From NCBI RefSeq assembly GCF_900129375.1, contig NZ_FQVN01000003.1, forward strand, positions 124,001 to 188,000: a DNA stretch of 64,000 nucleotides, given 5' to 3'. How positions within the stretch are numbered: the stretch's first letter is position 1; the number at the start of each line of letters is the position of its first letter. This document shows, piece after piece, positions 1 to 64,000 of this stretch. Origin of the DNA: Streptoalloteichus hindustanus. GTDB lineage: Bacteria; Actinomycetota; Actinomycetes; Mycobacteriales; Pseudonocardiaceae. A program made the translations under genes and the position numbers. Under the pieces are notes generated by a model. The model had not been told where the DNA came from. It was given only the letters and a program-made list of their open reading frames with translations, and searched no databases.

Positions 1-285
1 GCGCAGCGCCGTCACCAGCCGACGCCCGTCCGGGTCGTCGCCGACCACCGTCACCAGCTCCGCGGTCGCGCCCAGCGCCGCGAGGTTCGCCGCGCTGTTG
101 CCGGCCCCGCCGGGGGCGCACGCGTCGCTGCGCACCTCCAGCACGGGCGCGGGGGCCTCCCGGCACAGCCGCCGGCACTCGCCGGACAGCCACCCGTCGA
201 GAATCGCGTCGCCCAAGACCACCACGCGCGGCCGGCGTTCGGCCAACCGCAGCGGCAGGTCGGCGGTGAGCGGGGTCGTGCTCAT
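1..285 (-). CDS. PfkB-family sugar kinase, HldE/RfaE1-like (3' end beyond window)
   Basis: Only the first 95 codons are in the window and the frame is open to the left edge. Translation begins MSTTPLTADL and contains a kinase-like opening strand (VVVLGDAILDGW) and the PfkB glycine-rich signature PGGAGNSAANLAALGA. This resembles the N-terminus of D-glycero-beta-D-manno-heptose-7-phosphate kinase and related carbohydrate kinases. The start ATG overlaps the stop of the upstream GT9 gene (ATGA), so the two are probably translationally coupled. It would be a second heptose-kinase-like gene besides the complete HldE at 7896-9272. Whether it also has an adenylyltransferase domain cannot be seen here. 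Confidence 0.85.
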   Translation of the reverse strand, partial: MSTTPLTADLPLRLAERRPRVVVLGDAILDGWLSGECRRLCREAPAPVLEVRSDACAPGGAGNSAANLAALGATAELVTVVGDDPDGRRLVTALR

Positions 286-1505
286 CCGCTCCTCCCCTCT
301 CCGGCCGACACCGGTTCCCGTCGCCCGCTCCGACCGCCCGCCAACCGCAGCGCGGCGACCGAGAGCTCGTCGGGCTCGATGTCCAGGCACTCCAAGGCAT
401 AGGGACAGCGGAACTGCCGACACGGCGAACACGGCACGGACCGCCGCAACAACGCGGCCGGCACCGACCGGGGGCGCATGTCGCCCAGCCGCTCGGAACC
501 CGAGTACGCCACCACCACCGGGGTGCCCAGGGCGTCGGCGAGGTGCAGACAGCCGGAGTTGTTGCAGAGCACGACGCGCGCGCTGGCCACGATCGCCGCG
601 AGCACCGGCACGCCCACCTGTCCCAGCGCCCGCACCGAGGAGTGCCCCGCCGCCGCCACGACCTGGGCGACCAACGCGTCCTCCCGGTGCGATCCGGTGA
701 CGATCGTGGGCAGTCCGGCCTCGGCCAACTGCCGGGCGGCGACCGCGAACCGCTCCGCGGGGTAGCGGCGGGTCGCGCAGGACGCGCCCGGCGCGAGCAG
801 GGCGAACGGCGCGCCCGGTGGCAGGCCGGCCCGGCCCAGCGCGGTCGTGGCGGCGACCTCCGCGTCGGCGGGCACCCGGAGCTCCAGCTCGCGGCCGGCG
901 TCCGGGACGCCGAGCGCGGACAGCAGGTGCAGGCACCGGTCGACCTGGTGGTACCGGTCCGACGGCGGGGTCACCCAGTGCGTGGCCACGGCCCCGGCGA
1001 ACTCGGTGGAGTGCACGGCCCTGACCCCGATGCCCGCGAGCATGCCGACGTGCGCGGCCGGCCACGGCGACTGCCGGGCCGAGGTGAACACGACCATCGC
1101 GTCGTAGTCCCGCGCCGCGACCATCTTGACCAGGGCGTGCTCCCGCCACGCCGCCCGGACCGGGTCGGCCTCCGGCTGGCCGGAGGCGTCCTGCCAGGAC
1201 GGGGACACCACGAGCATCCCGTCGACCCCGGGCAGCAGCTGCCGCGCGGCGGCGCCGGCCGGGGAGGCGAGCAGGTCGACCCTGGCCTCGACGGGCAGCG
1301 CGCGCCGCAGCGCCCGCAGCGCGGGGGTGAGCATGACGACGTCGCCGAGGTTGTCCGGCCGGACGGCGAGCACCCGGCGCAGCCGCGACCAGGGCACCGG
1401 CCCGCCCTGGTCGGCGGCGGGATGCCGGTGCGGCCTGGCTCGTCGCCGGGCCACCCCGCGCACCACCGTCGACTGCCGGGCGGGCACGCGCTGTCCGGGG
1501 ATCAC
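282..1505 (-). CDS. Glycosyltransferase family 9 (heptosyltransferase-like)
   Basis: A 407-residue protein with the two-lobe GT9 layout. An N-terminal Rossmann segment (VLAVRPDNLGDVVMLTPALRAL, about residues 44-65) resembles the opening of ADP-heptose:LPS heptosyltransferases. The C-terminal donor lobe has LLAPGASCATRRYP and CNNSGCLHLADALGTPVV. A late cysteine cluster (C-x2-C-x4-C-x5-C) is typical of the family. The GTG start at 1505 is chosen because GGAGGTGAGCC sits directly before it, although the catalytic lobe starts about 40 residues later. The gene feeds by ATGA overlap into the PfkB kinase gene. The acceptor is unknown, and as the organism has no LPS the product is likely another glycoconjugate. 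Confidence 0.9.
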   Translation of the reverse strand: MIPGQRVPARQSTVVRGVARRRARPHRHPAADQGGPVPWSRLRRVLAVRPDNLGDVVMLTPALRALRRALPVEARVDLLASPAGAAARQLLPGVDGMLVVSPSWQDASGQPEADPVRAAWREHALVKMVAARDYDAMVVFTSARQSPWPAAHVGMLAGIGVRAVHSTEFAGAVATHWVTPPSDRYHQVDRCLHLLSALGVPDAGRELELRVPADAEVAATTALGRAGLPPGAPFALLAPGASCATRRYPAERFAVAARQLAEAGLPTIVTGSHREDALVAQVVAAAGHSSVRALGQVGVPVLAAIVASARVVLCNNSGCLHLADALGTPVVVAYSGSERLGDMRPRSVPAALLRRSVPCSPCRQFRCPYALECLDIEPDELSVAALRLAGGRSGRREPVSAGEGRSG

Positions 1506-2434
1506 GGCTCACCTCCGTGCTGGGTGCTGGCGCCGCCGCGCCGGGTGGCGCGGGTCGGCGGGACAGGGGCTGACGGAACTGGGAACGCGGGCGGTGGTGC
1601 GCTGGGTGGAGCTGCGGCGGCCGCGCGGGTCCCGCCCGTCGGCTCCCGTTCTCGCGCGACGGCACGGGGAATCTCGTGTGGTCACCGGGTGTCACGAACA
1701 CCGTCACCCGCGCCAGGACCGCACTTCTGCGGTGCCCCCTTTTCCGGCGAGTGAAACCCGCTCGCACGTCGCAGCGTCGTGCGCCGGCGGGGCAGCAGCA
1801 ACCCGGAAGAGCGGTTGTCACCCTTGTCGCGCCTCCGTACCGTGGGCAGCGCGACGGCTGGGCGGACAGCCGTGGCGGCGGCCACGAGGCCGAGGGACGT
1901 CGTCGACCGGACGTGTCGGCGGCCGGTCCGCCACCGGACAGGGGGACTACGGCCTGGCCAGTCCTGGTCCTGGCCCCGGTCCTGGTCGGCAGTCGTCCGG
2001 CTGGGGTGACACGCGCCTCGGCGCCGGCGGCGCCCGCGGTGCTCGTTCTCGATCGCGCTCGTTCTCGACGGCGCGCGTTCTCAGCGGCCGGGACGTGACC
2101 GCGCCCGGGTCGCAGTGCCCGCCGCGCGAGGACTTCCGTCCCGGGGGTCGGGCGTCCGGGCGGCGTAGTTTCGAGGTCGGCCGGTCAGTCGGCCGGGTCG
2201 TCCGGCGGGTCGTACCGTCGGGTCGGACGACAGCGCAGGACACCGCCCGCGACCACCCTGAGCAGGAGCGGCCCGGTTCCGGGGAGGGCGCGGCGGACGA
2301 CAGGCGAAGGCAGCAGGCGAACGGCAGACGCGCGGACCAGCGCGAGGCGGCCGCCGGAGACGGCCCCCGGGACAGTCCCCAGGACGGTCGCGGAGACGAT
2401 CCCCACGGCCCCGAGACGGCACGGAGGAGTCGAG
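1506..2434. other. Gene-free divergent intergenic region (0.93 kb)
   Basis: No reading frame here has protein-like composition or a credible ribosome binding site. The translations are Arg/Pro/Gly-rich in every frame. It separates the minus-strand GT9 gene from the plus-strand STAS gene. Visible items are a small inverted repeat GGTGT-CACGA-ACACC at 1688-1702, a stretch of repeated CCTGGTCC units near 1960-1990, and repeated CGTTCTCG near 2043-2080. It may hold both promoters and possibly an untranslated RNA. Confidence 0.5.
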
Positions 2435-2851
2435 ATGAACCCGGACCAGCACCCCGCGCCCCCGTCCGACGTCCCGGCCAGCGACGCCGTGCCCGAACAG
2501 GTCATCGACCTCGGCGTCCGCCAGCTCGACGGCGCCCTGGTGGTCGCGGTGAGCGGCGAGGTCGACATGCTCACCACGCCCACCCTGCGCGCCCACCTCC
2601 AGCACCACATGGAAGCCCACCCCGACCTGCTGGTCGTCGACCTGTCCGGGGTGACCTTCCTCGGCTCCAGCGGCCTGGCCGTCCTGGTGGCCGCCGCCCA
2701 GCGGGCCAAGGAGTCCGGCATCCCGTTCCGCCTGGTGTGCACGACCAGAGCGGTGATCCGCCCGTTGACCGCCACCGGCCTGGTCGACGTCCTCGACATC
2801 CGGCAGACGGTGCGGGAGGCGTTGGGCGACGCCGCGCCGACCGGCGGCTGA
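2435..2851 (+). CDS. STAS-domain anti-sigma factor antagonist
   Basis: A 138-residue protein with one STAS domain spanning about residues 22-130. The core VVDLSGVTFLGSSGLAVL carries the Ser-Ser pair (about 78-79) that anti-sigma kinases phosphorylate in the SpoIIAA/RsbV family. It would bind an RsbW-type anti-sigma factor and release a SigB-type sigma factor. The ATG is preceded by CGGAGGAGTCGAG, a good ribosome binding site. It is monocistronic. Its likely partners in this window are the anti-sigma factor at 21476 and the HATPase-STAS fusion at 13970, but the pairing is inferred. Confidence 0.9.
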   Translation: MNPDQHPAPPSDVPASDAVPEQVIDLGVRQLDGALVVAVSGEVDMLTTPTLRAHLQHHMEAHPDLLVVDLSGVTFLGSSGLAVLVAAAQRAKESGIPFRLVCTTRAVIRPLTATGLVDVLDIRQTVREALGDAAPTGG

Positions 2852-2908
2852 GCCCGCAGGGGCGCCGGGTCGCCGCTTCCCACCGCCCCTCCACAGCCAC
2901 AGCGCCGC

Positions 2909-4375
2909 CTACCGGCTCCCCGTTCGGGGAAGTCCCATGTGGACGACCTTGGTCCTGGTCATCTCGTCCAGCAGCTCCGGGCCGTAGCCGTACCCGGTGC
3001 CGCTGGCGCCCCTGGGCTGGGCCGCCCCGCCGGGCGCTCCCCCGAACACCGCGTTCACCTTGACCGTGCCGACCGGCAGCTCCCGCCACGCGAGCTGGGC
3101 GTGCGCCATCGAGGGCGTCAGCACGGTGGCGGCCAGCCCGTACCGGTCCTCCGCGGCCTCGGCCAGCCCCTGGGCGAAGTCGTCCACCACGCGCACCGGG
3201 GCGACCGGCCCGAAGGTCTCCTCCCGCAGCACCGTCATGCCCGGCACGCAGTCGGTGAGGACGGTGGCCGGGTAGTGCGCGCCGGGGCCCTCCGGCACCT
3301 CGCCGCCGACGAGCACCCTCGCCCCGGAGCGCACCGCGTCGGCGACGTGCGCGTGCACCCGCTCGCGCTGGCCGACGTCGACCAGCGGTCCCATCTCGAT
3401 CTCCTCCGGCCGCGCCGGCTCGCGCACCCGGCGGCGGGCCTGGGCGGCCAGCGCCTCGACGAACTCGTCGGCCAGCCGCCGGTGGACGTAGATCCGCTCC
3501 ACGGAGGTGCAGATCTGGCCGGCGTTGGTGAACGCGCCGACCGCCGCCTGCTCGGCCGCCCACCTCGGGTCGACCCCCTCGTCCACCAGCAGCGGGTCGT
3601 TCCCGCCGTTCTCCAGCAGCGCCTTCGCGCCGGTCCTCGACGCGGACTCGGCGATCGACCTGCCGGTCGCCGTGCTCCCGACGTGCGCGACGAGCTGGAC
3701 GCCCGGGTGTCCGGCGAGCTGGGCGCCCACCAGGCCGTCGCCGCACAACGACACCAGCACGCCCCTGGGCAGCACCTCGCAGATCAGCTCGTTGAGCAGC
3801 AACCCGGTGTGCGGGCACTTCTCGCTGGGCTTGTGGATCGCGGTGTTGCCGGTGACCACGGCCGCGCCGACCAGGCCGCAGGCGATGGCGACCGGGTCGT
3901 TCCACGGGGTCAGGGCGACGACGACGCCGTAGGGCTCCGGCGTCATGAGGTCCGTCGCGTCCCAACCGCCCAGCAGGGAACGGCCCCGGTGCAGCGGCCC
4001 GAGTTCGGCGTACTGGGCGAGGGTGCCCGCCCCGGCCCTGGCTCCGGCCAGCGCCTCGGCCAGCGGTCGGCCGGTCTCGCGGTGCTGGAGGTCGGCCAGG
4101 CGCTCCGCCGCGTCCGCCACCGCCGAGGCGGCCTCCCGCAGCAGGCGACCGCGCTCCGCCGGATCGGTGCGGCGCCACGTCGGCAGCGCGGCGTGGGCGG
4201 TGGCGACCGCGGCGTCCACCTCCTCGGAGCCGGCGATCGGGACGCGCCCGACCTCGCTGCCGTCGGCCGGGTTGGTCACCAGGAGCGTCTCCCGGCCGCC
4301 GGTCGCCGAGCGGACGGCCTCGGCGGCGGCTGTGCCGGCGACGGTCGGATGGCGTGCGGCGAACGTGCTGGTCAT
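2909..4375 (-). CDS. Aldehyde dehydrogenase family protein
   Basis: A 488-residue NAD(P)-dependent aldehyde dehydrogenase of normal family length. Visible active-site elements are Lys182 in IHKPSEKCP (cofactor binding), the general base Glu255 in LLENGGNDP, and the nucleophile Cys289 in FTNAGQICTSVERIYV. The ENGGNDP variant of the usual ELGGNxP is slightly unusual. The start is set at the ATG at 4375 because GGAGGTGCC precedes it. A longer frame upstream is Pro/Arg-rich and not protein-like. The substrate aldehyde cannot be deduced. The gene is divergent from the GT9 gene at 4577. Confidence 0.92.
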   Translation of the reverse strand: MTSTFAARHPTVAGTAAAEAVRSATGGRETLLVTNPADGSEVGRVPIAGSEEVDAAVATAHAALPTWRRTDPAERGRLLREAASAVADAAERLADLQHRETGRPLAEALAGARAGAGTLAQYAELGPLHRGRSLLGGWDATDLMTPEPYGVVVALTPWNDPVAIACGLVGAAVVTGNTAIHKPSEKCPHTGLLLNELICEVLPRGVLVSLCGDGLVGAQLAGHPGVQLVAHVGSTATGRSIAESASRTGAKALLENGGNDPLLVDEGVDPRWAAEQAAVGAFTNAGQICTSVERIYVHRRLADEFVEALAAQARRRVREPARPEEIEMGPLVDVGQRERVHAHVADAVRSGARVLVGGEVPEGPGAHYPATVLTDCVPGMTVLREETFGPVAPVRVVDDFAQGLAEAAEDRYGLAATVLTPSMAHAQLAWRELPVGTVKVNAVFGGAPGGAAQPRGASGTGYGYGPELLDEMTRTKVVHMGLPRTGSR

Positions 4376-4576
4376 GGCACCTCCGTGAGCAGGCGGGACA
4401 GGCGGGTGACGAGCGTCGTGCGCGGGCCGTCTCCCCCGTGCCGGCGGCCGGTCGCCGACCCCGGCGAGGGGAACGTCGCGGCGGCGGAATACCCGGGTGG
4501 GGCCACCGCCATGCGGCCGGGGCGCCGGTTTGACGCGGGAGGGCGGGGGAACCCGCCCGACAGGAGGTGGTCGGCC

Positions 4577-5812
4577 GTGCACGTGAGCCCGTACGAGATC
4601 ACGACGAGAGCGGACGCCGGCTGGTCACCGGACCCGGCCCGCGCCGTGGGCCGGCTCGGCGCCCGGGTGCCGGGCGTGGAGCGGATAGCCGTGCTCCGGG
4701 GCGGCGGACTGGGCGATCTCGTGTTCGCCCTGCCGGCGGTGCACGCGCTGCGCGAGGCTTACCCGGACGCGGAGATCGTGCTCTACGGCCCGGCGTGGCA
4801 GGAGGAGCTGTTGGCCTCCCGCCCCGGACCGGTGGACCGCGCGATCACCCTGCCGCCGGTGAAGGGCGTGCACGAACCGGGTCCGGACGCGCGCGGCGAT
4901 TCGTTGTCGCTGCGGCGTTTCTTCGCGCGGACACGGGCCGAGCGGTTCGACCTGGGCGTGCAGCTCCACGGCGGCGGCCGGTGGTCCAACCCGTTCCTCC
5001 ACCGGTTCGGGGTGCGCTGCACCGTGGGCGCGCGGACGCCGGACGCCGCGCCGCTCGACCGCTGGCTGCCGTTCAGCTACTACCAGCACGAGGTGTTGCG
5101 GATGCTGGAGATCGTCGGCCTGGTCGGCGCGACGCCCGCCGCCCTGCAACCCTGGCTGGCCGTCACCGAGAACGACCTGACCGAGGCCGACGAGGCGCTG
5201 CGCGACCTGCCCCGGCCGCTGCTCGTGGTGCACCCGAGCGCGGGCGACGCGCGGCGCTGGTGGCCCGCCGCGCACTTCGCGCGGATCGCCGCCGTGGCGG
5301 TGCAGGAGGGCGCGGGCGTCGCGGTGATCGGCACCGACGCGGACGCCGGGCCGGCGGCCGAGGTGGTCGGCGAGTGCCTGGCCATGCTGCCGGTGCACCA
5401 GCGGAGCGCGGTGCGCTCGCTGGTCGGGCGGCTGAGCATGAGCGGCCTCGTCGGCGTGCTCGCCAGGGCCACCGCGGTGCTGGCCAATGACAGCGGGCCG
5501 CGGCACGTGGCCCAGGCCGTGGGCACGCCCACCGTCTCCGTCTACTGGTGCGGCAACGTGATCAACGCGGGACCGTTCGGCAGGGGCGACCACCGCGTGC
5601 ACATCGCCTGGACCACGAGCTGCCCGGAGTGCGGTGTGCCCTGCACGGACCCGGCGGGGCCGCGCTGCCCGCACGACGTGTCGTTCGTGGCCGACGTCGA
5701 CCCGGCCCCGGTGTCCGCCGACGTGCTGGAGCTCCTGGGCGACGACGCGGAGAAGCGGGGAATCCCCTCCGCCCGGGACCAACGGCGAACCGCGCCGCGC
5801 ACCACCGAGTAG
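4577..5812 (+). CDS. Glycosyltransferase family 9 (heptosyltransferase-like)
   Basis: A 411-residue GT9 protein. The N-terminal lobe has VLRGGGLGDLVFALPAVHALREAYP; the donor lobe has LLVVHPSAGDARRWWPAAHFA and VLANDSGPRHVAQAVGTPTV. A C-terminal cysteine-rich segment (SCPECGVPC, then RCPHD) recalls the Cys cluster of heptosyltransferases. The GTG at 4577 follows AGGAGG with nine-base spacing; another in-frame GTG lies at 4583. The longer frame reaching back through the ALDH gene is antisense shadow. The ChaB-like gene follows 35 bases downstream in the same direction. The donor is inferred to be ADP-heptose or a similar NDP-sugar. Confidence 0.9.
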   Translation: MHVSPYEITTRADAGWSPDPARAVGRLGARVPGVERIAVLRGGGLGDLVFALPAVHALREAYPDAEIVLYGPAWQEELLASRPGPVDRAITLPPVKGVHEPGPDARGDSLSLRRFFARTRAERFDLGVQLHGGGRWSNPFLHRFGVRCTVGARTPDAAPLDRWLPFSYYQHEVLRMLEIVGLVGATPAALQPWLAVTENDLTEADEALRDLPRPLLVVHPSAGDARRWWPAAHFARIAAVAVQEGAGVAVIGTDADAGPAAEVVGECLAMLPVHQRSAVRSLVGRLSMSGLVGVLARATAVLANDSGPRHVAQAVGTPTVSVYWCGNVINAGPFGRGDHRVHIAWTTSCPECGVPCTDPAGPRCPHDVSFVADVDPAPVSADVLELLGDDAEKRGIPSARDQRRTAPRTTE

Positions 5813-5847
5813 CAGAACCCGAGCAGAACCCGAAGGAGGGCAACCAA

Positions 5848-6279
5848 ATGCCAGGCCGCGAGGAACTCCCGTCCACTGTGGAGCGCTCGCCCAAGAAGGC
5901 CCAACGGACCTGGATCAAGGCGCACGACTCGGCGGTCGAGACCTACGGCGAGGGCCAGCGCGCCCACCGCGTCGCCTTCGCGGCGCTCAAGCACACCTTC
6001 GAGAAGGTCGGCGACCACTGGGAACCCAAGAAGGAGAAGGGCCCATCGGACGCGCAGGCCGAGCGCGGCGCGAAGCGGAAGGGCGGCGCCCGGCCGGGCC
6101 AGGCCGAGGTCCCGCGCCAGCGCACCGAGGAGGGCGTGGACGCCAACGCCAGCAAGGACCACCTCTACCGGATCGCCCAGAAACTCGACATCCGCGGCCG
6201 CTCCACGATGTCCAAGGACCAACTCGTGGAAGCCATCAAGAAGGCCAACGCCCGCCAGACCGCCAAGGCCCGCGCCTGA
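5848..6279 (+). CDS. ChaB family protein with C-terminal Rho N-domain-like helix bundle
   Basis: A 143-residue basic protein. Residues about 4-60 match the ChaB fold (LPSTVERSPKKAQRTWIKAHDSAVETYGEGQRAHRVAFAALKHTFEKVGDHW). A Lys/Arg-rich linker follows, and residues about 105-140 resemble the small Rho-N/SAP-like module (KDHLYRIAQKLDIRGRSTMSKDQLVEAIKKAN) that often binds nucleic acids. Homologues are common in actinobacteria and of uncertain function. A strong AAGGAGGG precedes the ATG. The gene ends just before a clear hairpin terminator, so it closes the transcript begun by the GT9 gene. Confidence 0.88.
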   Translation: MPGREELPSTVERSPKKAQRTWIKAHDSAVETYGEGQRAHRVAFAALKHTFEKVGDHWEPKKEKGPSDAQAERGAKRKGGARPGQAEVPRQRTEEGVDANASKDHLYRIAQKLDIRGRSTMSKDQLVEAIKKANARQTAKARA

Positions 6280-6295
6280 CCACGCTCCCCACCCG

Positions 6296-6330
6296 AGCCC
6301 AGGGGGACCCCCGATCCCCCTGGGCTTTCC
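6296..6330 (+). terminator. Intrinsic terminator after ChaB gene
   Basis: A perfect 11-bp inverted repeat (AGCCCAGGGGG / CCCCCTGGGCT) at 6296-6306 and 6316-6326 with a nine-base loop. It is followed by TTTCCCTT, 17 bases after the ChaB stop codon. Confidence 0.85.
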
Positions 6331-6559
6331 CTTGCCCAGAACGAGAAACACCCGAATTCCGTGTCCGGCTAGGAACTCCCGCTCGTACCACCGTTCCCGG
6401 CCGAGGGCGTAGTCGTCTTGGCCGACGGCCCGACGGCCCAACATCCTGGCATCACCTGACTCCGCACCGGTGATCAAGTAGCTTCGATCAGCGCCAAGGG
6501 GCAGATCCGCACGGGGCCATGACCTTCCTCGTGCGGGACATGACTCGAAGGGGGCGAGG

Positions 6560-6856
6560 TTGGAGACTGATCAGAAGCAGGTCAACCGGAGGAGCAGAAC
6601 CGTCGCGGTCCTACTCCTGATGGCAAGCATCGTCGTCACGACGGTGGGCCTCGCGGGAACCGGTCGAGTAGGCCACACAGCACAGATGTGGTCACACTGG
6701 TTGCTGCCCCTGGCCGTGAGCCTCGCCCTCCTGTTCGGCGGTAGCCGACTCGCCCCCGAACTGCGTCCCCGCCTTCTCTTTTTCTTCGCCTGTGCTGACA
6801 TCGGAGCCCTGCTGGCACGGGGACTCCACAAGTTCGTCAGCCTCGGCTTCGCCTGA
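6560..6856 (+). CDS. Small putative membrane protein
   Basis: A 98-residue reading frame with hydrophobic segments at about residues 15-35, 45-61 and 73-87 and a basic N-terminus, which suggests a small multi-pass membrane protein. The start would be TTG at 6560 with GGGGGCGAGG before it; a TTG start is unusual here. Base composition is less GC-biased at third positions than the neighbouring genes, which could mean recent transfer or a non-coding region. No family is recognised. It stands alone between two hairpins. Confidence 0.45.
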   Translation: METDQKQVNRRSRTVAVLLLMASIVVTTVGLAGTGRVGHTAQMWSHWLLPLAVSLALLFGGSRLAPELRPRLLFFFACADIGALLARGLHKFVSLGFA

Positions 6857-6992
6857 TCACCTCTTCTCGCCGAGGACGACGAGACAAGGGCACCGGCGGA
6901 CACCTTCCGACCGGTCGGTGAGCTGCCCGCCGGCGGTGACAGCGAGGAATGACGCGCGGCAATTGTCTATTGTGGACACGGCAGTACCCGTG

Positions 6993-7052
6993 CACGGGCC
7001 AGCCGCCGGGGAAGCCGTTCGCACGGCGGTGTTCCCCGGTGGCTGGCCCGTG
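6993..7052. repeat. Long nested hairpin (21-bp arms)
   Basis: Arms 6993-7013 and 7032-7052 are complementary over 21 bases with one G/A difference that would form a G.U wobble in one RNA strand. A second hairpin (GCCGT-TCGC-ACGGC, 7014-7027) sits in the loop. It lies between the plus-strand small membrane gene and the end of the minus-strand SDR gene. It may act as a bidirectional terminator. The arm length exceeds an ordinary terminator, so a relic of a small mobile element is also possible. Confidence 0.75.
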
Positions 7053-7134
7053 TTGTCCTCGCGATGTTCGGTTCCGACGGCCGGCAACGCCTCTAGCCGG
7101 GGTGGCGCGGGGCTTTGCCGGCGGGGTGGGGGAA

Positions 7135-7881
7135 TCAGGGCCAGGAGGTTTCGGAGGTCGGGCAGACGACGAGCTCTCGGACCTCGCAGCCCGGGGGTTG
7201 GGTGAGGGCGAGGAGTACCGCCCTGGCGACGTTCTCCGGCGCGTTGAGGACGCTTTCGTCGGCGGGGCGGTACTTCTCGTCGCGGTCGGCGAAGAAGTTC
7301 GTGCGCATTCCGCCGGGCACCAGGAGCGTCACGCCGACCTCGCCGGCCAGCTCCGCCGCGAGCGCGCGCGTGAAGCCGACGACGCCGAACTTCGCGGCGC
7401 AGTAGGCGGTCGCGTCGCTGACGGCTCGTAGGCCCAGTGTCGACGCCACGGTGATGACATGGCCGCGGGAGCGCATCAGGTAGGGCAGCGCCGCACGCAC
7501 GACGGCCGCCGTGCCGAGCAGGTCGACGGCGACCACGTTGTCCCAGTCCGTGCCGGGAACGTCGGCGAGCCGGCCGCAGCGGTCGATGCCGGCGGCGGTC
7601 ACCACCGCGTCCAGGCCGCCCGCGCTCTCGGCCAGTTCCCGCACTGCGCGTTCGGTGGCGCGGGTGTCGGCCACGTCCACCCGCGCGAAGTCCTTTCCGT
7701 TCCCGTTGTCGTCGGGCTTGTTGCGGTCGAGCACCAGCGGTCGGCCGCCGGCCAGGCGCACGGCCCGCACGATGGCGGCGCCCAGTCCGGACGAGCCCCC
7801 GCTGACCAGGACCGTGCCCGGGTCGTCCCGGCCCTTCCGGTCCCTGATGGCGATTCCCAGGTCCTGCGGACGAATCGTCAC
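7135..7881 (-). CDS. Classical short-chain dehydrogenase/reductase (SDR)
   Basis: A 248-residue classical SDR. The nucleotide loop is SGGSSGLG (about 27-34), the structural motif is TAAG (95-98), and the catalytic residues are Ser147, Tyr160 and Lys164 (YCAAK). The GTG at 7881 is used because GGGGAGG lies seven bases upstream, inside the end of hldE; longer upstream frames are shadow. It is the last gene of the heptose operon. It is too short and of the wrong SDR type for HldD (ADP-heptose 6-epimerase, an extended SDR). A ketoreductase modifying the sugar or a linked metabolite is possible but not shown. Confidence 0.9.
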   Translation of the reverse strand: MTIRPQDLGIAIRDRKGRDDPGTVLVSGGSSGLGAAIVRAVRLAGGRPLVLDRNKPDDNGNGKDFARVDVADTRATERAVRELAESAGGLDAVVTAAGIDRCGRLADVPGTDWDNVVAVDLLGTAAVVRAALPYLMRSRGHVITVASTLGLRAVSDATAYCAAKFGVVGFTRALAAELAGEVGVTLLVPGGMRTNFFADRDEKYRPADESVLNAPENVARAVLLALTQPPGCEVRELVVCPTSETSWP

Positions 7882-7895
7882 TCGTTTGCCTCCCC

Positions 7896-9272
7896 TCACT
7901 CGGACAGGGCGCGCACCAGCCCCGTCGTGGACCGTCCCCGGTGGTAGGGCACGACGACCGCCTGGCCGCCCCAGCTGCGCACCAGCTCCGCCTCGGGCAG
8001 CCGGTCGGCGGAGTAGTCGCCGCCCTTGACCCACACGTCCGGTCGCAGCCGGGCCAGCGCCGCCTCCGGGGTGTCCTCGTCGAACACCACCACGGCGTCC
8101 ACTGAGGACAGAGCGCGCAGCAGCTCGGCGCGGTCGTGCTGGTCGATGATCGGGCGCGACGCGCCCTTGAGCCGACGCACCGACGCGTCGGAGTTCAGGC
8201 ACACCACCAGGCAGTCGCCGAGCGCCCGCGCCGCCGCGAGCGTCCTGGCGTGCCCGGCGTGCAACAGGTCGAAGCAGCCGCCGGTCGCCACGACGACGCC
8301 GCCCCGGGCCCGCGTCGCCGCGACCAGCCGCTCGGCGTCCGCCATGCCGTCCACCGGCGCGGGGCGGGCCCGCCCGTCAGCGGTGGCGTCGAGGGAGTCC
8401 ACGCCGCCCGCCGCCAGGTACTCCCCGGCCGCCGTCACGGCCGCCGCGACGGCCTCGTCGGTGGGCGAGCCCTCGCGCAGCCAGCGCGCGGCGGTGGCGG
8501 CGAACCGGTCCCCGGCGCCGCACGGGTCGGACACCGACACCCGACGCGCGGGCGCCGCGACCGGCCCGGGGCCGCCCTGGTCCAGCAGCGCGCCCCGCTC
8601 CCCCATCGTCACCGCGACCGCCCTGGCCCGCCAGCGCCGCCGCAACGTCGCGGCGCACCGCTCGGCCACGGCCAGCTCGGTGCCGCCCTCCTCGCCGCTG
8701 AACTGCCTGGCCTCGGCGAGGTTCGGCGTCACCAGCCGCACGCCGGGCACGGGCTCGCCGCCCCTCGGGTGCGGGTCCCACACGACCGGAACGCGCGCGG
8801 CGAGGTCAGTCAGCAAGGCGCGCAGCGCGGGGTCGTCGACGAGCCCCCGCCCGTAGTCGGCGACCAGCACCGCGCCGGCCTCCCGCAGCGCGGAGAGCAT
8901 CGGCACCGTGCACGAGGGGCGCACGCCCTGGTGGCCGCCCCGGTCGATGCGGGCCAGCGAGTGCCCGTCGCACCGCAGCCGGGTCTTCACCGGCGTCGGG
9001 CCGGCCGCGCGCCCGACGACCAGGCGGACCCGGTGCCGCAGCAGCGCCTCCAGCCGGCGCCCCGCCTCGTCGTCGGCCAGCGCGGTGACGAGCACGACCG
9101 GGACGCCGTCGGCGGCGGCCAGGCTGGCCGCCAGCCCGGCCCCGCCCGGTCTCGCCCGCTCCCGCCGCACGTCGAGCACCGGCGCCGGCGCGTCCGGGCA
9201 GACCCGGGTGACCGACCCGACCACGTCCACGTCCAGCAGGGCGTCGCCCACGACCACGAGCGGTCCGGTCAT
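7896..9272 (-). CDS. hldE: Bifunctional heptose-7-phosphate kinase / heptose-1-phosphate adenylyltransferase
   Basis: A 458-residue two-domain protein of standard HldE/RfaE length. The N-terminal PfkB domain (about 1-305) has RPGGAGLAASLAAADG and the second signature SDPCGAGDRFAATAA. The C-terminal nucleotidyltransferase domain (about 325-458) has GGCFDLLHAGHARTL with the HxGH motif and a KGASRPII-type segment. By family it phosphorylates D-glycero-D-manno-heptose 7-phosphate at C1 and later adenylylates heptose 1-phosphate to ADP-heptose. The start ATG overlaps the stop of gmhA (ATGA). Neighbours supply the isomerase and the bisphosphatase of the same pathway. Confidence 0.93.
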   Translation of the reverse strand: MTGPLVVVGDALLDVDVVGSVTRVCPDAPAPVLDVRRERARPGGAGLAASLAAADGVPVVLVTALADDEAGRRLEALLRHRVRLVVGRAAGPTPVKTRLRCDGHSLARIDRGGHQGVRPSCTVPMLSALREAGAVLVADYGRGLVDDPALRALLTDLAARVPVVWDPHPRGGEPVPGVRLVTPNLAEARQFSGEEGGTELAVAERCAATLRRRWRARAVAVTMGERGALLDQGGPGPVAAPARRVSVSDPCGAGDRFAATAARWLREGSPTDEAVAAAVTAAGEYLAAGGVDSLDATADGRARPAPVDGMADAERLVAATRARGGVVVATGGCFDLLHAGHARTLAAARALGDCLVVCLNSDASVRRLKGASRPIIDQHDRAELLRALSSVDAVVVFDEDTPEAALARLRPDVWVKGGDYSADRLPEAELVRSWGGQAVVVPYHRGRSTTGLVRALSE

Positions 9273-9955
9273 GACACCCTCCTCGCCGTCACCGGGTCGC
9301 CCCGGCCCTGCCGGCCCGGCGCGCCTTCACCGTCCACAGTGGACAATGCGGTCTCGAACGCCGAACACATCATGTGTATCGCCACGAGCTGCGCCTCCTG
9401 CACACTCGCCGTGCTGCCGGGCAGACACAGCGCCTCGTCCACGAGCTCAGCCAGCGGGTTGGGCCGGGCGCCGGTCATCGCCCACGTCGTGGCGCCGCTC
9501 CGGCGGGCCGCGCTCGCCGCGTACAGGAGGTTGCGGCTGCGCCCGCTCGTGGAGAGCAGCACCACCACGTCCCTCGGCCGCGCGTGCGCCTCGACCTGCC
9601 GGGCGAACACCTGGTCGTAGCCGTAGTCGTTACCGATCGCGGTGAGGCTGGAGGTGTCGGCGTGCAGGGCGATCGCCGCGAACGGCCGCCGGTCGGCGGC
9701 GAACCGGCCGACCAGCTCGGCGGTCAGGTGCTGGGCCTCGGCCGCGCTGCCGCCGTTGCCCGCCGCCAGCAGCCGCCCGCCGGCCACCAGCCGGCCGGCC
9801 AGCACCGCGCCCCACCGGGTGATCGTGGGGGCGTCCCGCCGCAGGGCGGCCAGCGTCACGGTCAACGCGTCGACGTGCGCCTTGGCCGGGAGGTCGGACA
9901 ACGCCGGCACCCGGTGGTCGAGCTCGCCCCGTCCCTGGTTCCCGGCCGCCGTCAT
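9269..9955 (-). CDS. gmhA: SIS-domain sedoheptulose-7-phosphate isomerase (GmhA-like)
   Basis: A 228-residue protein with one SIS domain. [22 protein letters not shown] and [14 protein letters not shown] are the phosphosugar-binding motifs of GmhA/DiaA proteins. GmhA converts sedoheptulose 7-phosphate to D-glycero-D-manno-heptose 7-phosphate, the first step to ADP-heptose. The ATG at 9955 overlaps the preceding GT4 stop; the longer frame upstream is the antisense-like shadow of that gene. The C-terminus carries one of the GTCCACAGTGGAC palindromes of this window (9332-9344). The assignment as isomerase rather than DiaA rests on the operon context. Confidence 0.9.
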
Positions 9956-11181
9956 CGCGAACCACCAGCCACCTGGTCGGCCGTCTCGCGCGGCCGGGCC
10001 TCGGCGACCGCGCGCTCGTAGACCCGACGGGTGTCCTGCGCGATCCGGTCCCAGGAGTACCGGGAGCACGCCCGGTCCCTGCCGGCCGCGCCGTAGGCCG
10101 CCCGCCGGCCGGGATCGCGCAGCAGCGCGCGCAGCGCGCGGGCCAGCTCGTCCGGCCGCCGGGGCGGCACGTGCAGGCCGGTGATCCCGTCGACGACCGT
10201 GTCGGTCAGCCCGCCCACGGCGGCGGCCACGACCGGCACGCCGCAGGCCATCGCCTCCAGCGGCACGATGCCGAACGGCTCGTACCAGGGCGCGCACACC
10301 ACCGCGTCGGCCGAGCGCAGCAGCGCCGGCATCTCCGCGCGGGAGAGCTGCCCCAGCAGGTGCACCCGGTCGGCCACGTCCTCGGCGGCGGCGTGCTCCC
10401 GCAGCCGCCGCGCCTCCGGGTCGCCGGCCAGGGCCTGCCGCTCCGGGCCGCCGGCGATCACCAGCTCGGTGTCCGGCAGCCGGCGCAGCGCGCTGATGAT
10501 CGTGTCGAAGCCCTTCCTCGGCACCAGCCGGCCCACCGAGACCAGGCGGAACGGCGCGCCGCTCGGCGCGCGCTCCCCGCCGGGGCTGAACATCTCGGGG
10601 TCGACGCCGCACGGCACCACGGAGATGTTCGACCGCCGCACGCCCATCCGCGCCAGCTCGAAGACCTCGTCGGAACAGGTCGCGGCGACCCGGGTGACCC
10701 GCTGGCCGATCTGGCGCTCCAGCGCCACCCGCTCGGCCGGGCTGGTGTCCTGGGCGCCCTGGTGCCGCCGCTTGACCGCGCCCAGGGCGTGGAACGTCTG
10801 CACGACCGGCAGCCGGTGGTCGCGGGCGCCCAGCAGGGCGGCCAGGCCGGACATCCAGAAGTGGGCGTGCACCACGTCCGGCCGGTCCCCGGCCCACTCG
10901 GCGGCCAGCACCTCGGCGAACGCGCCCATGTGCGGCAGCAGGTCGTCCTTGGGCAGGTGGCGCGCCGGTCCGGCCGGCACGTGGACCACGGTCACCCCGG
11001 GGCCCGCGACCACGCGCTCCGGCAGGCTCCGCGCGTCCCGCCTGGTGTAGACGGTCACGCTGTGCCCCGCCCGGGCCAGCGCGGCGGACAGCTCCGCCAC
11101 GTGCAGGTTCTGGCCACCGGCGTCAACCTCGCCCAACGCGGCCAGCGGGCTGGCGTGCTCGGACACCATCGCGATCCTCAT
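9952..11181 (-). CDS. Glycosyltransferase family 4 (GT-B fold)
   Basis: A 409-residue retaining GT4 enzyme. It opens [25 protein letters not shown], resembling sucrose-phosphate-synthase/MshA-type transferases. It contains [13 protein letters not shown] and the donor-site EX7E motif in [34 protein letters not shown] precedes the ATG at 11181, which overlaps the previous stop. Its position between other transferases and gmhA suggests that it adds a non-heptose or heptose residue to the same glycan. Donor and acceptor are unknown. Confidence 0.92.
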
Positions 11182-12263
11182 GATCCACTCCCTCCGGTGG
11201 GGACCGAGGCCGGGGCCGGGGCCGGCACCGGAACCGGCGCCGAGCGTGCGGGGCGCGCGGTCTGCGCGGCCGTGATCGTCAACAGCCGGTCCCAGTCGGC
11301 CAGGAACGGCGCCAGGCCGTACCGGTCGAGCGCCGCGCGCCGGGCGGCGTGGCCCAGCGCGGCCGCCGCCGCCGGGTCCGCCAGCAGGTCGCGCACCGCG
11401 TCGACCAGGCCGTCCACCCTGGTCGAGATCACCCCGGCCCCCGGGGGCACCGCCTCCACCACCTCCGTGGTGGCCAGCGCGACCACCGGCATGCCCAGGT
11501 GCATCGCCTCGATCAGGGACAGCCCCAACGAGGTCCAGCGCACGGGGTGCACGTACACCCGACGCCGCGCGAGCTGGTCGTGCAGCTCGCGCGGGCGGAG
11601 GTTGCCCACCGCCCTGACCTGCCCGTCCAGCGCGCCGAGCGGGCCGACGGCGCCGAGTTCGGCGAGCCGGCCGGGCAGCTTCTCGGCGCCGATGCCGAAC
11701 ACGTCCACCGGGCCGGCGGCGGCGAACCTCGGCAGCAGGTCGGTCCCGGTCACCCGCCACCGCCGCACCGGCTCGTTGATCACCACCGCCGCGCGTTCCA
11801 GCTCGCCTGTGTAGCGCTCGCCGGGGTCGGCCACGCCGTGCTCCACCACAACCGTCGGCGCGCGCCCGGAGTCCCACATCAGCTCGTTGAAGTGGGTGAC
11901 GTGCACCAGGCAGATGTCGTCCCGGTCGGCGACCGGGTGCCGCGTGTCGGGCACCCCGCCCTTCGGGGTGTTGTGCTCGACGTACACCGCGGGCACGTCC
12001 AGCCCCGGTCGGCGGCGCAGCCACCGCTCGGCGAGCGCGAGCTCGTCGGGGCGCTGGAGCACCACCACGTCCACGTCCAGGTCGGCCAGCTCGTCCGCCG
12101 GCACCTCGACGACGCCCGGCCAGTCCCAGCCCGCCCGGCCCCCGCCCCAGGGTCCCCCCTCGGGCAACACCGGCATGAGGTACTCGTGCCGGCCCCGGAC
12201 GAACGCGTCGGTCCACGAGCCGTGGACGTGCCACAGCAGTACGCGCAGCCGTCGATCGGTCAC
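11178..12263 (-). CDS. Glycosyltransferase (GT-B, GT4-like)
   Basis: A 361-residue protein starting at GTG 12263, which overlaps the GT9 stop as GTGA. It opens [21 protein letters not shown]; further motifs are [17 protein letters not shown] and, in the donor lobe, [19 protein letters not shown] followed by [11 protein letters not shown]. Only the second Glu of the usual EX7E motif is present. The last 25 residues are a Pro/Val/Ala-rich tail ([16 protein letters not shown]). The family is less typical than its GT4 neighbour, so the substrate cannot be named. The tight operon position implies a role in the same glycan. Confidence 0.87.
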
Positions 12264-13297
12264 GCCGCGACTCCCTTCGCCAGTCGTTGCACGGCCGCCA
12301 CCACGTCCCCCGCGGTCACCGAGCCGAGGCAGGGGTGCCCCGGCACCGGGCACCGGCGGGCCCGCGTGCCCCGGCAGGGCGCGTCCTGCTCGCCGAGCAG
12401 CACGTGCGGCACCGCGTAGGGCGCCCACCGCGCCGCCGGCACCACCGGGGCGAACAGCGAGACGACCGGGGTGCCCACGGCGGCGGCCAGGTGGGCGGGC
12501 CCGGTGTTGCCGACGACGACCGCGTCCGCGCCGGCGAGGACCCCGGCGAGCTGGGCGAAGGTGGTCGCCCCGCCGAGGTCGAGTCCGTGCCGGCCCGCGA
12601 CTCGGGCCGTGAGCTCCCGTTCCCCGGGAGCGCCGGTGACCACCACGCGGTGGCCGGCCGCGGTCAGCGCACGCACCGCCTCGGCGCAGCGCTCCGGCTG
12701 CCACGCCCTGGCGGGCACGGTCGCGCCGGGGTGCAGCACGAGGTAGGGGGCGCGGCCGACGAGGTCGGTCACGTCCGGCGGCGGCGTCACGGCCAGGCCG
12801 CCGTCGTCGCCCGGCGGCAGGCGGAACCCGGCGGACGCCGCGACCGCCAGGGCGCGCTCCGGCTCGGGCAGGTCCTCGTCGACGTCGACGTCCGGGCGCA
12901 GCCGGTGGTCCAGCAGGGCACCCGGGTAGTCGGTGGACACCGCCGCGATCTCCGGCACGCCCGCCAGCCGCAGCAGCAGTGCGAGCGGCAGCGGGGACTG
13001 GTGGAACGAGGTGAGCACCAACGCGACCGCGGGGCGCAGGCGTGCCACCCGGTCCACCAGCCGGGCCACGTCCGCCGGCCGCACGGGTTCGGGCTCGGGG
13101 TCGATCCACGGGCAGGGCCAGGTGAGCACCTCGGCGACGCCGGGCAGCAGCCGCGCGGCCTGCTCGCCCCGGGGGGAGCAGAGCAGGGTCACCTCGGCGG
13201 GTTCACCCCGCCCGGCGGCCGCGGCGCGCACGGCGGGGCCGGCGAGCAGGACGTCGCCGTCGCTGTCCAGCCGCGCCACCAGCACCCGGTCGGTCAT
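12260..13297 (-). CDS. Glycosyltransferase family 9 (heptosyltransferase-like)
   Basis: A 345-residue GT9 protein of usual heptosyltransferase length. It opens [29 protein letters not shown]. The donor lobe has [21 protein letters not shown] and [23 protein letters not shown], followed by the Cys-containing loop [19 protein letters not shown]. The start ATG overlaps the GmhB stop. Being in the operon with GmhA, HldE and GmhB makes ADP-heptose the most likely donor; this is inferred from context. Confidence 0.92.
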
Positions 13298-13863
13298 CGC
13301 GCGCCCCCCAGCACCAGCAGGACGGCGGTGAGCAGGTCCGGGGCGGTCATCGGGGCGGCCAGCACCTCGGCGGGCCGGGTGACCGGGGTGGGCACCAGGA
13401 CCCCGCGCGCGCCGGCCGCTCGCGCGGCGTCCACGTCGCTGCCGATGTCCCCGATGACCACGACCTCGGCGGGCGGCACGCCCAGCCGGGCGGCGGCCTG
13501 GAGGACCAGCCCGGGCGCGGGCTTGCGGCAGGCGCAGCCGTCCTCCGGGGCGTGCCGGCAGATGGCCCAGACGTCGAACGGGCCGAGCAGCTCCTCCACC
13601 CGCCTGTTCACGGCGCGTAGCTGCTCCTCCGCGATCAGACCGCGGGCGACGCCGGACTGGTTGGTCACCACCCCGACCGGGATTCCCCGCCGCCGCAACA
13701 CCCCGAGCGCGGCCTCCGCGGCGGGCACCGGGCGAACGCGGGTCGCGTCGCCGTTGTACGGCACGTCGTGCACCAACGTGCCGTCCCGGTCGAACAGGAC
13801 GGCCGCCGGCCAGCCGACCGGGGCCGGCCGGCAGGGGGTCGTGGAGATCCGCGTCGGCTTCAC
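13294..13863 (-). CDS. gmhB: D-glycero-D-manno-heptose 1,7-bisphosphate phosphatase (GmhB-like HAD)
   Basis: A 189-residue HAD-superfamily phosphatase. FDRDGTLVHD (Asp25, Asp27) is the nucleophile motif, VVTNQSGVARG the second motif and VVIGDIGSDVDAARAAGA the fourth. The zinc-binding loop CRHAPEDGCACRKPAPG is diagnostic of the histidinol/heptose-bisphosphate group that includes GmhB. It would remove the 7-phosphate before adenylylation by HldE. The GTG start at 13863 has no strong ribosome binding site. It is the first gene of the seven-gene operon, so the promoter should lie in 13864-13969. Confidence 0.9.
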   Translation of the reverse strand: MKPTRISTTPCRPAPVGWPAAVLFDRDGTLVHDVPYNGDATRVRPVPAAEAALGVLRRRGIPVGVVTNQSGVARGLIAEEQLRAVNRRVEELLGPFDVWAICRHAPEDGCACRKPAPGLVLQAAARLGVPPAEVVVIGDIGSDVDAARAAGARGVLVPTPVTRPAEVLAAPMTAPDLLTAVLLVLGGAR

Positions 13864-13969
13864 GTCATGAGGAGTTGCTCTTCACCGCAGCGGTAAACCC
13901 CATCGGCCGAACTACTACTCTTCGTATCCGACTCGCCGGCGGTTTCGTGCCTGGTCGCGCCTGAACGGG

Positions 13970-15826
13970 TTAACCCTCGGTGGCGGCACTGTCGGGGTCG
14001 TCCGTGCCGTCCGTGGTGGCGTCGGCCGCGCTGTCCACTGTGGACGAAGAGGGTCCGGGGCCGCCGGCGCGCCCCGCGCCGTCCCGGCCGACCCGCTCCC
14101 GCCATCGCCGCTCGGCGGTCGGGCTGTCGTCCGCCGGACCGAAAGCCGCCGGACCGGGTGCGCTCTGACCGCTGGCGACCGCGCTGGCGGCGGTCTGGGC
14201 AGCGCTGGGCTGAGCCACGCTGGGCTGCGCCGCGCCGATCTGGGCTGTGCCGATCTGAGCTGGGCCGATCTGAGCTGGGCCGATCTGAGCTGGGCCGATC
14301 TGAGCTGGGCCGGTTTGATCGACAGCGGACTGAGCGGCGGTGGCCCACGCCTCCGCGCTCCCGCGACCGCTCGCCACGACGTCGGCGATCTGGTGCAGCC
14401 CGGCGAGGCTGACCGCCTCGGCCACCGAGCTGCCGGCCGGGGCCAGCACCGTCAGCCGTTGGCCGACCGCCGAGGCCGCCTCGGCGACGTCGAACAACGC
14501 GCGCACCGCGCCGTCGGAGACCTCACCCACGCCGGTCAGGTCGACCAGCACCGGCAGGGCCCCGCCCCGCGCGGCGTGCAGCAGCGCCCGGCGCAGCGTC
14601 GGGCCGGTCCGCTCCGGCAGCTCGCCCCGCACGACCACGCGCCCCGGCTGGCTGCGCACGTCGAGGCTGAACGACTCCGGCTCGGCCTCCAACTCCTCGC
14701 CCCCAGCCGGCCCCTCGCGCCGCGGGGTCCGGCGCAACGTCACCGTGGTGCCGGCCGGCGACGGGTCGACCACCACCCGGTCGACGCACTCCTGCATGAG
14801 CAGCAGGCCGCGGCCGCGCAGCCCGGGGTCGGCCCGCGGCGGGCGCCACCGGCCGCCGTCGGCCACCGCCACCTGGATCGTGCCGTCCCGCTCGACCGAG
14901 CCCGTCACCCGGACCAGGCCGTCCTGCCCGTCGGGGTAGGCGTGCTCCACCGCGTTGGCGGCGGCCTCGCCGACCGCCTGCTCGACGCCCTGCGCGTCGT
15001 CCTCCCCCGCCCCGATCTCGGCCAGCCAGCGGCGCAGCTCGTCGCGCACCCCCGGCAACCGGCCGGGCCGCGCGGGGAAGGTCACGGTGAGGGTCGGCGG
15101 CGGCGGCTCCGGCGTGACGGCCAGCAGGACGGCGCCCAGGCCGCCGAGGCCCACCGGCTGCCGCCCGATCCGCTCGGCCATCCGCTCGCACAGCGCCTCG
15201 GGGTCGGCGCCCGGCAACCGGGCCACCAGGTTCGCCAACCGGCGCGCCGGGCTTCCCCCGCCCGGGCAGCGCCGGGCGGCGCCGACCGTGTGCAGCAACA
15301 GCACCTCACGGGCGGCGAGGGCCGGGTAGACGGTGGCGGCCGGCGTGCCGGGAAGCGCCCCCACTCCCAGGGGGCCGCTGCGGTCGCCGACGAGCTGGCG
15401 CACCACCCCACCCGGTCCGACCGCCAACGGCGCCGGCGAACCCGCACAGGCCGACTGGACGATCGCGGTGGCGGGATCGAACAGCACCATGGTCAGCGTC
15501 GTGCCCCGCAACTCGGGCAGGACCTCGGCGAACCGGTGCAGGGCGAGCAGAGCGCGCGTGGGGCCGGAACCGTGCAGCAGCTCCATGGCCAGCGCTCCGC
15601 GCAGGCGCTCCACCGCGCTCCCGGACACGACCGGGTCGGGCAGCACCGGGAGGTGGCCGACCGTCAGCGCGAGCCGCCCGCCGTCCAGCGCGAGCACGTC
15701 GTAGAAGTCGCGGCCGGCCCGGCGCTCCAGCCCCGGTACCAGCCGCACCGCCACCCGGGCGCCGGGTACGGACGGCACGGCACTCGTCTCGGGGGCGCGC
15801 GCCCACACGGTCCTCTCGTCCGTCAC
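13970..15826 (-). CDS. Degenerate PP2C/SpoIIE - HATPase - STAS fusion regulator
   Basis: A 618-residue protein. Residues about 20-240 align with the SpoIIE/PP2C phosphatase fold, but the metal-binding motifs are altered. RDFYDVLALDGGRLALTVGH lacks the GDVxGHG aspartate, LLLHTVGAARR replaces the usual TDGL/V, and GLGAVLL replaces DDxAxL. The HATPase domain (about 260-380) looks intact, with N-box GEAAANAVEHAY and GRGLLLMQECVD. A STAS domain (about 395-490) follows, then a low-complexity tail of AQIGP repeats. GGGAGCGGAC precedes GTG 15826. It probably works in partner switching with SigB-type factors as a scaffold or sensor, not as a phosphatase; this is inference. Confidence 0.85.
   Translation of the reverse strand: MTDERTVWARAPETSAVPSVPGARVAVRLVPGLERRAGRDFYDVLALDGGRLALTVGHLPVLPDPVVSGSAVERLRGALAMELLHGSGPTRALLALHRFAEVLPELRGTTLTMVLFDPATAIVQSACAGSPAPLAVGPGGVVRQLVGDRSGPLGVGALPGTPAATVYPALAAREVLLLHTVGAARRCPGGGSPARRLANLVARLPGADPEALCERMAERIGRQPVGLGGLGAVLLAVTPEPPPPTLTVTFPARPGRLPGVRDELRRWLAEIGAGEDDAQGVEQAVGEAAANAVEHAYPDGQDGLVRVTGSVERDGTIQVAVADGGRWRPPRADPGLRGRGLLLMQECVDRVVVDPSPAGTTVTLRRTPRREGPAGGEELEAEPESFSLDVRSQPGRVVVRGELPERTGPTLRRALLHAARGGALPVLVDLTGVGEVSDGAVRALFDVAEAASAVGQRLTVLAPAGSSVAEAVSLAGLHQIADVVASGRGSAEAWATAAQSAVDQTGPAQIGPAQIGPAQIGPAQIGTAQIGAAQPSVAQPSAAQTAASAVASGQSAPGPAAFGPADDSPTAERRWRERVGRDGAGRAGGPGPSSSTVDSAADATTDGTDDPDSAATEG
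14236..14310. repeat. 15-bp tandem repeat coding for AQIGP units
   Basis: Five head-to-tail 15-base units (consensus CGATCTGAGCTGGGC), four identical and the first with two changes. They lie in frame in the C-terminal tail of the STAS fusion protein and encode repeated I-G-P-A-Q. More degenerate copies continue toward 14200. Confidence 0.9.
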
Positions 15827-16160
15827 GTCCGCTCCCTGGTCCACTCCGCCCGTCGGGGGTTTCCCAGCACAGCGCGGCACGGACGACCTCGCGACCCTCT
15901 CGTCGCTCCTGTCGTGCGTCGTCCCGCCACGCCAGGACTTCCCGACGGGCGGGACGACCAAACTCGACCGGATCAGCCGGCGTACGACCAGGTGAGGCGC
16001 GACCAGGCGGCGCACGACCAGGCTGGGCCGGACCGGACGGGCTCTGGCCGGCCGACGGCGCGCCGCCGCGCGGTGATTCGCCGGCCGTCCGGTCGACCAC
16101 CCGATCGGTCAGCCGACCGGCCGGCCGCCCTCGTCGTCGTCGCCGTCGTCGCCGGCGGAC
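15827..16160. other. Intergenic region upstream of the STAS fusion gene
   Basis: A 334-base stretch between two minus-strand genes, with no protein-like frame. It contains repeated CGACCAGG units near 15985-16025 and Arg-rich shadow frames. It should hold the promoter of the fusion gene, but no clear -10/-35 pair was found. Confidence 0.4.
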
Positions 16161-16769
16161 TCACCGCCGGCGGCCGGAGCGGACCGGCGGAGGCAGCGGC
16201 GCGACCTCGCCGTCGGCCAGCCGGTCGGCCAACGCGCACTCCATGCGGTGCAGGGCGTCCTCCAGGCGGCGCTGCGGATCACCGGCGAACTGCCGGACCA
16301 ACCCGCGCCCGGGGCGCCACCACATCCTGGCGTGCACGCGGGTGGTGTGCGGCCAGGGTCCCGGCCGCAGCCGGAGCTGCACCCCGCCCACCCCGGGGTG
16401 GCCGCCCGCGCGCCACGCCACGAGCTGCTGGTCCCGGTCCGCCGTGCGCTCCACGGGAACCACCAGCGGCACCCCGTTGACGCCGACCAGGTGCACCCGC
16501 ATCCGGCGGTCGTCCACCCGCTCGATGCGGCGGATCTCCGTCACCAGGTCCGCCAGCACGCAGGCGTCCCGGCAGTACCGGTACACCGCGTCCAACGGCT
16601 CGCCCACCGTCCAGTCCGTGACCACCTCGCGGCCCCGCACGGAGGCGGCGAGCCGGTCCAGCGGCCGCGCGGGAGCCCTGGCGACCGCCACGGCCGCCAC
16701 CGCCGCCAACGGCGCGACCCAGCGAAGTCGCCGCCCCCACCCTCGCCCTCGTTTCGTCCGGTTGCGCAT
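16161..16769 (-). CDS. SRPBCC-family protein with N-terminal membrane anchor
   Basis: A protein of about 202 residues. A short basic N-terminus and a hydrophobic stretch (WVAPLAAVAAVAVARAPA, about 17-34) suggest a membrane anchor. The rest matches the START/SRPBCC ligand-binding fold (VVTDWTVGEPLDAVYRYCRD, then a beta-rich domain ending in a long amphipathic helix near RRLEDALHRMECALADRL). The ATG at 16769 is preferred over the adjacent GTG at 16772 because GGAGGG has better spacing. It is divergent from another SRPBCC gene and shares overlapping SigB-type promoters with it. The ligand is unknown. Confidence 0.82.
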   Translation of the reverse strand: MRNRTKRGRGWGRRLRWVAPLAAVAAVAVARAPARPLDRLAASVRGREVVTDWTVGEPLDAVYRYCRDACVLADLVTEIRRIERVDDRRMRVHLVGVNGVPLVVPVERTADRDQQLVAWRAGGHPGVGGVQLRLRPGPWPHTTRVHARMWWRPGRGLVRQFAGDPQRRLEDALHRMECALADRLADGEVAPLPPPVRSGRRR

Positions 16770-16865
16770 CACACCGCCCTCCGACCTCGGCGTGCGCCCT
16801 GGAACCAGCCGCGACCTCAGTCCCGGGCGGCCGACAACCAGTGCACACCCACCTCCCGGGAAGCG

Positions 16866-16891
16866 CTACCCACGACCGGCGCGGGTGTAAC
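16866..16891 (-). promoter_or_regulatory. SigB-type promoter for the minus-strand SRPBCC gene
   Basis: Read on the minus strand, GTTACA (16891-16886), 14 bases, then GGGTAG (16871-16866) resembles stress-sigma promoters of the GNNT-N14-17-GGGTA type. Its -35 overlaps the -35 of the divergent promoter. Leader length would be about 90 bases. Confidence 0.55.
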
Positions 16892-16910
16892 CGCCCGACG
16901 CGAGGGGTAG
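16885..16910 (+). promoter_or_regulatory. SigB-type promoter for the plus-strand SRPBCC gene
   Basis: GTGTAA (16885-16890), 14 bases, then GGGTAG (16905-16910). It is the mirror image of the minus-strand promoter and has a similar leader of about 90 bases to the GTG at 17005. Confidence 0.55.
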
Positions 16911-17004
16911 CCGGCGGAGGAGTGGCCCCGGCGCCGGTGGTCGCCCCCGACGGGCGGGACCGCGGTCCGCACCGGTGACCGTCGGCCACGGGAGGGAGAC
17001 CCAC

Positions 17005-17535
17005 GTGACGACCATCGTCAAGTCCGTCGACGTCGAGGTCCCGGTGCACACCGCGTACAACCAGTGGACCCAGTTCACGACGTTCCCGAAGTTCATGGCC
17101 GGTGTGCGGCGGGTGGACCAGCTCAGCGACACGGTGACGCACTGGGACACCGAGATCGCCGGTGTCCACCGCGAGTTCGACGCGCGGATCACCGAGCAGC
17201 TGCCGGACGAGCGCATCGCGTGGCGGGCCGTCGACGGCCCCGAGCAGAGCGGTGTGGTGACCTTCCACCGCCTCGACGACACCCACACGCGGGTGCACCT
17301 GCAGATGGACTTCGAACCGTCGGGCTTCACCGAGCTGGCCGGCACGGCGCTGGGCCTGGTGGAACGCAGGGTGCAGGGCGACCTGGACCGGTTCAAGACG
17401 TTCATCGAGGACCGCGGTCAGGAGACCGGCGGGTGGCGCGGCCACATCGAGCGGCCGCCGCAGGCAGGGGAGGCCCGGTTCACCGAGCACGGCCCGGGCC
17501 CGGTGCAGCCGCCGGGCACGTCGCCGCCCCGCTGA
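17005..17535 (+). CDS. SRPBCC-family (polyketide cyclase/dehydrase-like) protein
   Basis: A 176-residue soluble protein with the SRPBCC pattern VTTIVKSVDVEVPVHTAYNQWTQFTTFPKFMAGVRRV. A conserved WRAVDGPEQSGVVTFHRLDD strand pair and the C-terminal helix LVERRVQGDLDRFKTFIED follow. This small-protein group is widespread in actinobacteria and its biochemical role is unclear. The GTG at 17005 follows GGGAGGGAGACCCAC. The last 30 residues are a Pro/Gly-rich tail. The divergent SigB-type promoter suggests stress induction. Confidence 0.87.
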   Translation: MTTIVKSVDVEVPVHTAYNQWTQFTTFPKFMAGVRRVDQLSDTVTHWDTEIAGVHREFDARITEQLPDERIAWRAVDGPEQSGVVTFHRLDDTHTRVHLQMDFEPSGFTELAGTALGLVERRVQGDLDRFKTFIEDRGQETGGWRGHIERPPQAGEARFTEHGPGPVQPPGTSPPR

Positions 17536-17654
17536 CCGACTCCGCCGCCCCGACCCGCGAGGCCTTCGCCGCGGGCGGGTCGGCTGGCGGACGCGCCGTC
17601 GCGACCGGCCGGCGGCGCGCCCGCCCCCACGTCCGGGGCGCGGGCCGCCGCACC

Positions 17655-17708
17655 GAGACGCCGAATTCGAGACGCGGAATTTGAGACGCCGAACCGAGAC
17701 GCCGAGCA
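17655..17708. repeat. Four tandem GAGACGC units upstream of phosphoketolase gene
   Basis: GAGACGC-type units begin at 17655, 17669, 17683 and 17696 (spacing 14, 14, 13), each followed by CGAA, GGAA or CGAG. They end about 20 bases before the phosphoketolase start codon and could be a repeated operator or a slippage product. Confidence 0.7.
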
Positions 17709-17729
17709 CGGCGGGTGGAAGGGGAGACC

Positions 17730-20237
17730 ATGACCGTGACGGCGAGCGGCTCGCCCGGTGCGTCCACGGCGCCCTCGGCGCGGTCGGCGGCACCGAGCCC
17801 CGAGGCGCTGTGCCGCTACCGCAGGGCGGCCGACTTCGTGGCCGCGGGGATGATTTACCTGCGGGACAACGTGTCGCTGCGCGAGCCCCTGCGACCGGAG
17901 CACCTCAAGCCCCGCCTGCTCGGGCACTGGGGAACCTGCCCCGGCATCACGTATGTCTACAGTGGACTGAACGCGTTGGTCAGGCGCACGGGACGGCGAA
18001 CCCTGTACGTCGTCGGCCCCGGCCACGGCGCGCCGGCGGTGCACGCCAACCTGTGGCTGGAGGGCACCCACGCCGACCACGACCCCGCGCTGGGGCGCGA
18101 CGGCGCCGGCATGGCCGAGCTGGTGCGCCGGTTCTCCTGGCCCGGCGGCTTTCCCAGCCACCTCTCCCCCCAGGTGCCGGGGGTGATCCACGAGGGCGGC
18201 GAGCTGGGCTACGCCCTGTCGACCGCGTTCGGCGCGGCGCTGGACGACCCCGATCTGCTGGTCGCGTGCCTGGTCGGCGACGGCGAGGCGGAGACCGGCC
18301 CGACGGCCGGGTCGTGGCACTGCCCGAAGTTCCTCGACCCGGTGCACTGCGGCGCGGTGCTGCCCGTGCTGCACCTCAACGGCTACAAGATCTCCTCGCC
18401 CACCGTCTACGGGACGATGGACGACGAGGAGCTGATCGACTACTTCCGGGGCGCGGGCTGGGAACCGCACCTCGTCGACGTCACAGCCGTCACCGCCGAC
18501 ACCGCTGCGGCGGCCGGCACGGACGGCACGTCCGGGACCGACTCGACCACACTGTCCACTTCGGACTCACCGGACGCCGCGCGTGCCGACCGGCTGCTGG
18601 CCGAGACGCTGGACGCCGCGCACGCCGAGATCACCGATCTGCAGCAACGGTGTCGCGACGGCGACTGGCCGAAGCGTCCGGTGTGGCCGATGCTCATCGT
18701 GCGCAGCCCCAAGGGATGGGGCGCTCCGGAGCGGGACAGCCGGGGCGTTCCGCTCGCCGGGACCTTCCACGCGCACCAGGTCCCGCTGCCCGACGTCGCC
18801 AGCGATCCGGACCAGTTGGAACTGCTGGAGCGGTGGCTGCGCTCCTACCGGCCGGAGGAGCTGTTCGACGAGGACGGCCGCCCCGCGCCGGACCTGCTGG
18901 CGGTGCCGCCCGAGGGCGACCTGCGCCTCGGGTCCGTTCCCCAGGCCAACGGCGGGCGGCTGCGTCGCGATCTCCCGCTGCCGCCCCTGCGCCCGCACGC
19001 GGTGGACGTGCCCTCCCCCGGCGCCGCCCGGGTCGGAGCGACCGACACCGCCGGCCGGTGGCTCGCCGACCTCGTGCGGGCCACCGAGGACCGCAGGGAC
19101 TTCCGCGTGGTCTGCCCGGACGAGCTGGAGTCCAACAAGCTCGGCGCGCTGCTCTCCGTCACCGGACGCGCCTACACCTGGCCGGTTCCCGGCTACTCCG
19201 AACACCTGGCCAGGGACGGCCGCGTGATGGAGGTCCTGTCGGAGCACCTGTGCCAGGGTTTCCTGCAGGGCTACCTGTTGACCGGCCGGCACGGCCTGTT
19301 CCCGTGCTACGAGGCGTTCGTGTCCATTGTGGACGGAATGGTCAACCAGTACGCCAAGTTCCTCAAGATGGCCGGCGAGGTGGCCTGGCGCGCGCCGGTT
19401 GCCAGCCTGAACTACCTGCTGACCAGCGAGGGCTGGCGGCAGGAGCACAACGGGTACAGCCACCAGGGTCCGGGCTTCATCAACAGCCTGCTGAACAAGA
19501 AGGCCTCGGTCAGCCGGATCTACCTGCCGCCCGACGCCAACACGCTGCTCGTCGTGCTGCGCCACTGCCTGGGCACCACCAACCGGATCAACGTGGTGGT
19601 GGCCGGGAAACAACCGGCGCAGCAGTGGCTGGACCTCGACGCCGCCGAGGCGCACTGCCGGGCGGGCGCGGGAGTCTGGGAGTGGGCCTGCAACGACGCC
19701 GAGCGGGGACGGAATCCCGAACGGCCCGACGTGGTGCTCGCGTGCGCCGGCAACATCCCCACCGTGGAGGTGCTGGGCGCCGCGTGGCTGCTGCGCCGGC
19801 ACGCGCCCGACCTCCGGGTCCGGGTGGTCAACGTGGTCGACCTCCTCGTGCTCTCACCCGCGCGCCGCCACCCGCACGGCATGGACGACGAGGAGTTCGC
19901 CACCTGCTTCGGCGACGGCGTGCCAGTGGTGTTCGGTTTCCACGGCTACCCGTCCGCCGTGCACGAGCTGCTGCACGGGCGAGCCGACCCGAACCGCTTC
20001 CACGTCCACGGCTACCTGGAGGAGGGCACCACGACCACCCCCTACGACCTGTTGGCCAGCAACCGGATGACGCGGCACGACCTGGCCGCCGACGCGGTGT
20101 CCCGCGCGCGGGGCTGGTCGTCCCGGGGCGGCGCGGTCGCGGAGGCGCTGCACGCGGAACGGGACGAGATCCTGCGTCGCGCGCACCGGGACGGCGAGGA
20201 CCCCGAGGAGATCACCGGATGGCGGTGGACGGCATGA
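17730..20237 (+). CDS. xfp: Xylulose-5-phosphate/fructose-6-phosphate phosphoketolase
   Basis: An 835-residue thiamine-diphosphate enzyme of family length. It converts xylulose 5-P (and/or fructose 6-P) plus phosphate to acetyl phosphate and glyceraldehyde 3-P (or erythrose 4-P). Seen: LGHWGTCPGITYVYSGLNAL, the cofactor region VVGPGHGAPAVHANLWLEG, GDGEAETGPTAGSWH (TPP/Mg site), and LNYLLTSEGWRQEHNGYSHQGPG. An Ala/Thr/Ser/Asp-rich insertion (about residues 255-285) is unusual. The ATG at 17730 follows GGAAGGGGAGACC; GTG 17715 is an alternative. The stop overlaps the next gene, acetate kinase, which uses the acetyl phosphate. Confidence 0.95.
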   Translation: MTVTASGSPGASTAPSARSAAPSPEALCRYRRAADFVAAGMIYLRDNVSLREPLRPEHLKPRLLGHWGTCPGITYVYSGLNALVRRTGRRTLYVVGPGHGAPAVHANLWLEGTHADHDPALGRDGAGMAELVRRFSWPGGFPSHLSPQVPGVIHEGGELGYALSTAFGAALDDPDLLVACLVGDGEAETGPTAGSWHCPKFLDPVHCGAVLPVLHLNGYKISSPTVYGTMDDEELIDYFRGAGWEPHLVDVTAVTADTAAAAGTDGTSGTDSTTLSTSDSPDAARADRLLAETLDAAHAEITDLQQRCRDGDWPKRPVWPMLIVRSPKGWGAPERDSRGVPLAGTFHAHQVPLPDVASDPDQLELLERWLRSYRPEELFDEDGRPAPDLLAVPPEGDLRLGSVPQANGGRLRRDLPLPPLRPHAVDVPSPGAARVGATDTAGRWLADLVRATEDRRDFRVVCPDELESNKLGALLSVTGRAYTWPVPGYSEHLARDGRVMEVLSEHLCQGFLQGYLLTGRHGLFPCYEAFVSIVDGMVNQYAKFLKMAGEVAWRAPVASLNYLLTSEGWRQEHNGYSHQGPGFINSLLNKKASVSRIYLPPDANTLLVVLRHCLGTTNRINVVVAGKQPAQQWLDLDAAEAHCRAGAGVWEWACNDAERGRNPERPDVVLACAGNIPTVEVLGAAWLLRRHAPDLRVRVVNVVDLLVLSPARRHPHGMDDEEFATCFGDGVPVVFGFHGYPSAVHELLHGRADPNRFHVHGYLEEGTTTTPYDLLASNRMTRHDLAADAVSRARGWSSRGGAVAEALHAERDEILRRAHRDGEDPEEITGWRWTA

Positions 20238-21442
20238 CCGAACCCGTGGCGGTGCTGACCGTCAACGGCGGCTCGTCGAGCCTGCGGCTGCACCTGGTGC
20301 GCATCGACAGCGAGAACCACGGCGAGAACCACGGTGAGGGCCGCGGTGAGGGCCCGGAGGCGACCGAGACCGTCATCGCCGAGCACACCGTCGAACACGC
20401 CCCCGACACCCCGCCGGCGACCAAGGCCCTCAACGACTTCGTGCGCTGCGTCGGCATGGTCTCCATCCGAGGGGTCGGCCACCGGCTCGTGCACGGCGGG
20501 CCCCGGCTGCGCCGCCCCACGCTCGCGGACGACGAGGCGGTGGCGGCCGCCCGCGAGGCGGCCCCGCTCGCGCCCGTGCACGTGCCGTCCGCGCTCCGGC
20601 TGCTCGGCACCACCCGGACGTTGCTCCCCCACGTGCCGCACGTGCTGTGCCCGGACACCGCCTTCCACGCCGACCTGCCCGAGGTGGCCAGCACCTACCC
20701 GCTGCCGAAGTCCTGGCGCGACCGCCACGGCCTGCGCCGCTTCGGCTTCCACGGCCTGTCCTACGCGTGGGCGGTCCGCCGGGCGGCCCAGCTCCTGGAC
20801 CGGCCCGTGGCCGACCTCCAGCTGCTGCTCACCCACCTCGGCGGCGGCTGTTCGGTGTGCGCGGTGCGCGGCGGGCGCAGCGTGGACACGTCGATGGGGT
20901 TCACGCCGCTGGAGGGCGTGCCCATGACCAAGCGGTCCGGCAGCGTGGACCCCGGCATCCTGCTGTGGTTGCTGGAGCGGGGCGGGCTGACCCCGGAGGA
21001 GCTGAGCGACGGCCTGTACCAGCACTCCGGGCTGATGGGCCTGTCCGGAGAGCGGTCCGCCGACACCAGGGAGCTCGTCCCCGCCGCCGAGCGCGGCGAC
21101 GCCGCGGCCCGCCTGGCCATGGACGTGTTCGCCCACCGCCTGCGGCGCGAGCTCGCCGCCGCGGCGACCAGCCTGGACCGGATCGACGCGGTCGTGTTCA
21201 CCGGCGAGATCGGCTGGGACCAGCCCGAGGTGCGGGAGGCCGCCTGCGCCGGGCTCGGCCTGCTCGGCGTGCGCGGCGGGCTGGCCGGCAACCGGGAGGA
21301 CGACGGGCCGGTGAGCGCGCCGGGGGCCGCGGTGCCGGTGCTCGTCGTCCGCCCCCGCGAGGAGCTTCAGATCGCCCGGGACACGCGGACGGCACTACCG
21401 TCGGAGCGGAATCCGTCGGGAGTCGTCGGGCGCCGCGCGTGA
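20219..21442 (+). CDS. ackA: Acetate kinase
   Basis: An acetate kinase of about 407 residues (acetyl phosphate + ADP to acetate + ATP). Motifs are VLTVNGGSSSLRLHL at the N-terminus, GHRLVHGG, RRFGFHGLSYAWAVR and THLGGGCSVCAVRGGRSVDTSMGFTPLEGVPMTKRSGSVDPG. A His/Glu/Gly-rich insertion lies near residue 37. The ATG at 20219 is chosen because GAGGAG lies eight bases before it; the ATG at 20234, which forms an ATGA overlap with the phosphoketolase stop, is an equally possible start. Coupled to the phosphoketolase, it completes the ATP-yielding acetate branch of a phosphoketolase shunt. Confidence 0.94.
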   Translation: MAVDGMTEPVAVLTVNGGSSSLRLHLVRIDSENHGENHGEGRGEGPEATETVIAEHTVEHAPDTPPATKALNDFVRCVGMVSIRGVGHRLVHGGPRLRRPTLADDEAVAAAREAAPLAPVHVPSALRLLGTTRTLLPHVPHVLCPDTAFHADLPEVASTYPLPKSWRDRHGLRRFGFHGLSYAWAVRRAAQLLDRPVADLQLLLTHLGGGCSVCAVRGGRSVDTSMGFTPLEGVPMTKRSGSVDPGILLWLLERGGLTPEELSDGLYQHSGLMGLSGERSADTRELVPAAERGDAAARLAMDVFAHRLRRELAAAATSLDRIDAVVFTGEIGWDQPEVREAACAGLGLLGVRGGLAGNREDDGPVSAPGAAVPVLVVRPREELQIARDTRTALPSERNPSGVVGRRA

Positions 21443-21475
21443 CGACGCGATCAGGCGAGTGGTGGAGGTCAGAAG

Positions 21476-21949
21476 GTGTCGAGTGCGCATCACGTCGAGG
21501 GCGCCGACGAAGCCGAGAGCCGGCGGGAGGCCCACCGGGGCCCCGACCGGGCCAGCCGGGTCGACCTGCGCATCGAGGCGCGGCCCGGTCAGCTGTCCGT
21601 CGTCCGGGCGGTGGCCGCCGACCTGGCCATGCACCAGGACTTCGACCTCGACGCGATCTCCGACCTGCGCCTGGCCGTGGACGAGGCGTGCGCCGAGCTG
21701 ATCGGCCTGGCGACCGGGGACAGCGGGCTGCACTGCCGGTTCGAGGTGCGGCCGCAGGAGATCCGGATGGCCGCCGAGGTGCTCTCGGCCGACAGCAGAG
21801 CGCCCCGGCAGGACAGCTTCGGGTGGCGGGTGCTGGCCGCCCTGGTCGACCACGTCCGGGCGACGACGGCGCCCGCCGCGGCCGACCCCGGCGGGCACCT
21901 GGTCCGGATCGAGCTGGTCAAGCGGCGAACCCGGGAGGTGGACGGGTGA
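21476..21949 (+). CDS. Anti-sigma factor, RsbW-type HATPase
   Basis: A 157-residue anti-sigma factor. RVDLRIEARPGQLSVVRAVAADLAMHQDFDLDAISDLRLAVDEACAELI fits the actinobacterial RsbW/UsfX group, as does DSFGWRVLAALVDHV. The Mg-binding Asn usually placed after DEACA is not seen, a variation that also occurs in actinobacterial members and may lower kinase activity. The GTG at 21476 follows TGGAGGTCAGAAG. The stop overlaps the sigma-factor start (GTGA). It should sequester that sigma factor until a STAS protein intervenes. Confidence 0.88.
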   Translation: MSSAHHVEGADEAESRREAHRGPDRASRVDLRIEARPGQLSVVRAVAADLAMHQDFDLDAISDLRLAVDEACAELIGLATGDSGLHCRFEVRPQEIRMAAEVLSADSRAPRQDSFGWRVLAALVDHVRATTAPAAADPGGHLVRIELVKRRTREVDG

Positions 21950-22743
21950 GGCCACCGACCGGCCGCGACACCAACTCCCGGTCCCCCGACTACGACCACC
22001 TGGCGCCGCTGTTCCACGAGATGGCGGCGCTGACCGACACCGACCCCCGCCGCGCCGTGCTGCGGGAGAAGCTGGTCACCGAGCACCTCCCCGTCGCGCA
22101 GCACATCGCCCGCCGGTTCAGCAACCGGGGCGAGCCGCACGAGGACCTCGTGCAGGTCGCCACGCTCGGCCTGATCAACGCCGTCGACCGGTTCCAGCCC
22201 GACCGCGGCGTCGACTTCCTGTCCTTCGCGGTGCCCACGATCATGGGCGAGGTCCGGCGGCACTTCCGGGACACCGGCTGGGCGGTCCGGGTCCCGCGCC
22301 GGCTCAAGGAGCTGCACCTGTCGATCAACGCCGCGATCGGGGAGCTGTCCCAGCGGCTCGGGCGCGCGCCCACCCCCAGCGAGCTGGCCGGGCACCTGGG
22401 CATCTCGCAGGAGGAGGTCTTCGAGGGGCTGGAGGCCACCAACGCCTACCGCAGCGCCTCGTTGGACGACATGCTCGTCGCCGACGACGACTCGGTGTCG
22501 CTGGGCGACGCCATCGGCGAGGTCGACACCGAGCTGGCGCAGGTCGAGTACCGCGAGACGCTCAAGCCGTTGCTGGCCCGCCTGCCCGAGCGCGAGCGCA
22601 CGGTGCTCGTGCTCCGCTTCTTCGGCAACATGACGCAGACCCAGATCGCCGAGCGCATCGGCGTGTCCCAGATGCACGTCTCCCGCCTGCTCGCCAGGAC
22701 GCTCGCGCAACTGCGCGAGGAGCTGCGCGATGCGACGGGATGA
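21946..22743 (+). CDS. SigB/SigF-family RNA polymerase sigma factor
   Basis: A 265-residue group 3 sigma factor with regions 2, 3 and 4. Region 2 has EDLVQVATLGLINAVDRFQPDRGVDFLSFAVPTIMGEVRRHFRD. Region 3 follows PRRLKELHLSINAAIGELSQRLGR. Region 4 has LPERERTVLVLRFFGNMTQTQIAERIGVSQMHVSRLLAR as the -35-binding helix-turn-helix. The GTG start overlaps the anti-sigma stop and has GGGAGG upstream. By family it recognises GNNT-N14-16-GGGTA promoters, several of which appear in this window. Its 3' end overlaps the GT9 gene by 14 bases. Confidence 0.95.
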   Translation: MRPPTGRDTNSRSPDYDHLAPLFHEMAALTDTDPRRAVLREKLVTEHLPVAQHIARRFSNRGEPHEDLVQVATLGLINAVDRFQPDRGVDFLSFAVPTIMGEVRRHFRDTGWAVRVPRRLKELHLSINAAIGELSQRLGRAPTPSELAGHLGISQEEVFEGLEATNAYRSASLDDMLVADDDSVSLGDAIGEVDTELAQVEYRETLKPLLARLPERERTVLVLRFFGNMTQTQIAERIGVSQMHVSRLLARTLAQLREELRDATG

Positions 22744-23686
22744 GCACGGGGACGCGCTCCCGCCGCGCGTGGTGGTGCTCCGCTCGTTGAAGCTCGGCGA
22801 CCTGCTGGTCGCGGTGCCCGCGTTGCGCGCGTTGCGCCGGGCGTTCCCCGAGCACCTGCTCCAGCTCGCCACGAGCGGGTGGCTCGCCCCGGTCGTGCGG
22901 CTGACCGGCGCGGTCGACCAGGTGCTGCCCACCAGGGGCCTCGCGCCGCTGGGGCCGTTGGCCTGGCGGCCGGACGTGGCGGTCAACCTGCACGGCGCCG
23001 GCCCCCGCAGCAGCGAGGTGCTCGACGCGGTGCGCCCGCGCCGGCGCATCGGGCACGCCGGAGCCGGGTGGACCGGCCCGGCGTGGCGGGACGACATCCA
23101 CGAACGCGACCGGTGGTGCCGGCTGCTCGCGGCGCACGACGTGCCCGCCGACCCGGCGGACCTGGGACTGGCCCGGCCCCACGTGCCCAGCCCGGCGCCG
23201 GGCGCCGTCGTGCTGCACCCCGGCGCCGCGCACGGCAGCCGGCACTGGCCGGTCGAGCGCTTCGTGTCGGTCGCGCGGACGCTCGTCGGGCGCGGGTTGC
23301 CGGTGGTGGTCACGGGCGCGGAGCGGGAGCGCGACCGGGCGGTGGAGGTCGCCGAGCGCGCCGACCTGCCTGGCGCTTCGGTGCTGGCCGGGCACACCGA
23401 CCTCTCCCAGCTCGCCGCGCTCGTCGCCGACGCCAGCCTGGTGATCTCGGCGGACACGGGTGTCGCGCACCTGTCCTACGCCTATCGCACACCTTCGGTG
23501 GTGCTCTTCGGCCCGGTGCCAGCCGCCTGGTGGGGGCCGCCGGCCGGGGGGCCGCACGTGGCGTTGTCCGACGACGCGGTGCGGCGGGGCGACCCGTTCG
23601 CCGCCGACCCCGACCCGGCGTTGCTCGGGGTCGGCGTGGGCGACGTGCTCGCCGCCGTGGACCGTCTCCTGGCCGGCCACCGCTGA
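22730..23686 (+). CDS. Glycosyltransferase family 9 (heptosyltransferase-like)
   Basis: A 318-residue GT9 protein. The acceptor lobe has VVVLRSLKLGDLLVAVPALRALRRAFP; the donor lobe has VVLHPGAAHGSRHWPVERFVSVA and LVISADTGVAHLSYAYRTPSVVLFGP. GCGAGGAGCTGCGCG precedes the ATG, which lies inside the end of the sigma-factor gene. Expression is therefore probably coupled to the stress regulator. Unlike the other GT9 proteins here it lacks the C-terminal Cys cluster. Donor is inferred as ADP-heptose or similar. Confidence 0.92.
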   Translation: MRRDEHGDALPPRVVVLRSLKLGDLLVAVPALRALRRAFPEHLLQLATSGWLAPVVRLTGAVDQVLPTRGLAPLGPLAWRPDVAVNLHGAGPRSSEVLDAVRPRRRIGHAGAGWTGPAWRDDIHERDRWCRLLAAHDVPADPADLGLARPHVPSPAPGAVVLHPGAAHGSRHWPVERFVSVARTLVGRGLPVVVTGAERERDRAVEVAERADLPGASVLAGHTDLSQLAALVADASLVISADTGVAHLSYAYRTPSVVLFGPVPAAWWGPPAGGPHVALSDDAVRRGDPFAADPDPALLGVGVGDVLAAVDRLLAGHR

Positions 23687-23746
23687 GCCCCGTGGGCGGA
23701 ATTCGCTCTGTGCTTCGAGTTGCCGCGCCCTGATCTGGGCTGAACG

Positions 23747-24020
23747 CGCACGCGCGTGACTACTGCTCTGAAGTAAGGGGGAACCCCCACTTCAAACATC
23801 CCACGCAGGTCTGACAAAAACGCCGCTGTCAGGGGTCGGAGACCAATAGATCACCCGAAGTGGGACCGCACCTCCACAGGTACGCACGCGCGCGTGACTA
23901 CTGGCCTGTAGTAAGGGGGACCCCCACTTCGAACATCTCACGCGGGCCTGACAAAAACGCCGGCGCCAGGGGCTGAAGGCCGATAGATCACCCGAAGTGG
24001 GACGGCACTTCCTCAGGCGT
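23747..24020. repeat. Two tandem copies of a ~137-bp structured intergenic element
   Basis: Copy 1 is about 23747-23882 and copy 2 about 23883-24020. Shared blocks include CGCGTGACTACT, AGTAAGGGGG, CCCCCACTTC, CTGACAAAAACGCC and TAGATCACCCGAAGTGGGAC. Each copy can form a G-run/C-run hairpin (GGGGG / CCCCC), and CCCACTTC can pair alternatively with the later GAAGTGGG. A small hairpin reads GGTC-GGA-GACC in copy 1 and GGCT-GAA-GGCC in copy 2, so pairing is kept despite base changes. No coding frame is shared. It lies between convergent genes and the transcribed strand is unknown. It may be a duplicated ncRNA or attenuator, or a dispersed repeat. Confidence 0.8.
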
Positions 24021-24188
24021 ACGCGCGCGGGGCGAGGAAGACAAATCCAAGCAGGACCGCCCGACAGTCGATGGCTCGACGCCCCCGAGCAGCTCGCAGC
24101 GGACATCGGCGTACGCGCGAACGCGCCACACCCGGGAAAGACCCGGATGCGCGCGTCGTCACGCCTGCCGCGTCAGCCCGCCGCGAGC

Positions 24189-24476
24189 TCAGCCCCGCCC
24201 GAGAAGTCGGTCGCGGAGCTCGGTGAGGTAGCTGTCGTCCGCCCGGTAGAGCTGGTCGGTGTCGATGTCGTGCGACAGGGCCGTGCCCGGCTCCCGGTCC
24301 AGCAGGTACCCGATCGTCTCCTCGACCAGGTGGCGTTCGTCGACCTCCGGGATCTGGAGGTCGGCGAGCACCTGCTCGGCGACCGTCACCCGGTGGTGGG
24401 TGATCTCCTGGCCCTCGCCGACAGTCGCCGCGAACTCGTGCGGCCCCATCGGCAACACCTCGATCGTCTGACGCAC
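24189..24476 (-). CDS. Conserved hypothetical protein
   Basis: A 95-residue acidic soluble protein (MRQTIEVLPMGPHEFAATVGEGQEITHHRVTV and so on, ending in a helix SYLTELRDRLL). No domain is recognised with confidence. The GTG start at 24476 is preceded by GGGAGC inside the end of the DUF2267 gene, three bases after its stop, so the two form an operon. Proteins of this type often accompany DUF2267 genes in actinobacteria. Confidence 0.75.
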   Translation of the reverse strand: MRQTIEVLPMGPHEFAATVGEGQEITHHRVTVAEQVLADLQIPEVDERHLVEETIGYLLDREPGTALSHDIDTDQLYRADDSYLTELRDRLLGRG

Positions 24477-24479
24477 GTC

Positions 24480-24893
24480 TCACGCTCCCATCTCGCCCTG
24501 GCTGCCCGAAGTGACCAGCCTGCGCAGGTCGTCCGGCAGCGAGTCGCCCAGCTTGCTCATCACGGTCGGACCGGTCGCCTCGCCCACCACCTCCATGACC
24601 ACGCGGGTGTGGAACGCCGCCTGGGGACGGTCCTCCCCGCTGCGCCGCACGACCCGGTTCAGGAACTCGTCGAGATCGAACCGCTCGCCGGTGCCCTGCC
24701 CGCCGAAGACCTCGGTCCGGCGCAGGTGCTCGGCGATCTCCTGGGGGAGCTGCCCGGCCACCGACTCGCAGAGCCCCTCCGGGATGCGCTCGCCCAGCGT
24801 CTCCAGCGCCGCCCTGGTGACCCGCTCCGCCGCGCCCCGGCTCCCGAGCCGAGCGCGGTTCTGCACCTGGCCGATGAACTCGTCGTGCCGCAT
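24480..24893 (-). CDS. DUF2267 domain-containing protein
   Basis: A 137-residue protein made of one DUF2267 domain. It opens MRHDEFIGQVQNRARLGSRGAAERVTRAALETLGERIPEG, then QLPQEIAEHL, and a second helical half with a similar layout. Members are all-helical and of unknown function. The ATG follows GGAGGGCGG. It is divergent from the DUF6480 gene, with a 92-base shared promoter region. Confidence 0.88.
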   Translation of the reverse strand: MRHDEFIGQVQNRARLGSRGAAERVTRAALETLGERIPEGLCESVAGQLPQEIAEHLRRTEVFGGQGTGERFDLDEFLNRVVRRSGEDRPQAAFHTRVVMEVVGEATGPTVMSKLGDSLPDDLRRLVTSGSQGEMGA

Positions 24894-24985
24894 TCCGCCC
24901 TCCTTCCGGGTGTCCCCCCCGGCCTACCCCCATCGGGGAGGGCGCACACCGCGAATGCGGGCCCGCCGGCCGGGTACCCCCGGGT

Positions 24986-25219
24986 ATGACCACTTCGCCC
25001 GATCCCGATCCGAACAACACACCCGGCCTGGAGCCGGGCGGCGGGGTCCGGCCGGGGGACACCCCACCCGGGGAGAGCAGCACCCACGGGCTGTCCCACC
25101 GCGAGCCGACCCCACCCCGCTGGGGCAACGCGGTCACCATCGCGCTGGCCATCATCGTCACGCTCGCCGTGCTGGCGGTGATCATCGTGGTCGTCGTGCG
25201 GATGATCACCGTCATCTGA
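24986..25219 (+). CDS. DUF6480-like small membrane protein
   Basis: A 77-residue protein. Its Pro-rich N-terminus (MTTSPDPDPNNTPGLEPGGG) and THGLSHREPTPP segment are the pattern of small actinobacterial DUF6480 proteins. One transmembrane helix spans about residues 49-72 (VTIALAIIVTLAVLAVIIVVVV). Function is unknown. No good ribosome binding site precedes the ATG. Confidence 0.78.
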   Translation: MTTSPDPDPNNTPGLEPGGGVRPGDTPPGESSTHGLSHREPTPPRWGNAVTIALAIIVTLAVLAVIIVVVVRMITVI

Positions 25220-25503
25220 CGGCCAACGCCGCCCCGCCCCACCGGCGCGTCCGGCGGGCGGCACGAGGACGTCCGCCCGCGCCCGCTCCCCCACAACGCC
25301 CGCACCCCGCAGAACCTCGCAGAACCTCCCAGCCCCCATCGGTGAATCGCCGGCCACGCCACACCAGTGCGAAGTGGACAGACGAGGAAGGCCGACGAAG
25401 CCACCCGCCCCGGGAGGCAACCCCGACCAACCCCACCGCGTCACTCTTTCGAGTGAGCGCGGGGGCAGCGGACACAACAGCGTCGGGCACAACGGGGGGC
25501 GAC

Positions 25504-26166
25504 ATGCGGGACAGGTGGCGGGTCTGGTTGCTCCGGGCGGCCGTCGGCGCCGGAGTCCTCAGCATTCTGCTCGCGGTGCCCGCCGCGTGGGTCCGGCTCA
25601 GCGCGTCGCCCCACCTTCGCGACGTCGACTCGGTGCCCGACGCGCCGGTCGCCCTGGTGCTGGGCGCCGGGCTCTTCGGCGGCGAGCCCTCGCCCTTCCT
25701 GGCCGGCCGCCTCGACGTCGCGGCCGAGCTCTACGCGCGTGGCAAGGTCCGGGCGGTGTTGGTCAGCGGCGACAACAGCCGCTCCGACTACGACGAGCCG
25801 ACCGCCATGCGCCGGTACCTGGCCCGGCACGGCGTCCCCGAGCGGGCCGTGGTCGCCGACTACGCGGGCTTCGACACCTGGGACTCGTGCGTCCGGGCGA
25901 AGAAGATCTTCGGGGTCGATCGCGCGATCGTGGTCACCCAGCAGTTCCACCTGCCCCGCGCGGTCACGTTGTGCCGCGAGGCCGGTGTGGACACCGACGG
26001 CGTCGGGCACGACTCGTCCGTGATCAGCCGCACCACCACGGCCTACGGCGAGTTCCGGGAGTTCGTCGCCAGCAGCAAGGCTTTCTGGGACGGGGTGCTC
26101 GTCAACCGCGACCCCCGGTTCCTCGGTCCCCGCGAGTCCACCTTGGACACCGCGCTCCAGAAGTGA
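25504..26166 (+). CDS. YdcF/SanA-family (DUF218) protein
   Basis: A 220-residue protein with an N-terminal membrane helix (about 8-28). A DUF218 domain follows: PVALVLGAGLFGGEPSPFLAGRLD, VRAVLVSGDNSRSDYDEPTAMRRYL, DYAGFDTWDSCVRAKKIFGV and VTQQFHLPRAVTLCREAG. SanA-type members act at the cell envelope and have been linked to vancomycin sensitivity in enterobacteria. The ATG follows a G-rich CGGGGGGCGAC. The stop region overlaps the proposed -35 of the next gene. Confidence 0.9.
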   Translation: MRDRWRVWLLRAAVGAGVLSILLAVPAAWVRLSASPHLRDVDSVPDAPVALVLGAGLFGGEPSPFLAGRLDVAAELYARGKVRAVLVSGDNSRSDYDEPTAMRRYLARHGVPERAVVADYAGFDTWDSCVRAKKIFGVDRAIVVTQQFHLPRAVTLCREAGVDTDGVGHDSSVISRTTTAYGEFREFVASSKAFWDGVLVNRDPRFLGPRESTLDTALQK

Positions 26167-26192
26167 CCCCGCGGAAAATCGTCCGATAGTGT
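26164..26192 (+). promoter_or_regulatory. Promoter of leaderless SMI1-type gene
   Basis: GTGACC at 26164-26169 (-35) and TAGTGT at 26187-26192 (-10) with a 17-base spacer. The GTG start at 26200 follows the -10 by seven bases, which places transcription and translation start together. Confidence 0.5.
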
Positions 26193-26199
26193 GTCATCC

Positions 26200-26628
26200 G
26201 TGTGGCGGAGCCTGCTCGATGAGGCGGTGGACGACGTTCGGTTCCTCCCGCCAGCTGACCCGGAGGAGATGACGGCTGCCGAGCGCGTCCTCGGACATCC
26301 GCTGCCCGAGGACCTGGTGTCGCTGCTGAGCGAGACCAACGGCATCGGCGACGAGTACGACGTGGACAGCATCGTGTGGCCGCTGCACCGGATCGTCGAG
26401 GAGAACCTCCACCTGCGGGGCGACGACCTCCTCCGCACCCTCTACATGCCGTTCGACCCGCTGCTGTTCTTCGCCGACGCGGGCAACGGCGACCTGTTCG
26501 CCTTCGTGCTGCGCGACGGCCGGCGGGACATCTTCGTGTGGGACCACGAGACCGACAGCCGCAGCATGCTCGCCAGCTCGCTGGAGCGGTTCCTGCTCGG
26601 CTGGTGCACCGGGAAGCTCAACGTCTGA
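26200..26628 (+). CDS. SMI1/KNR4 (SUKH) family protein
   Basis: A protein of about 142 residues with the SUKH fold signature: EEMTAAERVLGHPLPEDLVSLLSETNGIGDEY, PLLFFADAGNGDLFAFVL and VWDHETDSRSMLASSLERFLLGW. SUKH proteins include contact-toxin immunity proteins, but many are of unknown role and no toxin gene is adjacent. GTG 26200 is chosen over GTG 26191 because it sits seven bases after a TAGTGT box and there is no ribosome binding site, which fits a leaderless mRNA. Confidence 0.85.
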   Translation: MWRSLLDEAVDDVRFLPPADPEEMTAAERVLGHPLPEDLVSLLSETNGIGDEYDVDSIVWPLHRIVEENLHLRGDDLLRTLYMPFDPLLFFADAGNGDLFAFVLRDGRRDIFVWDHETDSRSMLASSLERFLLGWCTGKLNV

Positions 26629-26665
26629 GGACCGAGCGGCGGTATCCCGGCCCCCGTCCGCTGAT

Positions 26666-26671
26666 TAGCGT
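26666..26671 (+). promoter_or_regulatory. -10 box of a leaderless gene
   Basis: TAGCGT lies eight bases before the ATG at 26680, and no Shine-Dalgarno sequence is present. No convincing -35 was found. Confidence 0.35.
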
Positions 26672-26679
26672 CCCGGCGC

Positions 26680-27423
26680 ATGAAGCTCCTCGCCGCCGGA
26701 GTGCTCGCTGTCGTCCTGGGGTCCTGGGCCCCCGCTTCCGCCGTCGCCGCCCCGCCGGCGACCGAGGTGCTCTCGTGGCGACCCACCCCGACCGGCGTCT
26801 CGGCCCGGCCGCGCGGACTGTCCGCCGCCGACCTCCAGTTCCACCACGTCGAGGCGTTCGACGTCGACCACGCGGTCGTCCCGGCGATCGGCCCGGGCGA
26901 GGCGTCCACCACCGACGACGGCGTGAGCTCCGCCGACCGGCGGCGCGGTCTCGTGCTCGGCGACCCGGTCGACGACCAGCTCCACGTTGTGTCCACTGAG
27001 GACGGTGAACGGAGCTGGCGGTCACTGCCGGTCGACGGGGCGGCCGCCGCGATCGCCGAGGAGGGCGCGTTCACCGCCGGCGGGCTGACGTGGCGCGCGC
27101 CCGACACCTCGCTGACGAGCGGTCCGAGCGCGGGCGGGAACGCCGTGGCGTTCCGCGCCCTCCTTCCCGGCGTGATCGTGCGGGGTGCCTTCACCGCGCC
27201 CACGGCCTCCGCCCGGGTCGCGGCGCGCACCTCCGACGGCGACGGCGGCGACGGCGGCGACGGCTGGCGCGAGCCCGTGGCCGGTCCCCCCAGTTCCCGC
27301 TCGGTGATGGCGTGGCTGCCGCACGCGGGGCCGGCGGCGATCACCGTCGACCGCACCCCCGACGGGGCCTGTTGGGCGGACGGCGAGGCGGGCCGGGTCG
27401 CGCGGCTGGGACTGGGCGGCTGA
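26680..27423 (+). CDS. Secreted protein of unknown function
   Basis: A 247-residue protein with a Sec signal peptide (MKLLAAGVLAVVLGSWAPASAVA, cleavage about residue 23). The mature part is rich in Asp, Ala and Gly, with possible beta-strands (VVSTEDGERSWRSLPV, FTAGGLTWRAPDTSL) that faintly resemble beta-propeller repeats, and a Gly/Asp run DGDGGDGGDG at about 189-198. No family is recognised. It may be leaderless. Confidence 0.72.
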   Translation: MKLLAAGVLAVVLGSWAPASAVAAPPATEVLSWRPTPTGVSARPRGLSAADLQFHHVEAFDVDHAVVPAIGPGEASTTDDGVSSADRRRGLVLGDPVDDQLHVVSTEDGERSWRSLPVDGAAAAIAEEGAFTAGGLTWRAPDTSLTSGPSAGGNAVAFRALLPGVIVRGAFTAPTASARVAARTSDGDGGDGGDGWREPVAGPPSSRSVMAWLPHAGPAAITVDRTPDGACWADGEAGRVARLGLGG

Positions 27424-27531
27424 CACCGAGGGAACCGGGCCCCGGGTCTGCGGCGTCCGATCCCTCGATGATCACCCGATCCGTGGGTTCCGGGGATCGG
27501 ACGGAACCGGATCTGCCCATGCCGCGTACCA

Positions 27532-27556
27532 GGTTGAGCGACACTCACGCGGGTAG
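27532..27556 (+). promoter_or_regulatory. Possible SigB-type promoter of the LuxR-type gene
   Basis: GGTT (27532-27535), 15 bases, then GGGTAG (27551-27556), matching GNNT-N14-16-GGGTA. It ends 44 bases before the ATG at 27600. Confidence 0.4.
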
Positions 27557-27599
27557 CGCGCGGGCCGCTCACCCCACCACCGCCAACAAGGAGGTCCCG

Positions 27600-28265
27600 A
27601 TGGGCGCTCCCCCCGCCGCCCAGGTCACCCCCACCGGCGGCCAGACCATGACGGACAGCGACGAGCTGAACTCCCTGCTCCACCGGCTCCGCGCGACGAC
27701 CCGGTGCCGGGTGCTCGCCGTCCTCACCGGACCGCAGCCGGCGCACGCGCTCCTCGCCCAGCTCCGCCGCGCCCTGGCCACCCGTCGGGAACGCCGGATC
27801 GAGGTGTGGCTGCTGTGCTCGCCCGCCTGGCTGGCCCAGCAGTCGGTCCGGGACCAGCTCCACGACCTGGTCGCCTCGGGCGTGCAGGTCCGGACCTCCG
27901 ACACCCCGCCGCAGTCGCTCATGGTGTTCGACCAGTCGACGGCCCTCATCGCGGTGGACGGCCGCCGACCGGCCTCGGGGGTGCGGATCGTGGAGGACCC
28001 GATCGTCGTGCGCGGCCTGGAGGCGTTGGCCCGGGCCCTGTGGGAGACCGGCCGGTCGCCGGACGACGACGAGCCACCCCCCTCGGCGGTGGAGCACCGG
28101 GTGCTCCGGATGCTCGGCCTCGGCGTCACCGACGAGACCGCGGCCCGCCGGCTGAACATGTCGGAGCGCACCTTCCGCCGGCACGTGGCGCGGCTGATGG
28201 CCCGGCTCGGCACGAGCAGCCGTTTCCAGGCGGGCGCGGAGGCGGCGCGGCGCGGCTGGATCTGA
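27600..28265 (+). CDS. LuxR-type helix-turn-helix regulator
   Basis: A 221-residue protein. The N-terminal about 130 residues resemble the TrmB/PLD-like sensor part of actinobacterial LuxR-type regulators (IEVWLLCSPAWLAQQSV, PPQSLMVFDQSTALIAVDGR). The C-terminal HTH (about 160-215) reads HRVLRMLGLGVTDETAARRLNMSERTFRRHVARLMARLG. The ATG is preceded by an excellent AAGGAGGTCCCG. A second ATG (MTDSDEL) lies 16 codons in. The target is unknown; the nearest downstream gene is the orphan DUF742 gene 350 bases away. Confidence 0.88.
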   Translation: MGAPPAAQVTPTGGQTMTDSDELNSLLHRLRATTRCRVLAVLTGPQPAHALLAQLRRALATRRERRIEVWLLCSPAWLAQQSVRDQLHDLVASGVQVRTSDTPPQSLMVFDQSTALIAVDGRRPASGVRIVEDPIVVRGLEALARALWETGRSPDDDEPPPSAVEHRVLRMLGLGVTDETAARRLNMSERTFRRHVARLMARLGTSSRFQAGAEAARRGWI

Positions 28266-28618
28266 CCGGCCCGCCCGACCGGACATTCACGACGACCGGC
28301 GCCGGTTGGTGAATTCCCAGCAGGAAAGGAAAACGCGGCCGACGGCGTTCTGTCACGTCCGGCCTCGTTCCGCCGGCTTATCGCGTTAGCCCGACCGGGC
28401 GCGCTCCCGTCGCTCCACCGACTACTCCGTCGGGGTTGTCCTTTCCTCACTCAATCGGCGCACCAGCGGCCGAAAGCACAGCTCATGCCGCCGGCCATCC
28501 GGAAACAAATATACGATCCACGTATTTCGACCCCTCGTCAGGTTTTTCCGGGACTAGTGTGACGTGCGGCTCGACGAGTTCGACGACGTTCCTGGCGAGA
28601 TCTTGATGGTGATGCCCG
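28266..28618. other. AT-richer intergenic region before the DUF742 gene
   Basis: A 353-base gap whose second half (about 28490-28560) is clearly richer in A/T. A TAGTGT box at 28555-28560 could be a -10. A 23-codon frame starting GTG at 28564 (MRLDEFDDVPGEILMVMPGD) overlaps the DUF742 start and ends at 28635. It could be a leader peptide but is unsupported otherwise. Confidence 0.35.
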
Positions 28619-29374
28619 GTGACCGTCCCCGATGATCCCTACCCCCCGGCCGGTCCGCTCGGCCCGACCGAACAGACGTCCGATCCCGACAGCGCCGGAG
28701 ACGACGGCGGTCGGAGACGGTCGCGGTGGTCCCTGCGGAGCCAACGCCGCCCGTCCGCCCCAACGACCGTCGGGACCACCGGCGCCCGGTTCGGTCCCCC
28801 GTCGGCACGCCGTCCGGTCCACGACGAGCCCCTCGGCGCCGAGGTCGCCGCGGCCGCGGCCGCCGACGACCCGTTCGTCGGCCTGACCGGCGCGCGGTTC
28901 GGGTCGTCGTCCCTGCGCCGGCGCTGGCACGAGGACCTCACAGGCCCCCAGGAGAACGCGCCCCACCGGGCGACCCAGGACCCGCGCGACGACGCGCGGC
29001 GCGTCGACGACGACCCGGTCGAGGAACAGGAGACGCTGCGGACGCTGGTCCGCCCGTACACGTGGACCGGCGGCCGGACCGCGCCCCAGTACAACCTGGC
29101 GCTGGAAACCCTGGTGTCCACCAACGACAACGCGGTGTCCTGGGACGAGGAGCTGACGAGCGCGGAGATCCGGCGGGTGGCCGCGCTCTGCGCGCGTCCC
29201 CGGTCCGTCGCCGAGGTCGCGGCCTCGCTGTCGATCCCGTTGGGCGTCGCCCGCGTCCTGCTGGCGGACATGGCCCTCGCGGGCAGCATCGTCGTGCACC
29301 GGGCGGCCACCAGGGACGGAACCCCGGACCTCGCGCTGATGGAACGGGTGCTCCACGGCCTTCGCCGGCTGTAG
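28619..29374 (+). CDS. DUF742 domain-containing protein (orphan Cvn-type)
   Basis: A 251-residue protein. The C-terminal part (about 135-250) is DUF742: LVRPYTWTGGRTAPQYNLALETLV, RRVAALCARPRSVAEVAASLSIPLGVARVLLADMALAGSIVVH, a winged-helix-like fold. The long N-terminal part is disordered and contains a duplicated motif, TGARFGPPSARR and TGARFGSSSLRR. DUF742 proteins normally sit in conservons (histidine kinase, roadblock, DUF742, GTPase); none of those partners is adjacent. The GTG start has a weak ribosome binding site. Confidence 0.87.
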   Translation: MTVPDDPYPPAGPLGPTEQTSDPDSAGDDGGRRRSRWSLRSQRRPSAPTTVGTTGARFGPPSARRPVHDEPLGAEVAAAAAADDPFVGLTGARFGSSSLRRRWHEDLTGPQENAPHRATQDPRDDARRVDDDPVEEQETLRTLVRPYTWTGGRTAPQYNLALETLVSTNDNAVSWDEELTSAEIRRVAALCARPRSVAEVAASLSIPLGVARVLLADMALAGSIVVHRAATRDGTPDLALMERVLHGLRRL

Positions 29375-29422
29375 ACCGGCTCCGCGCAGCGGACTTCGCG
29401 GGCAGGCGCCGGTTTCCCGGTG

Positions 29423-30679
29423 TCAGCCCTCGCGGGCCACGAGCTTCTCGATGACCTCGAGAACGCGCGTCGCGCCGTTCTCCTGCTCCAAGCGGCGTGC
29501 GATGTCGGCGGCACGCTCCCGGAAGAGCGGATCGCCGACGGCGGTGGCGAGAGCGCCGGCGAGTCGTTCCCCCGTCAACTGCTTGGTGGGCAACGCGCAC
29601 GGGGCCACGCCGAGAGCGACCAGCCGGTTGGCCCAGAACGGCTGGTCGTGGGCCAACGGCACGGGCACGGCCGGAACCCCGGCACGCAGGCCCGCCGCGG
29701 TGGTGCCGGCGCCCGCGTGGTGGACGACCGCGGACACGCGCGGGAAGAGCCAGTCGTGCGGCACGTGGTCGACGGGCAGGATGTCGTCGCCCTCCACGGC
29801 GAGTTCCGCCCAGCCCCGGTGCACGATCGCCCGAAGTCCGCTCTGCGCAAGGGCTTCCCGGACCACGGTCTCCAGTTGCGCTCGCCGGTTCGCGCCCATG
29901 CTGCCGAAGCCGACGTAGACCGGGGGTGGGCCGGCGGCGAGGAAGTCGACCAGCTCGGCCGGGGGCTCCCAGCCCGCGGGGCGCGGCGGCCACCAGTAGC
30001 CGACCATCTCCGTCGTCTCCGGCCAGTCGGCCGGCCGGGGAACCACGACCGGGCTGACCCCGTGCAGTGACCGGAGCGGGATGGCCTCGTAGCGGCGGCG
30101 GACGGCGGAGGGCGACAACGGGGGCAGTCCGACTCGGGCTCGCAGGTCGCGAACGACTCCCGCGAACATCCGGTATCCGCCGCGCGCGACCATCTTCGCC
30201 ACGGCGACGTTCAGCGCCGGCCCCAGATTCCGCCCGCCCAGCACCATCGGGCCGAGATACCTGGATGGCTCCCCCGGTTGCAGCGGCAGCACCGCACAGG
30301 GAATCCTCGCCGCCTCCGCGATCTGCCGTCCGAAGAGGACAGTCGGGTGCGAGCACAGGAGCACGTCGGCCTGCCGCACCGCCTCGACCATCTCCGGCAG
30401 CTGCCGCCGGAAGACCTCGACCCCGAGCCGGATGAGCGCGAAGGCGGCCTTGGCGCCGGTGTTGTTGGCGGCGTCGGCCGTCTCGGACACCACCTTGTCC
30501 TGGACATCCAGGTCAGGGAGGGAATGACATGCCAGTCCCGCCCCGGTGACCAACTCGTGGAACCGCTCTGACACCGCGATGGTGACGTGGTGGCCGGCGG
30601 CCCGTAACTCCACGCCCAATCCCACGTACGGCGCCACGTCACCGTGGCTGCCGGCGGTCAGGATCACGACCCTGCTCAT
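29423..30679 (-). CDS. Macrolide-type glycosyltransferase, GT1/UGT family
   Basis: A 418-residue GT-B enzyme. The N-terminus VVILTAGSHGDVAPYVGLGVELRAAGHHVTIA is typical of MGT/sterol glucosyltransferases. The C-terminal donor motif is HHAGAGTTAAGLRAGVPAVPVPLAHDQPFWANRL. The family transfers glucose or another sugar from UDP/TDP donors to lipophilic acceptors, including macrolides. The upstream TetR gene on the same strand (65-base gap) suggests induction by the acceptor, as in self-resistance or detoxification modules. Acceptor unknown. Confidence 0.92.
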   Translation of the reverse strand: MSRVVILTAGSHGDVAPYVGLGVELRAAGHHVTIAVSERFHELVTGAGLACHSLPDLDVQDKVVSETADAANNTGAKAAFALIRLGVEVFRRQLPEMVEAVRQADVLLCSHPTVLFGRQIAEAARIPCAVLPLQPGEPSRYLGPMVLGGRNLGPALNVAVAKMVARGGYRMFAGVVRDLRARVGLPPLSPSAVRRRYEAIPLRSLHGVSPVVVPRPADWPETTEMVGYWWPPRPAGWEPPAELVDFLAAGPPPVYVGFGSMGANRRAQLETVVREALAQSGLRAIVHRGWAELAVEGDDILPVDHVPHDWLFPRVSAVVHHAGAGTTAAGLRAGVPAVPVPLAHDQPFWANRLVALGVAPCALPTKQLTGERLAGALATAVGDPLFRERAADIARRLEQENGATRVLEVIEKLVAREG

Positions 30680-30743
30680 CGAACCTCCTTCGTGAGAATG
30701 TCTTCCTTGCCAGTCAACGAATCTTTGTTCCCGGCGCGGCTCG

Positions 30744-31484
30744 TCACCGAGACCCGGGCGCGCTCCGGTACGCCTCCATGCCGTCCAGCAGACAGCCGAA
30801 CGCGAAGTCGAACCGCGCCGCCCACACGTCCTCCCGGTCCGGCGGGTCGACGGCGAACCGCGCGGCGGTCAGCAGCGGGTACCGCTCGGCGATCCTGCGC
30901 GCGTACTCGGCCGCCCCCGCCCGCCACTCCGCGTCCCCGGCCTCGTCCGCCGCCACGCCGTCCCGCCAGGCCGCCTCGAACACGACCGCGCCGACGACGA
31001 GCTGGTTGAGCGCGCTCATCGCGGGATCGAGCACGGCCTGGGCGAAGCCGGCGCGCGTGAGGACGCGCATCGTGTGCTCCGCGGCCCGCAGGGCGTTCGG
31101 CCCCAGCGTCCGGCCGGTGCTCAACAACGGAATCATCCAGCGGTGGCGCAGCATCACCGCCCGATGGGCCTGCGCGGCGGTCAGCAACGCCTCTCGCCAG
31201 TCCGCCATGCGCTCCGCGGCCTCGATATCCACCTCGCCGAGCACCGCGTCGAGCGCGAACTCGACCATCTCGTCCTTCGTCTTCACGTGCCAGTACAGCG
31301 AACCCGGCGTCACCCCGAGCCGGTCGGCCACCCGACGCATCGACAGGCCCTCGTGCCCCTCGCCGTCCAACAACTCGACGGCGGCCCGCACGATCCGCCC
31401 CCGGCTCAACTGCCGGTCCCGCCCCTGCCGCTCCGGGCGCAACCACACCGACCAGGACTCCCGCCCGTTCCTCCGCCCCACCAC
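30744..31484 (-). CDS. TetR/AcrR-family regulator (TetR_C-type)
   Basis: A 246-residue TetR-class repressor. The HTH reads LSRGRIVRAAVELLDGEGHEGLSMRRVADRLGVTPGSLYWHVKTKDEM (about 26-73), and the C-terminal half has the TetR_C_1-like pattern including AVLDPAMSALNQLVVG. The start at GTG 31484 gives the long Arg-rich N-terminus common in this subgroup; a later start is possible. Two copies of CAAACATCGTT lie just upstream. It probably represses itself and the downstream glycosyltransferase. Confidence 0.9.
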   Translation of the reverse strand: MVGRRNGRESWSVWLRPERQGRDRQLSRGRIVRAAVELLDGEGHEGLSMRRVADRLGVTPGSLYWHVKTKDEMVEFALDAVLGEVDIEAAERMADWREALLTAAQAHRAVMLRHRWMIPLLSTGRTLGPNALRAAEHTMRVLTRAGFAQAVLDPAMSALNQLVVGAVVFEAAWRDGVAADEAGDAEWRAGAAEYARRIAERYPLLTAARFAVDPPDREDVWAARFDFAFGCLLDGMEAYRSAPGSR

Positions 31485-31505
31485 ACCACCAACCTACCCG
31501 CTAAC

Positions 31506-31535
31506 CAAACATCGTTCAATCCCCCAAACATCGTT
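31506..31535. promoter_or_regulatory. Repeated operator candidate of the TetR-glycosyltransferase operon
   Basis: CAAACATCGTT occurs at 31506-31516 and again at 31525-31535, 19 bases apart, 22-51 bases upstream of the TetR start. Each has AAAC-ATC-GTT(T) symmetry. A looser relative (ACGAATCTTTG) lies at 30717-30727 before the glycosyltransferase gene. Confidence 0.5.
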
Positions 31536-31589
31536 TACTTAAGCCGGACGACATCCATCCCAGGCGCCCGCTCTCAGCGGGGGCGCACG

Positions 31590-31769
31590 TCAGGCAGCAC
31601 CCGGCCCACCCGGATCGTCGATCTGGATCCCGGTCCCGGGCGAGTAGTGCCCCTTCCACTCGTAGAGGGCGTCCTCGATCGTGACCGAGAACGGAAGGAC
31701 CATTGGTCGCGGTGGGAAGGTGTTCCCCCCGGGGACCAAGGTGAACGACCAGCCGACCGAGACGCACAT
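31590..31769 (-). CDS. Possible small protein or gene remnant
   Basis: A 59-codon frame (MCVSVGWSFTLVPGGNTFPP, then SVTIEDALYEWKGHYSPGTGIQ) with amino-acid composition unlike random GC-rich frames. It starts only 12 bases from the divergent SCO4402-type start and has no good ribosome binding site. It may be the C-terminal remnant of a larger gene. No family is recognised. Confidence 0.3.
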   Translation of the reverse strand: MCVSVGWSFTLVPGGNTFPPRPMVLPFSVTIEDALYEWKGHYSPGTGIQIDDPGGPGAA

Positions 31770-31781
31770 TCCGCTCTCGGA

Positions 31782-32114
31782 ATGGCTCAGGTGGAGAGAG
31801 TGGAACCGCCCGTGAGACAGGCCAGGTACCCCGGCGTTCGGCTTCAGGTGCTGTCGGCGGTCGAGTCGCTGGCCGACCGGGAGCACCAGGAGCGGGTCTG
31901 GGTCCGCCGCGAACTGCCGCATCCCGACGAGGTCGTGCCGCTGCGGCGGCTGGGTGAGGTGTTCGGCCTGTTGGTCGACGAGCTCGGGGACGAGCCGGAC
32001 GAGGTGTACCTGGCCGATCCGCGGTGGGAGGAAGTGGTCAACCGCTCCGCCGAGGCGCTGGCGGTGATGCGAGCCAACGAGAGCACCCTGCCGATGGATC
32101 TCAGCGACAGCTGA
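31782..32114 (+). CDS. SCO4402-family protein
   Basis: A protein of about 110 residues. RYPGVRLQVLSAVESLADREHQERVWVRRELPHPD, then LRRLGEVFGLLVDELGDEPDEVYLADPRWEEVVNRSAEAL, matches the SCO4402 group, although the segment between is shorter than usual. The ATG at 31782 is used; in-frame GTG codons at 31791, 31800 and 31812 are also possible and none has an ideal ribosome binding site. Function unknown. Confidence 0.78.
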   Translation: MAQVERVEPPVRQARYPGVRLQVLSAVESLADREHQERVWVRRELPHPDEVVPLRRLGEVFGLLVDELGDEPDEVYLADPRWEEVVNRSAEALAVMRANESTLPMDLSDS

Positions 32115-32215
32115 CCGTCCCCCGCGCGGGCCGCACACCTCGTTCCAGGAGGTCTGCGCGGCTCGCGCGGGGCCGGGGTCCCGAGCCAGCCGCCCGGGGC
32201 CTGGTCAGCGGGGTG

Positions 32216-33586
<1,371 letters not shown>

Positions 33587-33714
33587 GGTGTGCTCCTGTC
33601 GGCCAAAGCGGGAATCGGCTGACTGGTCGGTCGTCCAGCCAGCCCCGGTCTCCCCGCTCTGTCGGAGTACCTGTGAGCTTCGCCGCACGACCGCGCGACT
33701 TGCACCGTGGGTGA

Positions 33715-33730
33715 GACGGCCCGTGCCGTC
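33715..33730 (-). promoter_or_regulatory. Expression-platform hairpin candidate below the riboswitch
   Basis: GACGGC-ACGG-GCCGTC forms a perfect 6-bp stem directly 3' of the aptamer on the minus strand. It could be part of the switching region. No U-run follows, so the mechanism is not clear. Confidence 0.4.
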
Positions 33731-33842
33731 TGCTTTCCAGAGTTCGCCTCGCCCGGGCGGTTGGGGTGCCTGAGAGTTTCCGGGGAGTGGTTGCTCCTTC
33801 GGCGCCCCGCCACGTCGTCGGGGTCTCTCCCGCTCGGGTTCC
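33729..33842 (-). promoter_or_regulatory. Glycine riboswitch (single aptamer)
   Basis: On the minus strand the leader of sdaA contains, in order, GCGGGAGAGACCCC, the hallmark GCGCCGAAGGAGCAA, CCCCGGAAACTCTCAGGCA and GCGAACTCTGGAAAGC. These are the conserved blocks of the gcvT/glycine aptamer in the form seen in actinobacteria. Only one set of blocks is present, so this is a singlet, not a tandem pair. It lies about 145 bases upstream of the sdaA start codon and should switch the gene on with glycine. Confidence 0.92.
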
Positions 33843-34158
33843 AGCGGCGATGTGTTCGTTTGTGCTGTGTCTGGGCACAGCCTACGAGGCAACCCCGCGT
33901 TCGTCATACATCCGCCCGCTCGGCGCCCGGCAACGAAGATCAACTGAGCTCGCGCGGGTCGCCGCGCGCCCCCGCTCGACGACGCCCCGGAGAGCCGCGC
34001 CAGCGGCGTCGAAGCCCACCACCGCCGCGAACAACGCCGCGGCCTTCCTTCGTCCACTCCGCGTGACACGGGGAGACATCCGGCGTTCACCGACGGCCGA
34101 GGAGGTCGTCTGGGCGGGAGATCGGCCTGTGAGGCGCGACACGCCGACAGGAACGCGA
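33843..34158. other. Intergenic region upstream of the riboswitch
   Basis: About 315 bases with no credible gene, between the sdaA leader and the chitinase terminator. It should contain the sdaA promoter; no clear -10/-35 pair was identified. Confidence 0.4.
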
Positions 34159-34193
34159 CGGAGCCGCCGTGCCGGGAAGGCACGACGGCTCCG
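34159..34193 (-). terminator. Terminator of the chitinase gene
   Basis: 15-base arms CGGAGCCGCCGTGCC / GGCACGACGGCTCCG (one wobble pair) with a five-base loop, 23 bases beyond the chitinase stop on the minus strand. Confidence 0.8.
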
Positions 34194-34216
34194 CGGAGAA
34201 CGAACCGGAGGGTGGT

Positions 34217-36559
34217 TCAGCAGGCGCCGGCGTCGCTCCAGACGCCCCACTGACCGGTGGTGCCGGGCTCGTCACCCTGCGTCCACCACTTCGCCCGCCA
34301 CTTGCGGCCCTTGTGCGACACGGTCTCGCCGCCGTTGTAGGCCTTCGCCCGGTCCCACGCCGGCGCGTTGCACACCGGCGGCGTGGTCGTGGTCGTCGTG
34401 GTCGTGGTGGTGGTCGTCGTCGTGGTGGTCGTGGACGACGAGCTGGAGCTGGTCGGGTTCGGCCCGCCGACGCCCCGGCCCTGGTCCTGCGTGCTCGCGT
34501 AGGTCTTGCCGCCGAAGCTCAGCGTGTAGTTCGCCGGGCCCGAGATCGGCAGGTAGTAGGTGAGCTGCACCTCCGCGGTCTGCCCCGGAGCCAGGGTCTG
34601 CCAGCTCGGGAACTTCAGCGACACCCGGTGGAAGTCGCCCTTGATCCCGCCGACGTTCGGCCCCGTGTGGTCGCTCCGGATCACCGACAGGCTCCACCCC
34701 GACTGCTGGACCATGTTGTTCGGCGCCGCGGTCGGGTAGTCGAACTGGATCTCGGTGCCGCCGGGCAGCGTCGTCTGCGACTTGTTGGTGATCCGCAGCT
34801 TCGGGCTGATCGGGTAGTTGCTGTCGCCGAGGGCGAAGCCGGTGAGCTCGAACCGCACGTCCAGCGCCTCGGCCGGCGTCTTCTGGTTCGACCGGCTCGC
34901 GCCGTAGGGGGACGCCGACTTGAAGGCGTCGTGGAAGGCCGACGTCAGCGTGGTCCCCATGCCGTACTCCTTGCGGGAGTCGTCCCACGCGTAGTCACCG
35001 GCCAGCTCCCAGAACATGACGCCGCCGAGGCCCTTGTCCACGACGTACTTCGCCTTGGCCGCCACCGACTGCTCGTCCTCGGTGGACAGGAACACCTTCT
35101 TGTCGTTGTTCCACAGCCACGGGGCGACGAGCGTGTTGTCGTAGTGCCGGGTGTAGCTGCCGGTCAGCTTGTCCTCGGGGTCCTTCTCCGGGTCCAGGCC
35201 GTAGGCCTTGAGGTAGCTGCCCGGGATGCCCTTCTCCAGGTTCTTGGCGTGCCACATCGGGTTCGACCCGGCGCCGACCTCCTTGCCCTTCTCGAGGTCG
35301 TGCCAGATGTTGTCGATGCCGCGCGCGCCGTCACCGCAGGAGGTGAGGCCCTGCGGGCAGTTGGCGGTGTTGCCGACCGACTTGCCCCACAGGCCGTTCG
35401 TGCCGCCGTTGACGTTGCGCCAACCCCGCGTGTAGTAGGGCAGGCCGATGTTGATCCGACCCGCCTGCACGCCGCCGCGGAAGTAGTGCACCGACCAGTC
35501 GGTGTTCAGGTAGCCGAGGCCGCCGTACTGCGGGGTGTTGTAGTAGTTCCACCGGATGAGCTCGGCGTCCTTGCCGTCGTCGTACAGCGCGGCGTTGGGA
35601 CCCACGAACTCGTTCCACGCCCCGTGCAGGTCGTAGGTCATCAGGTTGATGTAGTCCAGGTACTGGAAGACCTGGAAGTGCTCCATGCCGCGCAGCAGGT
35701 AGCCCGAGGACGGGGCCGCCACGGTGAGCATGTAGTACCGGCCGTCGGCCGCGCTGGCGGCGTCGAGCTTCTCCCGCAGCGTCTTCATCAGCTCGACGTA
35801 GCCCCGCATGAGGCTGCCGCGCCGGCCGTTGGCCAGGCTCCAGTCGAGCGGGTTGCCGGCGTCCTTCATCGACGTCGGGTACTCGTAGTCGATGTCGACG
35901 CCGTTGAAGCCGTAGGTGCGCAGGAACTCCACCACGGAGTCGGCGAAGGTGTTGATGCCCGCGGTGTTGACGCTGTTGTCGGCGTTGGTGGTCATGCTGT
36001 AGAAGCCGCCGCTGTCGACCCGCTTGCCCGAGTCGTCGAGGTAGCCGCCGGTCTCCGCCCAGCCACCGACCGAGACGAGCGTCTTGACGTCGGGGTGCTT
36101 CTTCTTGAACTTGTTGAGCAGGTTGAAGTGGCCCTTGTAGGGGAGGGCGGGGTCCATCTCCGCGCCCGGCACGCCGGGCCACTCCATCCCGGTCGCGGGG
36201 TTGTCCGCGCCCGCCCCGCCCACCGAGATCTTGTTACCGCCGTCGACGTGCGCGAAGGCGTAGTTGATGTGGGTGAGCTTGTCCCAGGGGATGTTGTTGG
36301 CGAGGTAGGCCGGCTGGCCGTTCTTGCCGGTCCGCCAGCTCGTGAAGTACCCGATCACGCGGCGGGCCGTCCGCATCTTCTCGCGGCCCTCGCTGTCGTA
36401 GATCTGGCAGTAGGGCGCGGTGACGCCCGGGGTGCGGTGCAGCCCGTCGGGGCGACACTGTTCGTGGTCGGCGGCCTCCGACCGCCCGGTGGTGCCCACC
36501 ACCAGCAACCCGGCCAACAGGCCGAGCAGCGCTAACAAGGGCAGTGTTCGTCTGGCCAC
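34217..36559 (-). CDS. Secreted GH18 chitinase with C-terminal carbohydrate-binding modules
   Basis: A 780-residue exoenzyme. The signal peptide spans about 1-29 (LLALLGLLAGLLVVGTTGRSEA). The GH18 barrel spans about 65-535 with VSVGGWAE and catalytic GVDIDYEYP (Asp222, Asp224, proton donor Glu226), plus an MTYDLHGAWN strand. A beta-sandwich module at about 560-690 (VRFELTGFALGDSNYPISPKLRI) resembles a CBM2-type fold. A linker of six Ser and a long Thr run is followed by a CBM5/12 module (APAWDRAKAYNGGETVSHKG to W-rich end). It degrades chitin outside the cell. GGGAGGTCACCCCT precedes GTG 36559. DasR-like boxes lie upstream. Confidence 0.96.
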   Translation of the reverse strand: MARRTLPLLALLGLLAGLLVVGTTGRSEAADHEQCRPDGLHRTPGVTAPYCQIYDSEGREKMRTARRVIGYFTSWRTGKNGQPAYLANNIPWDKLTHINYAFAHVDGGNKISVGGAGADNPATGMEWPGVPGAEMDPALPYKGHFNLLNKFKKKHPDVKTLVSVGGWAETGGYLDDSGKRVDSGGFYSMTTNADNSVNTAGINTFADSVVEFLRTYGFNGVDIDYEYPTSMKDAGNPLDWSLANGRRGSLMRGYVELMKTLREKLDAASAADGRYYMLTVAAPSSGYLLRGMEHFQVFQYLDYINLMTYDLHGAWNEFVGPNAALYDDGKDAELIRWNYYNTPQYGGLGYLNTDWSVHYFRGGVQAGRINIGLPYYTRGWRNVNGGTNGLWGKSVGNTANCPQGLTSCGDGARGIDNIWHDLEKGKEVGAGSNPMWHAKNLEKGIPGSYLKAYGLDPEKDPEDKLTGSYTRHYDNTLVAPWLWNNDKKVFLSTEDEQSVAAKAKYVVDKGLGGVMFWELAGDYAWDDSRKEYGMGTTLTSAFHDAFKSASPYGASRSNQKTPAEALDVRFELTGFALGDSNYPISPKLRITNKSQTTLPGGTEIQFDYPTAAPNNMVQQSGWSLSVIRSDHTGPNVGGIKGDFHRVSLKFPSWQTLAPGQTAEVQLTYYLPISGPANYTLSFGGKTYASTQDQGRGVGGPNPTSSSSSSTTTTTTTTTTTTTTTTTPPVCNAPAWDRAKAYNGGETVSHKGRKWRAKWWTQGDEPGTTGQWGVWSDAGAC

Positions 36560-36656
36560 AGGGGTGACCTCCCGTCCAGGAGATCCAGCAGGGGAAGACC
36601 GCCGTGCCGGGCGGGGGGGTGACCCCAGTCACGGCGCGACGGTGCCGCGACCGTAA

Positions 36657-36694
36657 AGAGGTCTAGACCTTCGTGTCAATAGGTCTAAACCAGC
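36657..36694. promoter_or_regulatory. Two DasR-like operator boxes (dre)
   Basis: AGAGGTCTAGACCTTC (36657-36672) has a perfect GGTCTAGACC core; ATAGGTCTAAACCAGC (36679-36694) differs at one core position. Centres are 22 bases apart. Known DasR (GntR family) sites have the form ACTGGTCTAGACCAGT and control chitin/GlcNAc genes in actinomycetes. They lie 98-135 bases upstream of the chitinase start and 40-77 bases upstream of the divergent gene. Confidence 0.8.
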
Positions 36695-36720
36695 GAGGGG
36701 CTGGCGGGTGAACGGCGGAC

Positions 36721-36726
36721 TACCGT
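36721..36726 (+). promoter_or_regulatory. -10 box of a leaderless gene
   Basis: TACCGT followed by seven bases and the ATG at 36734, with no Shine-Dalgarno sequence of normal spacing. The same TACCGT plus short spacer arrangement precedes the DUF4429 gene. Confidence 0.4.
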
Positions 36727-36733
36727 GGGGCGC

Positions 36734-37774
36734 ATGGCCGGGCGCTCCTCACGACTGCTCCGACTGGGCCTGGTGCGCAACGCGCACGCGGCGACCCACC
36801 TGGACACCTTCGTGGTCTCCGGGGTGACCACCGTGCTCGCCACCCGCGGCTACCTCGCGCTGACCAACTACCCGCAGATCGGCGGCCGCACCCTGCACAT
36901 CGCGCACGTGCTGCCCGGCGGCCTGCTCATGCTGGTGGCGTTGTTCCTGCTGCTCTCCTACGTCGGCCCGGTCGTGCGACCGGCGGCCGCGGTGCTCGGC
37001 GGCGTCGGCTTCGGCCTGTTCATCGACGAGGTCGGCAAGTTCGTCACCCGGGACAACGACTACTTCTTCCGGCCGGCGGCCTCGATCATGTACGTGGTGT
37101 TCACCCTGCTGGTGCTCGCGGTGCACACCCTGCACAAGAAGCGCCCGCTCGACCCGAGGGAACACCTCGCGAACGCGGTCGACCACGCCGTGGAGGGGGT
37201 CGCGGGCGGGCTGTCGCCCCGGCGGCGCGCCGAGGCCGAGGGGCAGCTCCGCCAGGCCGGGGCCGTGCCGGGCGTCGCGGAGGCCGGCGCGCTGGTCGCC
37301 CGGTGCTCGCCCGACGCCGTCGAGCTGCCCGCCCCCGTGCTGGCCGCCAAACACGCCCTGCGGCGCGCGTTCACGCGGCTCGCCGCGCGCCGCGCCGTGC
37401 GCTTGGCCGTGGTGGCGTTGCTGGTCGTGCAGGCGCTGGGCGCGCTCGCCGTGGCCGTCCAGGGCCGGGTGGACGGCGACGGCACGAGCCTGGTCGGCTT
37501 CCGCGGCGTCCTCGCCGGCAGCGCCGGCTCCGCGCTGCTCATCGTCGCCGGCCTGGTCCGCCTGCGCCGCGACCGCCAGGCGGCGATCCGCGCCCTCCAG
37601 CTCTCCGTGCTGGTGTCGCTGCTGGTCACCCAGGTCTTCCAGTTCGCCGACGCCGAGTTCGCGGCGCTGGGCGGGCTGGTCGTCGACCTGCTGCTCCTCG
37701 GTGTGCTCGGGGCCGAGGCCGAGCGGCTGCGCCGGCTGGTCGAGCTCAGCGCCGACGCGCGCTCCGCGCCGTGA
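36734..37774 (+). CDS. Integral membrane protein of unknown function
   Basis: A 346-residue protein with about seven hydrophobic helices, in two groups. Residues 25-135 include FVVSGVTTVLATRGYLAL, LPGGLLMLVALFLLLSYVG and ASIMYVVFTLLVLAVHTL. Residues 220-330 include LAVVALLVVQALGALAVAV and LVSLLVTQVFQFADAEF. A soluble stretch separates them. No family is recognised. The divergent position next to the chitinase puts the DasR-like boxes upstream of it too. The ATG at 36734 is favoured over GTG 36725 because of the TACCGT box. Confidence 0.82.
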   Translation: MAGRSSRLLRLGLVRNAHAATHLDTFVVSGVTTVLATRGYLALTNYPQIGGRTLHIAHVLPGGLLMLVALFLLLSYVGPVVRPAAAVLGGVGFGLFIDEVGKFVTRDNDYFFRPAASIMYVVFTLLVLAVHTLHKKRPLDPREHLANAVDHAVEGVAGGLSPRRRAEAEGQLRQAGAVPGVAEAGALVARCSPDAVELPAPVLAAKHALRRAFTRLAARRAVRLAVVALLVVQALGALAVAVQGRVDGDGTSLVGFRGVLAGSAGSALLIVAGLVRLRRDRQAAIRALQLSVLVSLLVTQVFQFADAEFAALGGLVVDLLLLGVLGAEAERLRRLVELSADARSAP

Positions 37775-37846
37775 GCCGAACCCGCCGGGGACCAGCAGTC
37801 GAGGGCCAGCGGCCGGGGACCAGTGGCCGGGGTTCAGCGGCGGGGT

Positions 37847-38680
37847 TCAGCGGCCGAGCTGGACGAGGTGGCACGGGTAGGCGTCGAACCGCTCCGGCCG
37901 GGTCCTGCGCAGGACGGGCAGCAGCACCCGGTATCCCCAGGGCAGCTGGCGGCGCAGGTCGGGCGGCGGCTCGGCGATGGTGCGGCTGTCCAGCACCTGC
38001 ACGTCCAGGTCCCACTCGGACAGCTCCCGCACGTCGTCGCACGCCCACCGCAGCGTCGCCGCCATGTCCGCGAGCACGTCGTGCTGGTCCTGGGTGTCGA
38101 CCATCCGCCGCGCGGCGGTCTCGAAGGCGACCCGCGCGCCAGGGAAGTTCCCCGCGACCAGGCCCAGCGCCTCCCGCACCTGGTCCCTGGCGAGGTAGAT
38201 GAGCACAGCCTCGACGGCGAAGAAGTACGGGCCCGGCCGGCTCCGCACCACCTCGGCCCATGACGGGTCCAGCACCGACGCGGCGACCATCTCCCGCCGG
38301 TCGCCGTCCTCGAAGAACCGGCGGCGCAGGGCCATCGAGTCGGGCAGGTCGATCTCGACCCAGTGCGCCATGCCGTTGTCCAGCCGCTCGTACCGGGTGT
38401 TCAGGCCGGCGCCGACCTCGACGACCGTGCCCGTGGGGTGGTCCTCCAGGAACCGCCGCACCCACACGTCGAACAACGCGGTCCGCAGCACCGACCCGAC
38501 CAGGCTGCGCTTGCCCGCGAACCGGCCGAAGTCGTAGTCGATGGCCCGCACCATCGAGACCGCCTTGGGGTCCCGCAGGATCGGCCGCCGCTTGGTGCTC
38601 TCCACGGCCCGGCCGTAGAGCGGGATCAGCAGCGTCTCCTGCACGTCCCCCAGCTCGACGCGCACCTTCTTCGACGCCAT
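37847..38680 (-). CDS. Class I SAM-dependent methyltransferase (leucine carboxyl/TcmP-type)
   Basis: A 277-residue protein with the LCM/PPM1 layout. ETLLIPLYGRAVESTKRRPILRDPKAVSMV is followed by the SAM site VVEVGAGLNTRYERLDNGM, then VEIDLPDSMALRRRFF and GPYFFAVEAVLIYL. TcmP-type members methylate carboxyl or hydroxyl groups of polyketides, but the substrate here is unknown. The gene is convergent with the membrane protein and isolated from other biosynthetic genes. Start ATG at 38680. Confidence 0.9.
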   Translation of the reverse strand: MASKKVRVELGDVQETLLIPLYGRAVESTKRRPILRDPKAVSMVRAIDYDFGRFAGKRSLVGSVLRTALFDVWVRRFLEDHPTGTVVEVGAGLNTRYERLDNGMAHWVEIDLPDSMALRRRFFEDGDRREMVAASVLDPSWAEVVRSRPGPYFFAVEAVLIYLARDQVREALGLVAGNFPGARVAFETAARRMVDTQDQHDVLADMAATLRWACDDVRELSEWDLDVQVLDSRTIAEPPPDLRRQLPWGYRVLLPVLRRTRPERFDAYPCHLVQLGR

Positions 38681-38948
38681 CGCGCGCCTCCAGTCCCCGC
38701 GGGGCGCCCACCCGGGTCGTGCGCGGGGCGCCCGCACCGCCTCGCCCGCGCCGGCCGTCGACCGCGCGGCTGGTGCTCGACCGCCGTGGCGGCCGGCGCC
38801 GCTCCCGTCCCCGGGGCCGGGCACAAGATCGTCGCCCCCGTTTTCTACCACCACGACGCGGATCGGTCGCAGATCTCCCACCGACACGGCGGGAGCGCCG
38901 CGCGCTCCGGCGGAACGCGCGGCGCCGACGGGCCGACGGCCGTCCGGC

Positions 38949-40109
38949 CTAGAGGCCGAGCTGGCGGGCGATCAGCATGCGCTGCACCTCGCTGGTGCCC
39001 TCCCCGATCTCCAGGATCTTGGCGTCCCGGTAGAACCGGCCGACCGGGTACTCGTTCATGAAGCCGTAGCCGCCGAAGATCTGCGTGGCGTCCCTGGCGT
39101 TGTCCATGGCCGCGTTGGAGGCGACCAGCTTGGCGATCGCGGCCTCCTTCTTGAACGGCTCGCCGCGCAGCATCTTGGCCGCCGCGTGGTGGTAGGCCAG
39201 CCGCGCGGTGTGCGCGCGCACCTCCATGTCGGCGATCTTGAACTGGATGGCCTGGTACTCGCCGATCCGGTGGCCGAACGCCTCGCGCTCCCCCGCGTAG
39301 CGCAGGGACTCGTCCACGCAGCCCTGCGCCAGGCCGACCGACAGCGCCGCGATGGCCACCCGGCCCTCGTCGAGCGTCCGCAGGAACTGCGCGTAGCCCC
39401 GACCCCGCTCGCCGAGCAGGTTCCCGGCGGGGACGCGGCAGTCCGCGAAGGACAGCTCCCTGGTGTCGGAGGCGTTCCAGCCGACCTTGGAGTACTTCTT
39501 GGACACGGTGAAGCCGGGGGTGCCGGCCGGCACGATGATCGAGGAGTACTCCGGCCGACCGTCCTCGGCCCGCCCGGTCACGCAGGCGACGGTGACCATG
39601 GACGTGATGTCCGTGCCGGAGTTGGTGATGAACGCCTTGGTGCCGTTGATGACCCACTCGTCGCCGTCGAGCCGGGCCGTGGTGCGCATGCCCCCGGCGT
39701 CCGAGCCGCTCCCCGGCTCGGTCAACCCGAACGCGGCCAGCCGCTCCCCCGCGCACAGCGCGGGCAGCCACTCCCGCCGCTGCTCGTCGGTGCCGTACCG
39801 GTACACGGGCATCGCGCCGAGCGACACCCCGGCCTCCAGGGTGATCGCCACCGACGAGTCCACCCTGGCCAGTTCCTCCAGCGCCAGGCACAGCGCGAAG
39901 TAGTCGCCGCCCATCCCGCCGAACTCCTCCGGGAACGGCAGCCCGAACAGGCCCATCGCGCCCATCTTGCGCACGATCTCGTAGGGGAACTCGTCGCGTT
40001 CGTAGAACTCGCCGATGACCGGCGCCACCTCCTGGCGCGCGAACTCCTCGACGGTCTTGCGGAGCGCCTCGTGCTCCTCGCTCAGGCGGTGGTCCATGGT
40101 TGCTCCCAT
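38949..40109 (-). CDS. Acyl-CoA dehydrogenase (isovaleryl-CoA dehydrogenase-like)
   Basis: A 386-residue flavoprotein. Signatures are LTEPGSGSDAGGMRTTARLDGD (FAD/substrate region), VGWNASDTRELSFADCRVP, and C-terminal DATQIFGGYGFMNEYPVGRFYRDAKILEIGEGTSEVQRMLIARQL. The ATG at 40109 lies two bases after the preceding stop; the ATG at 40097 is a second option. Gene order with the biotin-dependent carboxylase resembles accD1-accA1-fadE19 of mycobacteria, which acts in leucine breakdown, so isovaleryl-CoA is the likeliest substrate. Confidence 0.94.
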   Translation of the reverse strand: MGATMDHRLSEEHEALRKTVEEFARQEVAPVIGEFYERDEFPYEIVRKMGAMGLFGLPFPEEFGGMGGDYFALCLALEELARVDSSVAITLEAGVSLGAMPVYRYGTDEQRREWLPALCAGERLAAFGLTEPGSGSDAGGMRTTARLDGDEWVINGTKAFITNSGTDITSMVTVACVTGRAEDGRPEYSSIIVPAGTPGFTVSKKYSKVGWNASDTRELSFADCRVPAGNLLGERGRGYAQFLRTLDEGRVAIAALSVGLAQGCVDESLRYAGEREAFGHRIGEYQAIQFKIADMEVRAHTARLAYHHAAAKMLRGEPFKKEAAIAKLVASNAAMDNARDATQIFGGYGFMNEYPVGRFYRDAKILEIGEGTSEVQRMLIARQLGL

Positions 40110-40111
40110 GC

Positions 40112-42091
40112 TCACGCCTCCTCGTGGGGGGCGACGACTGCCAGGGGTTGGCCCAGGCCGACCGACTGACCGGCCCGCGCGTGCAGTTCGGAGACGACGC
40201 CGTCGACGGGCGCGGTGATGGTGTGCTCCATCTTCATCGCCTCCACGATGAGCAGCGGCTGCCCGGCGACCACGGCGTCGCCGGCGGCGACCTTCACCAC
40301 GAGCACGGTGCCGGGCATCGGGCTGGTCACCGGGCCGCCGGCCGCCGCCGCCTCGTGCCGGGCCGCGGCCAGCCGCTCGGTCTCGGTCAGCGCCCAGGCG
40401 TGTCCGTCGGCGCCGAGCCAGGTGACCTCGCCGTCCCTGGCGCATGCGTAGCGCCGGGTGCGGCCGCGGTGGGTGAGGACGAGGTCGCCGCCCTGCCACC
40501 GGGCGCTGGCCGGCTCCGGTTCCCCGTCGCCGACGGCCACCTCGGCGTCGGCGGCGCGCCCGCGCACCCGCACCTCCACCGCGGGGCGCTCCGCCGTCTC
40601 GATGCGCCAGGTCGCCCACGCCGGCTCGCCGATCCGCCAGCCGCCCGGCACGTCCCACGGGTCCACGACCGACCCGCCGGGCTCCAGCGCCAACGCCCGC
40701 TCCAACGCGGCCGCGACGAGCACCTCGTGCGGGAGGTCGTCCTGGACGAGCGCGTCGAGCCGACGCTCGACCAGGCCGGTGTCCAACCGGCCGGCCACCA
40801 CGTCCTCGTCGCCGAGCAACGCGCGCAGGAACGGGATGTTGGTCGTGACGCCCAGGATCTCCGCGCGGGACAAGGCATCCCGCAGCCGGCGCAGAGCCTC
40901 CGCGCGAGTGGCGCCGTGCGCGACGTACTTGGCCAGCATCGGGTCGTAGTCGCTGCCCACCCGCTGGCCCTCGACCAGGCCGGAGTCCACCCGCACCCCG
41001 GCCGGCTCGCGCAGCGCGAGCACCGTGCCGCCGGTGGGCAGGAAGTTCCTGGCCGGGTCCTCGGCGTAGATCCGCGCCTCGACCGCGTGGCCCACCAGCC
41101 GGACGTCGTCCTGCGCCAGGGGAAGCGGCTCGCCGGCGGCGACCCGGAGCTGGAGCTCCACCAGGTCGAGCCCGGTCACCAGTTCGGTCACCGGGTGCTC
41201 GACCTGGAGCCGGGTGTTCATCTCCATGAAGTAGTACGTGTCCGGCGCGTCCGCGCTGACGATGTACTCGACGGTGCCCGCGCCGACGTAGCCGACCGAG
41301 CGCGCCGCCTCCACGGCCGAGGCGCCCATCCGCGCCCGGGTGCGCTCGTCGACCAGCGGCGACGGCGCCTCCTCGACGATCTTCTGGTGCCGGCGCTGCA
41401 GGCTGCACTCGCGCTCGCCCAGGTGCACGACGTTGCCGTGCGCGTCGGCCATCACCTGGACCTCGATGTGCCGGGGGTTGAGCACGAACCGCTCCAGGAG
41501 CAGCGTGTCGTCGCCGAACGCGGCGGCGGACTCGCGCCGGGCGCCGGCGATCGCGTCGGCGAGCTGGTCGGCCTCGGTCACCAGCCGCATGCCCTTGCCC
41601 CCGCCACCGGCGGACGGCTTGAGCAGCACGGGAAAACCGACCTCCCCGGCCGCCTCGACCAGGTCGGCGTCGGAGAGTCCCGGCTCGCTGCGGCCGGGCA
41701 CGACCGGGACGCCGGCCGCGCTGACCGTCCGCTTGGCGCGGATCTTGTCGCCCATGGCCTCGATCGCCTCGGCCGGCGGGCCGACGAACACCAGCCCGGC
41801 GTCCGCGCAGGCGCGGGCGAAGGCCGCGTTCTCGGCGAGGAAGCCGTACCCGGGGTGCACGGCCTGTGCGCCGGAAACCCTTGCCGCGTCGAGAATCCGC
41901 TCGATCGACAGGTAACTCTCCCGCGCGGCGGCCGGGCCGAGCCGCACGGCGGTGTCGGCCTCCCGGACGTGCCGCGCTCCGGCGTCGGCGTCGCTGTAGA
42001 CGGCGACGGACCGGACGCCCATGCGTCGCAGGGTGGCGATGACGCGGACGGCGATCTCGCCGCGGTTGGCCACGAGAACGGTGTCGAACAT
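40112..42091 (-). CDS. Acyl-CoA carboxylase alpha subunit (biotin carboxylase + BCCP), MCC-type
   Basis: A 659-residue protein. The biotin carboxylase domain (1-445) has [33 protein letters not shown] and [16 protein letters not shown]. The C-terminal biotinyl domain (about 585-655) carries the biotinylation motif EAMKMEH. This matches the alpha subunit of 3-methylcrotonyl-CoA or related acyl-CoA carboxylases. It lies between the carboxyltransferase and acyl-CoA dehydrogenase genes with gaps of two to five bases. The MCC assignment is from context. Confidence 0.95.
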
Positions 42092-42096
42092 GCCCC

Positions 42097-43710
<1,614 letters not shown>

Positions 43711-43757
43711 CACGTGGTCGCGACTCCCTGGTCGGGGCGCCTTCGACGGCGACATCT

Positions 43758-43799
43758 GTTAGCGGTCGTTAACGTGAGCTGATGTTAACGTCCACTAAC
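43758..43799. promoter_or_regulatory. Two GTTA-N8-TAAC operators of the leucine-catabolism operon
   Basis: GTTAGCGGTCGTTAAC (43758-43773) and GTTAACGTCCACTAAC (43784-43799) share the same 16-base GTTA-N8-TAAC symmetry, with starts 26 bases apart, 48-89 bases upstream of the carboxyltransferase start. A third copy lies before the divergent TetR gene, so they are probably its binding sites. Confidence 0.75.
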
Positions 43800-43973
43800 C
43801 GCGTCGTCCACCCCTCGGGAGTGGGGAGGACCCGACCGGTGAGGGCGCCCCGCGTGCCGGACCACGCGGTCGTGCGAACCACCCGAGTGAACGCCGCCCG
43901 CCGGCCGCTCCCCGATCGCGCGGCCAGGAGGCGTTCGAGGGTGGTGGAGGCCACTTCCACCAGGTGGGAGTGG

Positions 43974-44002
43974 GTTAACGGCGGCTAACGCCTGGTTAGC
44001 AT
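43974..44002 (+). promoter_or_regulatory. TetR gene promoter with overlapping GTTA-N8-TAAC operator
   Basis: GTTAACGGCGGCTAAC at 43974-43989 matches the operator form, and GCTAAC-GCCTG-GTTAGC overlaps it. TTAACG (43975-43980) and TAGCAT (43997-44002), 16 bases apart, form a promoter, and the GTG start follows six bases later. Repressor binding would cover the -35, giving autoregulation of a leaderless mRNA. Confidence 0.65.
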
Positions 44003-44008
44003 GGCGGG

Positions 44009-44638
44009 GTGACCCGACAGCCGACCGCTGCCGAAGCGGCCCCCTCCGGGCAGCCCAAGCCCACCCGCCGGGAGCAGATCCTGGCCGCCGCCGCGGAGCT
44101 GTTCGCCCTCCGCGGCTTCCACGGCGTGGGCATCGACGACATCGGCTCGGCCGTCGGCATCTCCGGCCCCGGCCTGTACCGGCACTTCCGCAGCAAGGAC
44201 GCCATGCTCGGCGAGATGCTCGTCGCGATCAGCGAGAAGCTGCTCGCCGGCGGGCTGCGGCGGGTCGAGCTGGCCGACGCGCCGGCCGAGGCGCTGACCG
44301 AGCTGGTGCGCTGGCACGTCGACTTCGCCCTCGACAACCAGGCGTTGATCACGGTGCACGAGCGGGACCTGGCGAACCTCGCCGAGGACGACCGGCGGCG
44401 GGTGCGCGCGCTCCAGCGCCAGTACGTCGAGGTGTGGGTGGAGGTGATCCGCGAGGTCGTGCCGGCCACCGACGAGCCCACCGCCAGGGCGGCGGCGCAC
44501 GCGGTGTTCGGCCTGCTGAACTCGACCCCGCACAGCAAGCACCTGGACCGGGATGCGATGGCCGTCCTGCTGCACCGCATGGCGCTGGCCGCGCTCACCG
44601 GCCCCGGCGCGCTCACCGGGCTCACCACGTCCGCCTGA
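44009..44638 (+). CDS. TetR/AcrR-family repressor of the carboxylase operon
   Basis: A 209-residue TetR protein. The HTH reads TRREQILAAAAELFALRGFHGVGIDDIGSAVGISGPGLYRHFRSKDAML (about 18-66). The C-terminal domain (WHVDFALDNQALITVHERDLANLAEDDRRRVRALQRQYV) resembles the repressors found next to accD1/accA1-type loci. Divergent from the operon and flanked by matching operators. The ligand is probably an acyl-CoA intermediate, by inference. The GTG start is probably leaderless. Confidence 0.92.
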   Translation: MTRQPTAAEAAPSGQPKPTRREQILAAAAELFALRGFHGVGIDDIGSAVGISGPGLYRHFRSKDAMLGEMLVAISEKLLAGGLRRVELADAPAEALTELVRWHVDFALDNQALITVHERDLANLAEDDRRRVRALQRQYVEVWVEVIREVVPATDEPTARAAAHAVFGLLNSTPHSKHLDRDAMAVLLHRMALAALTGPGALTGLTTSA

Positions 44639-44640
44639 GC

Positions 44641-44659
44641 CCCGGCGCCGGTCGCCGGG
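44641..44659. terminator. Hairpin between convergent genes
   Basis: CCCGGCG-CCGGT-CGCCGGG, a perfect 7-bp stem starting two bases after the TetR stop codon. No T-run follows. Confidence 0.5.
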
Positions 44660-44710
44660 CGGCTCCCCGCGCCCCACGCCGCGGCGGGAGCGCGGAGAAC
44701 CTGCCGGACG

Positions 44711-45493
44711 TCAGAACGCGCTGTTCGCCAACCAGTCGTCGAGGACGGACCCGTCGCCTGTGACCTCGACGCCCGGGGCGCCCACCGGAAGCCGCCGCAG
44801 GACGACCAGCAGCAGCTCCTTCGCCGGGCCGCGGACCACCACGTCGGCCTGGGCCTCGGCGGCGCCGTCGCGCTCCATGCGCACCCCGTCCTGGCCGCGG
44901 TTCAGCAGCCACCGGCGGGGGCCGTCCCCGTCCGCGTCGGTCACCTCGAAGCGGAGCGACTGGGGGCGCTCGGACCGCACCGCCGGGCGGCGCGCCAGCA
45001 TCGCCGGCAGGGACACCAGGGAGAACCACTCGTCCAGCCCGTCCGCGGCGACCGCCACGTCGACCTGGAACGGCCGTCCGAGGGCGAGCGCGGCGTCCGC
45101 CCGGTGCACCAGGGTCTCGTGCGTCATCCGCCGCGCCCAGAAGATCGCCCGCGGGTCGTCCGAGAAGTTCCAGACGGCGGCGTCGGGACCCGCCTCCCGG
45201 ATCACGGCCACGAGATCCGCCGCGCCGGCTCGCAGCCACGCGTCCCGCTCGGCCGGGCCCTCGGGGAGCGCGGCGTCCGGAACGGCGTCGCGGGACGGCA
45301 TCTCGGTGGCGCGCGTGGCCACGATCGTCCGCGCCCAGCGGTGGGCCTGCCCGACGTGCTCGGCCAGCTGCGCCAGCGTCCACTCGGGACAGGTGGGGAC
45401 GGCGACCCCGTGGTCGGCGCCGTCGATGGTCTCGGCGAAGCGCGCGCCCTCGCCCTTGAGCTCCGCGTAGTAGCGGTCCGCGCTGAACGTCAT
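44711..45493 (-). CDS. Maleylpyruvate isomerase-like mycothiol-dependent protein (DinB fold)
   Basis: A 260-residue protein. The N-terminal MDMPI/DinB-like domain has RYYAELKGEGARFAETI, PTCPEWTLAQLAEHVGQAHRWA (metal-ligand His) and RRMTHETLVHRADAALALG (second His-containing helix). The C-terminal half has the SCP2-like MDMPI C-domain pattern (DVVVRGPAKELLLVVLRRLP). The family uses mycothiol, supporting an actinobacterial host. Substrate unknown. A GGGGGTTGTC precedes the ATG. Confidence 0.88.
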   Translation of the reverse strand: MTFSADRYYAELKGEGARFAETIDGADHGVAVPTCPEWTLAQLAEHVGQAHRWARTIVATRATEMPSRDAVPDAALPEGPAERDAWLRAGAADLVAVIREAGPDAAVWNFSDDPRAIFWARRMTHETLVHRADAALALGRPFQVDVAVAADGLDEWFSLVSLPAMLARRPAVRSERPQSLRFEVTDADGDGPRRWLLNRGQDGVRMERDGAAEAQADVVVRGPAKELLLVVLRRLPVGAPGVEVTGDGSVLDDWLANSAF

Positions 45494-45694
45494 GACAACC
45501 CCCAGGTCGTGATCTCCGGTCCTGATCGAGTTTGCCCGACGCGGGTGACGAGCCGCCGGCCGTCCCCCGCCACCGGCGCCCACGCCGTCCCCCGTCCGAC
45601 GGGCCTGCCAGCGCGAACACCGTCCGAGAACTCCCAGGTGAATTCCCGGGGTCGTCGCATCACAGGCCGACCAACGGCAGGAGCCGGACACGAC

Positions 45695-45730
45695 GGCGGG
45701 GCGGAGGACCTGGTGGTCCTCCGCCCCGCC
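45695..45730 (-). terminator. Terminator after the DedA gene
   Basis: A perfect 16-bp inverted repeat (GGCGGGGCGGAGGACC / GGTCCTCCGCCCCGCC) with loop TGGT, about 50 bases beyond the DedA stop on the minus strand. Confidence 0.8.
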
Positions 45731-45778
45731 TGACGAGCGCGCCCGCACCGCGACCGGAGCGGGCGGAACCGGTGTTTC

Positions 45779-46462
45779 TCAGTTGCCGGAGGGCTCCAGC
45801 TCGCGCGCCTCGCCAGAGCCGGTGCCGGTGCTGGTGCCGGCGGCCGCTGCCCGAGCCGCCCGACGCCGCTTCACGAGCACCACGATGGCCACGACCAGGA
45901 CCAGGACCGCGATCAGGATCCAGCTCGCCCGGCCCAGGACCTTCTCGATGGCCTTGGCCGAGGCGCCGAAGGCCGCCCCGATCCCGATGTGCAGGCAGGA
46001 CCAGCCGATGGCGCCGAGCAGCGAGGCCGGGAGGAACTTCCGGTAGGGCAGTCCGGACGTGCCGGCCGCCGCCGGGGTCAGCGTGCGCACCACGGGCAGG
46101 AAGCGGGCGAAGAACACCGCGCGCGCGCCGTGCTTGCGGAGCAGCTCGCCCGCCCGGTCCCAGTGGTGCTGGCCGAGCTTGCGCACCACCCGGCTCTCCC
46201 GCATCCTCGGCCCGAACCGGTGGCCGAGGTAGTAGCCCACCGAGTCGCCCAGCGCGGCGCACACCGCGACGACCAGGGCCATGATCACGAAGGTCGGGCG
46301 GTCGGTGACCGCGGTGGACGCGATCAGCAGGCCGGCCTCACCGGGCACCAGGAAGCCCAGGCCGAGCGTGCACTCCCCGAAGGCCAGGGCGCCGGCCGCA
46401 GCGATGACCGCGGGCTTGGGCAGCTCGGCCAGATGCTCCAGGGCGTCGGTCAGCAGTGCCAC
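45779..46462 (-). CDS. DedA-family membrane protein
   Basis: A 227-residue polytopic protein. ALAFGECTLGLGFLVPGEAGLLIAS, ALGDSVGYYLGHRFGP and HGARAVFFARFLPVVRTLTPAAAGTSGLPYRKF are DedA/VTT motifs, the last being the conserved amphipathic re-entrant region with its Arg. DedA proteins are implicated in undecaprenyl-phosphate or phospholipid flipping. The GTG at 46462 follows AGGAGGAGGAAC. The gene lies 145 bases downstream of, and in the same direction as, the MprF-like gene, which suggests joint envelope function. Confidence 0.92.
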   Translation of the reverse strand: MALLTDALEHLAELPKPAVIAAAGALAFGECTLGLGFLVPGEAGLLIASTAVTDRPTFVIMALVVAVCAALGDSVGYYLGHRFGPRMRESRVVRKLGQHHWDRAGELLRKHGARAVFFARFLPVVRTLTPAAAGTSGLPYRKFLPASLLGAIGWSCLHIGIGAAFGASAKAIEKVLGRASWILIAVLVLVVAIVVLVKRRRAARAAAAGTSTGTGSGEARELEPSGN

Positions 46463-46607
46463 GAAGTTCCTCCTCCTGCGCGGCTGGCCGGCTGCCGTCC
46501 GCGGTCTGTGCGTCAAGGTAGCGGTCCGCCCGGTGCGCCCGGATCGGCTCCCGGGACCCCCGGTCATCCACCTGAGGTCTGATATCCGCCCCCGAACGGA
46601 CCAGGGG

Positions 46608-48857
46608 TCATCGGGGGGCGTTGCCGGACGGGACGGGCGCGCGCCGCGAGCCCGCGGTCACGACCCTCCTGGCCCGGACGCGGGCCACGTGCTCCGACTC
46701 GCGCGGGGCGGTCGCGGTTCCCTCGGGTACCCCGGACAGCACGGGCGGCACAGGGGGCACAGGGGGCGCGGAGGACGTGGCCGGCACAGCCGGCGTGGAC
46801 GGCTCCGGGACCGTCGTCGGCTCCTCGGCGGGCTCCGGACGGGCACGCCGCGCCAGCGCCCACGCCAGCAGCGCGCCGAGGCCCGCGGCCGCCCAGTGCT
46901 CGCTGGCGGTGAGTCCGTCGCTGTAGACCAGGTCGCCGACGAGCACCAGCCCGATCACCACGGCGAACCCGCGCCGGCGCAGCGACACGACCAACGCCCC
47001 GCACGCGCCGGCGACCGCGGCCGAGGGGCCGTAGTCGGCCCTGGCGAGCCAGTCGGCCAGCCCCAGCGACCACGACACGGCGAAGGCGAGCAGGGTCGGC
47101 ACGAAGTGGCCGACGAGCAGGGCGAGGAGCGCGGAGCGCGCGCCGGCCGTGGCCTCCAGCACCGCCACCACGAACACGACGGTGAACACCACCCACCCGA
47201 CGTGGAGGAGGTGGTAGGCGCCGAACGGGCTGGTGAACAGCCGCCACCAGGTGTCGCGCACCAGGTCGTCGCCCCGGTACTGGGTCGCCCACCGCGCCGC
47301 CGGCCCGGTCCACGGCAGCACGCCGAGCAGCCCGCCGACGGTGGTGGTGACCAGCGTGACGGTGGTGACCGGGAGGCGGCGCAGCGCGGCCAGGCGGCCG
47401 GAGCCGGCCAGCCGGTCGCGGACCGGGCCGAGGTGCCGGGCCACCGCGCCGGTCACGGCGCCGGCCACGAACGTCGCCGCCCGCCGCAGGCCCGCCCTGA
47501 GGTGGCGGGCCCGCGGCCGCACCAGGAAGCCCTCGACCCGCGCCATCGCCAGCCCCACCCGCACCAGGTCGAGCCGGGACTCCAGCAGGACGTAGCGGGG
47601 TGCCCAGCTCGGCCCGAACTTCCGGTTGAACCGGTACAGCGACTGGATCTGCGCCCACCGGGACGCCGTGAGCACCACCGTCCGCCACAACCGGCCCCAC
47701 GGGCCCCTCGCCTCGCCGGCCAGCGAGCGGCGCTGCACGGCGAAGTTCAGCGAGAGCCGCCGCAGGCCGGTGGCCGCGAGCCGCAGGGCGGCCTCCACCA
47801 CCAGGAAGTCGTTGAGGATCGCCGGAGCCTCGCGCAGCCGGCGCATCACGTCCAGGCTCATCCCGTCCGCGGCCCACGGCACCAGGTGCAGGAACCCGTG
47901 CACCCGGCCGTCGGCCCCGCGGCCGAGCACGACCAGGCAGTCGGGGTCGCGCGGGTCGAACAGCCGCGACAGCGCCATGGAGAAGCCCCGCTCGGCGGCG
48001 TCGCCCCGCCAGTCGGCCGACACCTCGGCCAGCTCCGCTCGGTCGGCCGGGGTGAGGTCGCCGACGCGCCGCACCTCGGCGGTGTAGCCCGCCCGCTGCG
48101 CCCGGCGCCAGCTCTGCCGGGCGATGCGCAGCGTCCGGCCCTCGGTGCTGAACGAGGTCAGGTCGAGCACGGCCTCGCAGCCGAAGTACAGGGGCAGGAA
48201 GCCGGCCCTCCGGTAGGCCGCCGCGGCGCGGGCGCCGGCGCCGATCACCGCCGGGACCCGGCCCTGGCGCAGCGCCTCGGCCCGCAGCTCGCGCACCGCC
48301 GCCGGCCAGGCCGTCGGGTCGCCGAGCGGGTCGCCGCTGGCCAGCAGGACCGAGCCCACCGGCCGCGCGGACACGGCGGCCTCGCCGGCGTCCCCGGCGC
48401 GCAGCAGGGTCCGGTCGTCGCGGGTCGTGAAGTACCCCAGGGAGTCCGGGCAGTCGCGGAGCTCGCGCCGGGACGGGGAACTCGGGAGCGGCCGGTCCCC
48501 CGGGCGCGGGACAGCCGGGAAGGCGCGCCAGCACGCGGCCAGGACGGCGGTGAGGGCCGCGACGGCGGCGGCGAGCAGCGGGCGCCCCGTGACGAGCAGC
48601 GCGGTGGCGACGGCGGCGCCAGCCGCGGTCGCGGCGAGGTGCCCTGCGCGCAGCCGGCGGCGCAGGACCCAGCCCAGGGGGATCAGCGCGGTGGCGGTCA
48701 CCGCCGACCAGAGCCCGAGCGCCGGGGACAGCGCCAGGGACAGCACGCCCGCCGCGCCCACGCCGCCGGCGGCCAGCCGGGGCGCCACCGCGACGCCCCG
48801 CGGCCATCGCGTTCGGCCCGCCCCGCCCGTGTCCCGCGCGCGCTCCGTCGCGTGCAT
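46608..48857 (-). CDS. MprF-like protein: DUF2156 lysyltransferase domain plus C-terminal membrane domain
   Basis: A 749-residue protein. N-terminal hydrophobic helices (about 30-115) precede a DUF2156/GNAT-like domain (about 140-420: SLGYFTTRDDRTLL, AAAAYRRAGFLPLYFGCEAVLDL, RQSWRRAQRAGY, SLNFAVQRRSLA, and FNRKFGPSWAPRYV at its end). Then comes a multi-helix rhomboid-like membrane domain (about 500-680: WWRLFTSPFGAYHLLHVGWVVF, LLVGHFVPTLLAF). The DUF2156 part matches aminoacyl-phosphatidylglycerol synthases (MprF/LysX type). The order soluble domain then membrane domain is unlike classical MprF. The ATG at 48857 follows GGGGGCGACC. Confidence 0.88.
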   Translation of the reverse strand: MHATERARDTGGAGRTRWPRGVAVAPRLAAGGVGAAGVLSLALSPALGLWSAVTATALIPLGWVLRRRLRAGHLAATAAGAAVATALLVTGRPLLAAAVAALTAVLAACWRAFPAVPRPGDRPLPSSPSRRELRDCPDSLGYFTTRDDRTLLRAGDAGEAAVSARPVGSVLLASGDPLGDPTAWPAAVRELRAEALRQGRVPAVIGAGARAAAAYRRAGFLPLYFGCEAVLDLTSFSTEGRTLRIARQSWRRAQRAGYTAEVRRVGDLTPADRAELAEVSADWRGDAAERGFSMALSRLFDPRDPDCLVVLGRGADGRVHGFLHLVPWAADGMSLDVMRRLREAPAILNDFLVVEAALRLAATGLRRLSLNFAVQRRSLAGEARGPWGRLWRTVVLTASRWAQIQSLYRFNRKFGPSWAPRYVLLESRLDLVRVGLAMARVEGFLVRPRARHLRAGLRRAATFVAGAVTGAVARHLGPVRDRLAGSGRLAALRRLPVTTVTLVTTTVGGLLGVLPWTGPAARWATQYRGDDLVRDTWWRLFTSPFGAYHLLHVGWVVFTVVFVVAVLEATAGARSALLALLVGHFVPTLLAFAVSWSLGLADWLARADYGPSAAVAGACGALVVSLRRRGFAVVIGLVLVGDLVYSDGLTASEHWAAAGLGALLAWALARRARPEPAEEPTTVPEPSTPAVPATSSAPPVPPVPPVLSGVPEGTATAPRESEHVARVRARRVVTAGSRRAPVPSGNAPR

Positions 48858-49987
48858 GGTCGCCCCCACTCTCCCCGGATTCGGTGTCCACCGGTCGGCG
48901 AGAGCCACCTGTCGCGCGCCGGTCGTCCCTGACCAGGACAGCGGAGCCCGATCACCCTGACATCAGCCGATCGGCCAGCCCGAACCGACCGATGGGCGAG
49001 GCATGCCCGGCCGATGGGCCACGGGCGAGTGGACCACCACAGCCAGTGACGGAGGGTCCAGAACCACGCCAAGCGGGGGTGAAAGTACCCACCCAAGTGG
49101 CTGATCTCAGCGGGAGGACTTCCCATACCGCCGCAAAGATTGAGTAAAGACGTCATTACCTGTGCGGGACAGGAGCGGGCACCCGCCGCGTTCGCCCCCG
49201 CGCCGGCCACGCCGCCAGCTGGCCACGCGGACGAACACCCGCAGCGCACGACCGACCCGGCCGGTCCCGACCAGGGGCCACCGCCGACCCGCCGCCCGAC
49301 CCCGGCGCGCGCCAGTCCAGTCCAGCCGCCGACCAAGCCGCCGAACCAGGTTGCCGAACCAGGTTGCCGAACCGGGCCAGCCGCCCAGCCCGTCAACCCG
49401 ACTGTCCGAACCGGACAGTCCAGTCCGGACAGTCCCGTCCAGACAGCGCGACCCGGGCGGTCCGGCACCGACCAGCCAGCGCTGGACCAGCACAGCGCCG
49501 ACCGCGCCCGACCCGGAGGTGTCCGATGGCCGCCACGACAGCGCTCCGCGCCGCGGCCGGGCAGAACCCCGAGCCGGACCACGGCACCCGGAACCGGGTG
49601 GCGCCCGCCCGGCCGACCCGGCGTCCGACCCGTCGGCCCGGCCTGACGAGACCGCACCGCCCCCCGCCGTCCGCGGCTCGCCCCCACCCGCACCCGGCCG
49701 TCGGCCGCGGCAGCGGCAGACCGGGCGCCGCGCACGGCAACCTCCCCCGGCGAGGCGACCCGAACCCGTCCCACCCGGCCCGGCCACCCCTGCCGCGGCC
49801 CGCGACCACGGTGTCCCCCGCCGTTCGCTGACCGGGCGAGCGCGCCCCCTCCGCCGCCCGGCGCCCCTCGACCCCGCGCCTCGCCGCGTCGCCCGCGGCG
49901 GGGACGCCCACCACGCCCCGACCCGGCCTCGGACCGCCACCCCGGCGGCCCGCGGTCGACCGACCCCACTTCCGGATGGAGGCCGCC
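48858..49987. other. Gene-free divergent intergenic region (1.1 kb)
   Basis: No protein-like frame with a ribosome binding site is seen. It contains an AT-richer patch at about 49120-49160 with a palindrome, 2.5 copies of a 13-mer (CCGAACCAGGTTG) from 49341, the inverted repeat ACTGTCCG-AAC-CGGACAGT (49401-49419) and the palindrome GTCCGGAC (49423-49430). It should hold the promoters of the MprF-like and SulP genes. Confidence 0.5.
49144..49159. promoter_or_regulatory. Near-perfect 16-bp palindrome, operator candidate
   Basis: GTAAAGACGTCATTAC is a palindrome except for one symmetric pair, in the only AT-rich patch of the divergent region. TTGAGT just upstream (49139-49144) may be a -35. Confidence 0.45.
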
Positions 49988-52336
49988 ATGACCACCCCCC
50001 GCCGCCCCCGCGACCGCGCGGAGCACCACAGCACCGCCGGCCCGCCCACCGCGTCCCCGCCGTCCGCCGCCCCCGGCGACGGCAGCCCGCCCGGCCCCCG
50101 GCTGGCCGCGCACCTGCTGGCGAACCTGCGCCACGACCTGCCGTCCTCCCTGGTGGTCTTCCTCGTGGCGGTGCCGCTGTCGCTCGGCATCGCGGCCGCC
50201 TCGGGCGCGCCGCTGATGGCGGGCCTGCTCTCGGCCGCGGTCGGCGGCGTGGTGGCCGGCGCGCTGGGCGGCGCGCCGCTCCAGGTGACCGGGCCGGCCG
50301 CCGGGCTCACCGTGGTGGTCGCCGACCTGGTGACGCGCTTCGGCTGGGCGGCCACGGCCGGCATCACGGCGGTGGCCGGCCTCGTGCAGCTCCTGCTCGG
50401 CGTGACCAGGGTGGGCCGCGCCGCGCTGTCGCTGTCGCCGGCCGTGGTGCACGGCATGCTCGCCGGCATCGGCGCGGTGATCGCGGTGAGCCAGCTGCAC
50501 ATCGTGCTGGGCGGGCAGCCGCAGAGCTCGGTGCTGGCGAACCTGCGGGACCTGCCGGCCCAGCTCGTCGGCCACCACGACGCGGCGGCGCTGGTGGGCG
50601 CGGTGACGATCGTCCTGATGCTGGTGTGGCCCCGGCTGCCCGTGGTGGCGGCGGTGCCCGCCCCGCTGGCCGCCGTGGCCACCGCGACGGTCCTCGCGGC
50701 GGCGCTCGACCTCGACCTGCCGCGGGTGGCGCTGCCCGACGACCTGTTGTCCGGGCTCACCCGGCCGGAGCTGCCGGACGCGCCGCCGACCGCGATCGTC
50801 GTCGCGGTGCTCACGATCGCCGCGGTCGCCAGCGTCGAGTCCCTGCTGTCGGCCGTGGCGGTGGACCGGCTGCACGACGGCCCCCGCGCCGACCTGGACC
50901 GCGAGCTGGTCGCGCAGGGCGCGGCCAACCTGGCCGTCGGCGCGCTCGGCGGCCTGCCCGTCACCGGCGTGATCGTGCGCAGCTCCGCCAACGTCAACGC
51001 CGGCGCGCGCACCAGGATGTCCGCGATCCTGCACGGGCTGTGGATCACGTTGTTCGTGGTCACGCTGACCTCGCTGCTGGAGCGGATCCCGCTCAGCGCG
51101 CTCGCCGCGGTGCTCGTGGTCATCGGCGTGCGGCTGGTCAACCTCGCGCACATGCGGCTGCTGTGGCGGCACCGCGAGTTCGCCGTCTACGCCACGACGT
51201 TCCTCGGCGTGGTGCTGCTGGACCTGATGAAGGGCGTGCTGCTGGGCATCGCGGTCGCCGTCCTGCTCGCCCTGTACCGGCTCACGCACACCACCATCCG
51301 CGCGGAGGACCACGGCGACCAGGGCTGGCGCCTGGTGCTGCGGGGGTCGCTGGTGTTCCTCTCCGTCGGCCGCCTGGTCCGCGAACTGCGGCGGATTCCC
51401 GACGGGCGGCGGGTGCTGGTGGAGCCGCACGTCGACTTCATGGACCACGCGGCGTTCGAGGCGCTGCACGAGTGGCGGCTGGGCTACACGAGGCGGGGTG
51501 GCCTGGTCGTGGTCGAGGAGGTGCAGGACACCTGGTACGAGCGGGCCGCCAGGGGCCGCCCCGAGCAGCGGCGGTCGCTGCCCGACCTGTCGCCGCGCTG
51601 GTTCGCGCCCTGGTCGCACTGGCAACGCCTGCACGAGGAGCCGTCGGCCGCCGCCGCGCCGCCCGAGCGGAACGGCCCCGAGCGGAACGGCCCCGACCCG
51701 ATGCTCCTGGGCCTGCACGAGTTCGAGCGCCGGTGCGCGCCGCTGGTGCGCCCGTTCCTCGCCGAGTTGGCCGCCCGCCAACGCCCCACGCAGCTGTTCC
51801 TCACCTGCGCGGACTCGCGCGTCGTGCCGAACCTCATCACGACGAGCGGGCCGGGCGACCTGTTCTGCGTGCGCAACATCGGCAACCTGGTGCCCAGGGC
51901 GGACGACGGGGACGACTCCGTGGGCGCCGCCGTCGAGTACGCGGTGGACGTCCTCGGGGTGACCACCCTCGTCGTGTGCGGGCACTCCGACTGCGGGGCG
52001 ATGAAGGCCGTGCTCGGCGGTCCCCCGCCCGGCGACTCGCACCTCGCGGGCTGGCTGCGCCACGCCCAGCCGAGCCTGATCCGCTTCCACGACAACGGGT
52101 TGCCGCCGGTGCGCGGCGCCGGGGCCGCGGAGCGGCCGAGGCTGGAGCGGCTGTGCGTCGCGAACGTGGTGCAGCAGCTCGACAACCTGCGCACCTACCC
52201 CGTCGTGCGGCGGGCGGTCGAGGACGGGCGGCTGGGCCTGATCGGGATGTACTTCGACATCTCGGAGGCCCGCGTCTACCTCGTCGACCAGGACACCGGG
52301 GCGCTCGCCCCGGTGGAGGACCTGGCCACCTCGTGA
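49988..52336 (+). CDS. SulP-family transporter fused to beta-carbonic anhydrase
   Basis: A 782-residue fusion. A disordered N-terminus leads into a SulP membrane domain (about 45-450: LPSSLVVFLVAVPLSLGIAAASGAPLMAGLLSA, LSPAVVHGMLAGIGAVIAVSQ, GGLPVTGVIVRSSANVNAGARTRMSAILHG). A short STAS-like region follows at about 455-520. The C-terminal beta-carbonic anhydrase (about 575-780) has zinc ligands in CADSRVVPN and CGHSDCGAMKAVL. Such fusions probably import bicarbonate or couple it to CO2 hydration. GGAGG before ATG 49988 decides the start over ATG 49976. Confidence 0.95.
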   Translation: MTTPRRPRDRAEHHSTAGPPTASPPSAAPGDGSPPGPRLAAHLLANLRHDLPSSLVVFLVAVPLSLGIAAASGAPLMAGLLSAAVGGVVAGALGGAPLQVTGPAAGLTVVVADLVTRFGWAATAGITAVAGLVQLLLGVTRVGRAALSLSPAVVHGMLAGIGAVIAVSQLHIVLGGQPQSSVLANLRDLPAQLVGHHDAAALVGAVTIVLMLVWPRLPVVAAVPAPLAAVATATVLAAALDLDLPRVALPDDLLSGLTRPELPDAPPTAIVVAVLTIAAVASVESLLSAVAVDRLHDGPRADLDRELVAQGAANLAVGALGGLPVTGVIVRSSANVNAGARTRMSAILHGLWITLFVVTLTSLLERIPLSALAAVLVVIGVRLVNLAHMRLLWRHREFAVYATTFLGVVLLDLMKGVLLGIAVAVLLALYRLTHTTIRAEDHGDQGWRLVLRGSLVFLSVGRLVRELRRIPDGRRVLVEPHVDFMDHAAFEALHEWRLGYTRRGGLVVVEEVQDTWYERAARGRPEQRRSLPDLSPRWFAPWSHWQRLHEEPSAAAAPPERNGPERNGPDPMLLGLHEFERRCAPLVRPFLAELAARQRPTQLFLTCADSRVVPNLITTSGPGDLFCVRNIGNLVPRADDGDDSVGAAVEYAVDVLGVTTLVVCGHSDCGAMKAVLGGPPPGDSHLAGWLRHAQPSLIRFHDNGLPPVRGAGAAERPRLERLCVANVVQQLDNLRTYPVVRRAVEDGRLGLIGMYFDISEARVYLVDQDTGALAPVEDLATS

Positions 52337-52341
52337 CAGTC

Positions 52342-52375
52342 GGCCGGTGCGGTGCCGCCCGGCACCGCACCGGCC
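52342..52375. terminator. Bidirectional terminator hairpin
   Basis: A perfect 15-bp inverted repeat GGCCGGTGCGGTGCC / GGCACCGCACCGGCC with loop GCCC, between the convergent SulP and small membrane protein genes. Confidence 0.8.
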
Positions 52376-52390
52376 CTCACACGCGGTGCC

Positions 52391-52873
52391 TCACGCGCGG
52401 CGGGGCCGCCGTCGGCGCGCCGGTCCCCGGTCCCGGTCCCGAACTCGGACCCGGACCCGGACCCGGTCCCGGTCGTCGGCGGCCGCCCGCCGACCGCCGA
52501 CGACCAGGAGCAGCCCGACCAGGACGCCGGCGAGGTAGGTGGCGTTGCCCGGCCACCCGAGGTCGAGGTGGTCGCCGAAGGGCAGGCGCACCATGCCGGC
52601 GATGGCGGTGACGAGCACCGCGTGCGCGGCGAGGACCGCCAGTCCGAACACCCGCACGCCGGCGGGGCCGCGCAGGACGACGAAGCGCAGCAGCCCCAGG
52701 CCGATCTGGGCGAGGTGGACGCCCGTTCCCACCGGCCGCCCGGCCACCACCGCGCCGACCCCCACCGCCGAGGCCAGCCCGCTCACCCCCAGCACCAGGT
52801 ACCCGAAGCCCAGCGCGGCGCCGAGCACCCTGGGCAGGTCGGCCGGTCCGTGCCGGCGCTCTCCCGCGGTCAT
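52391..52873 (-). CDS. Small four-helix membrane protein (DUF4383-like)
   Basis: A 160-residue protein with hydrophobic helices at about 17-45, 52-66, 72-93 and 108-128. The WPGNATYLAGVLVGLLLVVGG segment and overall layout resemble DUF4383 proteins, but the match is not certain. The C-terminus is a charged repeat (DRDRVRVRVRVRDRDRG) coded by a CCCGGA-type tandem repeat, probably disordered. GAGGTGGTCGGCG precedes the ATG. Confidence 0.75.
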   Translation of the reverse strand: MTAGERRHGPADLPRVLGAALGFGYLVLGVSGLASAVGVGAVVAGRPVGTGVHLAQIGLGLLRFVVLRGPAGVRVFGLAVLAAHAVLVTAIAGMVRLPFGDHLDLGWPGNATYLAGVLVGLLLVVGGRRAAADDRDRVRVRVRVRDRDRGPARRRRPRRA

Positions 52874-52904
52874 CGCCGACCACCTCGCTCCCCTGACAGG
52901 GCCG

Positions 52905-53810
52905 CTACCTGCTCCCGGTGGTGGCGATGCCCTGGACGAAGTACCGCTGGGCCGCGAAGAACAACAGCACCATGGGCACGGTCGCCAGCACGTTGGCCGC
53001 CAGCACCAGGTCCCACCGCATCTCCCCGCCCTGGCCGAACCGGTCGAGCACCACCTTCAACCCCCTCGGCAGGGTGAACAGGTGCGGCTCCTGCAGGTAG
53101 ACCAGCGGCTTGAGCAGGTCGGTCCAGCTCGCCCTGAGCTCGAACACCAGGCTGATCACCAGGGCCGGCCGGCTCAGCGGCAGCACGACGTGCCGGAACA
53201 GGCCGAGGTGGCCCAGGCCGTCCACCCGGCCGGCGTCGAGCAGCTCCGGCGGCAGCGTCAGGAAGAACTGCCGCAACAGGAAGACGTAGAAGGCCGAGCC
53301 GAACAGGTTGCCGGCCCACAGCGGGACCTGCGTCCCGGTGAGCCCCATGGCCTCCCAGATCGCGTAGGTGGGGATCAGCGTGACGGCGGCCGGCAGCATC
53401 ATCGTGGCGAGCACGAGCCCGAAGAGGAGCTCCCGGCCGGGGAAGCGGAGGAACGCGAAGGCGAAGGCCACCAGGGCGCTGCTCGCGGTCACGGTCACCG
53501 CGGCCGCCGCCGCGACCGCTCCCGTGTTCAGCAACCAGGTGAGCAACGGGATCTCGCGGAAGACGGTGACGTAGTTGTGCCACACGAAGGTGCTGGGCCA
53601 CGGCGAGCCGTCGAACACCTCCGCGCGGGGTTTCAGCGAGGCGCCGACCATCCACACCAGGGGGTAGGTGAAGACCACGGCGAGCACCGCGAGCGCCGCG
53701 ACGGCCACCACACCGCCGCCGCCGCGTCGACGCCCGCCAGGTCGACGCCCGCTGACCCGCGCCGCGGCCGGAGGAGGGCGCTCCGCGCCCGTCACCGCCG
53801 CCACGGTCAC
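52905..53810 (-). CDS. Carbohydrate ABC transporter permease (MalG-like)
   Basis: A 301-residue inner-membrane permease with six helices and the EAA-type loop LLDAGRVDGLGHLGLFRHVVLPLSRPAL, which docks the ATPase. YFVQGIATTGSR ends the protein as in CUT1 permeases. The GTG at 53810 overlaps the MalF-like stop (GTGA), with GGGGAGGCG before it. A Gly/Arg-rich 35-residue N-terminus precedes the first helix. Third gene of a three-gene sugar importer. Confidence 0.93.
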   Translation of the reverse strand: MTVAAVTGAERPPPAAARVSGRRPGGRRRGGGGVVAVAALAVLAVVFTYPLVWMVGASLKPRAEVFDGSPWPSTFVWHNYVTVFREIPLLTWLLNTGAVAAAAAVTVTASSALVAFAFAFLRFPGRELLFGLVLATMMLPAAVTLIPTYAIWEAMGLTGTQVPLWAGNLFGSAFYVFLLRQFFLTLPPELLDAGRVDGLGHLGLFRHVVLPLSRPALVISLVFELRASWTDLLKPLVYLQEPHLFTLPRGLKVVLDRFGQGGEMRWDLVLAANVLATVPMVLLFFAAQRYFVQGIATTGSR

Positions 53811-54715
53811 CGCCTCCCCTCGTAGTGCACGAAGCGCCGGGAGAGGCGGACCTGCGCGAGCGTGACGAGCAGGATCACCAGGAACAGCAACCAGGCCAAC
53901 GCCGAGGCGTAGCCCATGTCCAGGAACTCGAACGCCTGGCGGAACAGGTAGACGACGTAGAACAGCCCCTCCTCGGCGCCGGCCGAGGTGCGCGCCGTGC
54001 CGAAGTACATCGTGTAGACCTCGGCGAACACCTGGAACGAGGCGATGGTGTTCACGACCAGGGTGAAGAACAGCGCGCCGCTGATCATCGGCAGCGTCAC
54101 GTGCCGGAACCGCTGCCAGGCGTTCGCCCCGTCCAGCCGGGCCGCCTCGTAGAGCTGCTCCGGCACGTTCCGCAGCGCCGCGTAGTAGATCACCAGCGTG
54201 GTGCCGAAGCTCCACAGGCCCATCAGCACGATGCCCGGCTTGATCCACGCGGGATCGCTGGTCCACTGTGGACCGTCCACTCCGAACAGTCTGAGCGCCC
54301 GGTTCACCAGGCCGCTCTGCCCGTTGAGCAGCAACAGGAACAGCACTCCCACGGCTACCGGCGGGGTGACCGCCGGGACGTAGAACACCGTGCGGAACAG
54401 CGGGCCCCACCGGCCGGCGGCGACGAGCAGCGACGCCAGGCCCAGCGCCAGCGCCATGGTCAGCGGCACGTGCAGCACGGTGTAGAACAGCGTGTTGCCC
54501 AGGCTCTTCAGCACCAGCGGGTCGCGCGCCAGCTCCCGGTAGTTGTCCGCGCCGACCCAGCGCGGCTCGCCGATCGCGTCGTAGGACGTGAACGACAGCC
54601 ACAGGCTGGCCAGCAGCGGCCCCGCCGTGAACACGGCGAAACCCACCAGCCACGGCGACAGGAAGCCCAGCGCCGCGCGGGCCTCGGCGCGGCGGAGCGC
54701 CGACCGGCGGCTCAT
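53807..54715 (-). CDS. Carbohydrate ABC transporter permease (MalF-like)
   Basis: A 302-residue permease. LGFLSPWLVGFAVFTAGPLLASLWLSFTSYD is the first helix, and the EAA loop is YEAARLDGANAWQRFRHVTLPMISGALFF. CUT1 family, partner of the MalG-like protein. The ATG overlaps the binding-protein stop (ATGA). Sequence 54261-54273 is an exact copy of the GTCCACTGTGGAC palindrome. Confidence 0.94.
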   Translation of the reverse strand: MSRRSALRRAEARAALGFLSPWLVGFAVFTAGPLLASLWLSFTSYDAIGEPRWVGADNYRELARDPLVLKSLGNTLFYTVLHVPLTMALALGLASLLVAAGRWGPLFRTVFYVPAVTPPVAVGVLFLLLLNGQSGLVNRALRLFGVDGPQWTSDPAWIKPGIVLMGLWSFGTTLVIYYAALRNVPEQLYEAARLDGANAWQRFRHVTLPMISGALFFTLVVNTIASFQVFAEVYTMYFGTARTSAGAEEGLFYVVYLFRQAFEFLDMGYASALAWLLFLVILLVTLAQVRLSRRFVHYEGRR

Positions 54716-56070
54716 CGCGCGCCCGCCCGCGCCAGAGCCGCCGTCGCCCGCTGCTGCGCCTCGCGCAGCGCGTCGGCCGGGCTGGCCCGCCCGCCCAACG
54801 CCCGGGTCGCGGCGTCCTCCCACGCCCGTTTGACCTCCGCGCCGGCCGGCGAGGCGGGCAGCGCGAACGCCACGCCCTGCGCCCGCTCGATGACCGCGAT
54901 CCCCTCGTCGAGCCAGCCGATGCCCGTCGGCCGCAGCACCTCGGCCCTGACCCGCTCGTCGGCGACGACGTGGGCGGTGTAGGTGCCGGTGTAGGGCAGG
55001 TTCCGCGCCAGCCTGGCGTCCCGCTTGGCCGTGGCCGCCGCCACCCACGCGTCCGGCGTGGTCATCTCGCGCACCATCCGGCAGGCGGCGGCGCGGTTGC
55101 GGGCGCCCTGGGGGATCGCCCAGGCCAGGCCGGTGGCCCAGGACAGCGGGCGGTGGTCCCGGTCGACGAACGGCAGCACGGCCACCGGCGCGGTGGGCGA
55201 GTTCTGCGCGAGCACGTTGAGGTACCAGTCCTCCATCGGCGACGCGCCGAGCTGCCCGGCGGCGAAGGGGTTGCGCGCCCCGAACAGGTCCCAGCCGTCG
55301 CGGAAGGCCTGCACCACGCCCTGGCCGCCGGCCTGGTCCACGATCCGCCTGGCCAGCTCCAGCGCCTCGACGGCCTCCGGCGAGTCCAGCCGCGCGGTCC
55401 GGCCGTCCGCGGCGAGCAGCTCACCGCCGGCCGCGCGCACCCACAGCGGGAAGAAGTCGGGGATCTTCGGGTCGACGCCCAACCGCAGCAGGCGCGAGCC
55501 GTCCGCCCGGGTCATGGCCCGCGCCCACCCGGCCAGCCGGCCCCAGTCGGCGGTGTCGAACCCGGCCAGGTCGATCCCGGCCTCGGCCAACACCGCGCGG
55601 TTGACCATCACCAGGCGGACGACGAAGAACTCCGGCACGCCGAACGGGCGGCCCCGGTACCGCACCTGCGCGGCGGCGGCCGGGCGGAACTCGGCGAGGT
55701 CGAGGCCGGTGACCGCGAAGCACTCGTCCAGCGGCAGCAACGCGCCGCGCGCGGCGTAGCTCGGCAGGTCGGCGCGGTCGAGGTAGACCAGGTCCGGCGG
55801 GTTCCCGCCGGCCAGCGCGGACAGGAACTGCTGCTCGTCGAAGGCGCCCTCGTTCAGCCGCAGGTCCACCGCCGGGTACCGCTGCCGGAACCGGTCGACC
55901 CGGACCCTGGCCACCTCGTCCGGCAGGCTGTAGCCCATCGTGCTCAGCGGACCGGCCGGCTCGTCGGCGAACCCGGTGCGGACCTCGGCCCGGTGCGCGC
56001 CGAGGCCGCCGCAGCCGGTGAGCACCAGCACCACCACCAGCAGCGGCGGGAGCGCCGCCCGTGGCCGCAT
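54712..56070 (-). CDS. Sugar-binding lipoprotein of ABC transporter
   Basis: A 452-residue extracellular solute-binding protein (CUT1). The lipobox LTGC is at about residues 17-20 of a short signal peptide. The body has VDLRLNEGAFDEQQFLSALAGGNPPDLVYLDRADLPSYAARGALLPLDE and MEDWYLNVLAQNS, family-typical. No ATPase gene is in the operon, so a shared MsiK-type ATPase encoded elsewhere would be needed. A GGTTTAACC palindrome (56116-56124) lies upstream. The sugar is unknown. Confidence 0.93.
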   Translation of the reverse strand: MRPRAALPPLLVVVLVLTGCGGLGAHRAEVRTGFADEPAGPLSTMGYSLPDEVARVRVDRFRQRYPAVDLRLNEGAFDEQQFLSALAGGNPPDLVYLDRADLPSYAARGALLPLDECFAVTGLDLAEFRPAAAAQVRYRGRPFGVPEFFVVRLVMVNRAVLAEAGIDLAGFDTADWGRLAGWARAMTRADGSRLLRLGVDPKIPDFFPLWVRAAGGELLAADGRTARLDSPEAVEALELARRIVDQAGGQGVVQAFRDGWDLFGARNPFAAGQLGASPMEDWYLNVLAQNSPTAPVAVLPFVDRDHRPLSWATGLAWAIPQGARNRAAACRMVREMTTPDAWVAAATAKRDARLARNLPYTGTYTAHVVADERVRAEVLRPTGIGWLDEGIAVIERAQGVAFALPASPAGAEVKRAWEDAATRALGGRASPADALREAQQRATAALARAGAR

Positions 56071-56151
56071 CCGCCCCTCCCTCCGCCCGTGGAGATCGTG
56101 TTCCCCACGGGGCGGGGTTTAACCAACCGCCTCCTATCGGTGGACCGGGTT

Positions 56152-56190
56152 CACCCCCGCCGGTGGGTGGGGCCACCCACCGGCGGGGTG
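56152..56190 (-). terminator. Terminator after dacB
   Basis: Arms 56152-56170 and 56173-56190 (CACCCC...GGTGGGTGG and CCACCCACCGGCGGGGTG) pair over 18 bases with one bulged C, starting 18 bases beyond the dacB stop on the minus strand. Confidence 0.7.
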
Positions 56191-56207
56191 ATGCGGGCGC
56201 AGCGGGG

Positions 56208-57875
56208 TCAGCAGGCCCCGGCCCAGGTGCACTCCAGCGCGGACTCGTCGATCCGGGTCGTCGGCCGGTCCGCCTGCGGCGCCGACCGCGGCGCGAGCTG
56301 CTCCGGGCTCCGCGCGACCCGCCGGTCCTCGTCGCCCCGGAAGCTGGCCAGCCGGACCGCCAGCGCGTCCTCCAGGGGCTTCGTGGAGGACACCACGAAG
56401 TTGTTGAACACGGCGGAGAACGCCAGCGGGCGGCCGTCGGCCGCGGTGACGTAGCCGGACAGCGCGCTGACCGAGGTCATCGACCCGGTCTTGGCCCGCA
56501 GGTTGCCCTCGGCGGGCGTGCCCCGCATCCGGTTGCGCAGCGTGCCGCCGACCAGCCGGTCGGGCTTGCCGGCGACCGGCAGGGCGGCCTCGAACGCGCC
56601 GAACCACGGCCGGTTCCGCGCGGCCACCAGGAAACCGGCGAACTGCTGGGCGCCGACCAGGTCCATCCGGGACAGGCCGGAGCCGTCGAAGACCTGGTAG
56701 GTGCCGGCGTCCACGCCCAGACCGGCGAGCTTGTCCCGGACCACGCGCAGCCCCGCGTCCCAGCTCCCGACGCCGTGCACGGCCCGGCCCATCGCCTTGA
56801 CCAGCGTCTCGGCGTGCCCGTTGTTGCTCAGCTTCAGGAAGGGCACCAGCAACTCGGACAGCGGGATCGACTGGCGCTCGGCCACCCGGGTCGCCGACGC
56901 CGGGGCCGCGCCCTGCCCGGTGGTGCGGTCGATGATCCGCACCCCGCGCGCGGCGAGCGCCCGGCGGAACACGTCGGCGGCGTAGCCCGTCGGCTCCCAG
57001 ACGCTGCTCAGCTCCGCCACCGGCTGGCCACCGGCCGGCACGGACCCGGACACGACGATCGTGTTGCCCCCGTGCTCCCGCTCCACCGAGACCGCCGCGC
57101 CCGACCCGGCCGCGCCCGTCGTCGCGCGGTTGTCGATCCGGACGTGCCCGGTCGGCGGGTCGACCTCCACCACGGCCGGACCGCCCGCGGCGCCCGGCTT
57201 CACGTTGACCGACACGGTGCCGGCGTCGTAGGTGGTGTTCGGCGACACGGTGAGCGCGGAGATCTGCGCCGAGAAGTAGTAGGGCTCGTCGTCCCACGCC
57301 CAGCCGGTGCCGAGGCGGGTGCGGTCGAACCAGGAGTCGTCCGCGACGAGCCGGCGCACGACGCGGATGCCGGAGTCGGCCACCTGGCCGGCCAGCCGCT
57401 CGTAGTCGGCGGCGAGCACCGTGGGGTCGCCGGTGCCGTGGAGGTAGAGGTCGCCGTCCAGGAACTCCCCGCGCCGCTGGCCGGCGGCGAGGACGCTGGT
57501 GGTGAAGCGGTAGTCGGGGCCGAGCGCCTCCAGGGCCGCGGCCGCCGTGAGCAGCTTCGCGTTCGACCCCGGCGCCAGGCGGTCGCCGCCACCGCGGTCG
57601 TAGAGCACCTCGCCGTTGGCGGCGTCGCGGACCACGACGCTGCTCCGCCCGCCCCGCATCCGGGGGTCGGTCAGGATCCGGTCGAGGTCGGCGACGAGGG
57701 CGGCCCGGCCGACGGGCTCGGCGACCGCGTCGCTCGCGGACAGGACGTTGACCGCGGCGACCCCGGTGCCGAGCAGGAGTCCGCTCAGGGCAACGGAAAG
57801 CAGCGCTCGTCTGCGCGTTCTCGGGAGAGTCGACCGGGAGCGGGCCTCCCGAGGGGGCTTCGATCGGCTGGACAT
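56208..57875 (-). CDS. dacB: D-alanyl-D-alanine carboxypeptidase/endopeptidase, PBP4 (S13) type
   Basis: A 555-residue secreted peptidoglycan hydrolase. An Arg-rich N-terminus and hydrophobic helix (about 24-50, ending near SDAVA) form the signal. Penicillin-binding motifs are SxxK in APGSNAKLL (Ser104, Lys107), SxN in LKLSNNGHAE and KTG in LRAKTGSMTS. It trims or cleaves D-Ala peptide stems in the wall. GGAGGAATGCC precedes the ATG. Divergent from a methyltransferase gene; the shared region has a TGTTG-N6-CAACA palindrome (57975-57990). Confidence 0.95.
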   Translation of the reverse strand: MSSRSKPPREARSRSTLPRTRRRALLSVALSGLLLGTGVAAVNVLSASDAVAEPVGRAALVADLDRILTDPRMRGGRSSVVVRDAANGEVLYDRGGGDRLAPGSNAKLLTAAAALEALGPDYRFTTSVLAAGQRRGEFLDGDLYLHGTGDPTVLAADYERLAGQVADSGIRVVRRLVADDSWFDRTRLGTGWAWDDEPYYFSAQISALTVSPNTTYDAGTVSVNVKPGAAGGPAVVEVDPPTGHVRIDNRATTGAAGSGAAVSVEREHGGNTIVVSGSVPAGGQPVAELSSVWEPTGYAADVFRRALAARGVRIIDRTTGQGAAPASATRVAERQSIPLSELLVPFLKLSNNGHAETLVKAMGRAVHGVGSWDAGLRVVRDKLAGLGVDAGTYQVFDGSGLSRMDLVGAQQFAGFLVAARNRPWFGAFEAALPVAGKPDRLVGGTLRNRMRGTPAEGNLRAKTGSMTSVSALSGYVTAADGRPLAFSAVFNNFVVSSTKPLEDALAVRLASFRGDEDRRVARSPEQLAPRSAPQADRPTTRIDESALECTWAGAC

Positions 57876-58021
57876 GGCATTCCTCCGACAGCCAAACGGT
57901 CGTGGACACGGACTCGCGTTCCGGCGGGAACCGGCGGAGCGTAGTCAGGCAAGATCAGCAGGGTCAACGGATCATGTTGTTACGGCAACAAACAGCGCGG
58001 GGCCCGCGACGGGGGCCACTG

Positions 58022-58050
58022 TTTGCAGAACGTTCCGGTTCCCATACCCT
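58022..58050 (+). promoter_or_regulatory. Promoter of leaderless methyltransferase gene
   Basis: TTTGCA (58022-58027), 17 bases, TACCCT (58045-58050), then seven bases to the ATG at 58058, with no Shine-Dalgarno sequence. Confidence 0.5.
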
Positions 58051-58057
58051 GCGCGTC

Positions 58058-58738
58058 ATGCCCGAGCCCACTGGCGTGACGACCGAGGCCGAGGTGATCG
58101 CCGGACAGGCGATGTACACGAGGTGGACGCTGCCCGCCTACGACGTGGCCGTGCTCGGGATCGCCAGTCCGCTCGTGTGGGGTTGCGGCCGGCGGAGGTT
58201 GTTGCGCAACTACCAGGACAACATCGGCGCGCGGCACGTCGAGTTGGGCGTGGGCACGGGTTGGTTCCTCGACCACTGCTCGTTCCCGGTGGCCCGCCCC
58301 CGGATCACCCTGGTCGACCTCAACCCGACCGCGTTACGGCACACGGCGGACCGACTGGCGCGCTACAACCCCACGCCGGTGCGGGCCAACGTCCTGGAAC
58401 CCCTCCCGGTGCCCGCGCGGGAGCACGACTCGGTGGGGCTGAACTACCTGCTGCACTGCGTTCCCGGCGACCTCAGGACCAAGGGCGTGGTGCTGGCGCA
58501 CGCGGCGGCCGCGACCCGCTCCGGCGGACGGGTCTTCGGCTCGACGGTGTTGACGCACGGCGTCCGACCGCGACCCCAGGCCCGGCTGTTCCTCCGCGCC
58601 CTCAACGCCCGCGGGGTGTTCCACAACGTGGACGACCGGCTCGACGACCTGCGAGAGCAACTGGAACAGCCGCACTTCGCCAGCTACGACCTCACCGTGC
58701 ACAGGTCGATCGCCGTGTTCAGCGCCGTCGTCCGCTGA
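58058..58738 (+). CDS. Class I SAM-dependent methyltransferase
   Basis: A 226-residue methyltransferase. YTRWTLPAYDVAVLGIASPLVWGCGRRRLLRNYQDNIG is followed by the SAM motif HVELGVGTGWFLDHC, the acidic residue in ITLVDLNPTALRHTADRL and a late VNYLLH-type segment (LNYLLHCVPGDLRTKGVVLAH). The group is sometimes annotated as UbiE/RebM-like; the substrate is not known. The start codon is placed by the leaderless promoter. Confidence 0.9.
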   Translation: MPEPTGVTTEAEVIAGQAMYTRWTLPAYDVAVLGIASPLVWGCGRRRLLRNYQDNIGARHVELGVGTGWFLDHCSFPVARPRITLVDLNPTALRHTADRLARYNPTPVRANVLEPLPVPAREHDSVGLNYLLHCVPGDLRTKGVVLAHAAAATRSGGRVFGSTVLTHGVRPRPQARLFLRALNARGVFHNVDDRLDDLREQLEQPHFASYDLTVHRSIAVFSAVVR

Positions 58739-58864
58739 GACGCGCGGCGTCGGGGGTGGGTGCCACGCTGCTTGAGACGTTCTCGTCCACGACGAGCTAC
58801 CGCGAGCGCACCGCGCGCCCGAGACGCCGCCCGAAGCCTCCCCTCGCCCGGGTTCCGCTGATCC

Positions 58865-59590
58865 TCAGCCCTGGTCGAGCGACTGGCCGAGATCCCGGTC
58901 CGGGTGGCGCGCCTCGCCCTGCTCGTCTAGGCGGGCCTGGTAGTAGGCGGCTCGTTTGGCGTAACGGGTAGCCAGACCGCGGAACTGCTTGAGCCGGTTG
59001 AAACAGCGTTCCACGACGTTGCGCTGCTGGTAGCGCTGGCCGTCGAAGGTCGGTGGCCGCCCGCCACGCGATCCAGGCTCGCGCGGTGGGCGATCTGGTC
59101 ACCGCGTTCCGGACAGGTGAACGCGACGCGCCGGGTTGCGCAGCGCTGTGCGGGTTGACCGGTGCGAGTACGCCTTGTCCGCGATCACCGCCTCGGGCCG
59201 GACGCGGGGGTGTCCCGTCCGGGCGGGCAACACCGATGCCGTCGAGCAGTGGCAGCGGTTGCGGGTTGTCCCCGGCCTGACCTGGTGTGATCAGGATGCG
59301 CAACGGCAGAGGCGCGTCCCCCTTTTTTTCCAGGCACCGGCGGCGTGGTGGTGCCTCATGCGATCGAGGGTGCGCTGCCAGGTGCCGTCCGCGGTCCACA
59401 ACCGCAGCCGCTCGTGCGCGGTCTTCCACGGTCCGTACCGGTCGGGCAGGTCCCGCCACGGAGCGCCGGTGGCAGCTACCACAGGATCGCGTTGATCACC
59501 TGGCGGTGATCCCGCCACCCGCGACCACGCCCCGACACCGGTAACAGCGGCTCGATGGCCGCCCACGCCCGATCGGTCGTTCACCACGCC
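58865..59590 (-). pseudogene. Remnant of an IS5-type insertion sequence transposase
   Basis: Fragments of one IS5-family (DUF4096/DDE) transposase are recognisable in different frames. The N-terminal part is [20 protein letters not shown] then, after a frameshift, [24 protein letters not shown]. Next comes LTPGQAGDNPQPLPLLDGI, and at the C-terminus [41 protein letters not shown]. The central segment with the first catalytic Asp is missing, so the element is inactive. No terminal inverted repeats were identified. It sits directly upstream of a broken AraC gene. Confidence 0.82.
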
Positions 59591-59659
59591 CAACCGTGCG
59601 CCAGAACCACCAGACACCCTGATCACCGACTCACAGGACACCGCCTAGGCGCCCACCGC

Positions 59660-59921
59660 GCGGCGCACGCCGCGCCCGCGCCGCCGGGCGAGGTGCTGTG
59701 GGCGTGGCGGCGTCTGCGCGACACCGCCGGCGGTCGTCGTGCACGAGCTGGCGCGGGAGATCGGCTGGCGTCGGCGGCACTTCGCGGCCCGGTTCCACGA
59801 GCACGTCGGCCTGCCGCCGAAGGCGCTGGCCCGGCTGCTGCGGTTCCGCCGGCTGTCCGGCCGCACGCTGCGTGACTACCTCGCGGCCCGCCTTCCCGAC
59901 GGCGGTGGAGTGCTGGGCTGA
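59660..59921 (+). pseudogene. Truncated, frameshifted AraC-family regulator
   Basis: Two overlapping frames read as consecutive parts of an AraC C-terminal DNA-binding domain: PPGEVLWAWRRLRDTAGG, then, shifted, VHELAREIGWRRRHFAARFHEHVGLPPKALARLLRFRR. The N-terminal part is absent, where the IS remnant now lies, and the second helix-turn-helix is lost. The intact ancestor was probably an AraC regulator paired with the downstream glyoxalase-type gene. Confidence 0.78.
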
Positions 59922-59970
59922 GGACGCGTTCGTCCAAGCGGCCTGCCGGCGACCGCCTTACGGTCGGGCC

Positions 59971-60327
59971 ATGCAGAACATCTTCCCCACGCTGACCTAC
60001 CGGGACGCCGACGCCGCGATCGCCTGGCTCCAGCGCGTGTTCGGCTTCACCGAGCACGCCGTGCACCGCGGCGAGGACGGCCAGGTCGTTCACGCCGAGC
60101 TAGCCTGGCGCGGCGACCTCGTGATGCTCGGCGTCGCCAGGGACGAGCCCCGACCGAGCGCGCTCTACCTCGTCGTCGACGACGCGGACGGCGCGCACAG
60201 CAGGGCGGTCGAGGCCGGCGCCAGGATCACCCGGCCGCTGACCGACACCGACTACGGCTCCCGCGACTTCTCCGTCGAGGACCCCGAGGGCAACACCTGG
60301 CACCTGGGCACCTACCGGCCCGCCTAG
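59971..60327 (+). CDS. VOC (glyoxalase/bleomycin-resistance) family protein
   Basis: A 118-residue VOC protein: MQNIFPTLTYRDADAAIAWLQRVFGFTEHAVH, then AELAWRGDLVMLG and a second half SALYLVVDDADGAHSRAVEAGARITRPL ending SVEDPEGNTWHLGTY. The two beta-alpha-beta-beta-beta modules and the terminal Glu are typical. Substrate unknown. The upstream AraC gene is broken, so regulation may be lost; no ribosome binding site is evident. Confidence 0.88.
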   Translation: MQNIFPTLTYRDADAAIAWLQRVFGFTEHAVHRGEDGQVVHAELAWRGDLVMLGVARDEPRPSALYLVVDDADGAHSRAVEAGARITRPLTDTDYGSRDFSVEDPEGNTWHLGTYRPA

Positions 60328-60367
60328 CCGGCTCGCTGACCGCGCGGCCCCGGTCACCTCTCCCTGG

Positions 60368-61155
60368 TCATCTCTCCCCGGTCACCGGCGTCCGCGCCAG
60401 CTCCAGCCGCACCGGTTCCGGCACGCCCCGCGCGGTGCCCACCAGGACGAGCCGATCCCCCGCCAGCTCGTAGGTTCCGCGGAACACCTCGCCGTCCTTG
60501 TCCGCGCCCTTGTCCAGCCACCGCTGCCACACCTGGAGTTCCCCGCGCGGGGTCCACCTCGAAATGGTGCGTGTCCCACCGGTCGGCGAACCGGAACACC
60601 ACCATGTGGGCGCGCTCGCGCTCGAAGTAGACGCGGTCCAGCGGCCACGCCGCGTCGACGGGGCGGTACTGGCCGGACACAACCCGCCAGGCCCCGTCGA
60701 CCGGCGTCGGCGCGGTTGTTCTCGTTGGCCAGCCAGAACGTGCCGGCGCCGGCGGAGACCAGCAGGACCACCAGGAGGGCCATCTTCCCCGCCTTCGGCA
60801 GCCGCGGCCCCGCCTCCGGCGGGCGCTCCCGGTTCTGCTCCGTCCACAGTAGACGGACGAGTTCCCTGCGGTGCCGGGACACCACGAACCCCAGCGCGGC
60901 GAAGGTGTGGAGCGCCGTGAAGGTCCCACCCGGACCGACCCCGTACGTCAGGTCGACCAGGACGACCACCCCGGTCATCGCCGGGCCCGGACAGTCGGCG
61001 AGCAACGACGTCCGCCGGAAGAACAACAACGCTCCGACACCGATCTGGACGGCCGCGACGAGCGAGCCGAACAGCGGGAAGAACCCGAAGTAGTGCCAGG
61101 TCAACCAGAAACCCGACACCTGGCCCATCGGCCGGTCCAGCTCGGAGTCGAGCAC
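60368..61155 (-). pseudogene. Frameshifted DoxX-like membrane protein
   Basis: Three consecutive frames together give one protein of about 262 residues. Frame 1 (from 61155) has four hydrophobic helices (FWLTWHYFGFFPLFGSLVAAVQIGVGALLFF and so on). It shifts near 60700 to a frame with GAWRVVSGQYRPVDAAWPLDRVYFERERAHMVVFRFADRWDTHHFEVDP, then near 60550 to one ending RGELQVWQRWLDKGADKDGEVFRGTYELAGDRL. Both shifts are next to G/C runs, so they may be sequencing errors and not decay. The start is uncertain. Confidence 0.72.
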
Positions 61156-61192
61156 CGTGAACCGGGAGCCGGGCGCCCGTCGCCGGCGGCGG

Positions 61193-62137
61193 TCAGAGCC
61201 GGGCCAGCAACTCCGCCTTCTTCCGCTGGAACTCGTCGTCGGACAACAGGCCGGCGTCCCGCAGCTCGCCGAGCTTGCGGATCGTCGCGATCACCTCGTC
61301 CGGGTTGACGCCGGACTCCGGAGCGGACACCGACGGCGGTGGGGGCGCCAGCACGGCCGAGGGGAGCGCGGCCGGCGGGGCGGGCGGAACCGGGGCGACC
61401 GCGGGCGCGGGGGCGACCGCCCGGTGGTCGGCGATCGCGACCAGCACCGAGGCCGCGAAGGTCAGCGACTCGTGGGTGAGGCCGTAGCCCACCCCGAAGG
61501 TCAGCGCCCGGGGGTCCTGGTCGGGGTCCTCGCTCCGCGTCGGGTCGTCGCCGCGCAGCCGCACCCGCAGGTGGCCGCTGAGCACGCCGGGGGCGGCCCA
61601 CTCGACGTCGACGATCTCCGAGACCGGGAACACCTGGTCCCCCGCCCGCCACTTGGCGCTGCTCGCGCCCGACCACGCCCAGCGGAACATCACGGTCGAG
61701 CCGTCGAACACGCCCTCGCCGTCGTAGGCCTTCACGTGCCGGGGTGGGGGCGGCGCCGGCAGCAGGAACCGCTCGGCGGGGCGGTCCGCCTCGGGGTTGA
61801 GCGCGGCCCGGCCGCGGAGGTCCTCGGCGTAGATGTCGGCGAGGTCGGCCTGGTCGGCCCGCAGCACCAGGCGGTACGGGTCCGCCCCCTCCCCGAGCTG
61901 CCCGGCCGCCGCCTCCAGCAGCGGGCACGCGCCCCGCCGCAGTCGCATCTGCAGGGTGACCTTGCGGTTCCCGGCGGAGACGGCCGCGCCGGCGAGCGCG
62001 GTGTCCGGGACGACGAGCTCCTTGAGCTCCTTGAGCAACGCGGGCACGCGCAGACCCGTGGCGTACCGGACGCGGACGGCGCCCGCCTCGAAGAACCAGG
62101 TCGCGTTCTGCCCCCGCAGCTCCAACCCCATCCCCAT
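61193..62137 (-). CDS. DUF4429 - SHOCT domain protein
   Basis: A 314-residue protein. Two DUF4429 units occupy about 1-115 (LRGQNATWFFEAGAVRVRYATG) and 135-235 (VKAYDGEGVFDGSTVMFRW). A Pro/Ala-rich linker is followed by a C-terminal SHOCT motif (IRKLGELRDAGLLSDDEFQRKKAELLARL). SHOCT segments are oligomerisation or targeting modules; the function is unknown. The ATG at 62137 follows a TACCGT box by six bases, suggesting a leaderless mRNA; an ATG at 62131 is also in frame. Confidence 0.9.
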   Translation of the reverse strand: MGMGLELRGQNATWFFEAGAVRVRYATGLRVPALLKELKELVVPDTALAGAAVSAGNRKVTLQMRLRRGACPLLEAAAGQLGEGADPYRLVLRADQADLADIYAEDLRGRAALNPEADRPAERFLLPAPPPPRHVKAYDGEGVFDGSTVMFRWAWSGASSAKWRAGDQVFPVSEIVDVEWAAPGVLSGHLRVRLRGDDPTRSEDPDQDPRALTFGVGYGLTHESLTFAASVLVAIADHRAVAPAPAVAPVPPAPPAALPSAVLAPPPPSVSAPESGVNPDEVIATIRKLGELRDAGLLSDDEFQRKKAELLARL

Positions 62138-62143
62138 GGGGGC

Positions 62144-62177
62144 ACGGTAGCGCGAGACCGCACACCTGTATCAGGTG
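62144..62177 (-). promoter_or_regulatory. Promoter and palindromic operator of the DUF4429 gene
   Basis: TACCGT (62149-62144 on the minus strand) is the -10. The perfect palindrome CACCTG-TAT-CAGGTG at 62163-62177 covers the -35 region, which makes it a repressor-site candidate. Confidence 0.5.
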
Positions 62178-62308
62178 ACCGGCCGTCCCGGGCCGGAGGG
62201 TGACCGGGGCCACCGGAAAGTTGGGTATCGATTCGACCAACTCACCCACATGGCGGTCCCCCGGTGGTTACGTTCCTCCCCCACTTGCCCGAACGAGTGA
62301 GAGACACC

Positions 62309-63328
62309 ATGACTCCCCCGCAGCAGCCACCCGGCCCTCCGCCCCCGCCCTTCGGCGGCCCGCCCCAGGGGTTCCCACCCCCGCCGGGTGGCGCGCCCCC
62401 TCCCCCGCCCTTCGGCGGTGCGGGCGCGCCGCCGCCCGCCCAGGGCGGGTTCCCCCCACCTCCCGGGCCAGCCCAGCCCGGACCGGCCCAGCCCGGCCCC
62501 GGCTTCCCCGGTCAGCCGGAGGGCGGTTTCCCGCCCCCCGCCGACTTCGGGCAGCAGGGCGGCCCCGGTGGATTCCCGCCGCCCCCGCAGCCGGGTCCCG
62601 GCGCACCGCAGACCGGTCCCGGTTTCCCGGCCCAGCAGGCCGGTGGGTTCCCCCCGCCACCCGGACCCGCCCAGCCCGGCCCCGGCGGCTTCCCCCCGCA
62701 GCCGCCGAAGAAGAAGGGCCCGTTCGCCAAGATCCTGGTGTTCGCCGGCGTCATCGTGGTCGCCCTCGGCTTCATCGTCGTGCGCGGCGTCGTCAAGAGC
62801 GCCACGCGCAGCGCGCTGCGCAGCACGCCCAGCCACAGCGCCTCGCCGGCGCCCGGTTCGACCAGCTCGTCCAGCCCAGGGGCGGGCCACGACGACGGGG
62901 CCGAGCTGGACAGCCTGAAGGCCGGCGACTGCGCGACCATCACCGGCACCGGCAGGGCGGTGAAGTTCCAGGAGCTGAGCTGCGGCGACCCCACCGCGAC
63001 GTTCAAGGTCACGAAGCGGGTCGAGCGCTTCGCGAGCTGCCCGACCGGAACGCCCAGCAGCATCGAGCGCACCCGGAACGAGATCCGGCAGTTCACGATC
63101 TGCTTCACCCTCAACGCCAACTCCGGCGACTGCTTCGCCGTCCCCGAGAACGAGGGCGACATCAAGAAGGTCCCCTGCACGGACGCCTCGGCAACGAGGA
63201 AGGTCTCCACGGTCCTCAACGGCGCGCAGGACCACAAGCAGTGCCCGCCCGGCAAGGACAACAGGTACGGGTACTTCATGGTCTCGGAGCCGCCGCACGT
63301 CATCTGCATGGTGCCGCCGAAGGGCTGA
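62309..63328 (+). CDS. Pro-rich single-pass membrane protein, LppU/SCO3897-like
   Basis: A 339-residue protein. The first about 135 residues are a Pro/Gly/Gln-rich cytoplasmic tail with GGFPPPP-type repeats. KKKGPFAKILVFAGVIVVALGFIVVRGVV (about 132-160) is the membrane anchor. A Ser/Pro linker leads to an extracytoplasmic domain with paired cysteines (AGDCATITG, ELSCGDP, FASCPTG, FTICFTL, GDCFAV, KVPCTD, QCPPG, ICMV) as in the LppU/SCO3897 family. Function unknown. The ATG follows GAGTGAGAGACACC. Confidence 0.9.
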   Translation: MTPPQQPPGPPPPPFGGPPQGFPPPPGGAPPPPPFGGAGAPPPAQGGFPPPPGPAQPGPAQPGPGFPGQPEGGFPPPADFGQQGGPGGFPPPPQPGPGAPQTGPGFPAQQAGGFPPPPGPAQPGPGGFPPQPPKKKGPFAKILVFAGVIVVALGFIVVRGVVKSATRSALRSTPSHSASPAPGSTSSSSPGAGHDDGAELDSLKAGDCATITGTGRAVKFQELSCGDPTATFKVTKRVERFASCPTGTPSSIERTRNEIRQFTICFTLNANSGDCFAVPENEGDIKKVPCTDASATRKVSTVLNGAQDHKQCPPGKDNRYGYFMVSEPPHVICMVPPKG

Positions 63329-63404
63329 CCGCCGCACCCCGAACGGCACAGCACGGGACGACACCAAGCAGGGCAGCACCGCACGACGAACGGCACAGCA
63401 CGAC

Positions 63405-63440
63405 GAACGGCCCTGATGCCAGCTGGCGTCAGGGCCGTTC
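63405..63440. terminator. Bidirectional terminator hairpin
   Basis: A 36-base palindrome (GAACGGCCCTGA ... TCAGGGCCGTTC, with GCCAG/CTGGC inside and one wobble pair) between the convergent LppU-like and thioesterase genes. Two CACGACGAACGGCACAGCA-type repeats precede it. Confidence 0.75.
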
Positions 63441-63475
63441 GCGATTCCGTGCGGCGCCCTCGGCGGTGCGAGGGG

Positions 63476-64000
63476 TCAGGGCATGACCCGGAGCAGGCCC
63501 TCCTGGACGACGGTCGCCACCAGGCCACCGTCCCTGCCGAAGAACCGACCGGTGGCCAGACCCCGCGCGCCGGAGGCGCTGGGCGACTCGCAGTCGTAGA
63601 GGAACCAGTCGTCGGCGCGGAACGGGCGGTGGAACCACATGGCGTGGTCCAGGCTCGCGCCGATGACCTTGTCGGTGCCCCAGTACACGGCGTGCCTGGC
63701 CAGCACCGAGTCCAGCAGCGTCAGGTCCGAGGCGTAGGCCAGCAGGCAGACGTGCAGCAGGTCGTCGTCGGGCAGCCGCCCGTCGGCCCGCATCCACACC
63801 TGGTTGCGCGCCTCGCGCGGGCCGGCCTCGCGCGACACCCACGCCGGCTCGGTGACGTAGCGGAGGTCGATGGGCCGGGGCGCACGCGCGAACCAGCCGA
63901 GCCGCTCCCGGTACGGGGCGATGCGCTCGCTGTAGGTCGGCAGGGTCTCCGGGGCCGGCACCTCGGGCATCGGCTCCGCGTGGTCCATCCCGGACTCGGG
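63476..64000 (-). CDS. tesB: Acyl-CoA thioesterase II (5' end beyond window)
   Basis: The last 174 codons of a TesB-type double-hotdog thioesterase, open to the right edge. SGMDHAEPMPEVPAPETLP is the linker between hotdogs. NQVWMRADGRLPDDDLLHVCLLAYASDLTLLDSVL and ASLDHAMWFHRPFRADDWFLYDCESPSASGARGLATGRFFGRDGGLVATVVQEGLLR follow, with the family catalytic Asp/Thr(Ser)/Gln positions in the second hotdog. It hydrolyses acyl-CoA to free acid and CoA. The N-terminal hotdog and the start lie outside. Confidence 0.93.
   Translation of the reverse strand, partial: PESGMDHAEPMPEVPAPETLPTYSERIAPYRERLGWFARAPRPIDLRYVTEPAWVSREAGPREARNQVWMRADGRLPDDDLLHVCLLAYASDLTLLDSVLARHAVYWGTDKVIGASLDHAMWFHRPFRADDWFLYDCESPSASGARGLATGRFFGRDGGLVATVVQEGLLRVMP

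Follow-up and report, generated by a model that had tools for sequence, protein, structure and literature searches.

The question raised by this locus is what kind of element has been duplicated between two convergent genes of Streptoalloteichus hindustanus, and which of its features has been kept. The locus lies in a stretch of 64,000 nucleotides (contig NZ_FQVN01000003.1, positions 124,001 to 188,000 of the forward strand), referred to here as the window. A preliminary description, made from the sequence alone, had placed a tandem duplication of ~137 bp at 23747-24020 and proposed a new structured RNA with mutually exclusive, attenuator-like folds, or else an independent small RNA or a dispersed repeat family.

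Results

The tandem pair belongs to a dispersed family

The tandem duplication is real: within 23744-24030 a direct repeat of 115 nt with 82% identity has a start-to-start spacing of 137, and an additional 44-nt block is shared between the two tandem copies with 86% identity at a spacing of 138. The limits first given for it were about right, the units proper being two stretches of 118 bp (Table 1), and the setting between convergent genes was correctly recognised, with flanking open reading frames at 22730-23686 (plus strand) and 24189-24476 (minus strand). In BLASTN searches of the same genome the pair recurs on contig C18 (95% identity, E 3.6e-130) in a block of ~320 bp that includes both units at 94.5% identity, a single copy is present on contig C9 (90% identity), and ~30 more partial matches are scattered elsewhere. 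Using a covariance model (R1) of the 75-nt core with a threshold of E<3e-4 in the own genome, we found 57 copies. The fact that BLASTN re-finds the pair and that the model finds this many copies excludes chance as the origin of the pair.

Table 1. Features of the tandem pair and their positions in the window
Feature	Position	Strand	Remark
Copy 1 of dispersed element, 118 bp	23750..23867	- (predicted promoter strand)	extents by comparison with single copy on C9, -2..115 around core
Copy 1, core match	23752-23826		81.4 bits
Copy 1, TGTCAG box, PafBC -26-type motif	23811..23816	-	motif from PMC5656591, PMC8151990
Copy 1, TG at -15/-14	23803/23802	-	
Copy 1, -10-like hexamer GATGTT	23795..23800	-	A-11 and T-7 invariant; 10 nt from TGTCAG box
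Copy 1, palindrome GGGGGTTCCCCC	23777..23788	-	putative transcription start near 23788
Copy 2 of dispersed element, 118 bp	23888..24005	-	direct repeat and extent comparison
Copy 2, core match	23890-23963		74.8 bits
Copy 2, TGTCAG box	23948..23953	-	
Copy 2, -10-like hexamer GATGTT	23932..23937	-	TG at 23940/23939
Copy 2, palindrome GGGGGTCCCCC	23915..23925	-	putative transcription start near 23925
Block holding both copies	23713..24033	.	94.5% identical to C18 block amid other genes; 325-nt alignment, L030 vs L031
GAAGTGGG, arm of the alternative fold first proposed	23857..23864	+	subtype-specific, not conserved

The dispersed repeat family that had been offered as one alternative is thus borne out, and homologues extend beyond this genome. 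The other genome of the genus, S. tenebrarius DSM 40477, holds at least 32 copies, and among 150 genomes from the taxonomic family 22 have weaker relatives (both Streptoalloteichus genomes counted among the 22), as do a few more elsewhere in the order. When 296 genomes sampled across the phylum were searched, the only match was in the window's own genome, from which we conclude that the false-positive rate is low. Across the family the unit measures ~118-125 bp, with a conserved core of 45-75 nt. An order-level relative (L146, f5 g39) has three core copies in tandem within ~210 bp, and the tandem arrangement is therefore old in the family. A degenerate pattern of the element had no match in viral contigs, on which ground a phage origin was rejected, and the open-licence papers searched held no description of the repeat.

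Two other short sequences were seen near copies. A palindrome, GTCC(N4-6)GGAC, adjoins several of them (L047, L048, L051, L119-L121, L125 and the flanks of L034); it is also present at L211, where S. tenebrarius lacks the element, and may be a separate repeat of its own. In other genera TTGTCCACAG, which resembles an actinobacterial DnaA-box sequence, is located some tens of bases past several relatives (L066, L072, L075, L082 and L083).

The proposed RNA switch is not conserved

Helices can be drawn in both copies of the window and in those on C18 and C9, and the two structural observations behind the RNA proposal are present as described. The small stem GGTC/GACC (23834-23837 and 23841-23844), which reads GGCT/GGCC in the other copy, holds one compensated pair within the subtype of this genome; in S. 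tenebrarius the stem is broken. The switch helix between CCCACTTC (23786-23793) and GAAGTGGG is confined to the window's subtype; in S. tenebrarius the members of that subtype (3/3) all carry mismatches in it without compensation, and inspection of the copies showed that the downstream arm is absent from most others.

Measured against dinucleotide shuffles, the 57 copies gave a mean folding z of -0.48 on the plus strand and -0.56 on the minus strand, compared to -0.96 for nearby upstream control DNA; that is, no excess folding stability. Covariation in the central hairpin and its extension was no higher than in shuffled letters. At the gathering and E-value thresholds Rfam returned nothing relevant to the element; the sole Rfam match in the window is a glycine riboswitch aptamer (RF00504) at 33748-33842 on the minus strand, with 59.3 bits. 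Lacking excess stability and covariation, and with its switch arm broken in every S. tenebrarius copy of the subtype, the RNA-switch reading fails. Together with the missing Rfam match and the lack of a leader context, this leaves a structured plus-strand RNA or attenuator with mutually exclusive folds largely refuted, and we regard it as very improbable in spite of the helices that can be drawn. A Rho-dependent or intrinsic terminator was also rejected, as the element has neither a T-run nor a folding excess and the terminator-like hairpins lie outside it.

Copies lie between convergent genes and persist at orthologous sites

According to a simple GC-frame gene caller, 57/57 copies are intergenic. 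When copies are collapsed to sites, 30 sites are convergent, 17 codirectional and 1 divergent, with 2 unresolved. Convergent placement (30/48 sites) compares to an expected 17%, intergenic regions of 150 bp or more in the background being distributed 16:51:25 among convergent, codirectional and divergent arrangements, and the excess is significant by Fisher's test (p 1.4e-7) as well as by a binomial test by length (1.5e-11). At the codirectional sites the element lies on the gene strand in 13 cases and on the opposite strand in 4. Strong terminator-like hairpins between element and gene are more common than chance on both sides (16/42 and 9/29, compared to 1.7 and 1.0 expected), and the elements thus show a tendency to be flanked by terminators.

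Many of these sites are occupied in both species. Within syntenic blocks, S. tenebrarius carries a copy at the corresponding position for 7/8 sites of this genome, and at 21 further sites found by their gene flanks alone the element is kept in 12. The cores at orthologous sites are 73-91% identical, whereas flanks of 100 bp hardly exceed alignment noise, and at the flank-located sites the element is often the sole alignable piece of the intergenic region. In 10/13 cases the closest copy is the orthologue, which argues against homogenisation of the copies by gene conversion. The sites without a counterpart include recent amplifications (the C18 pair and L052), and the family is therefore both retained and gained or lost.

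The conserved core reads as a PafBC-type promoter

The core has the form TTGTCAGAC-N8-GATGTT-N6-GGGGGTTCCCCC on the minus strand, and as a pattern it can be written TGTC(A/G)G-N10-NANNNT, with TG at -15/-14, which makes an extended -10 of the form TGnNANNNT, and GGGG...CCCC 6-7 nt later. TGTC and NANNNT are found together in 53/57 copies, at a spacing of exactly 10 nt in 51 of them. G-14, A-11 and T-7 are present in 48/48 aligned copies and T-15 in 38; since the copies were anchored on TGTC, its own invariance is partly by construction, which does not apply to G-14, A-11 and T-7. The palindrome of a G-run and a C-run follows the hexamer in 57/57 copies, after 6 nt in 44 and after 7 nt in 13. 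Across copies and genera the gap between its two runs ranges from 0 to 10 nt with both runs preserved, which fits a hairpin and not a rigid operator.

This arrangement is that of promoters controlled by PafBC, the regulator of the RecA/LexA-independent response to DNA damage, for which the consensus tTGTCRgtg-8nt-TannnT has been reported (PMC5656591) and, in Mycobacterium tuberculosis, TGTCGG or TGTCAG-10N-TA-3N-T (PMC8151990). Activated by ssDNA, PafBC recruits SigA-RNAP through sigma adaptation at a -26 motif (PMC11804915). Both PafB and PafC are encoded next to pafA in this genome; the HTH domain of PafC (PF19187) is matched with an E of 1.2e-43, and among PDB structures the best matches are PafC (7p5x) and the PafB chain partnering it. 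The likeness was recognised post hoc, with a rough chance of 0.3% per 75-nt element on either strand before other noticeable motifs are counted.

One position does not follow the consensus. At -12 the copies scored in this genome (53) have G, A or C but in no case T, which suggests that the activity of the predicted promoter may be weak or absent, and the motif possibly silent or a decoy. In other genera the relatives retain A-11 and T-7, with the full TANNNT in 10/30; two of them (L075 and L082) match TGTCRGTG-N8-TANNNT exactly. Upstream of recA of S. tenebrarius we found TGTCGGTGCCGCGTCGTAGCGT, a recA promoter with T at -12.

Other readings of the core were tried and rejected. Sigma motifs unrelated to PafBC (ECF GGAAC) misfit in their spacing, and many copies read GGGGGACCCC; a conserved leaderless peptide could be started by the RTG that follows the -10 in 37/57 copies, but frames and stops differ.

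Across the order, DUF222 (13E12) genes have a PafBC-type TGTCRG-N9/10-TANNNT directly 5' of the start codon (L215, L217, L226, L227, L230 and L232; L164, L175, L180, L188 and L192), as expected of leaderless damage-inducible genes. The element model has no match at these motif-bearing loci, which indicates that the element goes beyond an ordinary PafBC promoter.

Within the unit a terminator is conserved only in a subtype of three copies of this genome (L052, L058 and L114), in which a strong terminator-like hairpin stands 3' of the predicted promoter (strand z of -3.96 for L052). In genus g7 (L067, L089, L070, L091 and others) a second G-run follows the 5' palindrome, giving GGGGG-loop-CCCCCC-A-GGGGG, and in the predicted transcript either of the two G-runs could serve as partner for the C-run, giving mutually exclusive hairpins.

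Candidate partners in mobility

We looked for an enzyme that could mobilise the element. The Y1 transposase domain PF01797 has 0 matches in the own genome, and a RAYT partner was accordingly rejected. HNH genes of the DUF222/13E12 type were rejected as well, there being none in the genus and no match of the element model at DUF222 loci; only the promoter motif is common to both. At empty sites the flanks are too diverged for a clean target-site duplication or insertion junction to be read, and no TIR, as would mark a MITE, is apparent at the unit ends.

Relatives in g7 also lie in frame within genes. They occupy the hypervariable KS-AT linkers of polyketide synthases (PKS), with about one per 4.8-kb module (L066, L067, L087, L089, L091 and L139-L141), and since the hit spacing equals one module, much of this copy number comes from module duplication. 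Others are in an NRPS (L070), a methylmalonyl-CoA mutase (L065) and a caspase/EACC1 protein (L069).

Discussion

We lean towards the reading that the element is a REP-like mobile repeat which carries, on its minus strand, a predicted PafBC-type promoter followed by a 5' hairpin. Under DNA damage, PafBC would recruit RNA polymerase to this promoter, and a short RNA would start within the GGGGG run (at ~23788 and ~23925 in the two window copies). Its 5' end would fold into a GGGG/CCCC hairpin from the G4-5/C4-5 palindrome, and the RNA would run toward the 3' end and the terminator of the neighbouring gene, usually in antisense. The three-copy subtype with its own terminator would yield a discrete RNA of ~80 nt, like a small-RNA gene. 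Copies would spread by a copying process and then be kept or lost site by site. The independent small RNA of the preliminary description is possible, with another predicted anatomy than the one drawn at first, as the kept signal reads as a minus-strand promoter.

The element can be compared with several known systems. Like REPs and BIMEs of the GTAG/CGTC type (Di Nocera et al. 2013, PMC3733652), it is short, dispersed and palindrome-bearing, lies between convergent or codirectional genes, is sometimes found in frame in genes and occurs in tandem or in groups; many REP families are without a known transposase (PMC3733652). REPs, however, are single tagged stem-loops of 20-40 bp (PMC3733652), whereas here the unit is 118-125 bp long and holds a promoter motif, and in the copies listed the central stem bears no GTAG/CGTC tag at its foot. 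Actinobacteria are not mentioned in the text of that paper (PMC3733652). The element thus behaves like a REP or ERIC in its placement, departs from REPs in size, tag and RAYT, and agrees with the PafBC promoter motif except at T-12.

With the PafBC promoters of mycobacteria and other actinobacteria (RecA-NDp, or recA P1) it shares TGTC(A/G)G, the 10-nt spacing, A-11 and T-7. Known PafBC sites control repair genes and, from the motifs described above, also DUF222 genes. The element's motif, in contrast, is part of a repeat and mostly points to the 3' end of a convergent gene; in this genus it has no T-12, and the GGGG...CCCC palindrome comes after it. The REP13E12/DUF222 genes of related genomes have the same promoter motif upstream, yet Streptoalloteichus has no DUF222 gene. 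Further likenesses, for which we claim no sequence relation, are to ERIC (a unit of ~120 bp, intergenic and near 3' ends) and to Rickettsia palindromic elements (RPE), which, like the g7 relatives here, lie in frame inside proteins. Neither ERIC nor RPE is known to have a DNA-damage promoter.

It is conceivable, if doubtful in our judgement, that the element is a plain REP- or MITE-like repeat with no present function, that its promoter-like motif is either left over from the copying agent or the recognition signal for it, and that convergent intergenic sites merely tolerate insertion. Placement resembling that of known REPs (PMC3733652), the tandem pairs, the transfer of the two-unit block to another site, the in-frame relatives inside PKS, NRPS, methylmalonyl-CoA mutase and caspase genes and the missing T-12 would all suit such a repeat. 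The retention at orthologous sites speaks against it, as functionless copies should decay along with their flanks, and here cores survive where the flanks have diverged beyond alignment.

An improbable alternative is a site acting at the level of DNA, for gyrase, a nucleoid protein or another regulator, comparable to BIME/REP sites between convergent genes, where positive supercoils accumulate. The strong convergent bias, the flanking terminator-like hairpins and the conservation of sequence and not of fold could be explained in this way, but the exact spacing of a directional promoter motif, the 13:4 orientation bias at codirectional sites and the variable gap between G-run and C-run, unusual for a rigid operator, fit it poorly.

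Short dispersed repeats are common, and their function is a long-standing question. In this family the conserved part can be read as a directional signal, a putative stress promoter with a 5' hairpin, kept at orthologous sites, and the relatives in frame in polyketide synthase linkers show the same element entering proteins. A bolder version, which we rate as rather unlikely, is that some 50 sites have been seeded by a mobile element with predicted DNA-damage-inducible promoters of the PafBC type, whose short 5'-hairpin RNAs, mostly antisense to convergent gene ends, would constitute a genome-wide family of damage-fired small RNAs or a set of transcription-collision devices. The family also suggests that a DNA-damage regulon can be rewired by a mobile repeat.
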